64,000 nt of DNA from assembly GCA_903858015.1 (NCBI GenBank), contig CAIOGZ010000018.1, forward strand, positions 1 to 64,000, written 5' to 3'. Origin of the DNA: an uncultured cyanobacterium. Lineage in GTDB: Bacteria; Cyanobacteriota; Cyanobacteriia; PCC-6307; Cyanobiaceae. A model generated the notes under the pieces. That model was not told where the DNA came from, did no database searches, and saw only the letters and a list, made by a program, of their open reading frames with translations. This document shows, one piece after another, positions 1 through 64,000 of the stretch. The translations under genes were made by a program, and so were the position numbers. Numbering within the stretch: position 1 is the first letter of the stretch; each line of letters begins with the position of its first letter.

Positions 1-1120
1 CGGCCACCAGGGCGTTATCGGCGATGCGCACGCCGTGGTGCACCTCGTAGCGCTCCTTGAGGCCCCGCAGGATCGAGATCGTGTCCTCCACCGTGGGCTG
101 GTCGACAAACACCTGCTGGAAGCGACGCTCCAGGGCGGGATCCTTCTCGATGTGCTGGCGGTGCTCATCGAGGGTGGTGGCGCCGATGCAGCGCAGCTCG
201 CCCCGGGCCAGCATCGGCTTGAGCAGGTTGCTGGCATCCATGGCACCGCCGGCGGCGCCGGCCCCCACCACGGTGTGGATCTCATCGATGAACAGCACGA
301 TCTGGCCTTCGGAGGCGGTCACCTCCTTGAGCACCGCCTTGAGCCGTTCCTCAAACTCGCCGCGGTACTTGGCGCCGGCGATCAGGGCGCCCATGTCGAG
401 GGCAATCAGCTGGCGGTTTTGCAGCGCCGCCGGCACATCGCCGTTCACGATCCGCTGGGCCAAACCTTCGACAATCGCCGTTTTGCCCACGCCGGGCTCG
501 CCGATCAGCACCGGATTGTTCTTGGTGCGGCGCGAGAGGATCTGAATCGTGCGGCGGATCTCCTCATCGCGGCCGATCACCGGATCGAGCTTGCCGGCCT
601 TGGCGGCCTCGGTGAGGTCGCGGCCGTATTTCTCCAGGGATTCGTAGGTGCCCTCGGGATTTTGATCCGTCACTTTCTGGGTGCCGCGCACCGCCAGCAC
701 CGCCTCCTTGAGCTTCGCGGCGTTGCTACCCGCCTGGGAGAGCAGCTGACGGCCGCAGCGCTGATCTTCGGCCAGGGCGAGCAGCAGGTGCTCGATGGCG
801 ATGTAGCTGTCGTCGAATTCCTTCTTGAGCCCATCGGCCCGATCGAGCAAGCTGTTCAGCCCCTTGCCGAGGTAGATGTTGTCGGGCGCCGTGGCCAGGC
901 TGGGCTGGCTGGCGATATAGGCCTCCAGCTTTTGGTTGAGGCTGCCCACATCGACGCCACCCTTCTCGAGGATGCGGCTGGCCAGGCCAGGCTGGGCCAG
1001 CAGGCTGGCGAACAGGTGCTCGCTCTCCATTTGCTGCTGGCGCTTCTGTTGGGCCAGCTGCTGGGCCGCCACGACGGCGCCCCAGGCCTTCTCGGTGAAC
1101 AGTTCGGCGGTGGGATGCAT
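1..1120 (-). CDS. clpB: ATP-dependent chaperone ClpB, N-terminal part (cut by window edge)
   Basis: The first 373 residues of ClpB, the Hsp100 disaggregase that works with DnaK/DnaJ to resolubilise aggregated protein in the cytosol. The translation shows the Clp N domain (about residues 1-145), then the first AAA+ module with Walker A GEPGVGKT at 207-214 and Walker B ending in FIDE at 277-280. The start is ATG at 1120, supported by a perfect AGGAGG 8 bases upstream. The middle coiled-coil domain and second AAA+ module lie beyond base 1, so completeness cannot be judged. The 233 bases upstream hold no CIRCE element that I can see. Assignment is firm from sequence; which ClpB paralogue it is cannot be decided here. 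Confidence 0.97.
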
Positions 1121-1128
1121 GAACGAAA

Positions 1129-1134
1129 CCTCCT
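1129..1134 (-). promoter_or_regulatory. Strong ribosome binding site of clpB
   Basis: On the minus strand this reads AGGAGG, 8 bases before the ATG at 1120. It fixes the clpB start and is unusual here, because many genes in this window lack a clear Shine-Dalgarno sequence. Confidence 0.8.
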
Positions 1135-1353
1135 GGGGTTCGGCGCTCAGGTGGGAATGACGGCACCGTATGGGATCGGGCCGATCGAAGCCCTGGCGAG
1201 CACCGAACCGGACGATTCGGTCCTCCCTACCAGGATGGGCAGCCCGAACCGGTTTGGGTTGGGAACCGGCACCGAGTTGTTAGGAGATTGCGGCCCGCTG
1301 CCCGCACTTTGGGTCGAGGGCCGCCGGGGCCCCCAGCCAGGCTGCCGATCGGC

Positions 1354-1839
1354 TCAGGGCCCACCCGCTGGCAGGGAGATCTGGTTGCCCCTGGTGGTGC
1401 CGCACAGTCGCTTCGGGCAGCCATCGGCCCCGTAGATGGCATCACCGGGGGAGAGGCAACCGAAGCTGTTCTTCAGCTGCACCTGGGAGGGGTGCAGGTG
1501 AAGGGGCTGCAGGGGCGCCTGCCGCACCGGCACGATCAGGGGGCAGGCGGGGACCGGCGGCCGAGGCCCGCTGATCGCCTTGGGCTGGCTTGGCCGGGCG
1601 GGGTCGAAGCGCTGGCCGTTGGCGGGGAGCAGAAAGCTGGGAGGATCGGCCCCAGGCAGGTAGGGACCTTGGGGGTCGAAGGCCCAGGCCGGGTTCAGGG
1701 GCGGGGCCGGGTTCAGGGGCGGCGCCGGTGGCAGTGGTTCCGCCTTCAGGGGTGCTGTGGCGGCCGCTGCCAGCGCCAGCAGCAGCGCCGCTGCGCTCCA
1801 CTGAGCGGGCAGGACCGGAGGAAATCGGCACGGGTTCAT
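1354..1839 (-). CDS. Small secreted proline-rich protein, unknown function
   Basis: A 161-residue protein starting at ATG 1839. Residues 5-30 form a hydrophobic signal peptide rich in Ala and Leu, followed by a Pro-rich exported region with PPLNPA written twice (an 18-base tandem duplication at 1688-1723). The C-terminal third has three Cys (in PACP, FGCL, GCPK/LCGT contexts) and ends in LPAGGP. The open frame extends upstream to 2226, but that part is antisense to the next gene and is not believed. I do not recognise a family. It lies between clpB and a divergent 80-codon gene, so it probably has its own promoter near 1840-1910. Export is inferred from the signal peptide only. Confidence 0.6.
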   Translation of the reverse strand: MNPCRFPPVLPAQWSAAALLLALAAAATAPLKAEPLPPAPPLNPAPPLNPAWAFDPQGPYLPGADPPSFLLPANGQRFDPARPSQPKAISGPRPPVPACPLIVPVRQAPLQPLHLHPSQVQLKNSFGCLSPGDAIYGADGCPKRLCGTTRGNQISLPAGGP

Positions 1840-1914
1840 GCGGCCTTGGCGTTCCGGTGGTGCGTAGCAGTCTGCCGGTTGCGCCAGGATTGATCGGCTT
1901 CCCGTTCCGTTGTG

Positions 1915-2157
1915 ATGGCCCCGCACCCCGAGCCCCAGGACGCCGATGCTGCGGCCGATCCTCTGGCCATCGCCCTGGCCGAGGCATCGCGCCAGTTCGA
2001 TGGCACGGGCGCCGACCCGGAACGCAACTGCTGGTTGGCGGTGCATCGCCACCTGCACGGCGTGCTCCCCTCCGAGTACGACATCCGCGAGGTGCCCGAG
2101 CAGCTTTACCTGGCAGTGCTGGAGCAGCGGCGGCGGCAGGATCTGGCTCGGGCCTGA
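1915..2157 (+). CDS. Conserved-looking hypothetical protein, 80 aa
   Basis: A short acidic, soluble protein with no signal peptide or membrane segment. The start is ATG 1915; a GTG directly before it at 1912 is also in frame. The middle contains a Trp/His-rich stretch (NCWLAVHRHLHG) and a predicted helical tail with repeated Leu. It is divergent from the secreted protein on its left and convergent with petJ on its right. Codon use resembles its neighbours and the reading frame is clean, which favours a real gene. I do not recognise the family and give no function. Confidence 0.55.
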   Translation: MAPHPEPQDADAAADPLAIALAEASRQFDGTGADPERNCWLAVHRHLHGVLPSEYDIREVPEQLYLAVLEQRRRQDLARA

Positions 2158-2186
2158 TCGACCACGCCTGAGGCAACGATGCTCAC

Positions 2187-2210
2187 AAAAAAACCCGGCA
2201 GCGCCGGGTT
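2187..2210 (-). terminator. Intrinsic terminator of petJ
   Basis: A perfect 8-bp stem, AACCCGGC (2192-2199) with GCCGGGTT (2203-2210) around a 3-base loop. On the minus strand it is followed by a run of seven T (2193-2187). It lies 47 bases past the petJ stop, so it ends leftward transcription from petJ. On the plus strand there is no T run. Confidence 0.85.
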
Positions 2211-2256
2211 GAGTGAAAGAAGACAACCAGGCCGGAGCTGATGCCAGCCCAGCGGA

Positions 2257-2595
2257 TCACCAGCCCTTGGCGGACTGCTCGATCACGTAGGCGGCCACGT
2301 CGGCGATGTCGCCGGCGCTGAGTTTGCCGCCGAAGGCGGGCATGGCGTTTTTGCCATTGGTGACCTGGTAGGCCACGGCGGCTTCAGGGCCATCGGCATA
2401 CCCGGCCAGATAGGCCTTGAGGGCATCGGCCTTGAGGGTGCGTTCGGCGTTCACCACGTTGCCGCCGCCCATGTGGCAGGCGGCGCAGTTGGCGGAGAAG
2501 ACCTGGCCGCCATGGGCGCTGTCGGCCGCGAAACTTGGCGCGGCTCCCAGCACCAGCGCCAGGCAGAGAGCGAGAAGGGAAAAGAGACGACGCAT
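2257..2595 (-). CDS. petJ: Cytochrome c6 precursor
   Basis: A 112-residue precursor of the soluble lumenal c-type cytochrome that carries electrons from cytochrome b6f to photosystem I or the terminal oxidase, as an alternative to plastocyanin. The first 23 residues are a Sec signal peptide ending in SFA. The mature part (about 89 residues, normal for c6) begins with AD, has the haem-binding motif CAACH and the distal Met ligand in NAMPAFGG, and ends in a Trp typical of the family. Haem attachment would use the System II factors CcdA and CcsB encoded at 50.4-52.6 kb. The gene is monocistronic, with a terminator at 2187-2210 and about 180 bases of upstream DNA. Confidence 0.96.
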
Positions 2596-2779
2596 GGTCG
2601 GTGCGGAGATGCACGTGCAACCTGCCCAAGCTACGGGTCAGGTGCCGGGTGATGCAGGCGCTTGTTTCATTCGCAACAATTGGCCAAAAGCCAGTTGCAG
2701 CAAAGGCTTTCCCGGCTGCCGCCCCAGGCCGATCCGCCCGAGAGGTACGGATAACCGAACCACCAGCCTGGTCGGCCGT

Positions 2780-3823
2780 TCAGTCCGGTAGCCGACCCCG
2801 CCGCGGCACCCCGGCGGTATCGAGCACCGCCTCCAGCGTCGGCGCGTAGCTGGTGAGGCCGAACCGCTCCGGCGGACTCACCGGCTGATGCACGAAGTGG
2901 CGCTGGCGGATCGAGAAGCGATCCCAGGCGTTCACCTCAATCCGCAGCAGCTTGATCAGCCCCTCGATCAGCCAGCCCTGCAAATCGATGCCCACGGGCG
3001 GCAGCCAACCCCGCCGCCAGCGCACCAAGCTGGCCACGAATTGGTTGATCGTGATCGGCGCCTGGCCCAGCACCAAGCGCCGCACCGCGCCCTGGCCCGG
3101 CTCCGGATTGGGCCGCTGCGGGGTGGTGGCCAGGTGGGCGCACACCGTGGCGATATCGGCGGCGTGGATGAAGTGGAAGCTGGCTTCGGTGCGCAGCCAT
3201 TTCGCTAGCCACAGCCAGCTCAATCCTTCCTTTACCCCGGCGGTGAGGTAGCTGGTGGGGTGGCAATCGCCAGGTCCAACCCGTCCGCCGAACACCAGCG
3301 TCGGGAACACCGCCACGATCCGCTCGGCCAGGGGGTGCCGCTCTAGGTCTTGCAGGCACTGGGCCTTGGTCTGGATGTATTCGGTGCCGTAGGCCATCGC
3401 CTCCGGCAGCAGGTTCAAATTCCGATCGAGGATGCTGGCGGTGGAGAAGTAGATCACCTGCTCCAGCCGGGCTGGATCGAGCAGGGCCAGCAGCCGTTTG
3501 ACCGCCACCACATTCACCTGCTGGGCCCGCTGCGGATCGCCCCAGGCGGTGGCGGTGTGGATGACGCGGGTGGCCGTGGCGATGGCGGCGGCGTGGGGCT
3601 CCAAATCGCGCAAATCGCCCACCAGCAAGGTGATGCGCGGATCATCGGCCGGCACCGCCTTCAGTTTGCTGGGGTCGCGCAACAACAGCAGCAGCTCGGC
3701 GTTGGAGTTGCGGTAGAGGTGCTCGGCCGTGTATTGGCCCACGCAGCCGCCAGCACCGGTGATCAGGATGCGGGCGCCAGAGCCGGCAGCGGTGCTCTGG
3801 CCAGCTGCAGCAGCGCCGCTCAA
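2780..3823 (-). CDS. NAD(P)-dependent epimerase/dehydratase (SDR family)
   Basis: A 347-residue extended short-chain dehydrogenase/reductase. The N-terminus holds the Rossmann motif GAGGCVG, and the catalytic YxxxK appears as YIQTK, with an upstream FSTAS serine motif. The only plausible start is TTG 3823, which overlaps the hemE stop (TTGA), so it is probably translated by coupling to hemE. The substrate cannot be read from the sequence; relatives act on nucleotide sugars, steroids or isoprenoids. Pairing with hemE suggests co-expression with tetrapyrrole synthesis, but that is inference from position only. Confidence 0.85.
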
Positions 3824-4878
3824 GCGGTCGCCCCCACCAGGTCGTTAACGGCTTTGCCGGTTTCGAAAAAGACCCGGGCGTTCTCCTCGGGGGTACCCGG
3901 CAGGATGCCGTGGCCCAGGTTGAGGATGTGCTTGCGGCCCCTGGCCTTGCGCACCGTATCGACGATGCGATCGCGGATGCCCTCGGGACTGCCGAACAGC
4001 AGGCCGGGATCCACGTTTCCCTGCACCCCCACGTTCTGCGGCAAGCGGGCGATGCCTTCCGCCATGTCCACCGTCCAGTCGAGCGACACGATATCGACGC
4101 CGGTGCGCCCCATCCGCTCCAGCACACCGGCGCTGCCGGAGATATAGAGAATCAGGGGGGTGTCAGGGTGGCTGGCCTTGACCTGATCGATCACCCGCTT
4201 CTGGTAAGGAGCGGCAAAGGTGTCGTAATCGATCGGGCTGAGCTGGCCGGCCCAGGAGTCGAACATCTGCACCACCTGGGCGCCGCTATCGATCTGATAG
4301 CGCACATAGGTGGCGATTGAATCAGCCAGATGGGCTAGCAATTGATGCAGTAAGGCCGGTTCCCGGAAGGCCATCGCCTTGATCACCGCATAGCTTTTGG
4401 AGCTCTTGCCTTCGACGGCGTAGGCGGCCAGGGTCCAGGGGGCACCAACAAAGCCGAGCACGGTGGCGGCGTTGCCAACTTCGGCCCGTAGACGCCCCAA
4501 CACCTCGCCCACGAAGGGCACCGATTCGGCCGGATTGAGGGGCCTCAGCCCATCCACCTGGGCCTGGCTGCGGATCGCGGGCTCAATGATCGGTCCCTTG
4601 CTCTCGATGATGTCGAAATCGATGCCCAGGCCAGGCAGGGGCGTGAGGATATCGGAGAACAGGATCACGCCGTCGGGGGCGAAGGCGTCGAAGGGCTGCA
4701 TCGAGATCTCGAAGGAGAGATCGGGGTTTTCGGAGCGCTCGCGAAAGCCGGGATGGCGGTCGCGCAGGTCGCGGTAGACCTTCATGTAGCGGCCCGCCTG
4801 GCGCATCATCCACACCGGTGGCCGCTCCACCTGCTCACCTCGGGCGGCGCGCAGCAGCAGGGGGGCGGTCTCGGTCAT
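3820..4878 (-). CDS. hemE: Uroporphyrinogen III decarboxylase
   Basis: A cytosolic enzyme that decarboxylates the four acetate side chains of uroporphyrinogen III to give coproporphyrinogen III, on the common path to haem, chlorophyll and bilins. At 352 residues it has the family's usual length. Both signatures are present: [10 protein letters not shown] near residue 23 (substrate-binding Arg) and [12 protein letters not shown] near residue 142. [10 protein letters not shown] supplies the catalytic Asp. Start ATG 4878. It leads a two-gene unit with the SDR protein, whose start overlaps its stop. Confidence 0.98.
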
Positions 4879-4944
4879 GGAGCCAGGCGGAGCGGCGATC
4901 CGGCAACCTAGCGGAGCGCCCCGGGCCCACCCGAAGGCTCGTCA

Positions 4945-5085
4945 TCAGTCGAGGCAGTGGGCGCCCTGGGTGGCCCGGAGCCTGAGCGCTGCCGGCGTGC
5001 CCTGCGCCTGGGGCGCTGGGGCTGCTAGCTGATCGCACAACAATGGGCCCACCGCCAAGGTTGAGCCGACCATCACACCGAGCAC
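4945..5085 (-). CDS. Possible small exported protein, 46 aa
   Basis: A short frame upstream of hemE reading leftward. It starts at GTG 5085, preceded by AAGGA with 6-base spacing, or at ATG 5073. Residues 1-17 are hydrophobic and could be a signal or membrane segment; the rest is Ala/Pro-rich with two Cys, the last in HCLD. It would overlap the promoter region of the rightward lipoprotein gene. The ribosome site and hydrophobic start support it, but the small size makes chance possible. No family recognised. Confidence 0.35.
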   Translation of the reverse strand: MLGVMVGSTLAVGPLLCDQLAAPAPQAQGTPAALRLRATQGAHCLD

Positions 5086-5113
5086 CAGAATTCCTTCACG
5101 TCCTACCAGGAGC

Positions 5114-6409
5114 ATGCTGAGCTCCGGAACCACGCCGAGCTCCCGCCGCCGCAGGGAGACGCGTTGGCGCCTCGTCTGGCGCCTTGGACCTGGGCTGGCC
5201 CTGGCCGCCCTGTTGCAGGGCTGCTTCGCAGCCCGTCAGACCCTGCATGTGGTGGTGGTTCCCACCGGCAGCCTCGAATGGCTGCAGCGCGATGGCAACG
5301 ACCGGATCCCGTGGACGCCGTTGCTGCAGGAATACCAGCGTCTCCATCCGGGCTTGCAAGTGCAGGTTTCGGTGCTGGATGAGGCGCACCTGGAGGAGAC
5401 CCTGCGGCGGGACCGCAGCCGGGGGCTGGGTCCCGATCTGCTGGTGCTGCGGGCACCGGTGGCGAATGCCCTACTCCGGCAGGGGCTGGTGCAGCGCCTC
5501 GATGGTCAGCCGGCCTGGCACCGCAGCCAGCCCCTGCTGGAACCGGCCCAGGTGGAGCGGGTCACCAGCGCTGCAGGGGTCGCGGGTCTGCCCGTTTACA
5601 ACCTTTTCACCCTGGCCTGCTTCGATCGCCAGGCGGTGCCCCGGCCACCGGCCAGCCTTGACGAACTGATCGGCTTGGCCGCCTCCGGCCGACCGATCGG
5701 GGTGGCGGTGGATTCGATCGGCATCTGGTGGAGTGTCGGGACCCTCGGCGCCCAGGACGCCATGGTGCCAATCCTCACCGGTAATCCGAGGGTCGCCTCC
5801 GCTTCTCCTGCCGCCGATCGTGCGGCCCTGCTGGCCTGGTTGACCTGGCTGCGTCAGTTAGCTCTCCAGAGCCGGGTGGACATCGCCAGCGGGCCACGGG
5901 AGCTGGTGGAAGGGCTCGCAAGCGGCCGCCTCAGCTGGATTCCCTGCTACAGCGCCTCCCTGGCGCACCTCGAGCGCAGCATGGGAAAACGGCTCGGGGT
6001 CGCTTCCCTCCCCGGTGGCCCGGCCGGCCCCGCCACCCCGTTCAGCACCGTGATGGTGATGGCCCTGGGTAGCGATTCCTCACCTCCCCAGCGCCGCCTG
6101 GCCCTCGAGCTCACGGAACTGGGCCTTGATCCTCTTGTGCAGAGGGAGATCACCCTGCAGAGCCTGATGGTGTTGCCGGCGAATCGCTACGTGTCGGTGC
6201 CCGTGGCCAGTTCCGGCCGTCTGGCGGCCCTCGAGCAGGCCCAGCGGCAATTTGATCAACGCTCCAGGCTGCTGTCCGCCTCCTATTCCGCGGACCGGCT
6301 CCGGCGGATGCAACCCCTGGTGGAAGACCTGCTTTGGAAGGTGATGCTGGGGGTGGTCACGCCCCAGCAGGGCACCGAAGCGTTGCTTCGCCTCAGCCCT
6401 CGCTCCTGA
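5114..6409 (+). CDS. Extracellular solute-binding lipoprotein (family 1-like)
   Basis: A 431-residue predicted lipoprotein. An Arg-rich N-terminus is followed by a hydrophobic segment and the lipobox LLQGC (Cys37). The rest resembles ABC-type family 1 solute-binding proteins: a beta strand HVVVVPTG, then W-x5-DG, PDLLVLRAP, and a C-terminal helical domain with DPLVQREITLQ. Those proteins deliver sugars or other solutes to ABC permeases, but no permease or ATPase is nearby. Its stop overlaps the start of the MscS-type channel by one base (TGATG), so the two are translationally coupled. A role as a periplasmic sensor or gating partner of the channel is only an inference. The start at ATG 5114 has an AGGAG very close upstream (one base), so the exact start is less certain. 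Confidence 0.75.
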   Translation: MLSSGTTPSSRRRRETRWRLVWRLGPGLALAALLQGCFAARQTLHVVVVPTGSLEWLQRDGNDRIPWTPLLQEYQRLHPGLQVQVSVLDEAHLEETLRRDRSRGLGPDLLVLRAPVANALLRQGLVQRLDGQPAWHRSQPLLEPAQVERVTSAAGVAGLPVYNLFTLACFDRQAVPRPPASLDELIGLAASGRPIGVAVDSIGIWWSVGTLGAQDAMVPILTGNPRVASASPAADRAALLAWLTWLRQLALQSRVDIASGPRELVEGLASGRLSWIPCYSASLAHLERSMGKRLGVASLPGGPAGPATPFSTVMVMALGSDSSPPQRRLALELTELGLDPLVQREITLQSLMVLPANRYVSVPVASSGRLAALEQAQRQFDQRSRLLSASYSADRLRRMQPLVEDLLWKVMLGVVTPQQGTEALLRLSPRS

Positions 6410-7611
6410 TGTCCACGTTCCTGTCTGAGATTCAGGGTTGGCTGGCCTTCTTAGACCGGCTGCCGGTGCTGCTGCAGCTGCTGCCGGTTGGTCTGCTTCT
6501 GCTGGGCCTGATCAAGCTGCGCCGCCTGCCTCGCCAGGGCCGTTGGGGCCGGCTGATGGACTTACCCCTGGCGGTGCCGCTGTTGGTGGGGCAGGCGCTG
6601 ATCGCCCTGGTCCTGCTGGCGCTGCAACAGCGGGTGGGCCTGGTGCTGCTTCTGGGCCAGTTCAGCCTGGCCTGGCTGCTGTTGCGTCTGGCGGAGCGCC
6701 AGGGGCTGGCCCGCTGGCTGCCGCCCGAATCCATGCAGCTTGTTAGCACCCGATTGCTGCGGCCCCTCTTCTTGCTGGTCGTGTTGCTGCAGGGGATGGA
6801 TGCCCTCGGCAGCCTGCAGGATCTGGCCGCGCTGCCATTGGGGGTGTGGTTCGGCGGCGGGATTCGTCTGGGCGATCTGTTCAGTGTGCTGGTGGTGCTC
6901 TACCTGCTGCTGGTGGGCCTGCGCCTCCCGGCCGCCGGGGTGAGCCTGCTGGTGCAGCGCGGCCTGGGCATCAGCGAGGGCAGCCGCCGCGCCCTCGATC
7001 AGATCCTCCAGTACGTGATCTTCACCCTGGGTGTGATCTGGGCGATGGGCCGGCTCGGTTTCAACCAGACGGGGGTGCTGGCGATCGCCGGCGGCCTTTC
7101 GGTGGGCCTGGGTTTTGGCATCAAGGAGGTGTTCTCCAACATCGTGAGCGGCCTCTGGCTGCTGATCGAGGGATCGGTGCGCCCCGGTGAGGTGCTGATG
7201 CATGAGGGCGAGGCCTGTGAGGTGCGCCGCCTCGGCCCGCGCGCCACCACCCTCTGGCGCGGCGCTGACAACGCCGAGGTGGTGGTGCCCAACCAGAGCT
7301 TCTTCACCACCGCCACCACCACCTACACCCGCAGTGACCGGATGCGCCGCTGCAGCCTCCAGCTCAAGATGGCCCAAAGCTGGAATCCCGGGCAGATCGT
7401 GGCCCTGCTCGAGGGCCTCGCCGCCGACCATCCCGCCGTTCTTACCGAACCTGCCCCGAAGGCGCGGCTGGTGGAGTTCGGCAGTGAACGCTATGGCTAC
7501 AAGCTCAGTTTCTCGATCGCCGATCCGCTCACGGCTGGTTCGGTAACCGCCGATCTCAGGCTGGCGATCTGCCGCCGCTTCGCCGATCTGGGGATGGATC
7601 CTCCGGCCTGA
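6409..7611 (+). CDS. MscS-family mechanosensitive ion channel
   Basis: A 400-residue membrane protein. Residues 17-180 contain about four hydrophobic segments. The conserved MscS pore helix follows (about 221-250), with GLGFG, then NIVSGLWLLIEG, and then the soluble beta domain with PNQSFF at 294-299. MscS channels open under membrane tension and release osmolytes. An upstream in-frame extension from 6334 overlaps the lipoprotein gene and is rejected: ATG 6409 overlaps its stop and fits coupling. Extra N-terminal membrane segments relative to the three of E. coli MscS are common in this superfamily and may receive input from the lipoprotein. Confidence 0.9.
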   Translation: MSTFLSEIQGWLAFLDRLPVLLQLLPVGLLLLGLIKLRRLPRQGRWGRLMDLPLAVPLLVGQALIALVLLALQQRVGLVLLLGQFSLAWLLLRLAERQGLARWLPPESMQLVSTRLLRPLFLLVVLLQGMDALGSLQDLAALPLGVWFGGGIRLGDLFSVLVVLYLLLVGLRLPAAGVSLLVQRGLGISEGSRRALDQILQYVIFTLGVIWAMGRLGFNQTGVLAIAGGLSVGLGFGIKEVFSNIVSGLWLLIEGSVRPGEVLMHEGEACEVRRLGPRATTLWRGADNAEVVVPNQSFFTTATTTYTRSDRMRRCSLQLKMAQSWNPGQIVALLEGLAADHPAVLTEPAPKARLVEFGSERYGYKLSFSIADPLTAGSVTADLRLAICRRFADLGMDPPA

Positions 7612-7681
7612 TGGGCAACGCGGCGATCAGCTCGCGCAACTCACGCTCCTGAGCCAGCCTCTGGAACACCGGCAACCAAAA

Positions 7682-7909
7682 CAGGCCCCCTACGGGCGCC
7701 CAGCCGGTGTGGAGCTGGGTGAATACAACGTTGTCGGTTTCGCCAAAGCATTGGGTTGCAAGGGCGATCGGATCGCCACTGCCGACCAGCTGGGTCCCGT
7801 TCTGCGGGAAGCCTTGCAGCAAACGCTGCCCGTGCTGATTGATATCCCGATCGCCTACTCCCAGAACCTCAGGCTGATGCAGGACGTCCATCGGGACTTC
7901 AGGCGCTGA
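7682..7909 (+). pseudogene. Remnant of a thiamine-diphosphate enzyme (acetolactate synthase-like C-terminus)
   Basis: An open stretch reading YGRPAGVELG, then FAKALGCKGDRI, then LREALQQTLPVLIDIPI, then YSQNLRLM. This is the order of the C-terminal end of catabolic acetolactate synthase (AlsS/IlvB) proteins. A full enzyme has about 550 residues; only about 75 remain. The preceding 100 bases reach the mscS stop without room for the rest, and no catalytic core is present. It is therefore a decayed fragment, likely left by recombination or a lost insertion. The reading frame is intact to TGA 7909, which suggests recent decay or a neutral remnant. Confidence 0.6.
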
Positions 7910-7978
7910 ACTGGACTAAGCCGAAGGCCACATTCGCGGACTCTTTCCACATCTTTTCCGTGAATGTGTCAACAATAT

Positions 7979-8383
7979 TCATGGGCTAGATGCTTCTGAT
8001 TGGTCACTGATTTCGTCAAACACATCCTTGGCGGCTAGCAGGGCATTCGTTGCCGCAGGAAAGCCGGCGTAGGCAATCATCTGGGTGATGATTTCGACGA
8101 TCTCGGCGCGACTCACGCCACAATTGATCGCAGCCTCAATGTGCAATTTGAGCTGGGGTGAGGAGAAGCCCTGCACCGTCAGGGCTGCAACGGTGCAGAG
8201 CTCACGCACCCGATCGTCCAGCACCGTTCTGGAGTAAAGCTCTCCATAGGGGAACTCAACATTGACACGCGCAAATTCCTCAGAAATAGATTCGATCTTT
8301 GCAATCAGAATATCGGCTTTGTCGCCCAGGTGATGACGCATTTCCTGCATCCCCTGGCGGTACAATTGGGAGTGACGGGCCAT
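7979..8383 (-). CDS. Carboxymuconolactone decarboxylase family protein
   Basis: A 134-residue all-helical protein of the CMD/AhpD superfamily. The core reads VRELCTVAALTVQG, then LKLHIEAAINCGVSRAEIVE, then the AYAGFPAATNAL segment typical of gamma-carboxymuconolactone decarboxylases. It lacks the CxxC redox pair of AhpD, so peroxidase activity is unlikely. The true substrate is unknown, since most family members outside aromatic degradation are uncharacterised. Its base composition looks lower in GC than its neighbours, and it sits next to a gene remnant, so acquisition by transfer is plausible. Start ATG 8383. Confidence 0.85.
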   Translation of the reverse strand: MARHSQLYRQGMQEMRHHLGDKADILIAKIESISEEFARVNVEFPYGELYSRTVLDDRVRELCTVAALTVQGFSSPQLKLHIEAAINCGVSRAEIVEIITQMIAYAGFPAATNALLAAKDVFDEISDQSEASSP

Positions 8384-8477
8384 TCGCTGTTAACTTTTGC
8401 ACGATGATGGTGTTATCAGCTTAGGTGCTCCAGGAGCAGCCGCCACCGCTCAGCATCCAGCCTGCCGGCGCAACAGC

Positions 8478-8504
8478 GGCCGCGGGGGTACCTCCCCCGC
8501 GGCC
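8478..8504. repeat. Perfect 11-bp GC-rich hairpin in the gap downstream of glgB
   Basis: GGCCGCGGGGG (8478-8488) pairs perfectly with CCCCCGCGGCC (8494-8504) around a 5-base loop TACCT. No T run follows on either strand, so it is not a standard intrinsic terminator, but it is 135 bases past the leftward glgB stop and could stabilise the transcript end. The rest of the gap (8384-8638) shows no gene that I can support. Confidence 0.7.
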
Positions 8505-8638
8505 AAAGGCTGGCTGCGTGCCATGCATTTGGGTTGCCTTGGGGGAGTTCCATCAATGCCAACCGAGTGGATTCTCCGCGGGGCCGAGATTCTCAAGCAC
8601 CCCTGAAGCTGCACCGCCGCCCGCTGTCCGGTCCCTAC

Positions 8639-10948
<2,310 letters not shown>

Positions 10949-10998
10949 GGGGGTGCTACGGAAATAAGCTGGGAGCTTAGGCCGCTTCGGCCACCCTG

Positions 10999-11787
10999 CT
11001 AGCGGTTGGGGGTTGGCTGGTTGGGTTCGGTGGGGAAATCGACGCCAACAATCCGATTCTGGCCGTCGAGAATCACGAACAGATTGTCCGTGATTCGGCT
11101 GAATTGGGATTTGACGATGACCAGCTTTTGATCCGGTGTGTTTTCGGAGCGAAACACCTGGCGAACTGCTATAAAATCGCCGGTGATTCGTTGCAGATTT
11201 TGCCATTTGACCTGCAGGGCAGCTGGAGGGATCTCGCTCTGCAGCTGCTCTGTCAGGAAGCTGGCGGCACTGACGTAGCGGCCCTGGGCCAAGGCCTCCA
11301 CGAATTGGCGCGCCACCAACTCGGCCGGCTGGTCGGCGCTGTCGAAGTGGTACCCCTCCAATTGCCCCTTGGCATCCATCACCATCTGCAGATCGCGGCG
11401 GCCGGCGGCCGTGCGCAAACGGGCGATCACGCTGCTGGAATCCTGGCCCGGCACGACGCGCTCCAAGCTCCAGCTCAACAGCTTGGGCATGCGATCAATC
11501 CGCTGCTGCACCTGGGCCGGGCTGGTCATCCGTTGCAGGCTCGGTGCAAACAGGCGGTATCCAGCGGCGCCGTCGCCGGCCCGCAAGGCGTTCAGCAAAC
11601 GCTCGGCGGCAGCGCGCGTGCGGGCCTCCACCAGGGCGCTGCTGGGTTGGGCCAGCGGGGCGAGGGCCGGGCCAGGGATGGCCGCCTGGGCCCAGCTGGC
11701 GCCGCTGGCCATGCCATTACCGCAGACGGCGGCGCCAACGGCCACGACCGTGCCAAACAGGGACTGGCGCAGGGGGAAACGCGGCAT
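10999..11787 (-). CDS. Exported DUF3887-like protein
   Basis: A 262-residue predicted secreted protein. The start ATG 11787 gives a signal peptide (hydrophobic 10-35, Ala-x-Ala near AQAA) and leaves 41 bases after the CocE stop; the longer frame to 11874 would overlap that gene. Two similar halves each have a helix with LxALxxGD/ALAQGRY followed by a beta-rich segment ([16 protein letters not shown]). They look like tandem NTF2-like/DUF3887 modules, the second with [11 protein letters not shown]. Function is unknown; the fold usually binds small ligands or peptides. Probably co-transcribed with the CocE hydrolase upstream. Confidence 0.65.
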
Positions 11788-11828
11788 CGAGGCGGCGGCT
11801 AACGACCAACTCAGTTTGCCCCACCCTT

Positions 11829-13658
11829 TCAGCCCAGCCGCTCGGCCTGCAGCAGGGGTTCCCACTGCAGCCAACCTGCCTCGGGGTCGAGCTCGAGGCT
11901 AATCACGCGGTGGGTTGGGCCGCTATCACCCCAGGGCATCGAACCATCGCCGGGATTAACGGCGATCGCTGGCCAGGCCGCCGCCCCAATCGAGAGCCGC
12001 AGCCGGTCGCCGCGATCCAACACCACCGCCAGCGGTTGCAGCTCCACCCGGCGCTGCTCGCGGCCCAGGGCCGCGGCGCCAAGGAAGCGGCCAAAGCCAG
12101 TGCTCAGCTGGCGCACCTCCAGACTGCCCGCCGGCAGCAGCGAGAGGGCGACACACAGATCGAAGCCCGGCTGGTCGGCCTGCACGGGGAGCAGCAGGCA
12201 GGGACGGCCCAGCAACCGCATGCTTGCGCGCCAGGGGGCGGTGGTGAAACAAGCCACGTCGGAACGGCTGTCCAGATCGGCCCGATCAACGCTGCCAGGG
12301 GGCAGGCCCAGGTGCCCGCCGCGGGCGGGCAGGGGGCGCCAGGGGTCGTGCACGAGGGTCACCGGGCGGCTGGGGTTGGAGGGGATCGCCGGCTCCAAGG
12401 CGCCTAGGGCAGCCTCCGGCCGCTCCGCTTGGGGTCGTAGCCCGAGGCGGCCTTCGTCGGATCGGATCGCCGCCCGCCCATCACTCCAGAGCCCCCAAGG
12501 CTCCCCCCCCAACCCAGGGGGCTGGGCCGCGTCTGGAGCGGTGGCAAAGGCTTCGAAGCGATCGCTGCCCAGCGCCAAGGCGATCCCACCCAGCAGCGTG
12601 GTTGCCAGGCCGGCGGCAAGGTCGGGCTCCGCTCCTGCAAGGGGTGAGCCTGATCGGGGGGAGCCTGCAGGGGGCGAGAGGCAGACGCCGGCCGCCGCCT
12701 GGGCGGCCCCGGGGCTGGGTTTGAGCTGTTGGCGGAAAAAAGCCAGCTGCAGGGCATCGATGCCACCGCGCCAATCGAGATGGGTCCAGGCTCCCACCAC
12801 CAGCCCCGGCCTTCCCCCCGCAGCTCGCGCCTGGTGCCATAGATCCAGCACGCCCCGCAGGTGGGGATCGTGCCAGCCACCGATCAGCAACATCGGCCGG
12901 CGCAATAGGGCCGGATCCAGCCGATGGGTCCGCCAGGGCTGGGGATCGGCCGGATCGCGCCGCAGCCAGGCCAAACCCATGCCGGCAGGATCATGCCGTT
13001 CCAGCAGGCCAGGACCCTCCTCCAGGAAGGCCCCGCTGGCGAGGCTGCTGCGGATCGCCCGCCAGCCAAGCCGATCATCGCGGCGGCGGCAGCCCTCGGC
13101 GGCCAACTGCAGAGCCCAAGCCAGGCCCAGACCCCACCAGTGGGCACCGCCCTCGCTGGCCCAATGCAGCCGTTCGTCCAGGCCCGCCATGGCGGGGATC
13201 AGGCAATCGGGCAGGGGATCATCGAGGCGGTCGGGGTGAGGGTCGCACCAGGGTTCGGGGCTGGCGCCGGGGTCGGGCGGAGCGCCCGTCAGCAGCTGGG
13301 TGAGGCCCTGGTACGAGAAGCCATAGGTGCCCACCCTGCCGTCGGCATCGGCGAGCCTGCGGGCCCAACGCACCGCCGCAGCCCCATCGCTCCCCTCGCC
13401 GCCGAAGCCCTGGAACGTCCCTTCGGAATCACCACGCCCCCGCACGTCTTGAACGGCCACGAGGAAGCCATGGCCCGCGTACCAGCGCGGATGGGCGTAG
13501 GTCACGGTGGAGGCGATCGCCCGCCCATAGGGCTGGCGCATCAGCAACACAGGCCAGGGCCCAGGTCCATGGGGACCGGCTGGATCAGGGGCCCACAGCC
13601 GGGTGGCTAGCCGGGTGCCGTCCGGACAGCCCATCCAGACGTCCCGCACGGATTCCAC
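11829..13658 (-). CDS. CocE/NonD family alpha/beta hydrolase (X-Pro dipeptidyl-peptidase S15-like)
   Basis: A 609-residue acyl esterase/peptidase of the S15 family. The nucleophile elbow is GFSYQG (Ser115), preceded by VAVQDVRGRGDSEG, a strong family signature. The C-terminal third is the jelly-roll beta domain (DRGDRLRLSIGAAAWP). Start GTG 13658 follows directly on the stop of the upstream small gene, so the two are likely co-translated. The family hydrolyses esters, amides or X-Pro peptides; the substrate here is unknown. No signal peptide, so cytosolic. Confidence 0.88.
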   Translation of the reverse strand: MESVRDVWMGCPDGTRLATRLWAPDPAGPHGPGPWPVLLMRQPYGRAIASTVTYAHPRWYAGHGFLVAVQDVRGRGDSEGTFQGFGGEGSDGAAAVRWARRLADADGRVGTYGFSYQGLTQLLTGAPPDPGASPEPWCDPHPDRLDDPLPDCLIPAMAGLDERLHWASEGGAHWWGLGLAWALQLAAEGCRRRDDRLGWRAIRSSLASGAFLEEGPGLLERHDPAGMGLAWLRRDPADPQPWRTHRLDPALLRRPMLLIGGWHDPHLRGVLDLWHQARAAGGRPGLVVGAWTHLDWRGGIDALQLAFFRQQLKPSPGAAQAAAGVCLSPPAGSPRSGSPLAGAEPDLAAGLATTLLGGIALALGSDRFEAFATAPDAAQPPGLGGEPWGLWSDGRAAIRSDEGRLGLRPQAERPEAALGALEPAIPSNPSRPVTLVHDPWRPLPARGGHLGLPPGSVDRADLDSRSDVACFTTAPWRASMRLLGRPCLLLPVQADQPGFDLCVALSLLPAGSLEVRQLSTGFGRFLGAAALGREQRRVELQPLAVVLDRGDRLRLSIGAAAWPAIAVNPGDGSMPWGDSGPTHRVISLELDPEAGWLQWEPLLQAERLG

Positions 13659-14009
13659 TCAGCGCACGTCGGGGCAGTGCAGGCCGATCACATAGGTGCT
13701 GAGCACCTCGGCATCGAGGGCACTCAGTCCCTGGCTAGCGGCAACGCGGGCCACCGCTTCCTTCGAGGTGGCCGACTGGCCGGCGGCGTTGAGTTGCTTG
13801 AACTGATCGCACAAACTGCGCGCCAGGGCAGGATTCTGCTTAACGCTATCGAGGATGGAGGGGGCGGCGAGCGCAGGGGGAGCCAGCAGACTGGCCAGGA
13901 TCAGGCCCGCCAACCCCAGAAGCTGCCGCACCGGATTGGGCCGTAGGGAACGGGGGCCGTTGCCCAGGGCTGGAGTGGTGCTGGATACCGGGGGAATTGG
14001 CTGCGCCAT
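13659..14009 (-). CDS. Small exported protein, unknown function
   Basis: A 116-residue protein from ATG 14009 (an in-frame ATG at 14042 is possible). It has a hydrophobic signal segment (GLAGLILASLLAPPALA) and a mature part of about 70 residues with two Cys (SLCDQF and GLHCPDV), which may form a disulfide. The compact helical, two-Cys pattern recalls small DUF732-like exported proteins, but I am not sure of the family. It abuts the CocE hydrolase gene, suggesting one leftward transcript. Confidence 0.6.
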   Translation of the reverse strand: MAQPIPPVSSTTPALGNGPRSLRPNPVRQLLGLAGLILASLLAPPALAAPSILDSVKQNPALARSLCDQFKQLNAAGQSATSKEAVARVAASQGLSALDAEVLSTYVIGLHCPDVR

Positions 14010-14055
14010 CGAACCATTCCAGAGCGACGGGCCAGGGGCCACGGTTCGGTTGGGG

Positions 14056-14460
14056 TCAGTTCCAGGAGCGACCGCTGCGGCCGCGGGCCCGCTGGATCCA
14101 ACCCTGCACCCTGGCCAGGCTGATCGGTGCCATGGCGGTGCCGGTCAGTCGCCGTTGCAGGCGACCCACCTGGAGTTGCAGGCTATGGGGGTTAGCCGCC
14201 GCCAACCCGGCCGGATCGGCGATGCCAGCGTGCAGCAACAGCGCCGCCTCCTCCGGCGCCAGGTCCACCCCAACCACCAGAGCCGCCTGGCCCCGCAGCC
14301 GGATCAGCCGCGATTCGCTGCCGGGGCTGCGGCTGCCCAGGCGGCGGAGTTGCGCCCCATCCAGCCCGGCCATGGCGTCCCAACTGCTGATCCCCGCCTG
14401 GCGCAGCAGCTCCACCTCGTGGCGGAAGGCCTGGGGCGGGGCAAAGGGATGGGTTGTCAC
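14056..14460 (-). CDS. DUF4332-like helix-hairpin-helix protein
   Basis: A 134-residue protein with two helix-hairpin-helix-like repeats: LLRQAGISSWDAMAGLDGAQL, then LLLHAGIADPAGLAAANPHSL. Such repeats are typical of DUF4332 proteins, which are predicted to bind nucleic acid or to mediate protein contacts. It ends in a basic tail (RARGRSGRSW). It overlaps the ycf51 stop by 4 bases (ATGA), so the two are translated together. No experimental role is known to me. Confidence 0.7.
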   Translation of the reverse strand: MTTHPFAPPQAFRHEVELLRQAGISSWDAMAGLDGAQLRRLGSRSPGSESRLIRLRGQAALVVGVDLAPEEAALLLHAGIADPAGLAAANPHSLQLQVGRLQRRLTGTAMAPISLARVQGWIQRARGRSGRSWN

Positions 14461-14924
14461 GGCACCAGGCTGACACTGCCGCTGGCCAAGTCCAGCAAGG
14501 CTTCAGCCAACACCAGCGGCCTGCCGACGCCCTCAGCCGTGGCTTCAATCCGGCGTAACCGCACGTGCACGACGCCATCGATGCTGGTGCGGCCATTGCC
14601 ATGCACGTTGCGGGCCACCTCCTCCACCGTGGGCCGGATCGCCGCCGCATCCAGATCGGCCGGGGCGGCGGCGATCACCAGATCGGTGCCGTTGTCGTAG
14701 ACCACCGGCACCGATCTGGCGCCAGGCACCGACACCCGCGGCACATAGCTCACGGCAAAGGCCAGGCAAGAGAAGGCCAGCAGCAGGGTGAAGCTGGTCA
14801 CCCCCACCAGCCGGAACCGCACGCCCCAGCGGGCCAGAAAAGCCACCACGGTGACCAGCAGCAGCGCCCCACCGGCGGCTCCGAGCCATTGGCCGGCCTG
14901 GAACAGGATCGGATTGGCGGCCAT
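14457..14924 (-). CDS. ycf51: Ycf51-like protein (DUF2518)
   Basis: A 155-residue membrane protein conserved in cyanobacteria and some plastids. Two N-terminal hydrophobic helices (about residues 15-33 and 41-60) flank the signature WGVRFRLVGVTSF; then comes VPGARSVPVVYDNGTDLVIAAAP and a beta-rich soluble domain. The match to the Ycf51/DUF2518 pattern is good. Its function is not established. It is coupled by a 4-base overlap to the DUF4332-like gene and is divergent from the giant TamB-like gene 61 bases away, so the two units may share control sequences around 14925-14985. Confidence 0.85.
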   Translation of the reverse strand: MAANPILFQAGQWLGAAGGALLLVTVVAFLARWGVRFRLVGVTSFTLLLAFSCLAFAVSYVPRVSVPGARSVPVVYDNGTDLVIAAAPADLDAAAIRPTVEEVARNVHGNGRTSIDGVVHVRLRRIEATAEGVGRPLVLAEALLDLASGSVSLVP

Positions 14925-14985
14925 CGGAAATCGCGGCAGGGCCCTTTATATTGCGGCCCAACCGGACGGCGACGGTCCCAGGGGG

Positions 14986-17900
14986 ATGCCCGAACGGCCA
15001 AAACGCACAACTGAACCGGCCAGCCCGCGACCCCCCGTTGGCAGGCCCCGCGGCTGCCTCTTGCCCCTTGGCCTGCTGGCCGGGGGGCTGCTGGCGGCCG
15101 GGGCCCTGCTGCTGCGCCATGGCGCCGATCCGTGGCTGCAGCACGCCTATGGGCGCTGGCGACCCCGGCTCGAGCACCAGGTGGGCCGGATCATGGGTCA
15201 CCCCCTCGATCTGGGCCCGTACCGCGGCCTGGGCCCGAGCGGACTGCGCTTTGGCCCCAGCCGTTTCCGCCCCGGGGCCCTGGATGGCTCCACCATGAGC
15301 GCCGAGGAGGTTCATGTTCGCTTCCATCCCCTGGCCAGCTGGCGGCTGCGCGGCCTGGTGCTGGATCTTGATTTCATCGGCGCCCAGGTCGACCTGCGCC
15401 GCAACGCCCAGGGCCGGCTCTGGGTGCTGGGCCCGGTGGCAGGCGGCGGCGAGCCCCCCCGCCTGGCGCTGCGCTTTGGCGTGCCCCGCCATGCCCGGCT
15501 GCGGCTTTGGGGGGTAACGCCCCGCGGCACGCCGCTGGCCTTGGATATCCAGGGCAGCGCGTTGCTGCGAACCCACGAGCGCAACCTCAACGTCAAGGCG
15601 CTGGTGAATGCTCCGGGGCGATCCGGGCAGGCCCTGGTGTTGGCGGATGGCAACTGGCAGCGCAACCTTTGGCGGGCCGAGCTGGCCACCCGGCGCTTCC
15701 CGGCGGCAGCCTTCGAACCGCTGCTGCCGCTGCCGGGCCGGCTGGAGGGCGAGGCCCAGGGCCGCTTCGCGCTTCGCCTCGACCAGGGCCACCCCAGCTG
15801 TGCTGGCGAGCTGAGCTTGCAGCAGCTGCGCTGGCAACCCGCCGGCCTGGATCGACCCTTGAGCAGTGAGCGGCTGGCCTGGCGCTGCCAGGACCAGAGC
15901 CTCAAGCTCGCCTCGGGCCCCTGGCGCTTCGGCCCCTGGGGGGGGCGCATTTCGGGCAGCACCGCCCTTGATGGCACCCTGGCGCTCGATCTGCAAGCCC
16001 AGCCCCCCGCCCAGCATGCCCTCGGCGCTCGCCCGCTGCAGGGCCGCTTGCGGGGCCGCTGGCAGGGCGGTGGTGTCGCGGTGCAACGGCTGGAGGGGCG
16101 GCTTGGCCAATCGCGGCTGCTGGCCTCCGGGCGCCTGGCCCGCCAGTTCAATCTGCAGGGAAGCTGGTGGTTCCACCCCAGCGACCTGCCCCAAACGCAA
16201 CGCCTTCCCGCCTGGTTGGGCAGCCGGGCGTTCGAGGGTGGCTTTGCGGCCGATGGCGCCTTGAGCTCCCCCCGGCTGGCCGCCAGCACCATCCAGCCCA
16301 ACCTCCCCCTGGTCGGGACGGCCGCCGTTTCGCTGCTCTGGAGCGATGGGGTGCTGCGGCTGCAGCAACTACGCAGCGACCATCTCGTCGCCAGCGCCAG
16401 CCTGCCCCTGGGGGCGGTGCGGGGCCGGGGGCTGGCCTGGGGCGAGCTGAGCAGCCAGGTCCAGCTCCGCGATTACCCCCTGGCGCGGCTGAACCCATGG
16501 GTGGGAACCAGCCTGCAGGGGCGTTTGGATGTCGATGGCAGCCTGAACGGACCCCTGCAGCGCCTGCGGCCAGATCTGCAGCTGCGGCTCCATAAGCCCG
16601 CGGCTGGACCGCTGCGGCTGCAGGAGAGCTGGAGCGGCACGCTGCTGGGCTCTGCCAAGGCGTCCGGGGGCCCTGCCGATGGGGCAGTGCTGCAGCTGAA
16701 GGCGTTGACGCCAGCCCCGGCCGGTCGGCTGGAGGCCCGCTTCAATCGCCATGGGCAGCCGGTGGCGATCCGGCTGCAGCGGGGCGGGGGGGAGCTGGCG
16801 CTTCGCGGTCAGCCGGGGTTGTACCAGTGGCGGGCCAGGGCCTTGCCGCTGCGGGGTCTGGCCCTGGCGCTGGGGGTCGATCCCCGCCTGCACAGCCTGG
16901 CCGGCAGCCTCAGCGGCCGCGGCGATCTAGCCCTGCGGCCGCTGGCTTTACACGGCGATCTGAGCATCGACCAACCGGCCCTGCTGCGGCTGGTCGGCAG
17001 GAGCCTGCGGGCCAGCGTGGCCTACGGGGAGCGGCGCTATCGGATTCGGGGGCAGCTGCTGGCCAAGGCCTCGGGCCGGGTCGACGCCCAGCTGGAGGGG
17101 CGCTGGCAGGGCCCCTTCCGGGCCCGATTCGAGGCCCGCAACATCGGCTCGGCTGTGGTGCAGGAGCTGCTGATCGCCGTGGACCTCTGGCGGGGCCGCC
17201 CCGTTCCCCCTCCGGGCCGGGCCTCTGAGCTGGGCAACCTGGCGATCCAAAGCCTCGGCGAAAGCCTCGATCAGCAGTTGCAACGCTTACTGGAAGCCCT
17301 GCGGCTGAAGCAAGAACGCGACCTCGCCCTGGCCCAGGCCCCCCGTAGCGAGCGGCTGGAACGGCTGCAGTTCAGCCTGGATGCCGATCTGCTGCTTAGC
17401 GGCCCCGACCCAAGCCGGGCCCGGGCCGATCTCGAAGGCCGCGGCCATGTCTGGACGGACAACCGCGACCGCGATCGCAACCTCAGCCAAGAGCCGATCC
17501 GCTTCCGCCTGCAGGGGCCGATCCGCACAGGGCAGGGCCAGTTCGACCTCAACGGCCTACCCCTGGCCCTGCTCTCGCTGCTGACCCCCGTGCCAGCCAA
17601 CTTGCGGGGCAACCTTTCGGTTGGCGGCCGTTACCGGCTGAGCCCTGGCCGGCAGTCGGAGCTGGAGATCGATCTGGCCCTGCAGGGGGCTGGGCTTGGC
17701 CCCCAAGACCTGGCCCTGGAGCGGGGGCGGCTGAGATTGGTGCCGGGTGGTCTCAAGCTCGACCTCGCCCTGCGGGCCGCAGGGGCCGTCAGCAGCGTCA
17801 ATTTGGCTGGCACGATTCCGCTCGATCCCGCCAGCCAAGGGCTGGAACTGCGCCTCGCCAGCCGCGATGACGGCCTTCTGTTCCTCAGCCGCCTGGCGGG

Positions 17901-19377
17901 GGAGGCGATCCGCTGGAAGCGGGGCAGTGCCGACCTGCAGCTGCTGGTGCGCGGCAGCCTCCAGGATCCGATCGCCAACGGTTTTCTGCGCCTGCGCAAT
18001 GGCGAATGCGGCTTCATCGGCCAGACCCTGCAAGGGATTCAGGCGATCGTGTTGTTTGATTCCAAACAGTTAGTCGTTCAAGATCTCGTCGCCCGGGTGG
18101 GCCGTAAGGGCCGCATCCAGGGCCAGGGGAGGCTGGGTCTGGTGCGGCCGCTCGAGACGGACACGGGCCTGGCCATCGACCTCAAGGCCGTTCCCTTCGC
18201 GATCGCCCGGGTCACAGCCCAGGCCGACGGACGGTTGACCCTGGCCGGCAGCCTCACGGCGCCGCGGTTGGGGGGTGATGTGGCGATCGGCCACGGCTCG
18301 ATCAATGTCCAACCGGCGACGGTGGCCAAGGCGGCGCCGGCCTCCCACCAGAGCGCCCAGCCCACCAGCGTGCCGGAATTGGTGGAGGCGAAGTGGAATT
18401 TCCGCCAGCCCCTGGTGCTGCTGGGTCCCGATGGGGGGGGCAGCACCGCCGCCTCGCTGCAAGAGGCGATTCCCCGTATCCCGTGGCTGAGTTTCGATGG
18501 GCTGCGGCTTGGCTTCGGCCCCGATCTGGGCGTGGTGATCCCGAATGTGGCCAACTTCAAAACCGGTGGCAGCATCCGGATCAGTGGGCGACTGGATCCC
18601 AGCCTGCGGGCCTCCGGTGTGGTCAAGCTGCTGGGCGGACGGCTCAACCTATTCACCACCAGCTTCAGCCTCGATCCCGATACGCCGAACGTGGCGATTT
18701 TCACCCCGTCGCTGGGCCTCGTTCCTTACCTCGACATCGCCCTGCGCACCCGCATCGCCGACAGCCTCAATGTCATCGCCCCCTCCGGGTTAGCCGGCGC
18801 CGAAGCCAGTGCCCTCAACCTCACCCAGCTCCAGGCCCAGGGCGGCTTCTCGTCCCTGAACCAACTCAACTTGATCTTGGTCACGGTGAGCGTCAGCGGT
18901 CCGGCGGACCGGCTGGCAGAAAACCTGCGGCTGCGCAGCTCTCCACCGCTGCCCCAGGACCGCCTGGTGGCCCTGATCGGCGGCAACTCCCTGGCGGGCC
19001 TCACTGGCGGAGGGGCGGGCACGGCCCTGGCCACCGTCTTGGGGCAATCGCTGCTCTCGCCCCTGCTCTCCACCCTCAGCGATGCCCTGGGCCAGCGGGT
19101 GAGCCTGGCCCTCTATCCCACCTATGTGACCCCTGCGATTGATACCAGCCAGGAACGGCGCTCGGGCCGGGTGCCTCCCCAGCTGGTGCTGGGCGCCGAA
19201 GTGGGCTACGACGTCACCGATCGGATCAATGCCTCGGTGTTGGTGGCACCGAACCGTTCCGATATTCCCCCCCAGGTCACGGTGAACTACAAAGCTTCGG
19301 AGAAACTCAACCTGGAAGCCTCGGTGGACAGCCAGGGGGCCTGGCAGACGCAGCTGCGGATCTTCTTCCGGTTCTAA
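14986..19377 (+). CDS. TamB/Tic236-like translocation and assembly module protein (DUF490)
   Basis: A giant envelope protein of 1463 residues from ATG 14986; an in-frame extension to 14788 is antisense to ycf51 and is not used. A signal anchor lies at residues 24-43. The long middle is a repetitive beta-rich AsmA-like groove. The C-terminal 350 residues carry the TamB signature (IRISGRLDPSLRASGVVKLL, LVPYLDIALRTRI, then ADRLAENLRLRSSPPL) and end with the beta-barrel-like IFFRF. TamB in bacteria and Tic236 in plastids span the periplasm between the membranes, linking to Omp85 proteins for protein or phospholipid movement. The role here is inferred from the family. Confidence 0.93.
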   Translation: MPERPKRTTEPASPRPPVGRPRGCLLPLGLLAGGLLAAGALLLRHGADPWLQHAYGRWRPRLEHQVGRIMGHPLDLGPYRGLGPSGLRFGPSRFRPGALDGSTMSAEEVHVRFHPLASWRLRGLVLDLDFIGAQVDLRRNAQGRLWVLGPVAGGGEPPRLALRFGVPRHARLRLWGVTPRGTPLALDIQGSALLRTHERNLNVKALVNAPGRSGQALVLADGNWQRNLWRAELATRRFPAAAFEPLLPLPGRLEGEAQGRFALRLDQGHPSCAGELSLQQLRWQPAGLDRPLSSERLAWRCQDQSLKLASGPWRFGPWGGRISGSTALDGTLALDLQAQPPAQHALGARPLQGRLRGRWQGGGVAVQRLEGRLGQSRLLASGRLARQFNLQGSWWFHPSDLPQTQRLPAWLGSRAFEGGFAADGALSSPRLAASTIQPNLPLVGTAAVSLLWSDGVLRLQQLRSDHLVASASLPLGAVRGRGLAWGELSSQVQLRDYPLARLNPWVGTSLQGRLDVDGSLNGPLQRLRPDLQLRLHKPAAGPLRLQESWSGTLLGSAKASGGPADGAVLQLKALTPAPAGRLEARFNRHGQPVAIRLQRGGGELALRGQPGLYQWRARALPLRGLALALGVDPRLHSLAGSLSGRGDLALRPLALHGDLSIDQPALLRLVGRSLRASVAYGERRYRIRGQLLAKASGRVDAQLEGRWQGPFRARFEARNIGSAVVQELLIAVDLWRGRPVPPPGRASELGNLAIQSLGESLDQQLQRLLEALRLKQERDLALAQAPRSERLERLQFSLDADLLLSGPDPSRARADLEGRGHVWTDNRDRDRNLSQEPIRFRLQGPIRTGQGQFDLNGLPLALLSLLTPVPANLRGNLSVGGRYRLSPGRQSELEIDLALQGAGLGPQDLALERGRLRLVPGGLKLDLALRAAGAVSSVNLAGTIPLDPASQGLELRLASRDDGLLFLSRLAGEAIRWKRGSADLQLLVRGSLQDPIANGFLRLRNGECGFIGQTLQGIQAIVLFDSKQLVVQDLVARVGRKGRIQGQGRLGLVRPLETDTGLAIDLKAVPFAIARVTAQADGRLTLAGSLTAPRLGGDVAIGHGSINVQPATVAKAAPASHQSAQPTSVPELVEAKWNFRQPLVLLGPDGGGSTAASLQEAIPRIPWLSFDGLRLGFGPDLGVVIPNVANFKTGGSIRISGRLDPSLRASGVVKLLGGRLNLFTTSFSLDPDTPNVAIFTPSLGLVPYLDIALRTRIADSLNVIAPSGLAGAEASALNLTQLQAQGGFSSLNQLNLILVTVSVSGPADRLAENLRLRSSPPLPQDRLVALIGGNSLAGLTGGGAGTALATVLGQSLLSPLLSTLSDALGQRVSLALYPTYVTPAIDTSQERRSGRVPPQLVLGAEVGYDVTDRINASVLVAPNRSDIPPQVTVNYKASEKLNLEASVDSQGAWQTQLRIFFRF

Positions 19378-19513
19378 GTAGCCAGGCGCCCAAAATCAAA
19401 AAAATGATCGGAGCACCTGCCCCAGCCGCTGGGACGTTGCCGCGCCGGCATCGCCCCGGCCCTTACGCCCCAGGGCTGCGGCAGGATCTGCCCGGATCGC
19501 CGGCTGCCCTTTC

Positions 19514-20437
19514 GTGAGTTCATCCGTCAACCCAGCAGAGCTGATCGGCATCGACATCGGCGGCAGCGCCATCAAGTTGGGTCGCTTCGACCGCCAAGGC
19601 AACCTGCTGGCCGAGGCCAACGTGCCTACCCCCCAGCCCCAGGTGCCCGGTGCCGTGACCCAGGCTGTGGTGGAGGCCGTGGCCGAGCTGGATCCCCGGC
19701 GCCGGGCCGACCGGGTGGGGATCGGCCTGCCGGGGCCAGCGGATCGCCAAGGCCGCATCGCCCGGCTGGCGATCAACCTGCCGCTCTGGCGCCGCATTCC
19801 CCTGGCCGATTGGCTCGAACCCCAGCTGGAACGCCCGGTGGTGCTCGCCAACGATGCCAACTGCGCCCTGCTGGGCGAAGCCTGGCGGGGGGCGGCGGTG
19901 GGGACGCCGGATGTGATCCTGCTGACGCTCGGCACCGGGGTCGGCGGTGGGGTGCTGCTGAACGGATCGCTGTTCAGCGGGCCGGATGGGGCCGGGGCTG
20001 AACTCGGCCTGATCGGCGTCGATGCCGATGGTCCGCCCTGCCATAGCGGCAACCGGGGCTCCCTTGAGCAGTACTGCAGCATCGATGGCCTGGCCCGGCT
20101 CAGCCCCTTGGCTCCGGCCGAGCTCTGCCAGCGCGCCGATCGGGGCGATGCGGAGGCCTTGGCGGTGTGGGAGCGCTATGGCCAGCGCCTCGGCCAAGGC
20201 CTCAGTTCGCTGCTCTACGTGCTCACGCCGAGGCTGGTGCTGCTGGGGGGGGGCCTGAGCGCGGCGATTCACCATTTCCTGCCGGCTGTGTGGCGGGAGG
20301 TGGAGCAGCGGGTGCTGCCGGAGAGCCGGGAGCGGCTGCTGATTCGCCGCTGCGCCCTCGGCAATGGCGCCGGCCGGCTCGGGGCTGCCCGGCTGGCATT
20401 GGAGCATTTCGATACAGTGAACTCGCCGCCCAGCTGA
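19514..20437 (+). CDS. ROK family sugar kinase (glucokinase-like)
   Basis: A 307-residue ROK protein starting at GTG 19514. It has the phosphate-1 motif GIDIGGSAIKLG near residue 12, the phosphate-2 motif TLGTGVGGGVLLNG, and the catalytic Asp in ANDANCALLGE. The usual ROK zinc motif CxCGxxGCxE is reduced to CHSGNRGSLE, as in the zinc-free subgroup that includes polyphosphate/ATP glucokinases. It likely phosphorylates glucose released from glycogen, which fits the neighbouring glgX, but the sugar and phosphate donor are not shown by the sequence. Confidence 0.88.
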   Translation: MSSSVNPAELIGIDIGGSAIKLGRFDRQGNLLAEANVPTPQPQVPGAVTQAVVEAVAELDPRRRADRVGIGLPGPADRQGRIARLAINLPLWRRIPLADWLEPQLERPVVLANDANCALLGEAWRGAAVGTPDVILLTLGTGVGGGVLLNGSLFSGPDGAGAELGLIGVDADGPPCHSGNRGSLEQYCSIDGLARLSPLAPAELCQRADRGDAEALAVWERYGQRLGQGLSSLLYVLTPRLVLLGGGLSAAIHHFLPAVWREVEQRVLPESRERLLIRRCALGNGAGRLGAARLALEHFDTVNSPPS

Positions 20438-21212
20438 ACGGCCAAGCCCAGCCTCCAAGCCTTGCGTAGCTAGGTGATGGCTACGATTCGCCTGCGGGTA
20501 TCGAAGCCCTAGCTATTGGGGAGGCTGCGATGGCTTTGGGATTCAAAGATCAGCTGGCTAAGATCCTGTTCTGGGTGTTGTAAAGATCCCCTAATCCAGA
20601 GCCGAGGTTCGCTCTGAGAATGGCTGGGGTCTTCTATCGATCGCGTCGTTGTACGTGAACACGACGGCTTAACTCATAAAGCTAGATGATCAGTTCTGGC
20701 TGGCTTGCGGAGGGGCTGGGTAGCCTTGTTTGTGCTGCATGTGAAAAAAAGCATTCAAGGGGTGGTTTTTGTTTGCCGATGAAACATTGTTCAAGCAGTC
20801 GATGGCTCGGGTGCAGCGCAAGTGCCCGGCTTATTTGGCGCACCAAGAATCAGTCTATTCCTTGAAGTCTGAATTGAGAATGAGAAACCCTTGGCGATTT
20901 AGAATTGGATTTGCCTAGAAAGGCGAGCGGATCCGCTGCCTTTGGCTTGCTCTTGTGAGTCCATGCCACCAATCAAGGCTCTTCCTGTTCCAGATCACAG
21001 CTTCTGCACGGATAAAGATCTCGCCCCGGCAATCGTGGTTGGAAGAATGGTTTTCTCAGAATCCGTGGTCCGGCAAGTCGGAGGCTGGTCCGGTCGGGAA
21101 CGGGGTCGATAATGTAAATGATATCGTGTATTTCTTTCAATTCAGGTAGCGCCGGCTCAGTATCTTTATGCTTCCTTGCCTGCGAGCGCTGGCCACCCAT
21201 CCCCCCTGTTTG
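20438..21212. other. Long non-coding gap between the ROK kinase and glgX
   Basis: 775 bases at the 3' ends of two convergent genes. The sequence looks lower in GC than its surroundings, with homopolymer runs (for example around 20746-20752 and 20766-20772). Two small hairpins can be drawn: CAGAGC/GCTCTG near 20596-20616 and CGTCGT/ACGACG at 20644-20666. A 17-codon frame at 20530-20583 and longer frames on both strands show no recognisable protein. It may hold a small RNA or decayed DNA, but I cannot support a specific feature. Confidence 0.5.
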
Positions 21213-23303
21213 TTACCCCACCACCGGCGTGGCCACCAGCGGCGACGCCACCAGTAACACCAGGCTGCGGCTTTCCAGCATCGCTGAGCTGGAGTTGAAG
21301 GCAGGGGGCTGCTCCGGCAGGTCCTGATCGGCGCCCAGGCCGGTGTTGATCACCTGCCGCCAGCCGCTGGCGCAGGCCGGCAGCTCGAACTGCATGGGTT
21401 GGTGGAAGGCATTGAGGCCGCACCAGAGCAGGGGGCCGCGGCTGGGGTCCTGCAGGCTCCAGGCCAGGCAATGGGACCAGCTGGCCCAGTCGGGCTTGCG
21501 CAGCTCCACGCCGTGCCATTCGCGCCAGGGCAGGGAGCCATCAGCAGCCCGCAGCGGTGGACCATCCCCAAACGGAACTTCAGGGTTGAGCAGGGGCGCC
21601 AGCCGCCGCCGCAGCGCCAGCAGGCGTTGCACAAAGCGGCGCAGGGCGAGGTCGTCGCTGTCGGGTTGCCAGTGCATCCAGCCAAGTGGATTGTTCTGAC
21701 ACCAGGTGTTGTTGTTGCCCCCCTGGCTGCGGCGCAGCTCATCGCCCATCAGCAGCATCGGCACCCCAGGAGCCAGCAGCAACGTGCTCAGCAGGTTGCG
21801 AATCTGGCGGTTGCGCAGGTTCTCGATCCGGGGGTCGCTGCTGGGGCCCTCCACACCGTGGTTCCAGCTGTTGTTGTGGTTATCGCCATCGCGGTCGTTT
21901 TCGCCGTTGGCCAGGTTGTGCTTGCGGTCGTAGCTGACCAGATCGGCCAGGGTGAAGCCGTCGTGGGCGGTGAGCAAGGTGATCGTGCGCCCCACCGGCG
22001 CCGGATGCCCCCCATACAAATCCGGATTGCCGGCTAGCCGCTGGCTCAAGGACCACACCATTTTCTCGTCCCCTTTCCAGAACCGGCGCAGATCGTCGCG
22101 GAAGCGGCCATTCCAGCTGGCCACGCGCCGGGCTGGAAAATCAGCCAGCCGGTAGAGGCCGCCGCAATCCCAGGGTTCGCTGATCATTTTCAGGTCGGCC
22201 AAATCGGGGTCGGCCTCCATCTCCTCAAACAGGGGCGGCTGCTCCAGCGGCGCCAGCTCCTCGCCGCGGCTGAGGGCGATGCCGAGGTCAAAGCGGAAGC
22301 CATCGATGCCCAACTCCACCGCCCAGCAGCGCAGCGATTCGAGGATCAACCGGCGTACCAGCGGCCGGTTGGCGGCGATGCTGTTGCCGCAGCCACTGAC
22401 ATCCAGGTAGTCGCCCCGGGCGTTTTGGTGGTAGTAGAGCGAATCGGCAAAACCGCGCCAACTCAGGGTGGGGCCATTTTGATTACCCTCGCTGGTGTGG
22501 TTGTAGACCACATCGAGAATTACCTCCAGCCCCTGGCGGTGGCAGGCCGTCACCAGCTCCCGTACCTCCCGCCTTGCCGCCAGGGGATCGCTGTCCACGA
22601 TGTAGCCGGGATGGGGGGCCATCCAGCTCACCGGGCTGTAGCCCCAGTGGTTGTAGCGGCCGGCCGGGGCATCCTGGGGGTCGAAGGCCATCACCGGCAG
22701 CAACTCGATCGCCGTGATGCCCAGCTCCCGCAGCTGCGGCAGCACGGCGATCAGACCCCGCAGCGTGCCCTGCTGTTCAGGCGCCACCGGGCAGCCGCTG
22801 CCGCAGGTGAAGCCGCCCACGTGCAGCTCGTAGATCACGCTGTTCTGCCAGCGGTGCCGCGGCCGGGGGGCGGCGCTGAAATCGAAGCGATCCCGCTCGG
22901 TCACCACCCCCTTGAGGCAGCTGCTGGTGTTGGGGATCCCCCCCACCGCCGCCCCGCGGTCGTAAACCTCCCAGCCGCCGATGGCCCGGGCACAGGGATC
23001 GAGCAGCACCTTGGAGGGGTTAAAGCCATGGCTACCGACCTGCAGCGGCCCGAACACCCGGTAGCCGTAACAGCAGCCGAGGCCCACGCCTTCCACTTCC
23101 ACATGCCAGTGGTCGCCGGAGCGGTAGCGCCCATCCAGCTCGATCACCCGCTCCGGTTCGCTGGCGGCGGCATCGGCGAATAGGAGCAGTTCCACCCGGC
23201 TGGCCAGGGGGGCCGCCACGGAAAAGTTGACACCGCCAGGGGTGAGCGAGGCGCCCAGCGGCGAGGGTTGGCCGATTCGGATCGCCGACAAGGGCCTGGT
23301 CAC
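21213..23303 (-). CDS. glgX: Glycogen debranching enzyme (isoamylase type)
   Basis: A 696-residue GH13 enzyme hydrolysing alpha-1,6 branches of glycogen. An N-terminal CBM48 domain (PLGASLTPGGVNFSVAAP) is followed by the barrel motifs DVVYNHTSEGNQNGPTLSWRG, GIDGFRFDLGIAL (nucleophile Asp), ISEPWDCGGLY (acid/base Glu) and LTAHDGFTLADLVSY. The HNLANGENDRDGDNHNNSWN stretch is typical of GlgX/TreX. Start GTG 23303. It would act with GlgB and the ROK kinase of this window in glycogen turnover. It is divergent from the MBL-like gene. Confidence 0.96.
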   Translation of the reverse strand: MTRPLSAIRIGQPSPLGASLTPGGVNFSVAAPLASRVELLLFADAAASEPERVIELDGRYRSGDHWHVEVEGVGLGCCYGYRVFGPLQVGSHGFNPSKVLLDPCARAIGGWEVYDRGAAVGGIPNTSSCLKGVVTERDRFDFSAAPRPRHRWQNSVIYELHVGGFTCGSGCPVAPEQQGTLRGLIAVLPQLRELGITAIELLPVMAFDPQDAPAGRYNHWGYSPVSWMAPHPGYIVDSDPLAARREVRELVTACHRQGLEVILDVVYNHTSEGNQNGPTLSWRGFADSLYYHQNARGDYLDVSGCGNSIAANRPLVRRLILESLRCWAVELGIDGFRFDLGIALSRGEELAPLEQPPLFEEMEADPDLADLKMISEPWDCGGLYRLADFPARRVASWNGRFRDDLRRFWKGDEKMVWSLSQRLAGNPDLYGGHPAPVGRTITLLTAHDGFTLADLVSYDRKHNLANGENDRDGDNHNNSWNHGVEGPSSDPRIENLRNRQIRNLLSTLLLAPGVPMLLMGDELRRSQGGNNNTWCQNNPLGWMHWQPDSDDLALRRFVQRLLALRRRLAPLLNPEVPFGDGPPLRAADGSLPWREWHGVELRKPDWASWSHCLAWSLQDPSRGPLLWCGLNAFHQPMQFELPACASGWRQVINTGLGADQDLPEQPPAFNSSSAMLESRSLVLLVASPLVATPVVG

Positions 23304-23451
23304 TGTTGGGCCTCAAGCTAATGCCCGCCTTGGGCGGGATCGCCGGGGCCTGCGGAGATTAGGTAGGCAGGGCGGCGCTACCGGCCCCTGGGGGCCCAGG
23401 CAAGCCCGGCCGGCGGCCCAGCATGCTGCCTGGATCGTTCCCGCTGCCCCG

Positions 23452-24258
23452 ATGTCCACCGGTTCGGACCCAGCGCCCGCTCCGCCGCCCGCCGCCACGG
23501 GTCCCGCCAATGCCTGGAGCCCGGCCCAGGAGCCCGGCAGACCCCCCACCGCCGTGCTGCCCGGCCTGTGGCTGTTCGCCCCCAACCGCGATACCCAGGG
23601 TGGCAGCGCCTGGTTGCTGGAAACCAATTGGTTCGATCTGCTGATCGATTGCCCGGCGATCACCGAGGCCAACCTCGCCTTTTTGGCTGCGCGTGCCCGC
23701 CGCGGCGCTGGATCGGCGGGCACTGGGTCGGCGGGCGGTGGGGAGGCGGCTGGCCGGATCGTGCTCACCGGTCGCCAGGGCCATGGCCGCTGCCGCAGGC
23801 TGCAGCAGCAGCTGGGCTGGTCGGTGCTGGTGCAGGAGCAGGAGGCCTACCTGCTGCCGGGGCTGAGCGCCGTAGTCGCTTTTGCCCAGGAGCTTGCTCT
23901 GGCGCCGGGAATTCGGCTGCTCTGGACCCCTGGAACCAGCCCGGGGGCCTGCGTGCTCCACGCCGCTGCCGGCAGCACTCCGGCGGGGGATGGTCTCTTC
24001 TGCGGCCGCCTGCTGGTCCCCGTGGCGCCGGGGGCTTTGGCGCCGTTGCGCCGCCGCGGCAGCTTCCATTGGCCCCGCCAGTTGGCCAGTGTGGAGCGTT
24101 TGCGCAGCTGGTTGCCGGCGGGCTCGCCGGGCTGGATCGCCAGCGGGGCCGGCCTTGGCGCCTTGCGCGGCGGCAGGATTGTGACCGCAGCCGCAGCCCT
24201 GCTGGCGGGTCTGGATTTGAATCCAGGGGCCGTCGTCGATCCCGTCCTAGAAGGCTGA
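23452..24258 (+). CDS. MBL-fold protein with degenerate metal site
   Basis: A 268-residue protein from ATG 23452. After a Pro/Ala-rich 35-residue lead, the order of strands and spacing resembles metallo-beta-lactamase fold hydrolases: WLLETNWFDLLIDCP, then RIVLTGRQGHGRC where HxHxDH should be, then VLVQEQEAYLLPG, LLWTPGTSPGACVLH and GDGLFCGRLLV. The metal-binding His/Asp residues are mostly replaced (TGRQGHG for THxHxDH; TPGTSPG for TPGHTPG). It is therefore probably not a typical dinuclear metallohydrolase and may bind rather than cut. It sits upstream of HU and gluQ in the same direction. Confidence 0.65.
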   Translation: MSTGSDPAPAPPPAATGPANAWSPAQEPGRPPTAVLPGLWLFAPNRDTQGGSAWLLETNWFDLLIDCPAITEANLAFLAARARRGAGSAGTGSAGGGEAAGRIVLTGRQGHGRCRRLQQQLGWSVLVQEQEAYLLPGLSAVVAFAQELALAPGIRLLWTPGTSPGACVLHAAAGSTPAGDGLFCGRLLVPVAPGALAPLRRRGSFHWPRQLASVERLRSWLPAGSPGWIASGAGLGALRGGRIVTAAAALLAGLDLNPGAVVDPVLEG

Positions 24259-24478
24259 CCCCAGGCTTAGGAAGCGCCCACGACGCCCCTGTCGACCCCA
24301 CAATGCTTCAGAAGCGCAGTGAATGGCACGATTCCCCTGTTGCAGCCTGGCTCCAACCTCCATACGATTGGCGCGCTCCACCCTGGGCGACCGGGCCATC
24401 ACCCCACGCCTCCGCTCAACCACGCCTTCTGTCAACCTCTCAACGACCCGACCGCCATCCGCAGGCCAGACAAAACCT

Positions 24479-24754
24479 ATGAACAAAGCTGATCTCGTCA
24501 ATCTCGTAGCAGCTCGTACCGAGCTCACCAAGACGGAAGTGTCCCTGGTAGTGGATGCCGCCATCGAAACAATCATTGATTCGGTGGTCGAAGGCAAGAA
24601 GGTCTCGATCCTCGGTTTCGGTTCGTTTGAACCCCGTGAGCGTTCCGCCCGTCAGGGTCTGAACCCCAAGACTGGCGACAAGATCAAGATCCCTGCCAAG
24701 CGCGTGCCTGCCTTCACGGCCGGCAAGCTGTTCAAGGATCGCGTTCAGGGCTGA
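24479..24754 (+). CDS. HU family DNA-binding protein
   Basis: A 91-residue histone-like protein that bends DNA non-specifically as a dimer. It starts MNKADLVNLVA, has the core VSILGFGSFEPRERSARQGLNPKTG, and has the Pro-containing arm that intercalates DNA. Length and sequence are standard. The start is ATG 24479; an apparent upstream extension in this frame has no family support. 220 bases of non-coding DNA precede it and probably hold its promoter. The next gene, gluQ, begins within 40 bases. Confidence 0.96.
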   Translation: MNKADLVNLVAARTELTKTEVSLVVDAAIETIIDSVVEGKKVSILGFGSFEPRERSARQGLNPKTGDKIKIPAKRVPAFTAGKLFKDRVQG

Positions 24755-24768
24755 TCCATCCACCAACC

Positions 24769-25780
24769 ATGGCCTGCTGGGGCCGTCCCCCTGCCAAGCC
24801 AGCTGCAGGGCCTCCTGGAGGAGGGCCAAAGGCTCAGGGGCCTCGGTTACCGAGGTCGCTTTGCGCCTTCCCCCAGCGGACCCCTGCACCGAGGCAATCT
24901 GCGTACCGCCCTGCTCGGCTGGCTTGAAGCCCGCCAGCGCCGTGGCGAGTGGTTGCTGCGGATCGATGATCTCGATACGCCGCGCAACCGCTCCGGGGCC
25001 GAAGCCGCCCTCTGCGCCGACCTCCTCTGGCTGGGCCTCCCCTGGGATGGACCCTTGCTGGTTCAAAGCAGCCGGCGCGGCCTCTATAGCTCGGTGCTTT
25101 CTGCACTCCGCCGGGGCGCAGCCCTCTACCCCTGCCGCTGCAGCCGCCGTCTGTTGGCGGATATCTCCGCTCCCCACGGGGCCCTGGCGGTCTATCCGGG
25201 CTTCTGTCGCCGCCAGTCCCCCGTCTGGGGAGCCTTGGCTGGCCGTTTACCCAGCTGGCGGCTGAAGTTGCCCGCCGGATCGATCAGCTGGCAGGAGCGT
25301 TGCTGGCAGCCGGGCCAGCTGGACGGTCCGCTGCAGGTGGGCGATCCGGTGCTGCGCCGGGCCGACGGGGTGATCGCCTATCACTTCGCCACGGCGGTGG
25401 ACGACCTCGTGCTCGGCATCAGTGATGTGATCCGCGGCGAGGATCTCTGGGCCTCCACCGCTCCCCAGGTGGCGGTGATGGCGGCCCTGGGGTGCTCGCC
25501 GCCCCGCTATGGCCATGTGCCACTTTGGCGCGATCGAGCGGGCCAGCGGCTCAGTAAAAGGGTGGGGGCCGAGGGGCTGGAGGGGTTCAAGGCCCGCGGT
25601 TTGGACGGGCCTGCCGTGGTCGGTGAGCTGGCGGGCAGCCTCGGCCTGGTGCCCCCCGGCAGCCGTCTTAGCGCCGAGGAGCTGCGCCAATCCTTGCGCG
25701 GCGACAACCTGGAGCGCTGGCTGGGCACCAGGCTGGCGGCTGCACCAGGCGGGGACGCCAGCGGAGGGCTGGAATCTTAA
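24769..25780 (+). CDS. gluQ: Glutamyl-Q tRNA(Asp) synthetase, 5' end apparently frameshifted
   Basis: The enzyme attaches glutamate to queuosine at position 34 of tRNA(Asp). The body is intact: RFAPSPSGPLHRGN (class I HIGH region), RIDDLDTPR, the zinc ligands CRC plus YPGFC, and RLSKR in place of KMSKS. However, the frame carrying this N-terminus has no ATG, GTG or TTG between the HU stop (24754) and 24953, which is past the HIGH motif. ATG 24769 lies one frame off. Removing one base from the C5 run at 24787-24791 would join it to the correct frame, giving MACWGRPLPSQLQ. Either a sequencing error, a real frameshift, or initiation at CTG 24791. QueF, which makes the queuosine precursor, is at 52.6 kb. 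Confidence 0.8.
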
Positions 25781-25852
25781 GGATGTTTTCCCGATTCGGA
25801 GGGTGGTTGTTCGCCACAGTGTGGAGATCAAAACTGGCCGTTTGGCCCCGCC

Positions 25853-26311
25853 ATGATCCGTGTCCCCAGAGCGGGCCTTGCCCTGGCCCCCGACAGCGAT
25901 CGGGTCGATCTTGCCGCGACGGGGGCTGGGGCGTTGCCGGCGCGGAACTGCCCCCGCTGTGGCGGCAGCGGCATTTTGCGGACCGGTGATCAGCAGTTCC
26001 GCACCTGCCTCCCCTGCCTCGGCCTGGGGAGGCTTGGCGGCAGGGTTGTCCAGATCAGGGTGGACGAGAACAGGGTGGCCCAGAACAGGGTGGCCGAGAA
26101 GCTGCAGTTCCCCCCCAAGGGATCAGGGCTTGCGCTGGCCACGCCAGATGAAGAAGACGCTGGTGGCCACCACAGCCGCCAGGGGCACGGCGGTGAGCAG
26201 CAGCAAGATCACGGCGGTCCAGTCGGTGTACATCGGCTGCGGGGGGCTGAGCAAGCCCCTATTTCAGCAGGTGTCTTGCGCCCTGCCCTGCGCCGCGATC
26301 AACTGGGTTAG
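25853..26311 (+). CDS. Zinc-ribbon-like hypothetical protein, possibly 3'-extended
   Basis: A 152-residue frame starting at ATG 25853. Residues 33-56 contain two CxxCxGxG-type knuckles (CPRCGGSG and CLPCLGLG), as in DnaJ-type zinc fingers, so the N-terminal 60 residues are likely real and may bind zinc. After this come three copies of a 5-residue repeat (QIRVD, ENRVA, QNRVA) from a 15-base tandem array. The last 60 residues are low-complexity and lie antisense to a 36-codon membrane gene. I suspect the original gene ended earlier and now reads through; the true end cannot be decided. Confidence 0.5.
   Translation: MIRVPRAGLALAPDSDRVDLAATGAGALPARNCPRCGGSGILRTGDQQFRTCLPCLGLGRLGGRVVQIRVDENRVAQNRVAEKLQFPPKGSGLALATPDEEDAGGHHSRQGHGGEQQQDHGGPVGVHRLRGAEQAPISAGVLRPALRRDQLG
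26051..26095 (+). repeat. Three-copy 15-bp tandem repeat
   Basis: Units at 26051-26065, 26066-26080 and 26081-26095 share the core AGAACAGGGTGGCC with one to three differences. The unit length is a multiple of three, so the array keeps the frame of the zinc-ribbon ORF. Confidence 0.85.
26123..26233 (-). CDS. 36-residue single-span membrane protein
   Basis: A complete short gene, ATG 26233 to TGA 26123. The protein begins MYTDW, has one hydrophobic helix (about residues 6-30, rich in Leu, Val and Ala), and ends in a positively charged tail RGQRKP, so the N-terminus is likely outside and the tail cytosolic. Size and topology are like the low-molecular-weight subunits of photosystems, cytochrome b6f or NDH-1, but I could not match it to PsbX, PsbY, PsaM, PetN, PetM or the others I compared from memory. 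It lies antisense within the tail of the zinc-ribbon frame and 94 bases from a divergent exported-protein gene. Confidence 0.55.
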   Translation of the reverse strand: MYTDWTAVILLLLTAVPLAAVVATSVFFIWRGQRKP

Positions 26312-26327
26312 CAATTTGCGCCGCCCC

Positions 26328-26630
26328 ATGCAGCCCCCTTCTCACCTGGCCCGCCTCCGCCCAGCCAGCCCCTTGGGGATCCACCTGCTGCTGGGCCTGT
26401 TGCTGGCCCTGCTTCTGGCCGAGGTCGCGCCTGGTTTTGCGGGTGTGCGCTTTGAAAATTGCGTCACCGGCGCCGATGGCTCGATCAGTTGCGACACCGT
26501 GCCCACCGGCAACACGCTTGCCCAGGATGAGGATGCCCGCTTTGGCCTGCTCGACAACGCCAGTCCTGGCTGGAGTGAGTTCGATCCCTTTGGAGGCTAC
26601 GCAGACGATTTCGGCGGCAACCAGACCTGA
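26328..26630 (+). CDS. Small membrane-anchored or exported protein typical of picocyanobacteria
   Basis: A 100-residue protein from ATG 26328. Residues 16-35 form a hydrophobic signal or anchor. The mature part reads VRFENCVTGADGSISCDT (two Cys, possible disulfide), then RFGLLDNASPGWSEFDPFGG and a C-terminal FGGNQT. The strongly patterned ending suggests a conserved protein, and I recall similar hypotheticals in marine Synechococcus and Prochlorococcus, but no function is known. The longer frame from 25860 covers other genes and is not used. Confidence 0.7.
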   Translation: MQPPSHLARLRPASPLGIHLLLGLLLALLLAEVAPGFAGVRFENCVTGADGSISCDTVPTGNTLAQDEDARFGLLDNASPGWSEFDPFGGYADDFGGNQT

Positions 26631-26799
26631 GTTCTGCTCGCAAGTTCGGCTCGAACGGAGGCGGCTGCTCCGACCCCGCTCGAGGCGACGCCGCCCCAGG
26701 TTGGAGGCTGCGAATCGGCTACGGGTGGTTGCGCCTGGGGGTCTTGGGGTCCGTAGCGGGAGTAGGTGTGGATCGGAGCTACCCAGCAACGTCGGTGCG

Positions 26800-27039
26800 A
26801 TGGACCCGTTTCTGCTTGACGATTCCAATCCGGCAGACCGCCACGGCGATGGTCTGATTACCACCCCGGCTGGCTCCACGATCGAGCCCGTCGAGGGGGG
26901 CGGCTATCGGATCTGTGATGCCCGCAGCCAATGTCGCCGGGCCGGCAGCCTTTGGGAGGCCCAACAACTGGTGCAGTGGGCAGAGGTGCACCATCGCCCC
27001 TTCGATCCCAGCCTGGACCGCATCGAAATCCGTTCCTGA
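26800..27039 (+). CDS. Hypothetical protein, 79 aa
   Basis: A soluble, acidic protein from ATG 26800, MDPFLLDDSNPADRHGDG at the start, with an EPVEGGGYRICDARSQC segment (two Cys) and a Trp-containing helix (LWEAQQLVQWAEVHHR). No membrane segment. The 169 bases before it contain no gene that I can support. The family is unknown to me; it is one of three short rightward genes in this stretch. Confidence 0.55.
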   Translation: MDPFLLDDSNPADRHGDGLITTPAGSTIEPVEGGGYRICDARSQCRRAGSLWEAQQLVQWAEVHHRPFDPSLDRIEIRS

Positions 27040-27117
27040 TTGATCTGCTAGCAGTCTGGAGGTTCCTAGGGTTGGATCGAGATTTTCTCTTTCTGTTCAT
27101 CCACCCCTACGCCCGCG

Positions 27118-27360
27118 ATGCATTTCTGGGCTCCCGAGATTGATCCGGCCCATCCGATGGAGTGCACCCAGCCAGAGCGCTACGTACTCCAAAGGCTCAC
27201 CACGGGGCAGTTTTTAGCCATTGATGCGCGGGACCAGAGCTTGCTCGATGTGCCCGATGCCGGCAGTGCCTATCTCTTCCACACCCATGAGGCGGCGCTC
27301 CGCGCCGCAGGTGAGTTGAACCGGCTCGGTGGCAGTGTGGATGTCGTCAAGGTGGAGTGA
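27118..27360 (+). CDS. Hypothetical protein, 80 aa
   Basis: A small soluble protein from ATG 27118. It begins MHFWAPEIDP and contains RYVLQRLTTGQFLAID, then AYLFHTHEAALRAAGELN, predicted as a beta-beta-helix unit. The frame is clean and ends 75 bases before the HicA/eRF1-like gene. I do not recognise a family. Confidence 0.55.
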   Translation: MHFWAPEIDPAHPMECTQPERYVLQRLTTGQFLAIDARDQSLLDVPDAGSAYLFHTHEAALRAAGELNRLGGSVDVVKVE

Positions 27361-27435
27361 TGCTGGCGCCGGGTTTCCCCTGCTCCATGGCCCCAGCATC
27401 GCAATAGGGTCGATTCAGAGCAGCCTGGCCCCGCC

Positions 27436-28194
27436 ATGAACCGCCACCATCAGCGCACCTTGGAGGCGATCTACGCCCATCCGCTGCGCCATGGGCTGCG
27501 GGCTTCCCAGGTGGAGGCCCTGTGCCGTTCCCTTGGCGCCCAGGTGGAGGCCATCGGCGAGCGCCGGCTACGGATTCGGATGCCGTCCGGCCAGGAAACC
27601 TGGATCCGTCTTGGCGAGGGGGTTCACCACCCCGACCTGGATCCCGAGGCGATCCTGAGGCTGCGCCATTTGCTGCAGGAGGCCGGCATCAGCGTTGAGC
27701 ATCCCCAGGCGGAAGGGCCGGCGCCCCGAGGCGACTGTAGCCATCGCCTGGTGCTGCAGCTCAGCCATCACGCCACCGAGGTGTTTCGGCTCGAAGCCGG
27801 TCCTGAAGGCGATGCCCTGGAGCATGCTGTGCTCCATCCCCATGGCCTCTGGGGCAGCGGCGAGAACCTCACCCATCGCCACGACCGCGATCTGGCTGGT
27901 CAGCGCGCCCCCCGCGACCACGCCTACCTAGCCCGCATCATCGAGGCGATCGCCAGCGCCGATGCGGTGCTGCTGCTCGGTCACGGCACCGGCGAGAGCG
28001 ACATGCGGCGGGTCCTACTGCACGAACTGGAAACCCATCGCCCCGACCTGCTGGATCGGATCGTCGGCATCGTCACCCTTGAAGCTGGACAGCTCGGCGA
28101 GGCCGGCTTGCTAGCCATCGCTCGCGACCACTTCGGCAACGTGCCCCAACGCCGCACCCTGGTAGGACCTGGCCTGGAGCCTGGCCGTCCCTGA
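27436..28194 (+). CDS. HicA-like domain fused to eRF1-like domain
   Basis: A 252-residue protein with two apparent parts. Residues 1-65 (RTLEAIYAHPLRHGLRASQV, then LGAQVEAIGERRLRIRMPSG) look like the HicA/dsRBD-like fold of mRNA-targeting HicA toxins and related stand-alone proteins. Residues 90-252 resemble the C-terminal eRF1/Pelota-like ribosome-associated domain: AVLLLGHGTGESDM followed by LLHELETHRPDLLDRIVG. The putative HicA catalytic His is not obvious at the usual place, and no HicB antitoxin is beside it, so a classical toxin is unlikely. An RNA- or translation-related role is inferred. It converges on the YdcF-like gene with a 14-base gap. Confidence 0.55.
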   Translation: MNRHHQRTLEAIYAHPLRHGLRASQVEALCRSLGAQVEAIGERRLRIRMPSGQETWIRLGEGVHHPDLDPEAILRLRHLLQEAGISVEHPQAEGPAPRGDCSHRLVLQLSHHATEVFRLEAGPEGDALEHAVLHPHGLWGSGENLTHRHDRDLAGQRAPRDHAYLARIIEAIASADAVLLLGHGTGESDMRRVLLHELETHRPDLLDRIVGIVTLEAGQLGEAGLLAIARDHFGNVPQRRTLVGPGLEPGRP

Positions 28195-28208
28195 ACTGGG
28201 GCTTGGCC

Positions 28209-28964
28209 TTAGTTGCAGGTGTTGTCCGGGCGGCTGCCGGTCAGACCGGTGAGGCGGAGCAGCTGGGCCCGCCCTTGGTCGCGCCACAGTTGCACCCAAC
28301 TCTCTGGGCGGTTGTCACCAGTGACCGCCGCCTGCCCTTGCACCTGCCAGCCCAGCGGACCTAGCACGATTCTGGCGATGGCGATCGATCGGGGCAGGTG
28401 GGCGGGGCTGGTAACGATGGTCACCGTGCCGCGGCGTTGAAGGGTGCTCAGGTAGGTGGCCAGGGCGTCTAGCTGGCCCACCGTGTCGCAGCCGGGTTCG
28501 AGGCGAATCAGCCCCCGTTCATCCTTGGGCCATTGGCCCTGGTGGCGCAGGTAATTGAGGTTGTCCAACTGGCTGGAGGGCCGGCCCTGGAGAACCAGTA
28601 ACGAACCGGGTTTCCGTTTCCAGATGCCCAGCGCCACGACCGTGCGCTGGGGATCTTCCACAAACACGGAAACCACCTCCATCGGCGCCCTGGTCGACCC
28701 GCCCCGCTGATCGAGCAGGGCGAGGGTGCCCGGGGCCAGCCCTGGCCATGCCAACCAGAAGCTGCCGGCCCCTAGGCCGAGCCAGAGCAAGGGGTGGTGA
28801 GCGTTGCCCCTGGGCAGAAGCCCCGGAAGGCTTTGGAGGATTTCGGCTAGGGGCCTGAAAATCGCGCGCTGCAGGGGTGAAGGGCGTTTGCGCCGGCGCA
28901 CCCGCACCAACCGCTTCGATTTGCGCCCGCCTTTTACCCTGCCGCTGGGGTCAGCGGGATTCAT
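28209..28964 (-). CDS. YdcF/SanA-like membrane protein (DUF218)
   Basis: A 251-residue protein from ATG 28964. A very basic N-terminus (KGGRKSKRLVRVRRRKR) is followed by one membrane helix (about residues 58-76) and a DUF218-type domain: VVALGIWKRKPGSLLVLQGRPS, LDALATYLSTLQRRGTVTIVTSPAHLPRSI and GPLGWQVQG. Members such as ElyC and SanA affect envelope integrity, but the biochemical role is unknown. It ends with DNTCN. Confidence 0.7.
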   Translation of the reverse strand: MNPADPSGRVKGGRKSKRLVRVRRRKRPSPLQRAIFRPLAEILQSLPGLLPRGNAHHPLLWLGLGAGSFWLAWPGLAPGTLALLDQRGGSTRAPMEVVSVFVEDPQRTVVALGIWKRKPGSLLVLQGRPSSQLDNLNYLRHQGQWPKDERGLIRLEPGCDTVGQLDALATYLSTLQRRGTVTIVTSPAHLPRSIAIARIVLGPLGWQVQGQAAVTGDNRPESWVQLWRDQGRAQLLRLTGLTGSRPDNTCN

Positions 28965-29436
28965 AGTGCTGCCTAGGAAATGCCGGGTCAAGAGTTCACA
29001 ATTTGCTCAACCCCTGTGACGCTACGAGTGGGTGCATTAAATGAATTCTTAGTCGCTCCTTTGCTGGTAGAATGCCGATGAATCTTTGTTCGCTGAGGCA
29101 TTGTTTCCTTCTCCGTGGTTCGTTGGGTTTTGCCGCGCCCTGGCTTGGGGCCTTGGGGCTTGGATCGGCTTGGTTTCGAGCTCCAAGTCTGGAATCGGCG
29201 ACTTGGTTTAGGGGGCTTGGATCCCTGACTTGAGGCCTGGATCCCCACCTTGATGTCTGGGGCGTCAAGCTGCTGACCATGGGCGTGTGGCCAGCAACTT
29301 GTTTAGCATGATTTTGATTCTAGTTGCTAGTTGGATTTAGCATCGGATCTAATGCTGGCCCTGGGCGCTTGTCAATCCTGGGGGCCCATTCTTGCTTGCT
29401 ATGGCTGGACGGCGGGCTGGGCACCAGAATCCAGCG
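28965..29436. other. Non-coding gap with CTTGG-rich repeats
   Basis: 472 bases between divergent genes. GGGGCTTGGAT occurs at 29155-29165 and again at 29212-29222 within a stretch rich in CTTGG and GGATCC. A 7-bp inverted repeat, AGCAACT/AGTTGCT, lies at 29293-29299 and 29322-29328. I see no gene and no manganese (yybP-ykoY) riboswitch core before the GDT1-family gene. Promoters for both neighbours must lie here but are not recognisable by eye. Confidence 0.5.
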
Positions 29437-30090
29437 ATGACACCACCTTTAAGCGCTGACCCTGGCCTGGCGGCTTTTGGATCAAGCCTCTTTGCCATCA
29501 CCCTCGCGGAGCTCGGCGACAAAACCTTCTTCATGGCCCTGATCCTGGCGACGCGCCATCGGCCCCGCTGGGTGTTTCTGGGCGCATTTGCCGCCCTGGC
29601 CTGCGTCACGGTGATCTCCCTGGGCTTGGGCTATAGCCTCAGGGAGCTGTTGCCGGCGGGCCTGGTGCCCTGGATCGCAGCCAGCCTGTTTCTGGCCTTC
29701 GGCGTGAAGCTGCTAGTGGATGCGCAGCGGATCGGCGCCGACCAAGCGGAGGAGGAGGCCGAGGCGGCTGAGGCGGCGGTCGACGCGGCCGAGGGCCGCC
29801 ATCCGATCGCCAGTGGTTGGGCGGTGATCCGCGAGGCTTTCCTGCTGGTGTTCATCGCTGAACTTGGCGATCGCACCCAGTTCACCACAATCTTTCTGGC
29901 CACGGCTCCGGCCTTCAGTTTCGCCGCCTTACTGGCCGGCTCCCTGCTCGGCCATGGGCTGGTGACGGGGTTGGCGGTAGGTGCCGGACGCTGGATTGGT
30001 ACCCGCGTACCAGAAAGGCTGCTCTACCGGCTCAGCGGTGGGCTGTTTCTGCTGTTTGGCCTCATGGCCCTGCGCCAGGCCTTGGCCTGA
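29437..30090 (+). CDS. TMEM165/GDT1 family cation transporter (Mn2+/Ca2+ type)
   Basis: A 217-residue membrane protein from ATG 29437 with the two-fold repeated signature: ITLAELGDKTFFMALILATR in the first half and FIAELGDRTQFTTIFLATA in the second. Each half has about three membrane helices; the halves are joined by an acidic linker (EEEAEAAEAAVDAAEG). In cyanobacteria the homologue Mnx exports Mn2+ from the cytoplasm into the thylakoid lumen, feeding photosystem II. The Mn role here is inferred from that family. The upstream in-frame stretch from 29392 is not needed. Confidence 0.9.
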   Translation: MTPPLSADPGLAAFGSSLFAITLAELGDKTFFMALILATRHRPRWVFLGAFAALACVTVISLGLGYSLRELLPAGLVPWIAASLFLAFGVKLLVDAQRIGADQAEEEAEAAEAAVDAAEGRHPIASGWAVIREAFLLVFIAELGDRTQFTTIFLATAPAFSFAALLAGSLLGHGLVTGLAVGAGRWIGTRVPERLLYRLSGGLFLLFGLMALRQALA

Positions 30091-30270
30091 TCGGCTGCCG
30101 TTATGTCAGGCGGCTGGTTGGTCGCTGACGGCCAGCGATTGCGGATCACGGCAACGGAGGCCGGCGCAAACCGCCGGGGGCCTGGGCCCTGAGCGGAGGG
30201 CCTGTCATGGTGGCCTCCATGGAATGTACCTGTAGCGTGCTAGTTTGGTTTGCAGAGAGATTTTTCGACG

Positions 30271-31449
30271 ATGTCTTACCTGGTTCCGACCCGAGATGAT
30301 CATCTTTTTTCGGCAGGTCCCAAACGAATCCTCTGTCTCGATGGCGGTGGTATCCGCGGCATCTTCAGCCTCGGGGTTTTGGAGCGTATCGAGGCTTTGT
30401 TGCGAGAGCGCCATGGCGGCGACCCTGGTTTTCGGTTGTGTTACTACTTCGATCTGATCGCTGGTACCTCCACCGGTTCGATCATCGCCGCCGCCCTGGC
30501 CGTGGGCATGAGTGTGGCCGAGATCAAGAATTTGTATCAACGTCTAGGTAGTCAGGTGTTCCAAAAGAGTTGGTTCCGCCAGGGCCTCACCCAGGCCCGC
30601 TACGACAAGGCGGCTTTGGAAGCCAACTTGCGTGAAGTGTTCGGAGCCGCCAGCTTCGATCAGGATCTCACCCTTGGCGACCCGCGTATTCGCACCGGCC
30701 TGTTGGTGGTGACCAAGCGACTCGATACGGGTTCCGTATGGCCTCTTGGCAACAATCCAGCTGATCGTTACTTCAAGCTCAGGCCTGGCTCCAGCACGAT
30801 CGCCAACAGCGAATATCCGCTCTGGCAGGTCGTGCGGGCCTCATCCGCGGCCCCCACCTTTTTCGATCCCGAGGACATCGTGATCCAGGCCACGGCCGAT
30901 GGTCGCACCACGAGTGGCTTGTTTGTGGATGGCGGCGTCAGCCCTTATAACAACCCATCCCTGCAGGCCTTTCTCTATGCCACCCTCAGCGGCCATGGTC
31001 TGAAATGGGCCAAGGGGGTCGATAAGCTGCAGTTGGTGTCGGTGGGTACGGGCCGTCCGCAGCCTGGGGCCGATTCCTCCGGCCTGCCGGTGGATGTGGC
31101 CCTGAAGTCGCTCAAGGGCCTGATGGACGACTGCGGCACACTGGTGGAAACCATGATGCAGCTGATCTCGGCCAGTCCAACGGCGGTGAAGATCGATCGC
31201 GTCATCGGCGATCTCTCCGCCGATCTGCTTGGTGTTGAGCCCCAGCTTTCCTACCTCCGTTACGACGTGAAGCTCACCCAGGAGGCCCTGCTGCCCCTCA
31301 TCCCCGACCTGGGCGATCAGGAGCTGGAACAACTCTGCAAAATGGACAATCCCGCCATGATGAATCTCCTGCTCCAGCTTGGCCAAGCTGTTGGGGCGAC
31401 TTCTGTGCAAGCAGCCCATTTCCCGGCCAGTTTCGATCTAACGGACTGA
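30271..31449 (+). CDS. Patatin-like phospholipase
   Basis: A 392-residue serine lipid acyl hydrolase from ATG 30271. It has the oxyanion-hole motif DGGGIRGIFSLGVL (24-37), the nucleophile GTSTG with Ser67, and the catalytic Asp in DGGVSPYNNP, completing the Ser-Asp dyad. It releases fatty acids from membrane lipids. The C-terminal third is helical and uncharacterised. Bacterial patatins also serve as effectors in CBASS (CapV), but no cyclase gene is adjacent. It stands alone, convergent with the DUF3326 gene. Start chosen after a 180-base gap. Confidence 0.9.
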   Translation: MSYLVPTRDDHLFSAGPKRILCLDGGGIRGIFSLGVLERIEALLRERHGGDPGFRLCYYFDLIAGTSTGSIIAAALAVGMSVAEIKNLYQRLGSQVFQKSWFRQGLTQARYDKAALEANLREVFGAASFDQDLTLGDPRIRTGLLVVTKRLDTGSVWPLGNNPADRYFKLRPGSSTIANSEYPLWQVVRASSAAPTFFDPEDIVIQATADGRTTSGLFVDGGVSPYNNPSLQAFLYATLSGHGLKWAKGVDKLQLVSVGTGRPQPGADSSGLPVDVALKSLKGLMDDCGTLVETMMQLISASPTAVKIDRVIGDLSADLLGVEPQLSYLRYDVKLTQEALLPLIPDLGDQELEQLCKMDNPAMMNLLLQLGQAVGATSVQAAHFPASFDLTD

Positions 31450-31526
31450 TCGCAAGCCCCGGCCATCTAGTATGAGGCTAATCCTAGCCGCGGGCTCTCG
31501 AAATCGCCCTTTGATTGCCTTGCCAG

Positions 31527-32690
31527 CTACCCCAACTGCCCCAGTCGCTCCATGGGTCGCTGTAGCGCTGCCGGATCCAGCCCCTCCCGCAGAGCCAACA
31601 CCAAGCCCGCGGCTTCGCTGTAGCTGCTGGCGCTGAGTACTTTCAGGCCAAGCGCTTCGCTATCCACCGCCAGTAAGCAGGTGTTGCCCGTCACGGCAAT
31701 CAGCGGCACGCCCCGCTCGGCGCAGGCCAGCACCGCCTCACCGCCCAGGGCAGCGGCTGGGGCCACCACGGCGCCAAGGGCGCTGCTGAGCAGTAGCTCC
31801 CCCCGCCCAGCCGCGAGTAGCAGTCCCCCTGGCCCCGAGCCAGGGGCTGTTGATTGCAAAGAACCGATCGTGCCAGCGGCCGTTGCCGCCTTTGATTCTG
31901 GCGGCATCGCCCCGGTCAAGGGCCGCCACGGCACCAGATCCGGCGCCCGGCTCAGCCCGACCAGCACGCAGGGCAGAAAGGTGTGGCCCAGTTCCTCCGC
32001 CGCCGCCCGGGGATCGAGATCCGGATCCAGGGGCAGGGGCGCTAGGGCTGGGGCATGGGCACAGGGGATGCCCAGGTGTTGCACCAGCAGGTGGCTGATC
32101 ACCGCCTCGGCCCCCGCCAGGGCATCCACCCCGGTGCCGTGGCGGTAGGCGGCCAGGGCTTCGCTGCCGTTGTCGTCGGGGAAGCGGGCCACCACGGCGA
32201 TGGCGGTAGCCCCCGCCGCCACCAGCTTCTCAGCGGCCCGCAGCAGGGCATCGGGGCGCGCCAGCGTGCCCCAGCTGGCGCCGCTCGGGCCCAGGCTTAG
32301 ACCCACCCCCAGGGGCGCCTCCGTGGTTACCACTGGGCCGATCGCCAAGCCCAAGCTGGCGCGGCAGGCGTCGGCGGCCTGGAGCTGGCGCTGCCGTAGC
32401 TCCGGTTCGATGCCCGCATCCAGCAGCAGCCCCAGCCGCCGGCCCGCCACCGGCGCCAGGGCCAGCTCACCAGCGGCGAAGCGATCGAGGGCCCAGCCCT
32501 CCACGTAGTGGATGCGGCGATCACTCCAGTAGAGGGCGGCGCCGTTCATCACATTGGGATGGGTGACCAAGCAGCCGCTGGCCGCCGCCAACAACCGCGC
32601 CGCCGGCAGCCCATCGCCCGCAAAGCCGCCCACGGCGCAGCCCACGCCGGTAGGGATGACCAGCAGCGTGGGCAGGGGGGGCGTCAGCAT
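31527..32690 (-). CDS. DUF3326 domain protein
   Basis: A 387-residue soluble protein matching the DUF3326 pattern: LLVIPTGVGCAVGGFAGDGLP at the N-terminus, CLVTHPNVMNGAALYWSD, a Gly/Ala-rich middle, and VPLIAVTGNTCLLAVDSEAL near the end. The family is widespread in cyanobacteria and plants but has no known activity; the many Gly-rich turns and alternating strands suggest a Rossmann-like ligand-binding fold. It is the last gene of a tightly overlapping leftward operon with a ferredoxin and a 97-residue protein, which hints at a redox-linked role. Confidence 0.85.
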   Translation of the reverse strand: MLTPPLPTLLVIPTGVGCAVGGFAGDGLPAARLLAAASGCLVTHPNVMNGAALYWSDRRIHYVEGWALDRFAAGELALAPVAGRRLGLLLDAGIEPELRQRQLQAADACRASLGLAIGPVVTTEAPLGVGLSLGPSGASWGTLARPDALLRAAEKLVAAGATAIAVVARFPDDNGSEALAAYRHGTGVDALAGAEAVISHLLVQHLGIPCAHAPALAPLPLDPDLDPRAAAEELGHTFLPCVLVGLSRAPDLVPWRPLTGAMPPESKAATAAGTIGSLQSTAPGSGPGGLLLAAGRGELLLSSALGAVVAPAAALGGEAVLACAERGVPLIAVTGNTCLLAVDSEALGLKVLSASSYSEAAGLVLALREGLDPAALQRPMERLGQLG

Positions 32691-32977
32691 CGCCCTGAGG
32701 CTTGAAGCGTGGATGCCGAGCCCACGCCCGAGCCATCCAGCGAGCCCCGGTATGAATCCGAGCCCGCCATCGGGCCGCCATCGCCTGGCTGACCCACCAC
32801 CAGCACCGCTTCAACCCGCAGGCCCCGGCCCGGTTCGGCGGCGGTGATCGCCCAGCGCAGCAGCCGCGCCGAGGGCCCCGCCTGGGCTTGGCCGGCGGCG
32901 ATCAAAAAGGGGCGCAGCTGGGGCAACAAGGCCCCCTTGGCCGGTTGGAACCAGATTTCCAGCGGCTCCAGCCTCAC
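32684..32977 (-). CDS. Hypothetical protein, 97 aa, between ferredoxin and DUF3326
   Basis: Starts at GTG 32977, which overlaps the ferredoxin stop (GTGA), and runs 7 bases into the DUF3326 gene. It begins VRLEPLEIWFQPAKGALLPQ and contains RLLRWAITAAEPGRGLRVEAVLVV, a beta-helix-beta pattern; the C-terminus is Gly/Ser-rich. No Cys ligands, signal peptide or membrane helix. The double overlap is the best evidence that it is real and made together with its neighbours. Family unknown to me. Confidence 0.65.
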   Translation of the reverse strand: MRLEPLEIWFQPAKGALLPQLRPFLIAAGQAQAGPSARLLRWAITAAEPGRGLRVEAVLVVGQPGDGGPMAGSDSYRGSLDGSGVGSASTLQASGRC

Positions 32978-33327
32978 TTCTGGTATTGGCCGAACTGGGC
33001 CTCGTAGAGGGCATCTTCCTGGCCGGCCAGCAGCTCCAGGTCGCTGAGCGGGTAACTGACGCAGAGCAGCGCATAGCCCTGCTCGCGGAGATCCGCCTTG
33101 ACGCCCATGGCGTCGGGTTGGTGGACGCTGCCAGTGGTGAGCTTGGCGGCGCAGGTCGTGCACACCCCCGAGCAGCAGGAGCTGGGCAGCGGCACCCCAG
33201 CCGCCTCGGCCGCCGCTAGCACGGTCTGGTCGGCGCGGCAGGGGAAGGTGTGGAGGGTGCCGTTGAGGCTGGCCGAGATCTGAAAGTTGGGGGTTTCGCT
33301 CACCGCATTGCCGTGGTTGGTGGCCAT
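32974..33327 (-). CDS. [2Fe-2S] plant-type ferredoxin
   Basis: A 117-residue ferredoxin from ATG 33327 (the frame continues to 33456, and a GTG nearer the domain is also possible). The cluster motif is CxxxxCxxC, seen in SSCCSGVCTTC with an extra adjacent Cys, and the fourth ligand is in ALLCVSYP. The rest is the standard beta-grasp fold (ADQTVLAAAEAAGVPLP). It carries electrons in the cytosol. The C-terminal tail, ALYEAQFGQYQK, is acidic and aromatic. It is the first gene of the ferredoxin-97aa-DUF3326 unit; the natural partner is unknown. Confidence 0.93.
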   Translation of the reverse strand: MATNHGNAVSETPNFQISASLNGTLHTFPCRADQTVLAAAEAAGVPLPSSCCSGVCTTCAAKLTTGSVHQPDAMGVKADLREQGYALLCVSYPLSDLELLAGQEDALYEAQFGQYQK

Positions 33328-33416
33328 CCTCGCCGAACGCAGGTCAGGGGCCATGGCGATGGGCAGAGCAGGAATCAGCCCGGCCCCCGATCGATCAGCT
33401 TGGGGGTGCTCAGTTC

Positions 33417-34156
33417 TCAGGCTGCCGGTCTCAGGCTGCTGCTGGAGGCCACCCACTTCTGGAGGCTGCGGTTCCAGCCCAAGGCGCCACCAACACCAAC
33501 TCGGGGCAGGGGGGCAGGGACAGATGCCGTGCCAAGGGCAGCCAAGGGCCCATTGAAGTAAGCTATGGTGACTGGGCCAGAATTATCAAGAGAACCATCG
33601 CTATTTTGCCTGAAGCCAAACACATCATCTAGAAGCATGGAAAAAAATCCTGTACAAGTTTGAGTTGTTGAGGGTGTGAATATGGGTAAGACGTTGCCAG
33701 CCAGTTGCGGAAAAACTCCATTTAAATGATAGTCAAGTGGCTCTAATCCTGGCCCAGCGGTGTCAGTGCCTAAACAAGACCAGGCAAGGCTCCCGGTACC
33801 CGCGGCGGGTGCTGCGATGGTGAAATCTGCGTTCTGATTTCCGCCGGCGTCAGCGGCTCCCATCAAGCTAATGCTGTTGGTGCTACGCCTGTGTCGATGG
33901 AGTCGTCGCCCTGAACGTTTTGAGTCCATTTGGCCGGGGAGTAGTCACCGGCAAATAGGGTAACGGCCTGGACTGGAATGGTGGCAAGGCTAAGGGTTGC
34001 CCCAGCTAGGGCGATCGCTGCCAGCCGCCTGGCCAGGCCTGCTGGCTTGCCAAAGGGTGGCTGGTTGTTGGTATGAGCTGATCGGGATAGTGGCACCTGG
34101 CGGGGCGCGGCTCTCATTGGTTCACGATCAGCTTGGAGCGATGCAGGATGCATCAC
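33417..34156 (-). pseudogene. Secreted protein with sorting-like C-terminus, frameshifted
   Basis: Two leftward frames together read as one exported protein. The first (34156 to about 33884) has a signal peptide ending in IPVQA and then FAGDYSPAKWTQNVQGDDSIDTG. The second continues STNSISLMGAADAGGNQNAD to the stop at 33417. They join if one base is added near 33884-33886; as written, the first frame stops at about 33863. The end, VPAPLPRVGVGGALGWNRSLQK, resembles the PLPLLG-type membrane-sorting tails of cyanobacterial PEP-CTERM-like proteins, but with an Arg in the hydrophobic part. The product is therefore probably truncated and unsorted, or the base is a sequencing error. Confidence 0.65.
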
Positions 34157-34378
34157 CTGCGCAGCACCCCCTGTTTGTCAAGTTCAAGAGGGAATCGTTC
34201 CTGGGCCTCTGCCTAGCCGCTCCAGGTCCTTGGGTTGAGCAGGTAAGGGCCTTTCTTTGGATGCTGACGGTTCGCAGCTCTGATCACCTTGAGGGCAGAG
34301 GGAGGGCCGATCTGGGATCCTGGTTTGGGAATCGCCAGCCTTGGCCTTATGCCGCAGTCGAGCAATTCCTGAACCGCT

Positions 34379-34894
34379 TTAGTCGGTCACCACGCTGATT
34401 AAGGCGCTAGCTCTGTAGTGGCCGACCGGCAGGGATTGCCCTGTGATGCTGTAGAAGCGCACGCTGATTCTGGCCTGAACTTTTCCAATCCCAATCGCAG
34501 TACTGGCAGCGAGCCTGCTGCTGGCAGCTATCAGGGGGCCGGCAGCCATCAGGCGGTTGCCGTTGCGGGTGAGGGTGATTTCAGCCCCGACTTTGGTTGC
34601 ATCGATCCCGCTGGGGGCCTCGACGCGTACGCGGCTCAGGATTAGCTGGCCGGGGCCGCTGGCGGTGATCGTCACAGCCTCTGGACTGGTCACCGTGATC
34701 GTCTGGCCATCTTTTGCCCTTACCGCTTCGTGGCTGATCCCGTTAGCCGTTACTTCCACAGACGCGGAGCCTGGCACCACACCGGCGGAGCTGATGCTGG
34801 TGATTGGACGGGCTTGCAGCGGGGTGCCAAGAAGCAGGGCTAGCAGCCCTTGACTGATGCTGGGGACCCCGTACCGGTACAGCCAAGGGTGCAT
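34379..34894 (-). CDS. Secreted hypothetical protein, 171 aa
   Basis: From ATG 34894 the protein has a signal peptide (GLLALLLGTPLQARP) and a beta-rich mature domain with regular strands (VEVTANGISHEAV, QTITVTSPEAVTITAS, AEITLTRNGNRLM, ARISVRFYSITGQ), suggesting an immunoglobulin-like or pilin-like sandwich. The ending, YRASALISVVTD, is reminiscent of secreted or fimbrial adhesin-type proteins, though I cannot assign a family. It starts 4 bases after the 2OG oxygenase stop, so both are probably on one transcript. Confidence 0.6.
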   Translation of the reverse strand: MHPWLYRYGVPSISQGLLALLLGTPLQARPITSISSAGVVPGSASVEVTANGISHEAVRAKDGQTITVTSPEAVTITASGPGQLILSRVRVEAPSGIDATKVGAEITLTRNGNRLMAAGPLIAASSRLAASTAIGIGKVQARISVRFYSITGQSLPVGHYRASALISVVTD

Positions 34895-34898
34895 GGTT

Positions 34899-35768
34899 TC
34901 AATCCCGATCGCCCCTGCCGGGATCTGCCACGGCTGCTGAATGGTCCACGGCTGCCGATGGGGCCGGGGCCGATGGGGCTGGAGCCAGTTGGTTCTGATG
35001 CGCAATTTGGGTATCGACAGCTTGCCAATCGGCAGGGTGGGGCGAGAGATATTCGGATTGGTGCCCGTCGCGTTCGCTCTCAACGCTAGCCGCCGGGGCG
35101 CTGAGCACCAGATCCAGGCTGATCGAAAAGCGGCTGTCGTCGGGATCTTCGTTAGCCAGCACGGCGTGATCCACGCTGGCCGGAAACAGCACCAGCAACC
35201 CCGCTTGCGGTGCTAGATCAAACCAGGGTGCATTCCACTGGGCCGTGGCTGGGGCATCGGTCAGGATTGGGCCGTCGTGGCCCACCGCCAAACCCGGCAC
35301 TAGCTCGTTGGATTGCCTGGGGGCAAAAAAACGCAGGCAGCCACTGCGCCCCGTGCCGTCGCCGTTGAGGTAGTACACGGCGCTGAGGTGGGCATTGGGG
35401 TGGTGGTGGCGGCCCACAACCTGCCCCTGTTCGCTCACTACCGGCCAGCAGCGCTGGATGTGCAGCGCTAGCCGGCTGGGCTCAAACCCCAGCCGCTCCA
35501 GATAGGCCGCAGCATGGCCCGTCAGGGTGGTGATCAGCGGCGCAAAGGTGGGATGGCGGTGCAGTTGCCACACACCATTGAGATCGCCGGTCCAGGCACA
35601 GCCGGGGTCGGGATTGGAGCTGGCTTCGCCCTGCAGCTCCCGGATCGCCTGCATCTGCAAGGCCACATCCAGGGGATCGATGGGCAGCTGCACCATCCCC
35701 ATGGCGAGGGGGAACAGGGCCTGAAGCTGGAGGGCGCCCGAAGGCGTGGGGGGCTGTTGGTTCGCCAT
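34899..35768 (-). CDS. 2-oxoglutarate-Fe(II) oxygenase-like protein
   Basis: A 289-residue protein resembling the putative 2OG-Fe(II) oxygenase family TIGR02466. The N-terminal part has FPLAMGMVQLPIDP. The core is VGRHHHPNAHLSAVYYLNG, then GCLRFFAPR, then GLLVLFPASVDHAV with the distal His; ISLDLVL closes the double-stranded beta helix. These enzymes hydroxylate proteins or small molecules with 2-oxoglutarate and O2. The last 60 residues are low-complexity (APAPSAPAPSAA) and probably not part of the fold. Followed closely by the secreted 171-residue gene. Substrate unknown. Confidence 0.8.
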   Translation of the reverse strand: MANQQPPTPSGALQLQALFPLAMGMVQLPIDPLDVALQMQAIRELQGEASSNPDPGCAWTGDLNGVWQLHRHPTFAPLITTLTGHAAAYLERLGFEPSRLALHIQRCWPVVSEQGQVVGRHHHPNAHLSAVYYLNGDGTGRSGCLRFFAPRQSNELVPGLAVGHDGPILTDAPATAQWNAPWFDLAPQAGLLVLFPASVDHAVLANEDPDDSRFSISLDLVLSAPAASVESERDGHQSEYLSPHPADWQAVDTQIAHQNQLAPAPSAPAPSAAVDHSAAVADPGRGDRD

Positions 35769-35857
35769 CGGTTTCCGTGCTGTGCGGCAGCATGGCGCAG
35801 CAAGACTCCTGGGCTCCGCGCCAGCCCTAGCTTGCCGTTATTGCGGGCCCCCATGCC

Positions 35858-36334
35858 ATGCCTTCGCGCTCCCACTCCTGCAAGGCGGCGGTTTTCGCCG
35901 TCTCCCTACTGCTCAGCACCACCGGCGGCAAGGCCCAGGCCCAGGCTCAGTGCCGCTTCCTGATGCCGATCGGTGGCAGCGGAGAGCTCGTGGTGCAGAA
36001 GCGCATCAGCGCCGACCGGTTGGTGGGCAGCACCAACTGGAACACCGACTTCACGGTCGACCGCGGCTTCAGCAGCTACCGGGTCAAGCTGCAGTCGGCT
36101 TCCACAGGGCGAGGCACCTTCCCCGTGGCGGTGTTTCTGCGGTTCACCGATGGCAGCAACCTGCAGCTCGTGAATCAAAACCTCACCTTGGCCCCCCAGG
36201 AACAGCGCAACCTGGGACCCTTCCCCAGCGTCCCCGGCAAACGCACCAGCCAGGTGAATGTGCGGGTGGGAGCCAGCAACATGCCCGGCTCCACGGGCTT
36301 CAGCTATCGGGTGTCAGCCCAGGGGTGTCCCTGA
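35858..36334 (+). CDS. Secreted hypothetical protein, 158 aa
   Basis: From ATG 35858, a signal peptide (about residues 1-31, ending in AQAQ) precedes a mature domain of about 125 residues: CRFLMPIGGSGELVVQKRIS, then STNWNTDFTVDRGFSSYRVKLQ, VAVFLRFTDGSNLQL and VNVRVGASNMPG. One Cys stands at the mature N-terminus and one at the very end (SAQGCP), so a closing disulfide is likely. The alternating strands suggest a beta sandwich. It converges on the ATP synthase operon. Family unknown. Confidence 0.65.
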   Translation: MPSRSHSCKAAVFAVSLLLSTTGGKAQAQAQCRFLMPIGGSGELVVQKRISADRLVGSTNWNTDFTVDRGFSSYRVKLQSASTGRGTFPVAVFLRFTDGSNLQLVNQNLTLAPQEQRNLGPFPSVPGKRTSQVNVRVGASNMPGSTGFSYRVSAQGCP

Positions 36335-36366
36335 GACGCCAGCCGCAGGCCACAATGCAAACAAGC

Positions 36367-36395
36367 CCAACGAAACCCCTAGGCAGCTTCGTTGG
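36367..36395 (-). terminator. Possible terminator of the ATP synthase operon
   Basis: A perfect 8-bp stem, CCAACGAA (36367-36374) and TTCGTTGG (36388-36395), with a 13-base loop, 43 bases past the atpG stop. On the minus strand the stem is followed by a weak T-rich stretch (GCTTGTTTGC), so termination of leftward transcription is plausible but not typical. Confidence 0.4.
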
Positions 36396-36437
36396 ACTCG
36401 ATTCAAAGATCCGCGCGGCCCCTCGGCGCGAACTTGA

Positions 36438-37388
36438 TCACATCGCCGATGAACCACCCACCACTTCCAGGATCTCCTGGGTGATGGCCGCCTGGCGGGC
36501 CTTGTTGTAATCCAGGGTCAACGATTTGGCCAGGGCTTTGGCGTTGTCACTGGCGTTATTCATCGCCGTCATCCGGCTGGCGAGTTCGCTGGCGGCGGCT
36601 TCCTGCAGGGAGCGCAGCAGCTGGTTGGCCAGATAGAGGGGCAGGAGAGCATTGAGCAGCTGTTCTGGGGTCTGCTCGAACACGAAGTCCGAAGGCAGGG
36701 CTGGTTGGCTGTTGGCCACGTCCACCGTTTCCACCGTCAGGCGACCATCTTTGGTCACCAGGCGGAACATTTCATCGTCGGGATCGGCGATGTCCTGGGC
36801 ATCGAGGGGAAGCAGGGTCTGGACCACGGGCTTCGAGCTCACCAGGTTGATGAACTTGGTGTAGATGATCTCGACCCGATCGGTGCTGCCGGAAAGGAAT
36901 TCGGCTAGCACTTCATTGGCGATGCCGTTGGCTTCGGCAGCGGTGGGTACCTGCTCCAACCCCGTGAAGGTGGCGCGGATTTTGTACTGGGAAGCGCGGT
37001 TCTGGAAGTAGGAGATCGCCTTGCGGCCCAGCAGCACCAGATCCACATCAAAACCCTGGGCCTTGAGTTCAGCCACCCGCTGCTCGGTGCGCTTGATGAT
37101 GTTGGCGTTGTAACCGCCGCACAGACCCCGATCGCCGGTCACGGCGAGCAGGGTGATCTTGCGCAGATCGCGGGCCGCCAGCAGGGGGGCATCGGCGGTT
37201 TCGAAGGCCATCCGGGTCTGCAGCGTTTGCAGCACCCGGGCGAGACGGTCGGCGAAGGGCCGACTACGCAGCACCTGCTCCTGGGCGCGCCGCACTTTGG
37301 CGGCAGCCACCAGCCGCATGGCCTCGGTGATCTTGCGTGTGTTCTTGACCGAACTGATCCGGTCGCGGATCTCCTTGAGATTGGCCAT
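36438..37388 (-). CDS. atpG: F1 ATP synthase gamma subunit
   Basis: A 316-residue central-stalk subunit (called atpC in cyanobacterial nomenclature) that rotates inside the alpha3beta3 ring. The N-terminal helix [20 protein letters not shown] and the C-terminal helix ([13 protein letters not shown]) that forms the coiled-coil shaft are conserved. The middle shows the extra segment seen in cyanobacteria and plastids (around residues 195-235), here without the redox Cys pair of the plant enzyme. Last gene of the operon, 12 bases after atpA. The beta and epsilon genes are not here, as usual in cyanobacteria, where they form a separate unit. Confidence 0.97.
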
Positions 37389-37400
37389 GGTTCAGGTTCC

Positions 37401-39521
<2,121 letters not shown>

Positions 39522-39522
<1 letters not shown>

Positions 39523-40058
39523 CAGGCTTTCCCCAGCGATTGGATGGACTGGTCGATCAGCTTGGCCTGGGCCTCGGGATCGAGTTTGCCGCTGAGCGAG
39601 GCCAGGGCCTTTTCGATCGCCAGTCGGGCCGCCTCACGGCGAAGCTGGCCACTGACTCGGGCAGCTTCCGCATCAAGATCGTCGGCGGAATCCTGCTTCA
39701 GGCGGGCCATCTCCTCGACGGTGCGCTTTTCGCTTTCCTGCCGGATCGCCTCAGCGCGGGCTAGGCCATCGGTGCGGATGGTTTCGGCCCGTTGCTGGGC
39801 TTCCGCCACACCCTTCTGGGCTGCTGCCAAGGCTGTCGTTGCCTCGGCCAGCCGGACTTCGGCCTCCTTGAGTTCGCCGAGAATGGCTAAACGGCGCCGA
39901 TCCAGGATGCCGCCCAGGAAACCCCGCAGAAACCAGACCAGGCCGGCGATCACGATCGCCAGGTTGATGATGTTGGTTTCGAATGGGTCGAAGTTCAGAC
40001 CAAAACCGCTGTGGCTGGCAAGCAACGAAGCGGTGGCGTTCACGATCGGGTAGCTCAT
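39522..40058 (-). CDS. atpF: F0 ATP synthase b subunit
   Basis: A 178-residue stator subunit. One N-terminal membrane helix ([19 protein letters not shown]) is followed by a long amphipathic helix rich in Ala, Glu and Arg ([20 protein letters not shown]), forming the right-handed coiled coil with b'. The 11-residue N-terminal extension before the helix is typical of the cyanobacterial b subunit. Overlaps the b' stop by 4 bases (ATGA). Confidence 0.97.
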
Positions 40059-40540
40059 GAGGCGGCAAGCAGACGGTCAACAATTTGATCGGCCAGCTTG
40101 TCGGAATCGGAGCGGATCTGTCCCAGGGCGGCGGAGCGCTGGTTGTCGATCTCGCGCCGGGCGGCTTCGCGGCTGGCGTTCGATTCTGCCTGGGCCAGAG
40201 CGATCGCCTCGCGGTAGAGCTTGTCCGATTCCTGTTCCGCCGCCTGAATCACCTTTTGGGTTTGCAGACGGGCGTCCTTGAGCTGTTCTTTGAGGTCGGC
40301 TTCCAGGCGTTGCACCTGGGCCAGTTTCTCCTTGGCTTGGGAGCGGCTGATGGCGATGTAACCCTCGCGCTCCTCCACCACCCGCCCAACCGGACGGAAG
40401 AAGAGGGCATTCAGGATGAAGGTGAGCAGCACCACCTGCACCGCCATCAGGGGCAGGGTGGCATCGAGGTCGAACAGACCTCCCTCGGGCGTTCCGGCGG
40501 CGGACGCCCCTGCCTCGGCAAGCAGAAGCCAGCTGGTCAT
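40055..40540 (-). CDS. atpF2: F0 ATP synthase b' subunit
   Basis: A 161-residue second stator subunit (cyanobacterial atpG), typical of photosynthetic organisms. Membrane helix about residues 26-47 ([20 protein letters not shown]), then [14 protein letters not shown] and a long charged helix that pairs with b. Start ATG 40540. About 160 non-coding bases separate it from the c-subunit gene, a usual place for transcript control that adjusts the high c-ring demand. Confidence 0.96.
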
Positions 40541-40701
40541 GGGGATGGCGGGCGGTGAAGGGGTGGCGGGGGTGAACCCACCGCTCGGTCAGACCACGGG
40601 ATCGGGATCTGCCGGGGTTGGATACAAGATGGGACTAGGCAGATGGGCACAACCCCCGGGAACCTGGCCGGGCGGCCTGGCTACCGGGCGGTTGATTCGG
40701 A

Positions 40702-41040
<339 letters not shown>

Positions 41041-41100
41041 TCAAGCCGGACCTGCGCGCAGAAAGTTTGCCAGACGGGCTGCGCCCGTCGGACGCTGGGA

Positions 41101-41844
41101 TCAGTGGTGCTCTTCGTGCACCGCCTCGCCGATGTAGTTGGCGGCCAGGGTGGCGAAGATCAAAGCCTGGATCGCACTGGTGAACAGACCCAAGAACATC
41201 GCCGGTAGCGGCACGATCAGAGGCACAAGGAAAGCCAACACGGCCACCACCAACTCATCGGCAAGGATGTTGCCGAAAAGACGGAAAGAGAGTGACAGAG
41301 GCTTGGTGAAATCCTCGATTATCTTGAAGGGCAACATGATCGGTGTAGGGTCTACGTAGTACTCAAAGTACCGAAAACCCTTGCGGCTCAAGCCTGCGTA
41401 GAAGTAAGAGAGCGACACCAGCAAAGCCAGGGCGATGGTGGTGTTGATATCGGCCGTTGGAGCACCGAGCTCGCCGCTAGGTAAGTGAATCAGTTTCCAG
41501 GGAATTAGGGCGCCGCCCCAATTGCTCACAAAGATGAACAAGAACAGCGTACCGATGAATGGCAACCAATCTCGATAAGCCTTTTCGCCAATCTGCTCGC
41601 GCGAAAGGTCCCGGATGTAATCCCAGATAAACTCAAGTAGGTTTTGAATACCGCCTGGATTGCGCTCCAGCTTGCGGGTGCCGATCACCACCAGGGCCAG
41701 CAGGGCACCAATCACGATCCAGGAGCTGAGAAACACCTGGCCGTGGATCTTGAGGTTGCCCAGCTGCCAATAGAGGTGCTTGCCTACCTCGAGTTCGGCG
41801 AGGGGCAATCTGAGATGCAGCGCTGAGGCGATCGGGGGGGCCAT
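41101..41844 (-). CDS. atpB: F0 ATP synthase a subunit
   Basis: A 247-residue membrane subunit (atpI in cyanobacteria) forming the proton half-channels. The essential Arg sits in [19 protein letters not shown]. Five to six membrane helices are seen, and [16 protein letters not shown] and the ending [10 protein letters not shown] are typical of cyanobacteria and plastids. Start ATG 41844. It follows atp1 with a 103-base gap. Confidence 0.98.
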
Positions 41845-41947
41845 CGGGGATGCGATCGGAATGGGTGTCCTGGCGGACGGGGACGCCGACGGGCGGCAGT
41901 TAGGAAAGCAGTTACGGACCAGGAAGCTCGAAGCAGGAGCTCGAAGC

Positions 41948-42466
41948 TCAGCCGTCGACCAAAACCTGCAGGATTAGGGCCGGCTTGTAGAGCAGGAACC
42001 CCAGCAGGGCTGGAAGGAGGTGCAGGGAAGGGATGCGGGCTGCGGCCAGCACCAGTACCACCGGCACGAGGAGCTGGACTTTGCCGACCGACTGACGGTC
42101 AACCCCAAGGCGGGCCATACTGCGGGCCAGTAGCCGCAGGTAAAGCATCGCCGCTACGCCACCCACCATCAAACTGAGGGCGGTGGCTGTGTCGAATAAC
42201 CAGGCCGTGATCGGCACCGCTAAGGCGGTAGCGCAGGCCGTGGCCACGATCAGGCGGCGCTGCAAACGCCGGTAGTCTTCCATGCCGTGATCGGCTTCAG
42301 CCGCTGGGGCGGAGACCGCAGTTGGGCTGGATTCGGCGCTGCAAGCGGCCGCTGGGGTAGGGGGTTCGGGGAGGAGGTCATGCTCCGCCATCACCGGGGT
42401 CGGCACCAAAGCGGTGTCGGCATCCAGAGGGGTGGTCGGGGCAGCCTGCAACCGTTGAACATCCAT
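41948..42466 (-). CDS. atp1: ATP synthase accessory protein Atp1 (subunit I-like)
   Basis: A 172-residue protein with a Pro/Ala-rich N-terminal 60 residues and then about four membrane helices, including [20 protein letters not shown] and [27 protein letters not shown] is the cytosolic loop. Position as first gene before subunit a and size are typical of Atp1/AtpI, which in bacteria assists c-ring assembly. A later ATG at MEDYRRL would give a 113-residue form nearer the family's usual length. Confidence 0.85.
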
Positions 42467-42484
42467 TGGGGCGAGCGGAATGTA

Positions 42485-43798
42485 TCACGCAGCCGGGCCC
42501 GCACCCTCCAGCCTCAGCAGCACCTGATCGCGGATCAGACGGCGGGCCCGAGCGGCGCGCTCGTTGCTCACCATGGCCAAGGGCAGATCGGCAAGGCTGG
42601 TGCCAGCTGGCGCCGCTTCGATCGCCTCCAGCAATTCTTGGTCGCCGGGTTCAAGATCCAGAGGTTGTAGATCCGGCCCCAACAAACTGGTGCCGGGCCA
42701 GCCCCAGAGGCAGCGGTTGCGTTCGCCGCTACTGGCCAGCAAGGCGCCATCGTCGAGCCCGTGCAGCGGATCGCCGTCGGCCAGCGGAGTAGGCGTCAGA
42801 AAGAACTCGAAATGGCTAATCGCTGGATCGAGGCTTTCGACCAAGGCCCACTGCTCCGCCTGGGGCAGCGCCCTGGCCCGCTCCAACAGCTCACCTTTGA
42901 GCAGCCGGGCAGGATCCCAAACCTCCGGGTTGGAGAAGCCGGCGAAGCAGAGTCCGCCGCTGGCCACGAAGCGGAATAGCCGCTCGAGGTTGTAGCTGGT
43001 TTCCTGGGGATGCAGGTACATATCGGCAAAATTGGCGTCGGCAGCAGTGTCGAGGGTCCAACGTTCCTCGTGGTGGCGCCTCAGCCTGTTGTCGGCTGGT
43101 AGCTCGCCCAACAACTGCCGGCCCAGCTTCAGACCCTCGCAGCCGCTGCCGGCGCCGAGCAGGGCAAGGGCCCGCTGGGTGCGATGGATTTCCCAGCGTC
43201 CGCCATCGGCGTAGAGAAAAAGATGCAGCAGCCCAGCCGGGGCCAGGTGCTTCGCCAGGGCCCGCAGGCCTTCCGCCGGCTGGGCCAGGTGGTGCAGCAC
43301 CCCCACCGAATTGATGTAATCGAATTCCCCTTCCCCTTCCAGGTCCAGCAGGCTGCGGCAGGCGAGGCGCAGCTCCCGTACCCGGCTGGCGGCCCCGGAT
43401 CGCTGGGTGCGTTGCTCGGCCACCGCCAAGGTGCCGGGGCTGATGTCGATCGCCAGCAGCCGGGAGCCGGGATTGAGATGGCAGAGGTAGTCGCTGCTCA
43501 CCCCCGTGCCGCAACCGGCATCAAGGATCCGCCAGGGGCGTTCACCGGCCCGGTCGCGGCGCGGCAGGCTGCCGAAGACGAAGGCGCGGGCGCTATCCAC
43601 GCACCAACGCCAGTTGTAACCCGGAGGGGGACCGTCCTGGAGTGGATCGCCGGGGTAAGGAAAGCGGTCGTAAAAGGCCCCCACCACCGGCGTCGCCGCA
43701 TCGGTGGCGCCGGCCTTGAAGTCGCCACTGACGCCGGCAGTGATGCCGGGCTGCCCTGGCTGGGGAAGCTCAGTGGATGGGGAAGCATCGCTCGACAT
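42485..43798 (-). CDS. Class I SAM-dependent methyltransferase
   Basis: A 437-residue protein. Motif I is ILDAGCGTGVSSDYL, motif II contains DIS and the post-motif is NSVGVLHHL, the usual order for class I methyltransferases. An N-terminal FYDRFPYPGDPL and the C-terminal half (DMYLHPQETSYNLERLFRF) match a family present next to atp1 in picocyanobacteria. The substrate is unknown. It ends 18 bases before atp1, so it may head the same transcript. Divergent from apcE. Confidence 0.88.
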   Translation of the reverse strand: MSSDASPSTELPQPGQPGITAGVSGDFKAGATDAATPVVGAFYDRFPYPGDPLQDGPPPGYNWRWCVDSARAFVFGSLPRRDRAGERPWRILDAGCGTGVSSDYLCHLNPGSRLLAIDISPGTLAVAEQRTQRSGAASRVRELRLACRSLLDLEGEGEFDYINSVGVLHHLAQPAEGLRALAKHLAPAGLLHLFLYADGGRWEIHRTQRALALLGAGSGCEGLKLGRQLLGELPADNRLRRHHEERWTLDTAADANFADMYLHPQETSYNLERLFRFVASGGLCFAGFSNPEVWDPARLLKGELLERARALPQAEQWALVESLDPAISHFEFFLTPTPLADGDPLHGLDDGALLASSGERNRCLWGWPGTSLLGPDLQPLDLEPGDQELLEAIEAAPAGTSLADLPLAMVSNERAARARRLIRDQVLLRLEGAGPAA

Positions 43799-43949
43799 CG
43801 CGGTGGGCTGCAGACGGTTGCGCCGAGCATTTCACGGCCCGGGCTCGCCAGCCAACGCTTTGGCCGGGGTGCTGCAAACATTTGTTCATCGCCGCCCAAA
43901 CCCCGCTGGGGGCAGCCGTAAGGTTCAAGAGCCCGGCTCGCTCCCGTTC

Positions 43950-46900
43950 ATGACCGTGACCGCCAGCAGCGGCAGCACCAGGGTCAGCCCCCAGCTTTTC
44001 GACACCCTGCCGCTTTCCAGCGTCCGACGGGCGGAGCAGCAGGATCGATTTCCTGATGGGGGAGAACTTGCCTCCCTGATCACCTTTTTCCAGAGCGGCC
44101 AAATCCGCGTCGAAGCGTCGCGCCGCCTATCGGCCAACGCCGATGCCATCGTGGCCCGCGCTGCCAACCGGATCTTCTCCGGCGGCACCCCCCTGTCCTA
44201 TCTCGATGCACCCCTGGCCAGCCAAGGGGGTGATGTCCCCTTGGCGGCCGACCAGGTGGCCTTCCAGAAATCGGTTCAGACCTTTACCGGTGCTGAGGCC
44301 AGCCGCAAAAACCTCGTAACCCGCCTGCTGCAAGGGGCCGGTGGCGATGCTGACGTGCGGGTGATCCTCCCGACCGGCTTCGCTCCGATCAGCGTGGGCC
44401 TCTACGGCACCGAGCGGATGAAGAAGTCGATCCGCGACCTGGCCTGGTTCCTGCGATATGTGGGCTATGCGGTGGTGGCGGGCGATCCGAGCATCCTGGC
44501 CGTCAACACCCGCGGGCTGCGTGACATTCTGGAACAAGCTTGTTCCCTGGCGGCCACGAACGTGGCTCTCCAGGAGATGCGGGCCGCCGCCGCTGGTTTG
44601 TTCCCTGGCGAGCCGGAGGCCCGCCAATTGGTGATCGATTGCTTCAACGTGCTGCTCAAGGAGCTGGAGCTGCCCACCCCTTCGGCTCGCCAACGGCTCG
44701 GCAGTCCGGTGAGCCAGGGCCTGCAACTCCCTGCGAACTACGCCCTCGCGGCGGAGGGTTCGCAACGCTTCAACATGAAGCCCGCCATGACCGGCGGCCA
44801 GAAGGCCGAAGTTGTGCGTGCCGCCTACCGCCAGGTGTTCGAGCGGGACATCATGAAGGGCTACTCCCAGGTGGTTTGTCCGGTCGAGGCCACCCAGGTG
44901 CGTCAAGGCCAGATCTCGATGCGGGAGTTCATCCGCGCCCTCGGCCGTAGCAAGGTCTATCAGCGCCAGTTCTATGGCCGCTTCTCCAACAGCCGGGTGG
45001 TGGAACTTGCCTTCCGCCATTTCCTGGGCCGGGGTGTGAGTTCGATTGAGGAATTCCGCACCTACTTCGCCATCGTCAGCAGTAAGGGCCTCAATGGTCT
45101 TGTGGATGCCTTGGTGAACGGGATGGAATACGCCCGGGTGTTCGGCGAGGAAACCGTTCCGTACCTGAGGGACCTCGGTGAAGAAGCCCAGGAAAGCGCC
45201 GGTTGGGGGTCCAACCGCAAGCTTTATCGCTTCAGTGCCCCCTTTGAAGGCGCGCCCCAGTACATCACCCTTTACGCCACCTACCGCCAGCCGCTTCCCG
45301 ACCAGCACCCCTATGGCGGCGGCAATGATCCCCTCGGCCTCAACTACGGCGCCATTTTCCCCTCCGGTACCGCTTCGGTGGCAACGAGGGCCGTGCCTTT
45401 CGGCTACGACACCCGACGGATTCTGATCGGCAACGGCATGAACCAGCCGGGTCCGATGAACAGTGTCCAGTTCCGCAAGGCCCTGCCCCGTCGGGTCGGG
45501 CCCAAGGTGCTGCGGCTGCAGCAGATTGCCACGGGTGGCAACTCCGTTCCGGGCCGGGGCGGTCAGCCCAGCATCCGCGGTACTGAATCCAGTACCCAGG
45601 CCGTGATCCGCGGTGTTTACAATCAGATTCTCGGCAACACTGGCTATGCCGGTGAGCGCAATACCGTTGAGGAGATCAAACTCGAAAACGGCAACATCTC
45701 CCTACGCGAGTTTGTGCGCCAAGTCGCCCGCTCCAACGCTTTCCGTCGCCGCTATTGGAGTGGCCTCTACATCTGCAAAGCCATCGAGGTGATCCACCGC
45801 CGCCTGCTGGGCCGTCCCACCTTCGGCCGCTGGGAGATCGACAACTACTTTGGTATAACGGCCCGCAGTGGATTTTATGGTCTTATCGACGCGATTGTCA
45901 ACAGTAAGGAATACAACGAAACCTTCGGCGAAGACACCGTTCCCTACGAGCGGTTCATTACTCCCTCCGACCTGAACACCCGCCGGGTGCCGGCCCTTCG
46001 GCGTCCCTTCCAGGCCGGGGCCTACGTCGACCTCACCCCGAGCAAGCGTCCTGATGTGGCACCAGCCCAGCGGCTGCGTCCGATCAGCGGCGACACCGTG
46101 GCGCGCAATCTGCCTGTGCCTGCCTTGATTCGCGGTGGCTGGAGCGCCCAAATCAGTGGCGGCGAGGTGTTCAGCCGTGCAACTTCAGCTCCAGCCGGCC
46201 CTGCCAGCCTGCGGCAGGCTCCGGCTCCAGCCCGCAGCTGGAGTGCGGCAGCCAAGGGCATCGGTGGCAGTGCCCCAACAGCTTGGCGGCGCGAAGGCGG
46301 CGGCGGCATCGGCGCCGTCAGCGTTCCCAAGGGTGCAGCGGCCGCTCCGGGCCTTTGGCGCGCAGCGGTTGTGAGCAACCCGGCCACCGGGATCGCCCCG
46401 TCTCCTGGCGCGGCGATGGAAAAAGCGCTTCGGCCCGGCTCACCCCAGGGCTTCCGCCGCCGCCCAAGCCTCAGCCCAGCCCTGAAGCTGGCCAAGGCTC
46501 CCAGCCGCGCTGAAGTCGAGCAGGTGATTGAGGCCACCTATCGCCAGCTGCTCAATCGCGTTCCCCTGGTGGCGGAGCGACTCGGCGATGCCGAATCCCA
46601 GTTGCGCGACGGCCAGCTTTCAGTGGCTGAGTTTGTCGCCCAGGTTGCTGCCAGCGACCTGTTCCAAGCCAGGCTCGACCGCATGGCTCCACTGCGGGGT
46701 GCCGCCGCTGCCTACTTGGCCCTACTCGGACGCGCAGCCCAGCCCTCAGAGGCGAGCCGTTACCTGGCTACCCGGGTCCGCGCTGGTCAACGGGCGGCGT
46801 TGAACCAGGTGCTGGATAACCCCGAGTATGCGAGCAGCTTTGGGCAGCACACGGTGCCGTACATTCGAGGCCTACAGACCGCGAATGGCATCCCATTGGC

Positions 46901-46973
46901 CACTGTGAATCGCACGGCCTCGCTCTACGCCGGAAATGGAGGCTTGAACCCAGCACCGAAAGGGGCGGTATGA
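43950..46973 (+). CDS. apcE: Phycobilisome core-membrane linker LCM (ApcE)
   Basis: A 1007-residue protein that anchors the phycobilisome to the thylakoid and acts as terminal energy emitter. Start ATG 43950; upstream in-frame sequence to 43704 is antisense to the methyltransferase. Residues 1-240 form the phycobilin domain with a Cys at 198 in EQACS for the bilin, and the usual loop insertion. Three linker (REP) domains follow, at about 277-430, 550-700 and 850-985. Three REPs agree with a three-cylinder core. Between REP2 and REP3 lies a 120-residue Ala/Pro/Gly-rich spacer. Not overlapping apcA; 800 bases separate them. Confidence 0.98.
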   Translation: MTVTASSGSTRVSPQLFDTLPLSSVRRAEQQDRFPDGGELASLITFFQSGQIRVEASRRLSANADAIVARAANRIFSGGTPLSYLDAPLASQGGDVPLAADQVAFQKSVQTFTGAEASRKNLVTRLLQGAGGDADVRVILPTGFAPISVGLYGTERMKKSIRDLAWFLRYVGYAVVAGDPSILAVNTRGLRDILEQACSLAATNVALQEMRAAAAGLFPGEPEARQLVIDCFNVLLKELELPTPSARQRLGSPVSQGLQLPANYALAAEGSQRFNMKPAMTGGQKAEVVRAAYRQVFERDIMKGYSQVVCPVEATQVRQGQISMREFIRALGRSKVYQRQFYGRFSNSRVVELAFRHFLGRGVSSIEEFRTYFAIVSSKGLNGLVDALVNGMEYARVFGEETVPYLRDLGEEAQESAGWGSNRKLYRFSAPFEGAPQYITLYATYRQPLPDQHPYGGGNDPLGLNYGAIFPSGTASVATRAVPFGYDTRRILIGNGMNQPGPMNSVQFRKALPRRVGPKVLRLQQIATGGNSVPGRGGQPSIRGTESSTQAVIRGVYNQILGNTGYAGERNTVEEIKLENGNISLREFVRQVARSNAFRRRYWSGLYICKAIEVIHRRLLGRPTFGRWEIDNYFGITARSGFYGLIDAIVNSKEYNETFGEDTVPYERFITPSDLNTRRVPALRRPFQAGAYVDLTPSKRPDVAPAQRLRPISGDTVARNLPVPALIRGGWSAQISGGEVFSRATSAPAGPASLRQAPAPARSWSAAAKGIGGSAPTAWRREGGGGIGAVSVPKGAAAAPGLWRAAVVSNPATGIAPSPGAAMEKALRPGSPQGFRRRPSLSPALKLAKAPSRAEVEQVIEATYRQLLNRVPLVAERLGDAESQLRDGQLSVAEFVAQVAASDLFQARLDRMAPLRGAAAAYLALLGRAAQPSEASRYLATRVRAGQRAALNQVLDNPEYASSFGQHTVPYIRGLQTANGIPLATVNRTASLYAGNGGLNPAPKGAV

Positions 46974-46974
46974 T

Positions 46975-47000
46975 CTGTCAGAATCCTATTAGGCTGACAG
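46975..47000 (+). terminator. Hairpin directly after apcE
   Basis: CTGTCAG (46975-46981) and CTGACAG (46994-47000) form a perfect 7-bp stem, with inner CCT/AGG pairing in the loop. It starts one base after the apcE stop. No T run follows, so it may be a weak terminator or a 3' stabilising structure rather than a classic intrinsic terminator. A related TCCT/AGGA segment follows at 47001-47017. Confidence 0.45.
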
Positions 47001-47192
47001 TCCTAGCCTGCAGGATAGGTGATCGCTTGCTGGCTTGTGCTGCTGAGACTGGTGGATTCGGTGCGTTTTCTTTAGATCGTAATGGTCAAAACCGTCACGA
47101 TCAGAACCAGCCCGCCCAAGCCAGCCTGGATTATCGGATCTGCAACTGGCCTAAAGATCTAGCGAATCATTCCTTGCATTTATCCGTTTAAG

Positions 47193-47314
47193 GCAGCTTG
47201 TTATGGTCAGATCCTTGCAATCAGTTATATGCAACCTGTTTGTTCGCGGCAGTTTGTTGTAATCAGTTTGCTTGCAGCCACTTGTCGCAAGCAGTGTTCC
47301 GCAAGCGGTTTGGG
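47193..47314 (+). repeat. Degenerate ~14-bp direct repeats in the apcABC upstream region
   Basis: About eight imperfect units of the form GCAANCAGTTTGTT follow each other: clear unit starts at 47217, 47231, 47246, 47259, 47274, 47287 and 47301, spaced 13-15 bases. They lie in the 813-base gap (46974-47786) that otherwise holds no supported gene and must include the apcA promoter and leader. The spacing is not a whole DNA turn. Origin and function unknown. Confidence 0.55.
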
Positions 47315-47786
47315 GTTAGCAGGTTGTCCAGGGGCCAAGCCGAAGTACAACCCCGACGCCCACCCCGGTCTAGCCTGCCCTTACTGCATGCTTCTACCAG
47401 CGGTCGTTAAGCACCTGCCCAAGGGCCTGGCGGCACCCAGCAGCATCACCAGTAGCCAGCGAAAGCAGCAGCATCCGACTGAGACACAACTTCGATCGGG
47501 CTCAATTCTGAGATTGAACGTCAACAAATTGGGCGGCATCACGGCGTGTGGTGTCGCCATTTCTTGTGTCACGATGATTCACAATTCCCGCCGGGGCCGG
47601 CGCTCAGATCCATTGCGGGGCAAGGGGTTTCCATTCGGCTTTGCCGTGAAGAACTGTTACCGCGCTGCGTAGTTGTCGAGCCCTCTGCCACAGAATGATG
47701 CAGCGGTCGGCAATGCCGGCCTCACCCCTTACCCACCGGATACCGGTCTCCTTCAACGGCGACCGCTTGTTTCGAGGCAGAACTGC

Positions 47787-48272
47787 ATGAGCATCGTCTC
47801 CAACTCGATCATCAACGCGGACGCCGAAGCCCGCTACCTCAGCCCTGGCGAACTCGACCAGATCAAGTCCTTCGTAGGCGGCGGCCAACGCCGTCTGCGG
47901 GTGGCTCAGGTCCTGGCCGAGAGCCGCGAGCGCATCGTGAAGCAGGCCGGCGGCGCCCTCTTTCAAAAGCGTCCCGACCTCATCTCTCCCGGCGGCAACG
48001 CCTATGGCGAGGAGATGACGGCGAGCTGCCTGCGCGACATGGACTACTACCTCCGCCTCGTGACTTACGGGGTTGTGGCTGGCGATGTTACCCCCATCGA
48101 AGAGATCGGGATCATCGGCGCCCGCGAGATGTACCGCGCCCTCGGCACTCCCCTGGAGGCCCTTGCGGAATCCGTGCGTGAAATGAAGGCTGTGGCCACC
48201 AGCATCCTCACCGGCGCCGACGCCGAGGAAGCTGGCTTCTACTTCGACTACGTGGTCGGCGCCCTCTCCTGA
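47787..48272 (+). CDS. apcA: Allophycocyanin alpha subunit
   Basis: A 161-residue core phycobiliprotein with the phycocyanobilin-binding Cys81 in [12 protein letters not shown]. The start ATG 47787 gives [18 protein letters not shown], typical of the family; the in-frame extension to 47673 has no support. It pairs with ApcB to form the trimers of the core cylinders. First gene of apcABC, 38 bases before apcB. Confidence 0.99.
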
Positions 48273-48310
48273 GGCCCACCCCACCCTTCATCGCTCCCCC
48301 CTCAGGATCC

Positions 48311-48799
48311 ATGCAAGACGCCATTACCAACGTCATCAATCAGTCCGACGTCCAGGGCCTTTATCTCGACGGCTCCTCCATGGGGCGTCTCGAGAAGTAC
48401 TTCGCCAGCGGAGAGCTGCGCGTTCGTGCGGCTGCCACGATTAGCGCTAATGCTTCGGCGATCATCAAGGAAGCCGTGGCCAAGTCGTTGCTTTACTCGG
48501 ACATCACCCGTCCAGGCGGCAACATGTACACCACCCGTCGCTACGCCGCCTGCATTCGCGACCTCGACTACTACCTCCGCTATGCCACCTACGCCATGCT
48601 GGCCGGTGACACATCCATTCTGGATGAGCGGGTGCTGAATGGCCTCAAGGAGACCTACAACTCCCTAGGTGTGCCCATCGGTGCAACGGTTCAATCGATT
48701 CAGGCCATGAAGGAAGCCACCGCTTCCCTCGTCGGCCCTGACGCCGGTCGTGAAATGGGTGTCTACCTCGACTACATCAGCTCCGGCCTCGGCAACTGA
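48311..48799 (+). CDS. apcB: Allophycocyanin beta subunit
   Basis: A 162-residue core phycobiliprotein. It has the bilin Cys81 in [13 protein letters not shown] and Asn71 in GGNMYT, the position normally gamma-N-methylated to tune energy transfer. Sequence and length are standard. Forms the alpha-beta monomer with ApcA. Confidence 0.99.
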
Positions 48800-48832
48800 T
48801 CCGACCATTCACTGGCTTCGAGGATTCACTCC

Positions 48833-49033
48833 ATGCGTCTGTTCAAGGTCACGGCCTGCATACCCTGCCCCGAAAAGGTGCGCAGTCAAAGGGAGATTCA
48901 AAATACCTACTTCACCAAGTGGGTGCCCTATGACAGCTGGTTCGCTGAACAACAGCGGATCATGAAACAAGGGGGCAAAATCCTGAAGGTTGAGTTGGTC
49001 ACGGGCCGTCGTCAGCAGAACGTGGGCAACTGA
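48833..49033 (+). CDS. apcC: Allophycocyanin core linker LC7.8 (ApcC)
   Basis: A 66-residue basic protein that caps the end trimers of the core cylinders. It starts MRLFKVTACIPCPEKVR and ends KVELVTGRRQQNVGN, close to the family pattern. Third gene of apcABC, followed 22 bases later by an intrinsic terminator. Confidence 0.98.
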   Translation: MRLFKVTACIPCPEKVRSQREIQNTYFTKWVPYDSWFAEQQRIMKQGGKILKVELVTGRRQQNVGN

Positions 49034-49055
49034 ATCCCTTTCCCAAAACTCCATC

Positions 49056-49082
49056 GCCCGGCCTTTTAGGTCGGGCTTTTTT
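49056..49082 (+). terminator. Intrinsic terminator of apcABC
   Basis: GCCCGGCC (49056-49063) pairs with GGTCGGGC (49069-49076; one G-T pair) around the loop TTTTA, followed by six T (49077-49082). Classic structure for ending rightward transcription after apcC, and it argues that ftsW starts after it. Confidence 0.9.
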
Positions 49083-49202
49083 GATGGCCGGTCGCCGTTT
49101 GGGAGCCCAAGCGGGTGCTCGTTGGCTCGCATTTGGCTGCGAACCCTCGACAAACCCGCAACCGCCACGGCTGAATGGGTCAACGCGTTTGGGGTTGAGC
49201 CC

Positions 49203-50417
49203 TTGGCGAGAACCACCCCCCGTCGCGCCTCGGCCAGCGATCCGGTCACCGCCAGCTCTCGGGCTCCAGCCCTGCCCCTCCCCTGGGAGATCTGGCCAGC
49301 CGAAACCCGCCTGCTACTCGGTCTAACGGCCCTCTGGAGTCTGGTGGGACTGTTGGTGCTCACCTCTGCGAGCTGGTGGGTGGCGGACCGGGAGATGGGC
49401 GATGCCGCCTACTACGTCAAGCGTCAGGCCATCTGGCTGTTAGCCAGTTGGGGGCTGTTCTGGTTGGCGATTCGCACCAGCCTGCGGCGTTGGCTGCACA
49501 GCGGTGCCCTCGGCCTGCTTGTCGGTCTGCTGCTCGTGGCCGCCACCTTGGTGATCGGCAGTACCGTCAATGGCGCCAGCCGCTGGCTGGTGATCGGTCC
49601 GCTCCAGATCCAGCCCACCGAATTGGTCAAGCCCTTCGTGGTGCTGCAGGGGGCGGTGCTTTTTTCCCACTGGAAGCGGATCGGCCTCGATCAGAAGCTG
49701 TTATGGCTTGCCATCTTCGGCCTGCTGATCCTGCTGATTCTGAAGCAACCCAACCTCAGCACCGCTGGCTTAACCGGACTCCTGCTCTGGTTGATGGCCC
49801 TGGCCGCTGGCCTTCCCCTCTCCCTGCTGAGCAGCGCCGCCGCTGCAGGCGGCCTGCTTGGCATGGCCAGCATTCTGCTCAATACCTACCAGCGCCTGCG
49901 GGTGAGCTCGTTCCTTGATCCTTGGAAGGATGCCCAGGGCAATGGTTATCAGTTGGTGCAGAGCCTGCTGGCGATCGGCTCCGGTGGCTTGTTGGGTCAG
50001 GGGTTCGGCCTCTCGACCCAGAAACTTCAATACCTGCCGATCCAGACCACCGACTTTATTTTTGCGGTCTACGCCGAGGAATTCGGCTTTGTGGGCTGCC
50101 TGATGTTCTTGCTCTTTCTGGTGGCCTTTGCCTTCGTGGGCCTGCGCATCGCCCTTGTCTGCCGCAGTAACCAGCACCGGCTGGTGGCGATCGGCTGCAC
50201 CACCTTGCTGGTCGGTCAGTCCATCCTGAACATCGCCGTGGCCAGCGGCGCCATGCCTACCACCGGTCTGCCCTTGCCCATGGTCAGTTACGGCGGTAAC
50301 TCGCTGCTGATGAGTTTGTTCGTGGCCGGTCTGCTGGTGCGTTGCGGACTCGAATCCACAGGGTTGGAACCCGTCCGGGGCCAGCCGCGGCGCCGTTCGA
50401 ACGCACCGATAGGCTGA
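49203..50417 (+). CDS. ftsW: FtsW/RodA/SpoVE-type septal peptidoglycan polymerase
   Basis: A polytopic SEDS protein with about ten membrane helices. It carries GSTVNGASRWLVIGPLQIQP, the helix before QPNLSTAGL, TTDFIFAVYAEEFGFVG and the ending GLPLPMVSYGGNSLL, all SEDS signatures. It polymerises lipid II with a partner PBP at the septum. The frame is open from before the apcC stop, but there is no ATG after the terminator; TTG 49203 (about 404 residues) or TTG 49122 are the candidates, so the start is uncertain. About 20 bases upstream of ccdA. Confidence 0.9.
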   Translation: MARTTPRRASASDPVTASSRAPALPLPWEIWPAETRLLLGLTALWSLVGLLVLTSASWWVADREMGDAAYYVKRQAIWLLASWGLFWLAIRTSLRRWLHSGALGLLVGLLLVAATLVIGSTVNGASRWLVIGPLQIQPTELVKPFVVLQGAVLFSHWKRIGLDQKLLWLAIFGLLILLILKQPNLSTAGLTGLLLWLMALAAGLPLSLLSSAAAAGGLLGMASILLNTYQRLRVSSFLDPWKDAQGNGYQLVQSLLAIGSGGLLGQGFGLSTQKLQYLPIQTTDFIFAVYAEEFGFVGCLMFLLFLVAFAFVGLRIALVCRSNQHRLVAIGCTTLLVGQSILNIAVASGAMPTTGLPLPMVSYGGNSLLMSLFVAGLLVRCGLESTGLEPVRGQPRRRSNAPIG

Positions 50418-50436
50418 GCACTCCCCAACCCTGGTC

Positions 50437-51201
50437 ATGGTGAGCCTCGGCCCGCTGCTTGCTGATTGGAGCCGCAGCAGTGACCAGCTGTTGCAGCTCT
50501 CCCTCAACCACCCTGGACCCCTCACTCTCGGTCTGGTTTTCACCGGTGGGTTGCTCACCAGTTTCGGGCCCTGCTCACTGTCGCTGTTGCCCGTGACCCT
50601 GGCCTACCTGGCCGGGTTCGGCGCCTCGCCGCCCGGTATCCCGCCTAGCCCACCCGCCCCTGCCGAGCGCCCTCCCCTGCCCTGGCAGCGCAGCCTTAGC
50701 TTCGCCGCCGGCATCGTGTTGTCCCTGGTGCTGCTTGGCCTGGCCACTGGACTGCTCGGCCATCTCTACGGCAGCCTGCCGAGCCAGATTCCCCTGTTGG
50801 TGGCGGTGGTGGCGGTGGTGATGGGACTGAATCTGCTCGGTTTGCTGCGCCTGCCGCTTCCCGCCGGCCCCGATCCCGACCGTTGGCGACGCCTGGTGCC
50901 CGCCCCCTTCGCTCCCCTGGCAGCGGGTTTGGCGTTTGGTCTGGCCGCTACCCCCTGCACCACGCCCGTTTTGGCCGTGCTGCTCACCTGGATGGCCCAG
51001 AGTGGACGACCGCTCACCGGCATGCTGTTGCTGACGGCCTTCGGTGCCGGCCAGGTGGTGCCGCTGCTTTTGGCGGGAACTGCGGCGGCCAGTCTGCCGA
51101 CCCTGTTGAGCCTGCGTCGCATCGGCCAATGGATTCCGCCGATTAGTGGTGTGGTGCTGCTCACCACCGGTGGCCTCACCCTCCTATCCCAGTTCCTGTG
51201 A
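50437..51201 (+). CDS. ccdA: Cytochrome c biogenesis protein CcdA
   Basis: A 254-residue six-helix membrane thiol-reductant carrier. The paired Cys lie in [19 protein letters not shown] and [15 protein letters not shown], the conserved CcdA pattern. It carries reducing power to the lumen so that apocytochrome Cys stay reduced for haem attachment. The Pro-rich loop ([19 protein letters not shown]) between the first helices is longer than usual. Its stop overlaps ccsB by 4 bases (GTGA). Confidence 0.94.
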
Positions 51202-52583
51202 CCCCAACTCCGCTTCAGCCGCTGCGCCAGGCCCAGCGCCTCGTGGCATGGATCGCCGACCTGCGGGTGGCGATCGGCCTGCTCTTGGTGATCGCGCTGG
51301 CCAGCGGCATTGGCACCGCCATCCCCCAGCAGGAATCGGAGGCTTTTTACCACCAGCGCTATGACCCGGCCCCCTGGCTCGGTTTAGTCGGTGCGGATCG
51401 GCTGCTGGGCCTACAGCTCGACCATGTCTATTCCAGTAGTTGGTTTCTGGCCCTGCTCGCCTGGCTGGGGTTGGCGCTGCTGCTCTGCAGCTGGCGCCGC
51501 CAGTGGCCTGCCCTGCAGGCTTCCCTGCGCTGGATTGATTACCGCGAACCGCGTCAACTGAGCAAGCTCAGCTTGGCCGAAACCCTGGTGAGTCCTGATG
51601 CGACGGCCGATCTGGTGTTATTGGAGGACAGCCTGCGGCAACGGGGCTGGCAGGTTCGACGCCAGCAGAACCGGTTGGCCGGCCGTCGCGGCGTGGTTGG
51701 CCGGGTTGGCCCGCTGCTGGTGCATGCCGGCCTCGTGCTGCTGATGGTGGGCTCCGCCTGGGGCGCCCTGGGCGGCCAGCGGCAGGAGCAGTTTCTTGCC
51801 CCTGGCCACGACCTTGAGCTGCTCGATAGCCGCGGCCAAACGCGCCTCACTGTGGCCCTCGATCGGTTCAGCATCCAGCGGGATCCGGCCGGCCGGCCTG
51901 AGCAGTTCACCTCAGACCTGAGGATCGTGCCCCCGGCAGCAGCCGACGGTTCGCCGCCGCCAGCCGCCGAACCCGCCCAGATCAGCGTGAACCATCCGCT
52001 GCGTACCCGGGGAATCACTCTCTACCAGGCCGACTGGGCCCTGGCAGCGATCGAGCTCCAGCTCGGCTCCAGTCCGGTGCTGCAGTTGCCGCTCCAGGCC
52101 TTTCCCCAGTTGGGCGAGCAGGTGTGGGGGCTGATTCTGCCCACCCGCCCCGATGGCAGCCAGCCGGTGCTGCTCAGCCTTTCCAGTGAGAACGGCCCCG
52201 TTCAGGTGTTCGGTCCCGATGGCAATGCCCTGGCCCAGCTGGTTCCCGGCGGCGAGGCGGTGGAGGTGCGAGGCATTCCGATGCGGGTGGCCGGGGTTTT
52301 GCCGGCCAGTGGCATCCTGCTCAAGCGCGACCCCGGTGTTCCCCTCGTCTATACCGGTTTTGGCGTCGCCCTGCTCGGAGGAGGCCTCAGCTTGGTCGCC
52401 ACCCGCCAGATCTGGGCGGTGGCCGAAGCGGGCCGCCTGCACGTAGCCGGACTCTGCAACCGCAGCCTGCCAGCCTTTGCGGCTGAGCTGCCTGCCCTGC
52501 TGGCCGATCTGCAGAGTCGGCGGGCTTCCCCAGCCCAGGGCAACCCAGCTTCCAAGCCAGTCGCTGACGGCATCGGAGCCTAG
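51198..52583 (+). CDS. ccsB: Cytochrome c biogenesis protein Ccs1/ResB
   Basis: A 461-residue System II haem-attachment subunit, starting at GTG 51198. Three N-terminal membrane helices ([66 protein letters not shown]) are followed by a large lumenal domain and a C-terminal helix. It works with CcsA (not here) to join haem to cytochromes such as PetJ. The His in VHAGL is the family haem ligand. The gene order ccdA-ccsB is usual. Confidence 0.94.
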
Positions 52584-52605
52584 ATCGCCTTCTGGATGGG
52601 GCGCT

Positions 52606-53082
52606 TCAGCAGGGGCAGCGGCTGCCATGGCTGACCCGCACCACCGTATGCACATTGCCGCGGCGGTTGAAATCGGCCACCAGCTCCATCCAGGTTGGAT
52701 CGCAGGCCTGGACAAGATCGTCAACGATGCGGTTGGCCACTTCCTCATGGGAGATGGCCCGATCTCGGTAGCTGTTGACATAGAGCTTGAGTGCCTTGAG
52801 TTCGAGCACCCGCGGGCCGGGCTGGTAGAGGAGGCGCAACACCGCAAAATCGGGATAGCCCGAGAACGGGCAGGTGCAGGTGAATTCGGGCAGCTCGATC
52901 GCCACCTCATAGGAGCGCCCCGGTCGGGGGTTGTCGAAGCAGATCAACTGCGCCTCGGCAATCGCCCGCTCCCCGTAGCGTGGGCTGATGGTGGCGGCAG
53001 GATCAAGATCCGCCGCCAGGGGCGCGGCTGGGCCAGGGGCGGCCAGGCTCGATGGCGAAGGGCTGAATTCAGCGGGGGACAT
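52606..53082 (-). CDS. queF: NADPH-dependent 7-cyano-7-deazaguanine reductase
   Basis: A 158-residue unimodular QueF from ATG 53082, reducing preQ0 to preQ1 in queuosine synthesis. It has the catalytic Cys in FTCTCPFSGYPDF with the following Asp, and the NADPH motif ELKALKLYVNSYRD. Length is near the usual 140-160. It makes the modified base that the GluQ enzyme at 24.8 kb glutamylates. Convergent with ccsB and divergent from glnB. Confidence 0.97.
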   Translation of the reverse strand: MSPAEFSPSPSSLAAPGPAAPLAADLDPAATISPRYGERAIAEAQLICFDNPRPGRSYEVAIELPEFTCTCPFSGYPDFAVLRLLYQPGPRVLELKALKLYVNSYRDRAISHEEVANRIVDDLVQACDPTWMELVADFNRRGNVHTVVRVSHGSRCPC

Positions 53083-53136
53083 CGGCTGCTGGGGGACCTC
53101 GGGAACCGGGAGGGAGCATCCCGGTAACAATCGTAA

Positions 53137-53577
<441 letters not shown>

Positions 53578-53592
53578 GCCCAGTTGGTGCCA

Positions 53593-53640
53593 GCGAAGCG
53601 AGGCGTGTCAGCGCATAGCGTTTGGCAACGATCGCTTCGC
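53593..53640 (+). repeat. Inverted repeat after glnB, then T-rich gap
   Basis: GCGAAGCGA (53593-53601) and TCGCTTCGC (53632-53640) form a perfect 9-bp stem with a 30-base loop, 15 bases past the glnB stop. The following 120 bases of plus strand are markedly pyrimidine-rich. It may aid termination between glnB and the convergent tlyA. No gene seen in 53578-53839. Confidence 0.5.
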
Positions 53641-53839
53641 AGCTCGGTTCCTGCTTGTTTGTCACACTTATTCTACCCAATTCCTTTGGCTCTGTTTGGT
53701 TTGGCTGCTTCTTTCTTATTCGGCTGATCCTGTTTTCATCTAGTTTGAGCCCGATTGGTTGCGCCCATTTTTCGCTGGGCTGGGCCTGGGTCGCAGCGGT
53801 TTAAGTGCTAAATTCTAGGTCTTGATTAGATAGTTGAGT

Positions 53840-54667
53840 TCAATGGTCGGCCGCGAGGGTTTTCTCCACCACGACGGCAATCTGGGCTGGATCGTTAAAA
53901 CGGTGCGGCCCTGGGATTTGTTCGCCCTCCCGCAACCACAACAGGTATTCGTGGTTCCCTGCTGGTCCGGTGATCGGCGAGCCGAGCAGTCCGTCGGGCT
54001 GCCAATTCAGCGCCGCTGCAGCCGCAATCACGGCCCTGATCGCATCGGCATGGGCGGCTGGATCCCGCACCACGCCGCCCTTGCCCACCCGGCCCCGGCC
54101 CACCTCAAACTGGGGCTTGACCAGCAGCAGAGCCTCACTGGGCCGCTGCAACAGCCGCCGCAGCGCCGGCAGCACCAGGGTGAGGGAAATGAACGAGAGG
54201 TCGGCTACCGCTAGATCGGGCCAGGGATCCTCCGGTCCATAGAGATCGGGGGGCTCGAGGTGACGCAGGTTTGTGCGCTCTCGCAGCACCAGCCGGCTAT
54301 CGGTGCGGAGCGACCAGGCCGTCTGGCCATAGCCCACATCGATGCCGTAGACCCGTTCAGCACCATGCTGCAGCAGGCAATCGCTGAAGCCGCCGGTCGA
54401 GATGCCGCCATCCAGGCAGGTGCGGCCCTTCACCTCAATGGGTAGGGCGCTGAGCGCCGCCACCAGCTTCTCTCCCCCCCGCGACACAAACCGGGGCGGT
54501 TGTTCCACCGCCAGGGGCAGGCCCGTTGCCACCGCGACACCGGGTTTATCGAGCACGCTGCTGCCGCTGCGAACCCGCCCCGATCGGATCAATTGTTGGG
54601 CCTGCTGACGGCTGCAGGCCAGGCCCTGTTCGACGAGTTCCAGATCGAGCCGCTGCCGGCGGGCCAT
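53840..54667 (-). CDS. tlyA: TlyA family rRNA 2'-O-methyltransferase/putative haemolysin
   Basis: A 275-residue protein from ATG 54667; the longer frame to 54838 has no family support. Residues 5-60 form an S4 RNA-binding domain (RLDLELVEQGLACSRQQAQQ), followed by a FtsJ-like methyltransferase with SAM motif LDGGISTGGFSDCLL and GIDVGYGQ. The catalytic Lys-Asp-Lys-Glu set is seen as Lys in VSRGGEKL, Asp in VADLSF and Lys in LVKPQFEVG. Mycobacterial TlyA methylates 16S and 23S rRNA; the same is inferred here. Confidence 0.92.
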   Translation of the reverse strand: MARRQRLDLELVEQGLACSRQQAQQLIRSGRVRSGSSVLDKPGVAVATGLPLAVEQPPRFVSRGGEKLVAALSALPIEVKGRTCLDGGISTGGFSDCLLQHGAERVYGIDVGYGQTAWSLRTDSRLVLRERTNLRHLEPPDLYGPEDPWPDLAVADLSFISLTLVLPALRRLLQRPSEALLLVKPQFEVGRGRVGKGGVVRDPAAHADAIRAVIAAAAALNWQPDGLLGSPITGPAGNHEYLLWLREGEQIPGPHRFNDPAQIAVVVEKTLAADH

Positions 54668-54841
54668 CCGATGGCTCCCTGACGCCATCGTTATCGAACC
54701 ACAGCATCGAGGCTCCGGGCCGGATTTGACGCCACTCCCGAGCGGATGGCCTGCCGGCCGCTGGAGCGCCGCCGGGCCCCAGGGGCCGCAGCCCAAGGCT
54801 GGCCCGATAAGTTGGTTGGCTGACCTGCTGATGCCCAAGCC

Positions 54842-56137
54842 TTGATCGAGCGTTATACCCTGCCCGAAATGGGCCGCATCTGGAGTGAAGAGGCCAAGTT
54901 CCAGAGCTGGCTGGACGTGGAGATTGCCGCCACCGCCGCCAACGTGGAGCTGGGCCAGGTGCCGGCGGAGGCGTTAACCGAGATCCGCGCCAAAGCCTGT
55001 TTTGAGGTGGCGCGCATCCTCGAGATCGAAGCGGAGGTGCGTCACGACGTGATCGCCTTCCTCACCAACGTCAATGAGCACGTCGGTGATGCGGGGCGCT
55101 ACATCCATGTGGGCATGACCAGCTCCGATGTGCTGGACACCGGTCTGGCCCTGCAGCTCAAGGCCTCGGTAGCCTTGCTGCGCACCGAGCTCGATGGCCT
55201 GGCCACCGCCCTGCGGCAGTTGGCCCGCGCCCACAAGGACACGGTGATGATCGGCCGTTCCCATGCGATCCATGGCGAACCGATCACCTTCGGCTTCAAG
55301 GTGGCTGGCTGGCTGGCTGAAACGGAACGCAACCGGGAGCGCCTCGAGCGCTTGGAACGGCTGGTGGCCGTGGGCCAGATCAGTGGCGCCATGGGCACCT
55401 ACGCCAACACCGATCCCAAGGTGGAGGCCATCACCTGCCGCCTGCTGGGCCTCGAACCAGATACGGCCAGCACCCAGGTGATCTCCCGCGATCGCCACGC
55501 CGACTACGTGCAGACCCTGGCCCTGGTGGGCGCCTCGCTGGAACGCTTCGCCACCGAGATCCGCAACCTGCAGCGCACCGACGTGCTGGAAGTGGAGGAG
55601 AACTTCGCCAAGGGACAGAAGGGCAGTTCGGCCATGCCCCATAAACGCAATCCGATCCGCAGCGAGCGGATCTCGGGCCTGGCCCGGGTGTTGCGCAGCT
55701 ACACCGTGGCGGCCCTGGAAAACATGGCCCTTTGGCATGAGCGCGACATCAGCCATAGCTCGGTGGAGCGCATGATGCTGCCGGATTGCTCGGTCACCCT
55801 GCATTTCATGCTGCGCGAAATGACCGAGGTGGTGAACGGGCTGGGGGTCTACCCGCAGAACATGGCCCGCAACCTGCATGTTTACGGCGGCGTGGTGTTT
55901 AGCCAGCGGGTGTTGCTGGCCCTGGTGGCCGCCGGCCTCAGTCGCGAAGACGCCTACCGGATCGTGCAGCGCCATGCCCATGCCGCCTGGAACAGCGAAG
56001 CGGGAGACTTCCGCGCCAACTTGGAGGCCGATGTTGAGGTCAGCGCCCGGCTCTCGGCTGAGCAACTGGCCGAGTGTTTCGCCACCGACCTGCACAGAGC
56101 CAACCTGGAGGTGATCTGGCAGCGCCTCGGGATCTGA
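54842..56137 (+). CDS. purB: Adenylosuccinate lyase
   Basis: A 431-residue enzyme of purine synthesis, removing fumarate from SAICAR and from adenylosuccinate. The start is TTG 54842 (MIERYTLPEMGRIW), fitting family N-termini. The signature loop GSSAMPHKRNP (catalytic Ser) and TSSDVLDTGLALQ plus RSHAIHGEPITFG are intact, and length is normal. Divergent from tlyA, with about 170 bases between. Confidence 0.98.
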   Translation: MIERYTLPEMGRIWSEEAKFQSWLDVEIAATAANVELGQVPAEALTEIRAKACFEVARILEIEAEVRHDVIAFLTNVNEHVGDAGRYIHVGMTSSDVLDTGLALQLKASVALLRTELDGLATALRQLARAHKDTVMIGRSHAIHGEPITFGFKVAGWLAETERNRERLERLERLVAVGQISGAMGTYANTDPKVEAITCRLLGLEPDTASTQVISRDRHADYVQTLALVGASLERFATEIRNLQRTDVLEVEENFAKGQKGSSAMPHKRNPIRSERISGLARVLRSYTVAALENMALWHERDISHSSVERMMLPDCSVTLHFMLREMTEVVNGLGVYPQNMARNLHVYGGVVFSQRVLLALVAAGLSREDAYRIVQRHAHAAWNSEAGDFRANLEADVEVSARLSAEQLAECFATDLHRANLEVIWQRLGI

Positions 56138-56251
56138 ATGCCCTGCTGCTCGGCCAAATCGCTACCGAGATCCCAGACACAACGGCGCCGGCGGCGAGGC
56201 CCGGATCGGGGTAAGCAGCGGCCTGGCGAAAGGCTGCAACGGCTACGGCAA

Positions 56252-58393
56252 TCAGCTTTTCGGTTGCTTTTGCAGCACTTTGGCCGGCTTGGCGGCGAGC
56301 AGCTGCTGTTGGCGCAGGAAGGCCACCAGGTCGTCGAGCACGATCGAGGCGCCGTAGGCCGAGAGGTGGTCGGCATCGCTGTAAAGCAGCCAGCCATCCC
56401 GCTGGCGCAGGCAACGGCCCGCAGCGGGGGGGCAGAGCGCATTCAATGGGTTGTAAACGCTCAGGTTGGGGGCGGCGGCCAGCCGGGCCGCGATCGCGGT
56501 TTGCAGGTAGGTGTTGAGGCGATCGAAGCTGGCGCGGGGCAGACCGGCGCTGCAATCCCTAGGCAGCTGGGGGCGAAACCACTGGGGCTGACACAACGCA
56601 ATCGGTTCACTACCTCCAAATTCCGGGGTGGGCAGCATCAGCACAAACTGGGTGCGGGGGTGGCTGTTGACAAGCTGGGCCACCGCATCGATCCAGTTGG
56701 CTAGGGCCTGCTTCCGGGGCACCGGCTCCTCGTTGGCGGGGTCGAAGTGGCGGGTGCGGGCATGGCTGGCATCCGCCAGAAAACCCGGGTCGAAGTAAAG
56801 GGCCCAGCGCAACGACACCACCACCACCCCCTGCTGGCCTTCGGGGGGGGCGGGGTTGTTGATCAGGGCATTCCAGCGTTGCTCTTGCACCAAGGCAAAG
56901 CGGAAGGCATCCTCGCGAACCATGCCAGTGGAGGGGTTGGTGTAAAAGATCGGCGGATAGGGCATGCCCACCGTGGCCGCCTCGCCGTAGGCCAGACCTT
57001 GCCGGCGGCAGAGATGGGAGCCGGCCCCCTGGTAGTGGTGGGCGTGGCTGTCGCCCACTAGCAGCAGGCGGGCATGGCCGGGCCCAGAACAATCGCCGGC
57101 GGGGCCGTTGCGGTCCAGGTCGTAGAAGCCAACCTGGCGATCGCCGCGAAAGAGGCGCTCGCTGCCGTAGCGGGTCAGGGCCTGGAGGCCGATCACGCCA
57201 ACGGCGGCGAGGGCCAGGCCGCTGGCCAGCACCCGCCAACGCTCGGGCCACCAGGGCGAGCGGCGCAGGGGTTCCTCCACGAAGCGCCAGGACAGCACCG
57301 CCAGCAGCAGCATCAAGGCCAGCAGCGGCGCCAGGCTGGCGGCAGAGACGCCCACGGTCCAGCGGGCCAGCGCCAGCACGCTCCAGTGCCAGAGGTAGAG
57401 GGAGTAGGAGATCAGCCCGAGGAACACCAGGGGCGGCTGGCTGAGCAGCCCCGCGGCGGCGGTGCCAGGCCGCAGGCTGGCGAGCAGGAGGGCCGTGAGC
57501 AGCACCGCTGCGGCCACCGGCACCAGCCCGAAGGGCAGGGGCAGGGCCATGACCAGCACCAATGCCCCCAGCACGAGGAGGGGGGGGAGCGTCCAGGCGC
57601 CAGCTTCGACGAAGCCCGCCGCGCTGCCGCCGCCGGGCCGCTGGTGCCTTGATGCTGGGCCGCCGCGGGCCTGGACCCCGTCCGCTGGGGCCGCCATCGG
57701 GGCCCCGAGCAGCAGCAGAAACAGCAAGCAGCCCGTCCCCAGCTCCCAGAAGCGAGCCCGCAGCAGGTAGTAGGCAGCGGGCTGGTCAACCCCGAGCTGG
57801 TGGACGAACACCCCGAGCGATAGCAGCACCAGCGGTAGCAGCAACCAGCCGAGCCGCTGCTGGCCGCTACGGCCCGTGCGGGCAAAGCCACTGAACCAGA
57901 TCAGCAGCGGAAAGAGGAGATAAAATTGCTCCTCCACCCCTAGCGACCAGGTTTGGGCGAAGGGGTTGAGTTCGGTGGCGGGGCGGAAGTAATCGAGCGC
58001 CAGCTTGTGGAGGATCAAGTTGGAGCTGCCAACTAGGGAGCGCCAGCCCACTCCGAGCATCTGGCCGGGGTCAGGGCAGACCAGGCAGAGCACCACGGCG
58101 GTGATCAGCACACAGACCAGCAAGGCCGGCAGCAGCCGGCGGATGCGGCGGGAATAGAAGGTCAGCAGCAGGTCGGCCAGGCTGGCGGCGGGCCGGTTGG
58201 CCAGCGATCCGGTGATCACGAACCCCGAGATCACAAAGAAGACATCCACCCCGAGATAACCACCGGGCAGTAGGCGTGAGCTGAGGTGGTTCAGAATTAC
58301 CGCCAGGATCGCCACAGCGCGCAGACCGTCAATCTCGGGTCGGTAGCGCTGGGGGGCATGCACCAGGGCGGCGTGGGCTTCGGATTGGCTCAC
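56252..58393 (-). CDS. Acyltransferase-3 fused to SGNH domain (OafA/YrhL-like)
   Basis: About 713 residues if it starts at GTG 58393; the frame is open to 58477. An N-terminal ten-helix acyltransferase-3 domain begins YRPEIDGLRAVAILAVILNH (catalytic His) and has FFVISGFVITG and WSLGVEEQFYLLFPL. The periplasmic C-terminal SGNH domain has LLLVGDSHAHHYQGAG (nucleophile Ser) and SDADHLSAYGA (Asp/His). Such fusions O-acetylate cell-surface polysaccharides. Target sugar unknown. It is convergent with purB. Confidence 0.9.
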   Translation of the reverse strand: MSQSEAHAALVHAPQRYRPEIDGLRAVAILAVILNHLSSRLLPGGYLGVDVFFVISGFVITGSLANRPAASLADLLLTFYSRRIRRLLPALLVCVLITAVVLCLVCPDPGQMLGVGWRSLVGSSNLILHKLALDYFRPATELNPFAQTWSLGVEEQFYLLFPLLIWFSGFARTGRSGQQRLGWLLLPLVLLSLGVFVHQLGVDQPAAYYLLRARFWELGTGCLLFLLLLGAPMAAPADGVQARGGPASRHQRPGGGSAAGFVEAGAWTLPPLLVLGALVLVMALPLPFGLVPVAAAVLLTALLLASLRPGTAAAGLLSQPPLVFLGLISYSLYLWHWSVLALARWTVGVSAASLAPLLALMLLLAVLSWRFVEEPLRRSPWWPERWRVLASGLALAAVGVIGLQALTRYGSERLFRGDRQVGFYDLDRNGPAGDCSGPGHARLLLVGDSHAHHYQGAGSHLCRRQGLAYGEAATVGMPYPPIFYTNPSTGMVREDAFRFALVQEQRWNALINNPAPPEGQQGVVVVSLRWALYFDPGFLADASHARTRHFDPANEEPVPRKQALANWIDAVAQLVNSHPRTQFVLMLPTPEFGGSEPIALCQPQWFRPQLPRDCSAGLPRASFDRLNTYLQTAIAARLAAAPNLSVYNPLNALCPPAAGRCLRQRDGWLLYSDADHLSAYGASIVLDDLVAFLRQQQLLAAKPAKVLQKQPKS

Positions 58394-58553
58394 AACATCT
58401 CCCCCGCAACGGCCTAGGCCGCCGGACGCTAGCAGGGGCTCAAGCGTTAGGCTTACTGGACTAGGTTCGCCTGTCAAGTTGCTTGGCTAAATGGTAGGAG
58501 TTACTCCGTATTTCAGGGTTATTGATGCGCCGCTTTGTGCCATCCACCGGCTT

Positions 58554-58621
58554 GAACGATGCACCAGTGAGAACGATGCACCAGTGTGAACGTTGCACCA
58601 GCGTGAATGTTGCATCGGTTT
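58554..58621. repeat. Four-copy 17-bp tandem repeat
   Basis: Units at 58554-58570, 58571-58587, 58588-58604 and 58605-58621 follow GAACGATGCACCAGTGT, the first two nearly identical and the last two diverged at several positions. It lies in the 330-base gap between the helicase stop and the acyltransferase start, so it is in the acyltransferase upstream region. Confidence 0.9.
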
Positions 58622-58649
58622 GGGCCAGGGCAGGGGTGAGCCCTCGTAC

Positions 58650-58681
58650 AAGGGGGGCTTGGATTAAGGGGGGCTTGGATT
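58650..58681. repeat. Perfect 16-bp tandem duplication
   Basis: AAGGGGGGCTTGGATT occurs twice without a gap (58650-58665, 58666-58681), just past the 17-bp array. The core GGGGCTTGGAT also occurs twice in the gap at 29155-29222. The remaining bases of the 58394-58723 gap show no gene. Confidence 0.9.
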
Positions 58682-58723
58682 GGCTTGGCTGTCCCGGCGG
58701 CCGGATGGGCACGGTGGCGGCGA

Positions 58724-61585
58724 TCAGCCTGCCGCTGCTTCCCCCGCTGCCAGGGTCTGGGGGGGTGGCTGGCCAGGCTCGGGTTCGATAGGGCGATCGC
58801 CAGCCTCGGGGCCTGGCGGGGCGACCAGGGGCAAAGCCGGCCGTTCGGTGGCCGGATCTAGGGGCGCTGCGGCCAGCAGATCGTCGATTTCACAGACCGG
58901 GAAGCGGTTGATCGCCTTCAGGGCCCGGCGGGAGTTGCTGCGCAGTTGTTCGCTGATCGCTTCGCAGTAGGGGATCTGGGCCAGCAGATCGACGGTGCGG
59001 CGCAGCACCCGCACCACATCGCCCTCATCGAGGGAGGTGGCGGCGATCATCTCGCCCCAGTTGGCTCCCTTGGCCCAGGCATGCACCAGGCCGGTGAGTT
59101 CCGGTTCCCACCAGACCGGTACCACCACGGCGCCGTGTTCCTGTTGGCGCTGCAGTTCTCGGCGCAGGCCGCGCAGATCATGGAGGGCTTCTTCGGCGGC
59201 CGGCGGCGGCGGCCAAGCACACCAGAGATCGGGCCGGTTCACCTCGGTGGAGATGGCCTCCAGCACCGCCGCCAGCTCGGCCGGATCGAGTTCATCGAGG
59301 TGGCCGCTCATCAGCGCCAGCCCCAGCCAGAGCTCGTTGTCGCCCCGCAGGGCGGCCACGGTGCGGCCCACCTCGGTGGGTTCGAGGCCGTTGTCGCCGG
59401 CCAGACCGCCGAAGAAGCGCAGGATCTCGATCAGGGAGAGGAACGTCTGCCAGTGGCGGTTGGCGCGGTGGTGCAGCAGCCGTTGGCGCTCCTCGAGCTC
59501 CGCCTCCAGCTCCTCCATGCGGCGGCGGTGCTTGCTGAGTTGCTTGCGATCTCCCCAGCGGTGGGCCGGGTGGGCCTCCAGCTCCTCCTCCAGCTGGCGC
59601 ACCAGCTCGTCCTGTTGACGCACCTCGCCGGCCAGGTCGTAGCGGGGGGTGTGCATGTCGTGGCGGCGGGCCATCGAGGCCACCGCCAGGGCGAGGCCAC
59701 CGCTTTGTTGGTTGCCGTGGCGCAGTTCGCCCAGATGGCGCAGCTCCGGGGCCTCCAGCTGGGCCACCTGCAGGCAGCTGAGCTCGGCGTGGAGGCTGAC
59801 CACCGCCGAGCAGGCCAGCAGAATCCAGACGTTCTCATCGGTGAGGCAGAGCAGCAGTGGGAATTGCCCCGGCCCCTGCACCTTCTCCACCACCACCGCC
59901 GGCGTCACCCGGCCCTTCAGTTGCGGCGCCTTGACACTCACCAGGGTGCCTTCGCTGGCGAACTGCAGCGCCAGGGTGAGTTCGTGGGCGAGGGTTTCCT
60001 CGGCCTGCTGCTGCAGGATTCGCAGCAGCCGCCGCTCTTCCCGCAGCCGGCCGCGCTGCTTTTCGTAGTCCTCGAAGTCGTCCCAGGGCACATCGCCGCC
60101 GCTGGTTTCCAGCGAGGCCAGCTGGGCCGAGAGGGTGGCGATCTGGGCTTCGTCGTCGGCTAGGTCCAAAGTGGCCAGGTAGCGGCCGAAGCTGCGCTCC
60201 ACCAGCTCCTTGGCCTTGGCCAGGTCGTAGCGCTGCAGCAGGTTGAGCACCATGCCGTAGCTGGGGGTGAACTGGCTCACCAGGGGATCGGCCGGGCTGG
60301 TCGCCAAGGCGCCGGCCTCGCGCACCCCCTCGAAGCGGCTTTGCACGGTGACCACATAGCCCTGGGAATCGAGGCCGCGGCGGCCGGCCCGGCCGGCCAT
60401 CTGCAGGAACTCACTGCCCATCAGGGGCCGGTGGCCCCGCTCGGTGCGCTTCGAGAGGGCGGAGATCACGGTGGTGCGGGCCGGCATGTTGATGCCGGCG
60501 GCCAGGGTTTCGGTGGCGAACACCACCTTGATCAGGCCCTGCTGGAACAGCTCTTCGATCAGCTCCTTCCAGGCCGGCAGCACGCCGGCGTGGTGGGCGG
60601 CGATGCCGCGCAGCAGCGGATCGGCATGGCCCTCCCGCACCGCCTCCGGGGTGGCCGCCACGAAGGCATCGAGCCGTACACGGATGCGCGCCTGCTCGTC
60701 GGGATTGACCAGGCACACCTTGCCCAGATCGCGCACCGACTTATCGCAGCCGCGGCGGCTGAAGATGAAATAGATGGCCGGCAGCATCTGGCGCTCCGCC
60801 ATCTGGGCCACCACAAAGGCGATCGGCGGTGCCTCCGGCTGGGGCGGCCTCGCCTCCTTGGGGCCCTTACGGCGGCTGGATTTTGGAGGGCGCCAGACCT
60901 TGCAATTGGGATGCAGCGCCGTGCCTTCGTCGTTGAGCAGGGGGTGGAGGCCCTTGGCGCTGCAGAAGCTGAAGGCCAGCGGCACCGGCCGGAAGTCGCT
61001 GAACACCAGCCGGGTGGGGCCATGCACGCGCTCGATCCAGTCGGTGAGCTGGCCGGCATTGGCCACCGTGGCCGAGAGGGCCACCAGCTGCACCGAAGGC
61101 GGGCAGTGGATGATCGATTCCTCCCAGACGGTGCCGCGCTGGGAATCATTCATGTAGTGGCACTCATCGAGCACCACCGCCTCCACCTCATGCAGGGGGT
61201 CGTCGGATTCGCGATCGATCTCCGCGTACAGCATGTTGCGGAAGATCTCGGTGGTCATCACCACGATCCGGGCCTCGCGGTTGAGGCTGAGGTCACCGGT
61301 GAGCAGGCCCACCTGGTCGGCGCCGAACTGCTCGCGGAAATCGCGCAGCTTCTGGTTGGAGAGGGCCTTGAGCGGGGTGGTGTAAAAAACCTTGCGGCCG
61401 TGGGCCAGGGCTCGATAGATGGCGTATTCGCCCACCAGGGTCTTGCCGGAGCCGGTGGGGGCGCTCACCACCACCGAATGGCCGATGTTCAGCGCATCGA
61501 TCGCCTCCAGCTGGAAGGGATCGAGCGGGAAGGGGAAGAGCTCGCCCAGGGGCGGCACGGAGCCGGTGGTGGGGCGCTCGGGCAT
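58724..61585 (-). CDS. Ski2/Mtr4-like DExH RNA helicase with DSHCT domain
   Basis: A 953-residue superfamily 2 helicase. Motif I is SAPTGSGKT, motif II is LDECHYM (DECH), motif III is ALSATVAN and motif VI lies in QMAGRAGRRGLDSQGYVV. The C-terminal 170 residues match the DSHCT domain of Ski2 and Mtr4 (TEVNRPDLWCAWPP onward). A charged helical region of about 250 residues lies between. The eukaryotic relatives feed RNA to the exosome; cyanobacterial and plastid relatives (ISE2) act in RNA processing. The same is inferred here. The gene ends in a Pro/Ala-rich tail. Confidence 0.93.
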   Translation of the reverse strand: MPERPTTGSVPPLGELFPFPLDPFQLEAIDALNIGHSVVVSAPTGSGKTLVGEYAIYRALAHGRKVFYTTPLKALSNQKLRDFREQFGADQVGLLTGDLSLNREARIVVMTTEIFRNMLYAEIDRESDDPLHEVEAVVLDECHYMNDSQRGTVWEESIIHCPPSVQLVALSATVANAGQLTDWIERVHGPTRLVFSDFRPVPLAFSFCSAKGLHPLLNDEGTALHPNCKVWRPPKSSRRKGPKEARPPQPEAPPIAFVVAQMAERQMLPAIYFIFSRRGCDKSVRDLGKVCLVNPDEQARIRVRLDAFVAATPEAVREGHADPLLRGIAAHHAGVLPAWKELIEELFQQGLIKVVFATETLAAGINMPARTTVISALSKRTERGHRPLMGSEFLQMAGRAGRRGLDSQGYVVTVQSRFEGVREAGALATSPADPLVSQFTPSYGMVLNLLQRYDLAKAKELVERSFGRYLATLDLADDEAQIATLSAQLASLETSGGDVPWDDFEDYEKQRGRLREERRLLRILQQQAEETLAHELTLALQFASEGTLVSVKAPQLKGRVTPAVVVEKVQGPGQFPLLLCLTDENVWILLACSAVVSLHAELSCLQVAQLEAPELRHLGELRHGNQQSGGLALAVASMARRHDMHTPRYDLAGEVRQQDELVRQLEEELEAHPAHRWGDRKQLSKHRRRMEELEAELEERQRLLHHRANRHWQTFLSLIEILRFFGGLAGDNGLEPTEVGRTVAALRGDNELWLGLALMSGHLDELDPAELAAVLEAISTEVNRPDLWCAWPPPPAAEEALHDLRGLRRELQRQQEHGAVVVPVWWEPELTGLVHAWAKGANWGEMIAATSLDEGDVVRVLRRTVDLLAQIPYCEAISEQLRSNSRRALKAINRFPVCEIDDLLAAAPLDPATERPALPLVAPPGPEAGDRPIEPEPGQPPPQTLAAGEAAAG

Positions 61586-61787
61586 GGCCTGATCCTATGG
61601 GCTGGGTGCCCGGCTGCCAGTTTTTCACCCGCATGCGCCCTGCCTGGCCGCTGGCCAGACCCTTCGCCAGGACCTGGGGGTGCTCACCGCCTGGAGGGCG
61701 ACCCTGCCGATCTCGCTCGGCTGGCTGGACCCCTGCCATTCGAACGGATGTTGCGTCATTTTTAGCCTCGCCCACCGATGTTCATCC

Positions 61788-63224
61788 ATGGCGGATTCCA
61801 GGGTTGATGGGTTGGCTGATGGGCGGGTTGATGTGGTGGTGGTGGGCGCCGGCCTCTCCGGCCTGGTCTGCGCCCGGCAGCTGAGGCGCCAGGGGCTGGC
61901 GGTGCAGGTGCTGGAGGCGCGCGAGAGCGCGGGTGGACGGATGCGGGGCCACACCAGCGGCCTGGGCCTGCGGCTGGATCTGGGCGGCCAGTGGGTGGGC
62001 GCCACCCACCAGCGCCTGCTGGCTCTGCTGGAGGAGTTCGGCCTGCGCCGCTTCCCCACCCATTACGACGGCGAGGGGGTGTTCCATTGGAATGGCGCGG
62101 CGCGGCGGGCCGGCGTGGAGCACGACTTCGGCTCGAGCCTGCTGTTCTTCCGCCCCGGGGAGCTGGGCCTGCCGGCCGATCAGGTGGCCGCCACGCTGGA
62201 GCTGCAGCGGCGCTTTCAGGAGCTGGTGGCCCGGGTGCCGCCCCGGGCGCCCTGGACCGCCCCGGATGCCGAGGAGCTGGATCGGCTGAGCATCGCGGGC
62301 TGGCTGGAGCGGCAGGGGGCGGGGGAACTGGCCCGCTACCCCTTCGGCTGGCTGACGCGCATCGGTGGCTCCGGGGGCTTCGAGCCCCATGAGAGCTCCC
62401 TGCTTCACCTGGCCTGGACCCAGGCCGTGGCCCCCCAGCAGGAGACCCCCGAGGCCTGGCTGGTGGAGGGGGGGGCCGCCCAGCTGGCGGAGCGGCTGGC
62501 CGCCGAGCTGGGGGAGGCGCTGCGGCTGAGGGCGCCGGTGCGGGCGATCGAGCAGGGCGACGGCGGGGTCCGCGTGAGCCATGGCGCCAGCGGGGTGGTG
62601 CGGGCGGCGGCGGTGGTGGTGGCCATCCCCCCGCCCATGCGGTTGGGCATCCAGTTCGATCCGTGTCTGCCGCCGGCGTGGCTGGGGCTGCTGCAGCGCT
62701 CGCCGATGGGCTCGATGGTGAAGGTGCTGGCGCTTTATCCGCGACCGTTCTGGCGCGAGCGGGGGCTCAATGGCCTGGGCATCGGCAACCTGCCCACCCT
62801 GGAGCTCACCGTTGACAGCTCCCCCCCTGGCGGGCCTGGGATTCTCGCGGGCTTCATCGCCGGGGAGCGAGCCGTGCGCTGGCAGCGCCTGGGCGAGGCG
62901 GAGCGCCGCAGTGCCGTTCTGCAGGACCTGGTGTGCTGGTGGGGAGCCGAAGCGGCCGAGCCCGCCGATCTGGTGCTTCACAACTGGAATGCCGAGGGCT
63001 GGAGCGGCGGTGCCTTCACCTCCTTCCTGACCCCCGGCGCCTGGACCACCTACGGCGCCATCGCCCAGGAGCCCCATGGCCGGGTGGTGTGGGCCGGCAC
63101 CGAGGCCGCCAGCCGCTGGCCCGGCTACTTCGAGGGGGCGATCGAGGCGGGCCTGGCTGCCGCCGATCGCGTGCGGGGGCTGCTCGGGGATGCCGGCGCC
63201 GGGGAGAGCCTCGCGGGCCTGTAG
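61788..63224 (+). CDS. FAD-dependent amine oxidase-like oxidoreductase
   Basis: A 478-residue flavoprotein from ATG 61788. It begins with the dinucleotide fold DVVVVGAGLSGLVCARQL followed by VLEARESAGGRM and LDLGGQWVGATHQRL, the flavin monoamine oxidase signature. The C-terminal FAD contact is GRVVWAGTEAASRWPGYFEGAIEAG. The middle substrate domain includes SLLHLAWTQ. The substrate may be an amine, but phytoene-desaturase-type reactions cannot be excluded. Divergent from the helicase. Confidence 0.9.
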   Translation: MADSRVDGLADGRVDVVVVGAGLSGLVCARQLRRQGLAVQVLEARESAGGRMRGHTSGLGLRLDLGGQWVGATHQRLLALLEEFGLRRFPTHYDGEGVFHWNGAARRAGVEHDFGSSLLFFRPGELGLPADQVAATLELQRRFQELVARVPPRAPWTAPDAEELDRLSIAGWLERQGAGELARYPFGWLTRIGGSGGFEPHESSLLHLAWTQAVAPQQETPEAWLVEGGAAQLAERLAAELGEALRLRAPVRAIEQGDGGVRVSHGASGVVRAAAVVVAIPPPMRLGIQFDPCLPPAWLGLLQRSPMGSMVKVLALYPRPFWRERGLNGLGIGNLPTLELTVDSSPPGGPGILAGFIAGERAVRWQRLGEAERRSAVLQDLVCWWGAEAAEPADLVLHNWNAEGWSGGAFTSFLTPGAWTTYGAIAQEPHGRVVWAGTEAASRWPGYFEGAIEAGLAAADRVRGLLGDAGAGESLAGL

Positions 63225-63324
63225 GGCTGGGGGGCTGCGGGAGTCCGGCGGCGCGCAGGCTTTTGCTCAGGCCCTGCGGGCCCGCTCCAGAAGCTCCTCG
63301 TTGCCGGTTGGGGCACGGCGCCGG

Positions 63325-63376
63325 TGCTGCGATTCAGTGCCGTGATTCAGCGCCGCGATTGAGGGCCGCGATTCAT
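63325..63376. repeat. Four-copy 13-bp tandem repeat
   Basis: Units at 63325-63337, 63338-63350, 63351-63363 and 63364-63376 follow TGCCGCGATTCAG with one to four differences. The last unit runs into the stop codon of the leftward HdeD-like gene, so the array immediately follows that gene. Confidence 0.85.
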
Positions 63377-63999
63377 TCGACACGCGGATGGAAGCGGCTG
63401 CTGAAGGCGAGCAGATCGAAGCCGCTGAATAGAAAGCTGATGCCCACGAGGATCCCGATCACGGAGAGCAACCCGGCCGGACTCATCGAGAGGATCATCA
63501 CACCCAGCACCAGGGTGACGATGCCGTTCATCAGTCCCCATCCCCAGCCTTGGGTGGAGCGATGGCTGAGCGAGAGGATGGCCATCACCCCCCCTTCGGC
63601 CAGGAAGACGATGCCGATCGCCGTGGCCAGGGCTTTCACCTGCAGGGCCGCCGGCACGATGCCCGCCTTGAACTGGACGAGCATCCAGATCCCCGTGACC
63701 AGGAACAGGGTGGATACCACCAGCCGCCAGAAACAGTGCCAGCGTCCGAGGCGCTTCGCCCGTGAAAGGTTGTCGATCCAGCCCACCACGCCGCCCACCA
63801 GGAAGGCGATCGCCACCATCACCGTGACCGAAGCGGAGGCCACCACGGGAAAGCCGAGAGCCAGGAGGCCCAGAACGATCATCACGATCCCTTCGGCCTG
63901 GGTCAGGCCCCGCAGGCGGCCCTCCTCCTCAGCCCTGCGCTCCCGGGGAACGGCGGCTGGTTCATCGTCGGCTGTGTTGAAGGTCGCGCCGGAGGGCAT
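63373..63999 (-). CDS. HdeD-like membrane protein (DUF308)
   Basis: A 208-residue protein from ATG 63999, one base from the window edge, so the true start might lie beyond. A charged N-terminus is followed by about six membrane helices in two repeats (IVMIVLGLLALGFPVVASAS and GIVTLVLGVMILSMSPAGLL). It matches the DUF308/HdeD family, linked to acid resistance in enterobacteria; its role in cyanobacteria is unknown. Tandem 13-bp repeats begin at its stop codon. Confidence 0.85.
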   Translation of the reverse strand: MPSGATFNTADDEPAAVPRERRAEEEGRLRGLTQAEGIVMIVLGLLALGFPVVASASVTVMVAIAFLVGGVVGWIDNLSRAKRLGRWHCFWRLVVSTLFLVTGIWMLVQFKAGIVPAALQVKALATAIGIVFLAEGGVMAILSLSHRSTQGWGWGLMNGIVTLVLGVMILSMSPAGLLSVIGILVGISFLFSGFDLLAFSSRFHPRVE

Positions 64000-64000
64000 G

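Follow-up and report, generated by a model that had tools for sequence, protein, structure and literature searches.

Two adjacent genes were found on the forward strand of the window, which is the whole 64,000-nucleotide stretch of DNA that was analysed. The first-pass annotation had read them as a solute-binding lipoprotein gene sharing one base with the start of an MscS-family channel gene, and the reported gene pair is a real observation. The features of the locus are as follows.

5114-6409, forward strand: binding-protein gene, 431 aa, maltose-binding-protein-like (cluster D) and predicted to be lipid-anchored, from Pfam, the structure model and structural matches.
5213-5224, forward strand: lipobox LQGC (residues 34-37), which follows a hydrophobic stretch; Q stands at -2 and Cys37 is predicted to be lipidated.
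5618-5620, forward strand: codon of Cys169, the first invariant cysteine (159/159 rows).
5945-5947, forward strand: codon of Cys278, the second invariant cysteine (159/159 rows).
6407-6411, forward strand: TGATG stop/start overlap, with TGA at 6407-6409 and ATG at 6409-6411.
6409-7611, forward strand: channel gene, 400 aa, seven predicted helices, MscS-family.
6409-6477, forward strand: channel N-terminus, predicted periplasmic helix and start of TM1 with an R17-x5-Q23 motif, from the model, the charge pattern and conservation.
7069-7170, forward strand: pore helix region, residues 221-254, glycine-rich and strongly conserved, with low model confidence.

The one-base overlap was thus as annotated, base 6409 being common to the stop codon of the binding-protein gene and the start codon of the channel gene. 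The rows are those of the family alignment, which has 160 rows, or 159 when L312 is left out; one pair of genome G126 (L219b and L300) enters twice in both sets. A divergent uroporphyrinogen decarboxylase gene lies on the 5' side of the pair, and on its 3' side lie a TPP-enzyme C-terminal fragment and an opposite-strand gene of the carboxymuconolactone decarboxylase family. The TPP-enzyme C-terminal domain fragment (7610-7906, forward strand) stands directly after the channel gene and is perhaps a decayed acetolactate-synthase-type gene. The genome carries the pair twice, on the contig of the window (C18) and on contig C32.

The binding protein matches the Pfam family SBP_bac_8 with 28.4 bits, against a cut-off of 27. 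Both lobes are modelled confidently (mean pLDDT 90.5), and the model has the two-lobed MBP-like fold of cluster D solute-binding proteins. Consistently, its structural matches include 8art over the whole length (E 2.2e-17) and GacH 3jzj (Z 35.4, rmsd 3.1, 361 residues aligned). A signal peptide and a lipobox cysteine, as judged from the sequence, predict a bacterial lipoprotein, and the annotated Cys37 is indeed located after LQG in the ORF 5114-6409. The lipobox was detected by script in 141 of the 160 family rows, and the remaining rows have either a membrane-like N-terminus (14/160) or neither feature (5/160). By eye, about 11 of these 19 rows carry a cysteine after the hydrophobic stretch, and the N-termini of five of the 19 (L209, L240, L242, L260 and L261) resemble membrane anchors. 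Membrane tethering of the binding protein seems to be nearly general across the family.

The channel matches MS_channel_2nd (34.1 bits, cut-off 20.2) and MS_channel_1st (24.4 bits, cut-off 23.1) in Pfam, and its MS_channel_3rd score of 15.3 bits is under the cut-off of 21. These matches, with fold matches to MscS and MscK, place it by its pore and beta domains in the MscS superfamily. In the model (mean pLDDT 84.3, pTM 0.55, with the pore region weaker in this single chain), a 14-residue N-terminal helix is followed by four extra membrane helices and then by the three-helix MscS core, so that the MscS family of the first-pass annotation is recovered by Pfam and the extra N-terminal helices by the model. 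The channel N-terminus is predicted to be outside, in the periplasm. The charge pattern over the 159 rows fits this topology, the net charges being +2.7, +0.8 and +1.8 for the cytoplasmic loops and -0.3, +0.3, -2.0 and +0.3 for the periplasmic segments. R17 is conserved in 159/159 rows and Q23 in 158/159; the alignment of L213 and L215 is doubtful at this position, and all other 157 rows keep both residues. The pore helix region has the lowest entropy among the channel regions. Cyclic-nucleotide-gated MscS-like channels carry a cyclic-nucleotide-binding domain, and no Pfam match to such a domain was obtained for the window channel at E up to 1.

In L213 (family f15) and L215 (family f12), the channel ORF is without TM1, and the binding-protein ORF ends in a TM1-like membrane helix with R-x2-I-x2-Q. 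Placing TM1 on the binding protein would keep the topology, because the channel N-terminus is predicted to be periplasmic. If the shift is real, both polypeptides must assemble, although the match of the terminal helix to channel profile positions 7-45 and 12-44 (2.8 and -2.0 bits) is too weak for proof. The channels of these two pairs (L213:8772-10610 and L215:8802-10634) carry a globin domain at the C-terminal end (PF00042, 2e-16 and 5.9e-17).

Besides the two cysteines, P160 and P300 of the binding protein are conserved in 159/159 rows and W206 in 158/159. Cys169 and Cys278 are both missing from three distant, unpaired binding proteins. From the strand order of the fold class, the two cysteines would presumably occupy neighbouring strands of the C-terminal lobe, and a Cys169-Cys278 disulfide is therefore plausible. 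Another reading takes the cysteine pair as the active feature of a protein that has lost ligand binding and become a structural or redox-sensing subunit of the channel. It draws on the strict conservation of both residues within the family and their absence from the three distant proteins; in addition, two related channels carry a globin domain, a hint of redox or gas input in some lineages. However, both lobes are confidently modelled and the cysteines may form only a structural disulfide, and we consider this reading very improbable.

The pairing of the two genes is close to universal among relatives. The binding protein was found in 42 of 99 related genomes with 76 matches, and 73 of the 76 are followed by the channel gene, directly downstream on the same strand. 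The three unpaired matches are two at contig edges (G024:C144 and G032:C304) and an opposite-strand fragment at a contig end (G017), and the subfamily channels without a listed partner in this set are contig-edge genes as well (G005:C193 and G036:C344). In an order-level search of 399 genomes, the binding-protein profile matched 147 genomes and the channel profile 146, in both cases spread over 19 of 44 genera. The 147 include a few weak matches, probably to ordinary ABC proteins, and no genome of the small-genome genus g17. For genomes outside the 99-genome result, 82 binding-protein matches were listed, and 78 of them adjoin a listed channel; in the remaining four (G427, G169, G437:C148 and G326) the channel was seen to be adjacent on closer look. 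When named contigs were scanned with the channel protein, 77 of the best 80 of 87 relatives had the binding protein upstream, and the other three channels are at a contig end or within about 110 bases of it. These best 80 loci include Cyanobium, Vulcanococcus, Aphanothece and Synechococcus WH7803 and WH5701, with many genomes overlapping the other sets, and all bear cyanobacterial titles save two contigs titled Bifidobacterium breve, which come from a MAG with cyanobacterial pairs.

A class-level search of 291 genomes delimited the channel subfamily sharply. It gave 30 members at E 2.6e-123 or better, and the next match was at 1.7e-72. Below that value, the matches listed start mostly at profile positions 105-162, which is the common MscS core, and a few start at positions 24-90, most of them with internal stops. 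The binding protein lies directly upstream in 30/30 of the subfamily channels, across six cyanobacterial families. Strong relatives of the binding protein beyond the family of the window were followed by the channel in 10 of 11 cases, and the eleventh ends its contig, while none of 26 distant binding proteins (of 40 listed) stood beside a channel of this subfamily. The conserved pairing whose absence in relatives was to count against the annotation is therefore present.

Nineteen genomes, selected for a missing or unlisted partner or as additional cases, contained 24 subfamily channels (E 4.4e-97 or better). The binding protein was adjacent in 22 of the 24, in pieces in G127 and G209:C17. The channel of G413 sits at a contig end. 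The channel of G425 is truncated (from profile position 160), and in place of an intact binding protein it has upstream just a short lipoprotein-like N-terminus, as though a deletion had taken out the middle (L315:2569-3527, perhaps the remnant of a deleted pair); it is the only true solitary channel found. In G401, the binding protein is followed by a channel start at the contig end. At L217:6555-7842 and L116:4555-6001 a binding-protein gene fragmented in different frames stands beside an intact channel. L134, L218 and L219 each have two complete pairs within a few kilobases, from which it seems that the pair duplicates as a unit. No one-chain fusion of binding protein and channel was noticed in the loci that were examined for the pairing. 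The pair is a real, sharply defined two-gene system that is apparently undescribed.

The coupling of the genes is tight. Stop and start overlap in 63 of 71 pairs (by 4 nt in 55 and 1 nt in 8) and in 62 of 80 further rows (4 nt in 57 and 1 nt in 5), and in most non-overlapping pairs of the latter the channel starts within about 25 nt. Co-inheritance was measured on 80 pairs from 52 genomes (66 + 14; L033, L095, L096, L099 and L104 were omitted from the 71 as having fragmentary or doubtful ORFs). The distances among binding proteins and among channels correlate at 0.91. When partners were swapped among paralogues within genomes, the mean was 0.64 and the maximum 0.81, and the observed value was reached in 0 of 2000 trials. 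The nearest neighbours of the two partners agree in only 50 of the 80 pairs. The correlation and the swap test show faithful inheritance as a unit, which by itself is not contact; linked genes can co-diverge without it. Covariation between the two proteins (159 rows, effective depth 88) gave no clear enrichment of periplasmic channel positions, with 5 observed versus 3.8 expected in the top 20, 10 versus 9.6 in the top 50, 23 versus 19.1 in the top 100 and 43 versus 38.3 in the top 200. Covariation thus gave no support for contact between binding protein and channel. This result, and the fact that gene order alone cannot show contact, would suit a simple co-expression of two osmotic-stress proteins, in which the genes stand together for shared transcription and the proteins are linked neither physically nor through a ligand. 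We judge it improbable, as it does not sit easily with the fixed order, the stop/start overlap, the faithful identity of partners among paralogues and the near lack of solitary members, nor with L213 and L215, where TM1 has apparently moved to the binding-protein gene.

The search of the genome for PF00528 gave 19 permease matches, all outside C18 and C32, so that no ABC permease was found on the whole 252 kb contig of the window. A binding protein of an ABC importer is encoded with a permease and an ATPase, which is not the arrangement in the window genome. In Synechococcus WH7803 (G184), however, one of the two pairs directly follows the genes of an ABC permease and an ATPase. The permease is a two-domain protein with PF00528, and the ATPase is ABC_tran with AAA_assoc_C. 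The gene row is as follows.

L318:3230-10084: permease, ATPase, binding protein and channel, overlapping successively, and then a second MscS gene, MSL2/3-like.

In another Synechococcus-type genome, an MscS-type gene with an MSL2/3-like C-terminal domain stands directly after a pair (L219:4550-5710). An ABC-2 exporter gene set was seen near the WH7803 pairs on the opposite strand, and similar ATPase matches occur near pairs at six other loci. A relative of the WH7803 permease was found in 5 of 49 pair-bearing genomes (E 1e-170 or better, or the fragments in G186). It adjoins a pair in two of the 49, G184 and G186, the G186 copy being broken with internal stops, and in G000, G260 and G467 it is present away from the pairs. 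The window genome holds such a relative, elsewhere than at its pairs. For 13 positioned pairs outside G184 (ten genomes, PF00528), the nearest listed permease is at least 38.7 kb away, and for the two G184 pairs it is at 1.4 kb and 10.5 kb. A separate scan of 117 loci for permeases gave no match; as its control failed (most permeases matched only themselves), the scan was discarded. The annotated lack of a nearby ABC transporter therefore stands for the contig of the window and not for the WH7803 pair or the broken copy in G186; likewise, the lipoprotein gene beside ABC permeases in close relatives, which was to speak against the annotation, occurs in 2/49 genomes and not in 47/49.

Because the WH7803 pair is coupled to permease and ATPase genes, the binding protein there may serve an importer. 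Extended to the whole family, this gives a scheme of release and recovery: the channel frees osmolytes at down-shock, and the tethered binding protein catches the solute close to the membrane for re-uptake by an ABC importer, leaving the gate untouched. The cluster D fold is typical of ABC sugar uptake, the WH7803 genes form one coupled series, a broken permease is still beside the G186 pair, and the 19 permease matches elsewhere in the window genome, the WH7803-type relative included, could be shared. An orphan sugar-binding protein is also known in marine Synechococcus, beside mreBCD (PMC8938411). Against this scheme, the WH7803-type permease adjoins a pair so rarely and is apart from the pairs in three genomes, and if the binding protein served an importer encoded far away, there would be no need for its gene to be strictly coupled to a channel gene in six families. 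Recovery is an unlikely account of the pair, though not a negligible one.

We marginally favour the view that the two genes make one functional unit, a putative tension-gated channel of MscS/MscK type with a separately made, tethered periplasmic regulator. The pairing counts, the overlaps, the distance correlation, the cluster D model, the N-out topology, the clade-specific cysteines and the L213/L215 shift were counted for it; the covariation, the 50/80 agreement of neighbours, the WH7803 ABC operon and the solitary truncated channel of G425 were counted against it. A functional partnership of binding protein and channel is well supported. The channel N-terminus is predicted to be periplasmic and therefore on the same side of the membrane as the binding protein. 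The binding protein could dock on the N-terminal helix and TM1 of the channel (R17/Q23), and it would close on a small ligand, perhaps a glycoside-type osmolyte as judged solely from the fold. Ligand occupancy would then shift the tension at which the channel opens, and the binding protein would have the role that a covalently attached periplasmic ring has in MscK and a fused binding domain in GluR0. The pairing and the stop/start overlap are observed and the fold, the tethering and the topology are predicted, whereas we infer the contact, the ligand and the gating effect alike. The pair is conserved and usually has no importer beside it, and it may therefore act as a valve with an additional response to a dissolved molecule. 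The most specific form of this proposal, a split ligand-modulated mechanosensitive channel in which a lipid- or helix-tethered receptor of MBP fold sets an MscS/MscK-type gate from the periplasm, is put forward tentatively, with its chance somewhat below even. The earlier suggestion of a ligand-sensing or ligand-gated channel is thus supported in part: the partnership stands, and ligand sensing or gating is the best reading of it, with presentation of an osmolyte to the channel, also suggested there, or its recovery being less likely.

The usual view of MscS channels is that of safety valves driven by force, and solute-binding proteins are usually assigned to importers or receptors. The coupling conserved in six cyanobacterial families suggests that binding proteins can also partner putative tension-gated channels. 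If the split channel is true, the paralogous pairs of a genome would each set a release valve to a different solute, and the gene boundary would have crossed the first membrane helix in some lineages, as if one chain had been cut variously. As the system is small, with two genes, ligand control of a mechanosensitive channel is directly testable in it. It would also bear on the control of osmolyte release in picocyanobacteria, whose MscS content varies with salinity. Freshwater, brackish and marine strains of these organisms differ in 24 MscS clusters (PMC9361551; see also PMC7522525), and some of them may be this channel family; the portions of the two papers available to us make no mention of a binding-protein partner. 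The words 'mechanosensitive' and 'MscS' are absent from the main text of a survey of picocyanobacterial binding proteins (PMC8786288), and the accessible parts of PMC7771541 and PMC8670252 hold nothing on such a pair. No description of the pair was found in the literature searched, which covers few subscription papers. The periplasmic domains of MscS homologues are described in a review as specific to closely related species (PMC4005912).

Among known systems, MscK of E. coli is the nearest solved-structure relative of the channel by sequence (4.2e-25). It is also first in the fold comparison, where it is tied with MscS (Z 14.3, rmsd 20.2 and 362 residues versus Z 13.5, rmsd 13.6 and 229 residues). 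In MscK (KefA), a peripheral amphipathic helix connects a ring of periplasmic domains with the membrane part, and both tension and external K+ are required for activation (PMC9653487). MscK is thus a precedent for gating by force plus ligand with a periplasmic ring. However, MscK has 11 helices and a large periplasmic domain, whereas the window channel has seven predicted helices without that domain and scores 118.6 bits with the MscK equivalog model, far below the cut-off of 991; its periplasmic partner is a separate binding protein with a fold other than that of the MscK domain. GluR0 of Synechocystis is a second precedent, as a binding-protein-type ligand domain controls a cyanobacterial channel acting in cell-volume control (PMC13099474). 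GluR0 is one fused chain with a K+ channel pore, whereas the window pair is two chains with an MscS-type pore. The binding proteins of cluster D ABC importers, such as MalE and GacH, share the whole-length fold and the lipobox, but the window binding protein differs from them in its invariant cysteine pair, its coupling to a channel gene and the lack of an adjacent permease. The pair therefore belongs neither with ABC importers, given that no permease adjoins it in the window genome and with WH7803 as the exception, nor with MscK, given the score. It is a variant of the MscS-type channel with a separately encoded binding-protein partner.
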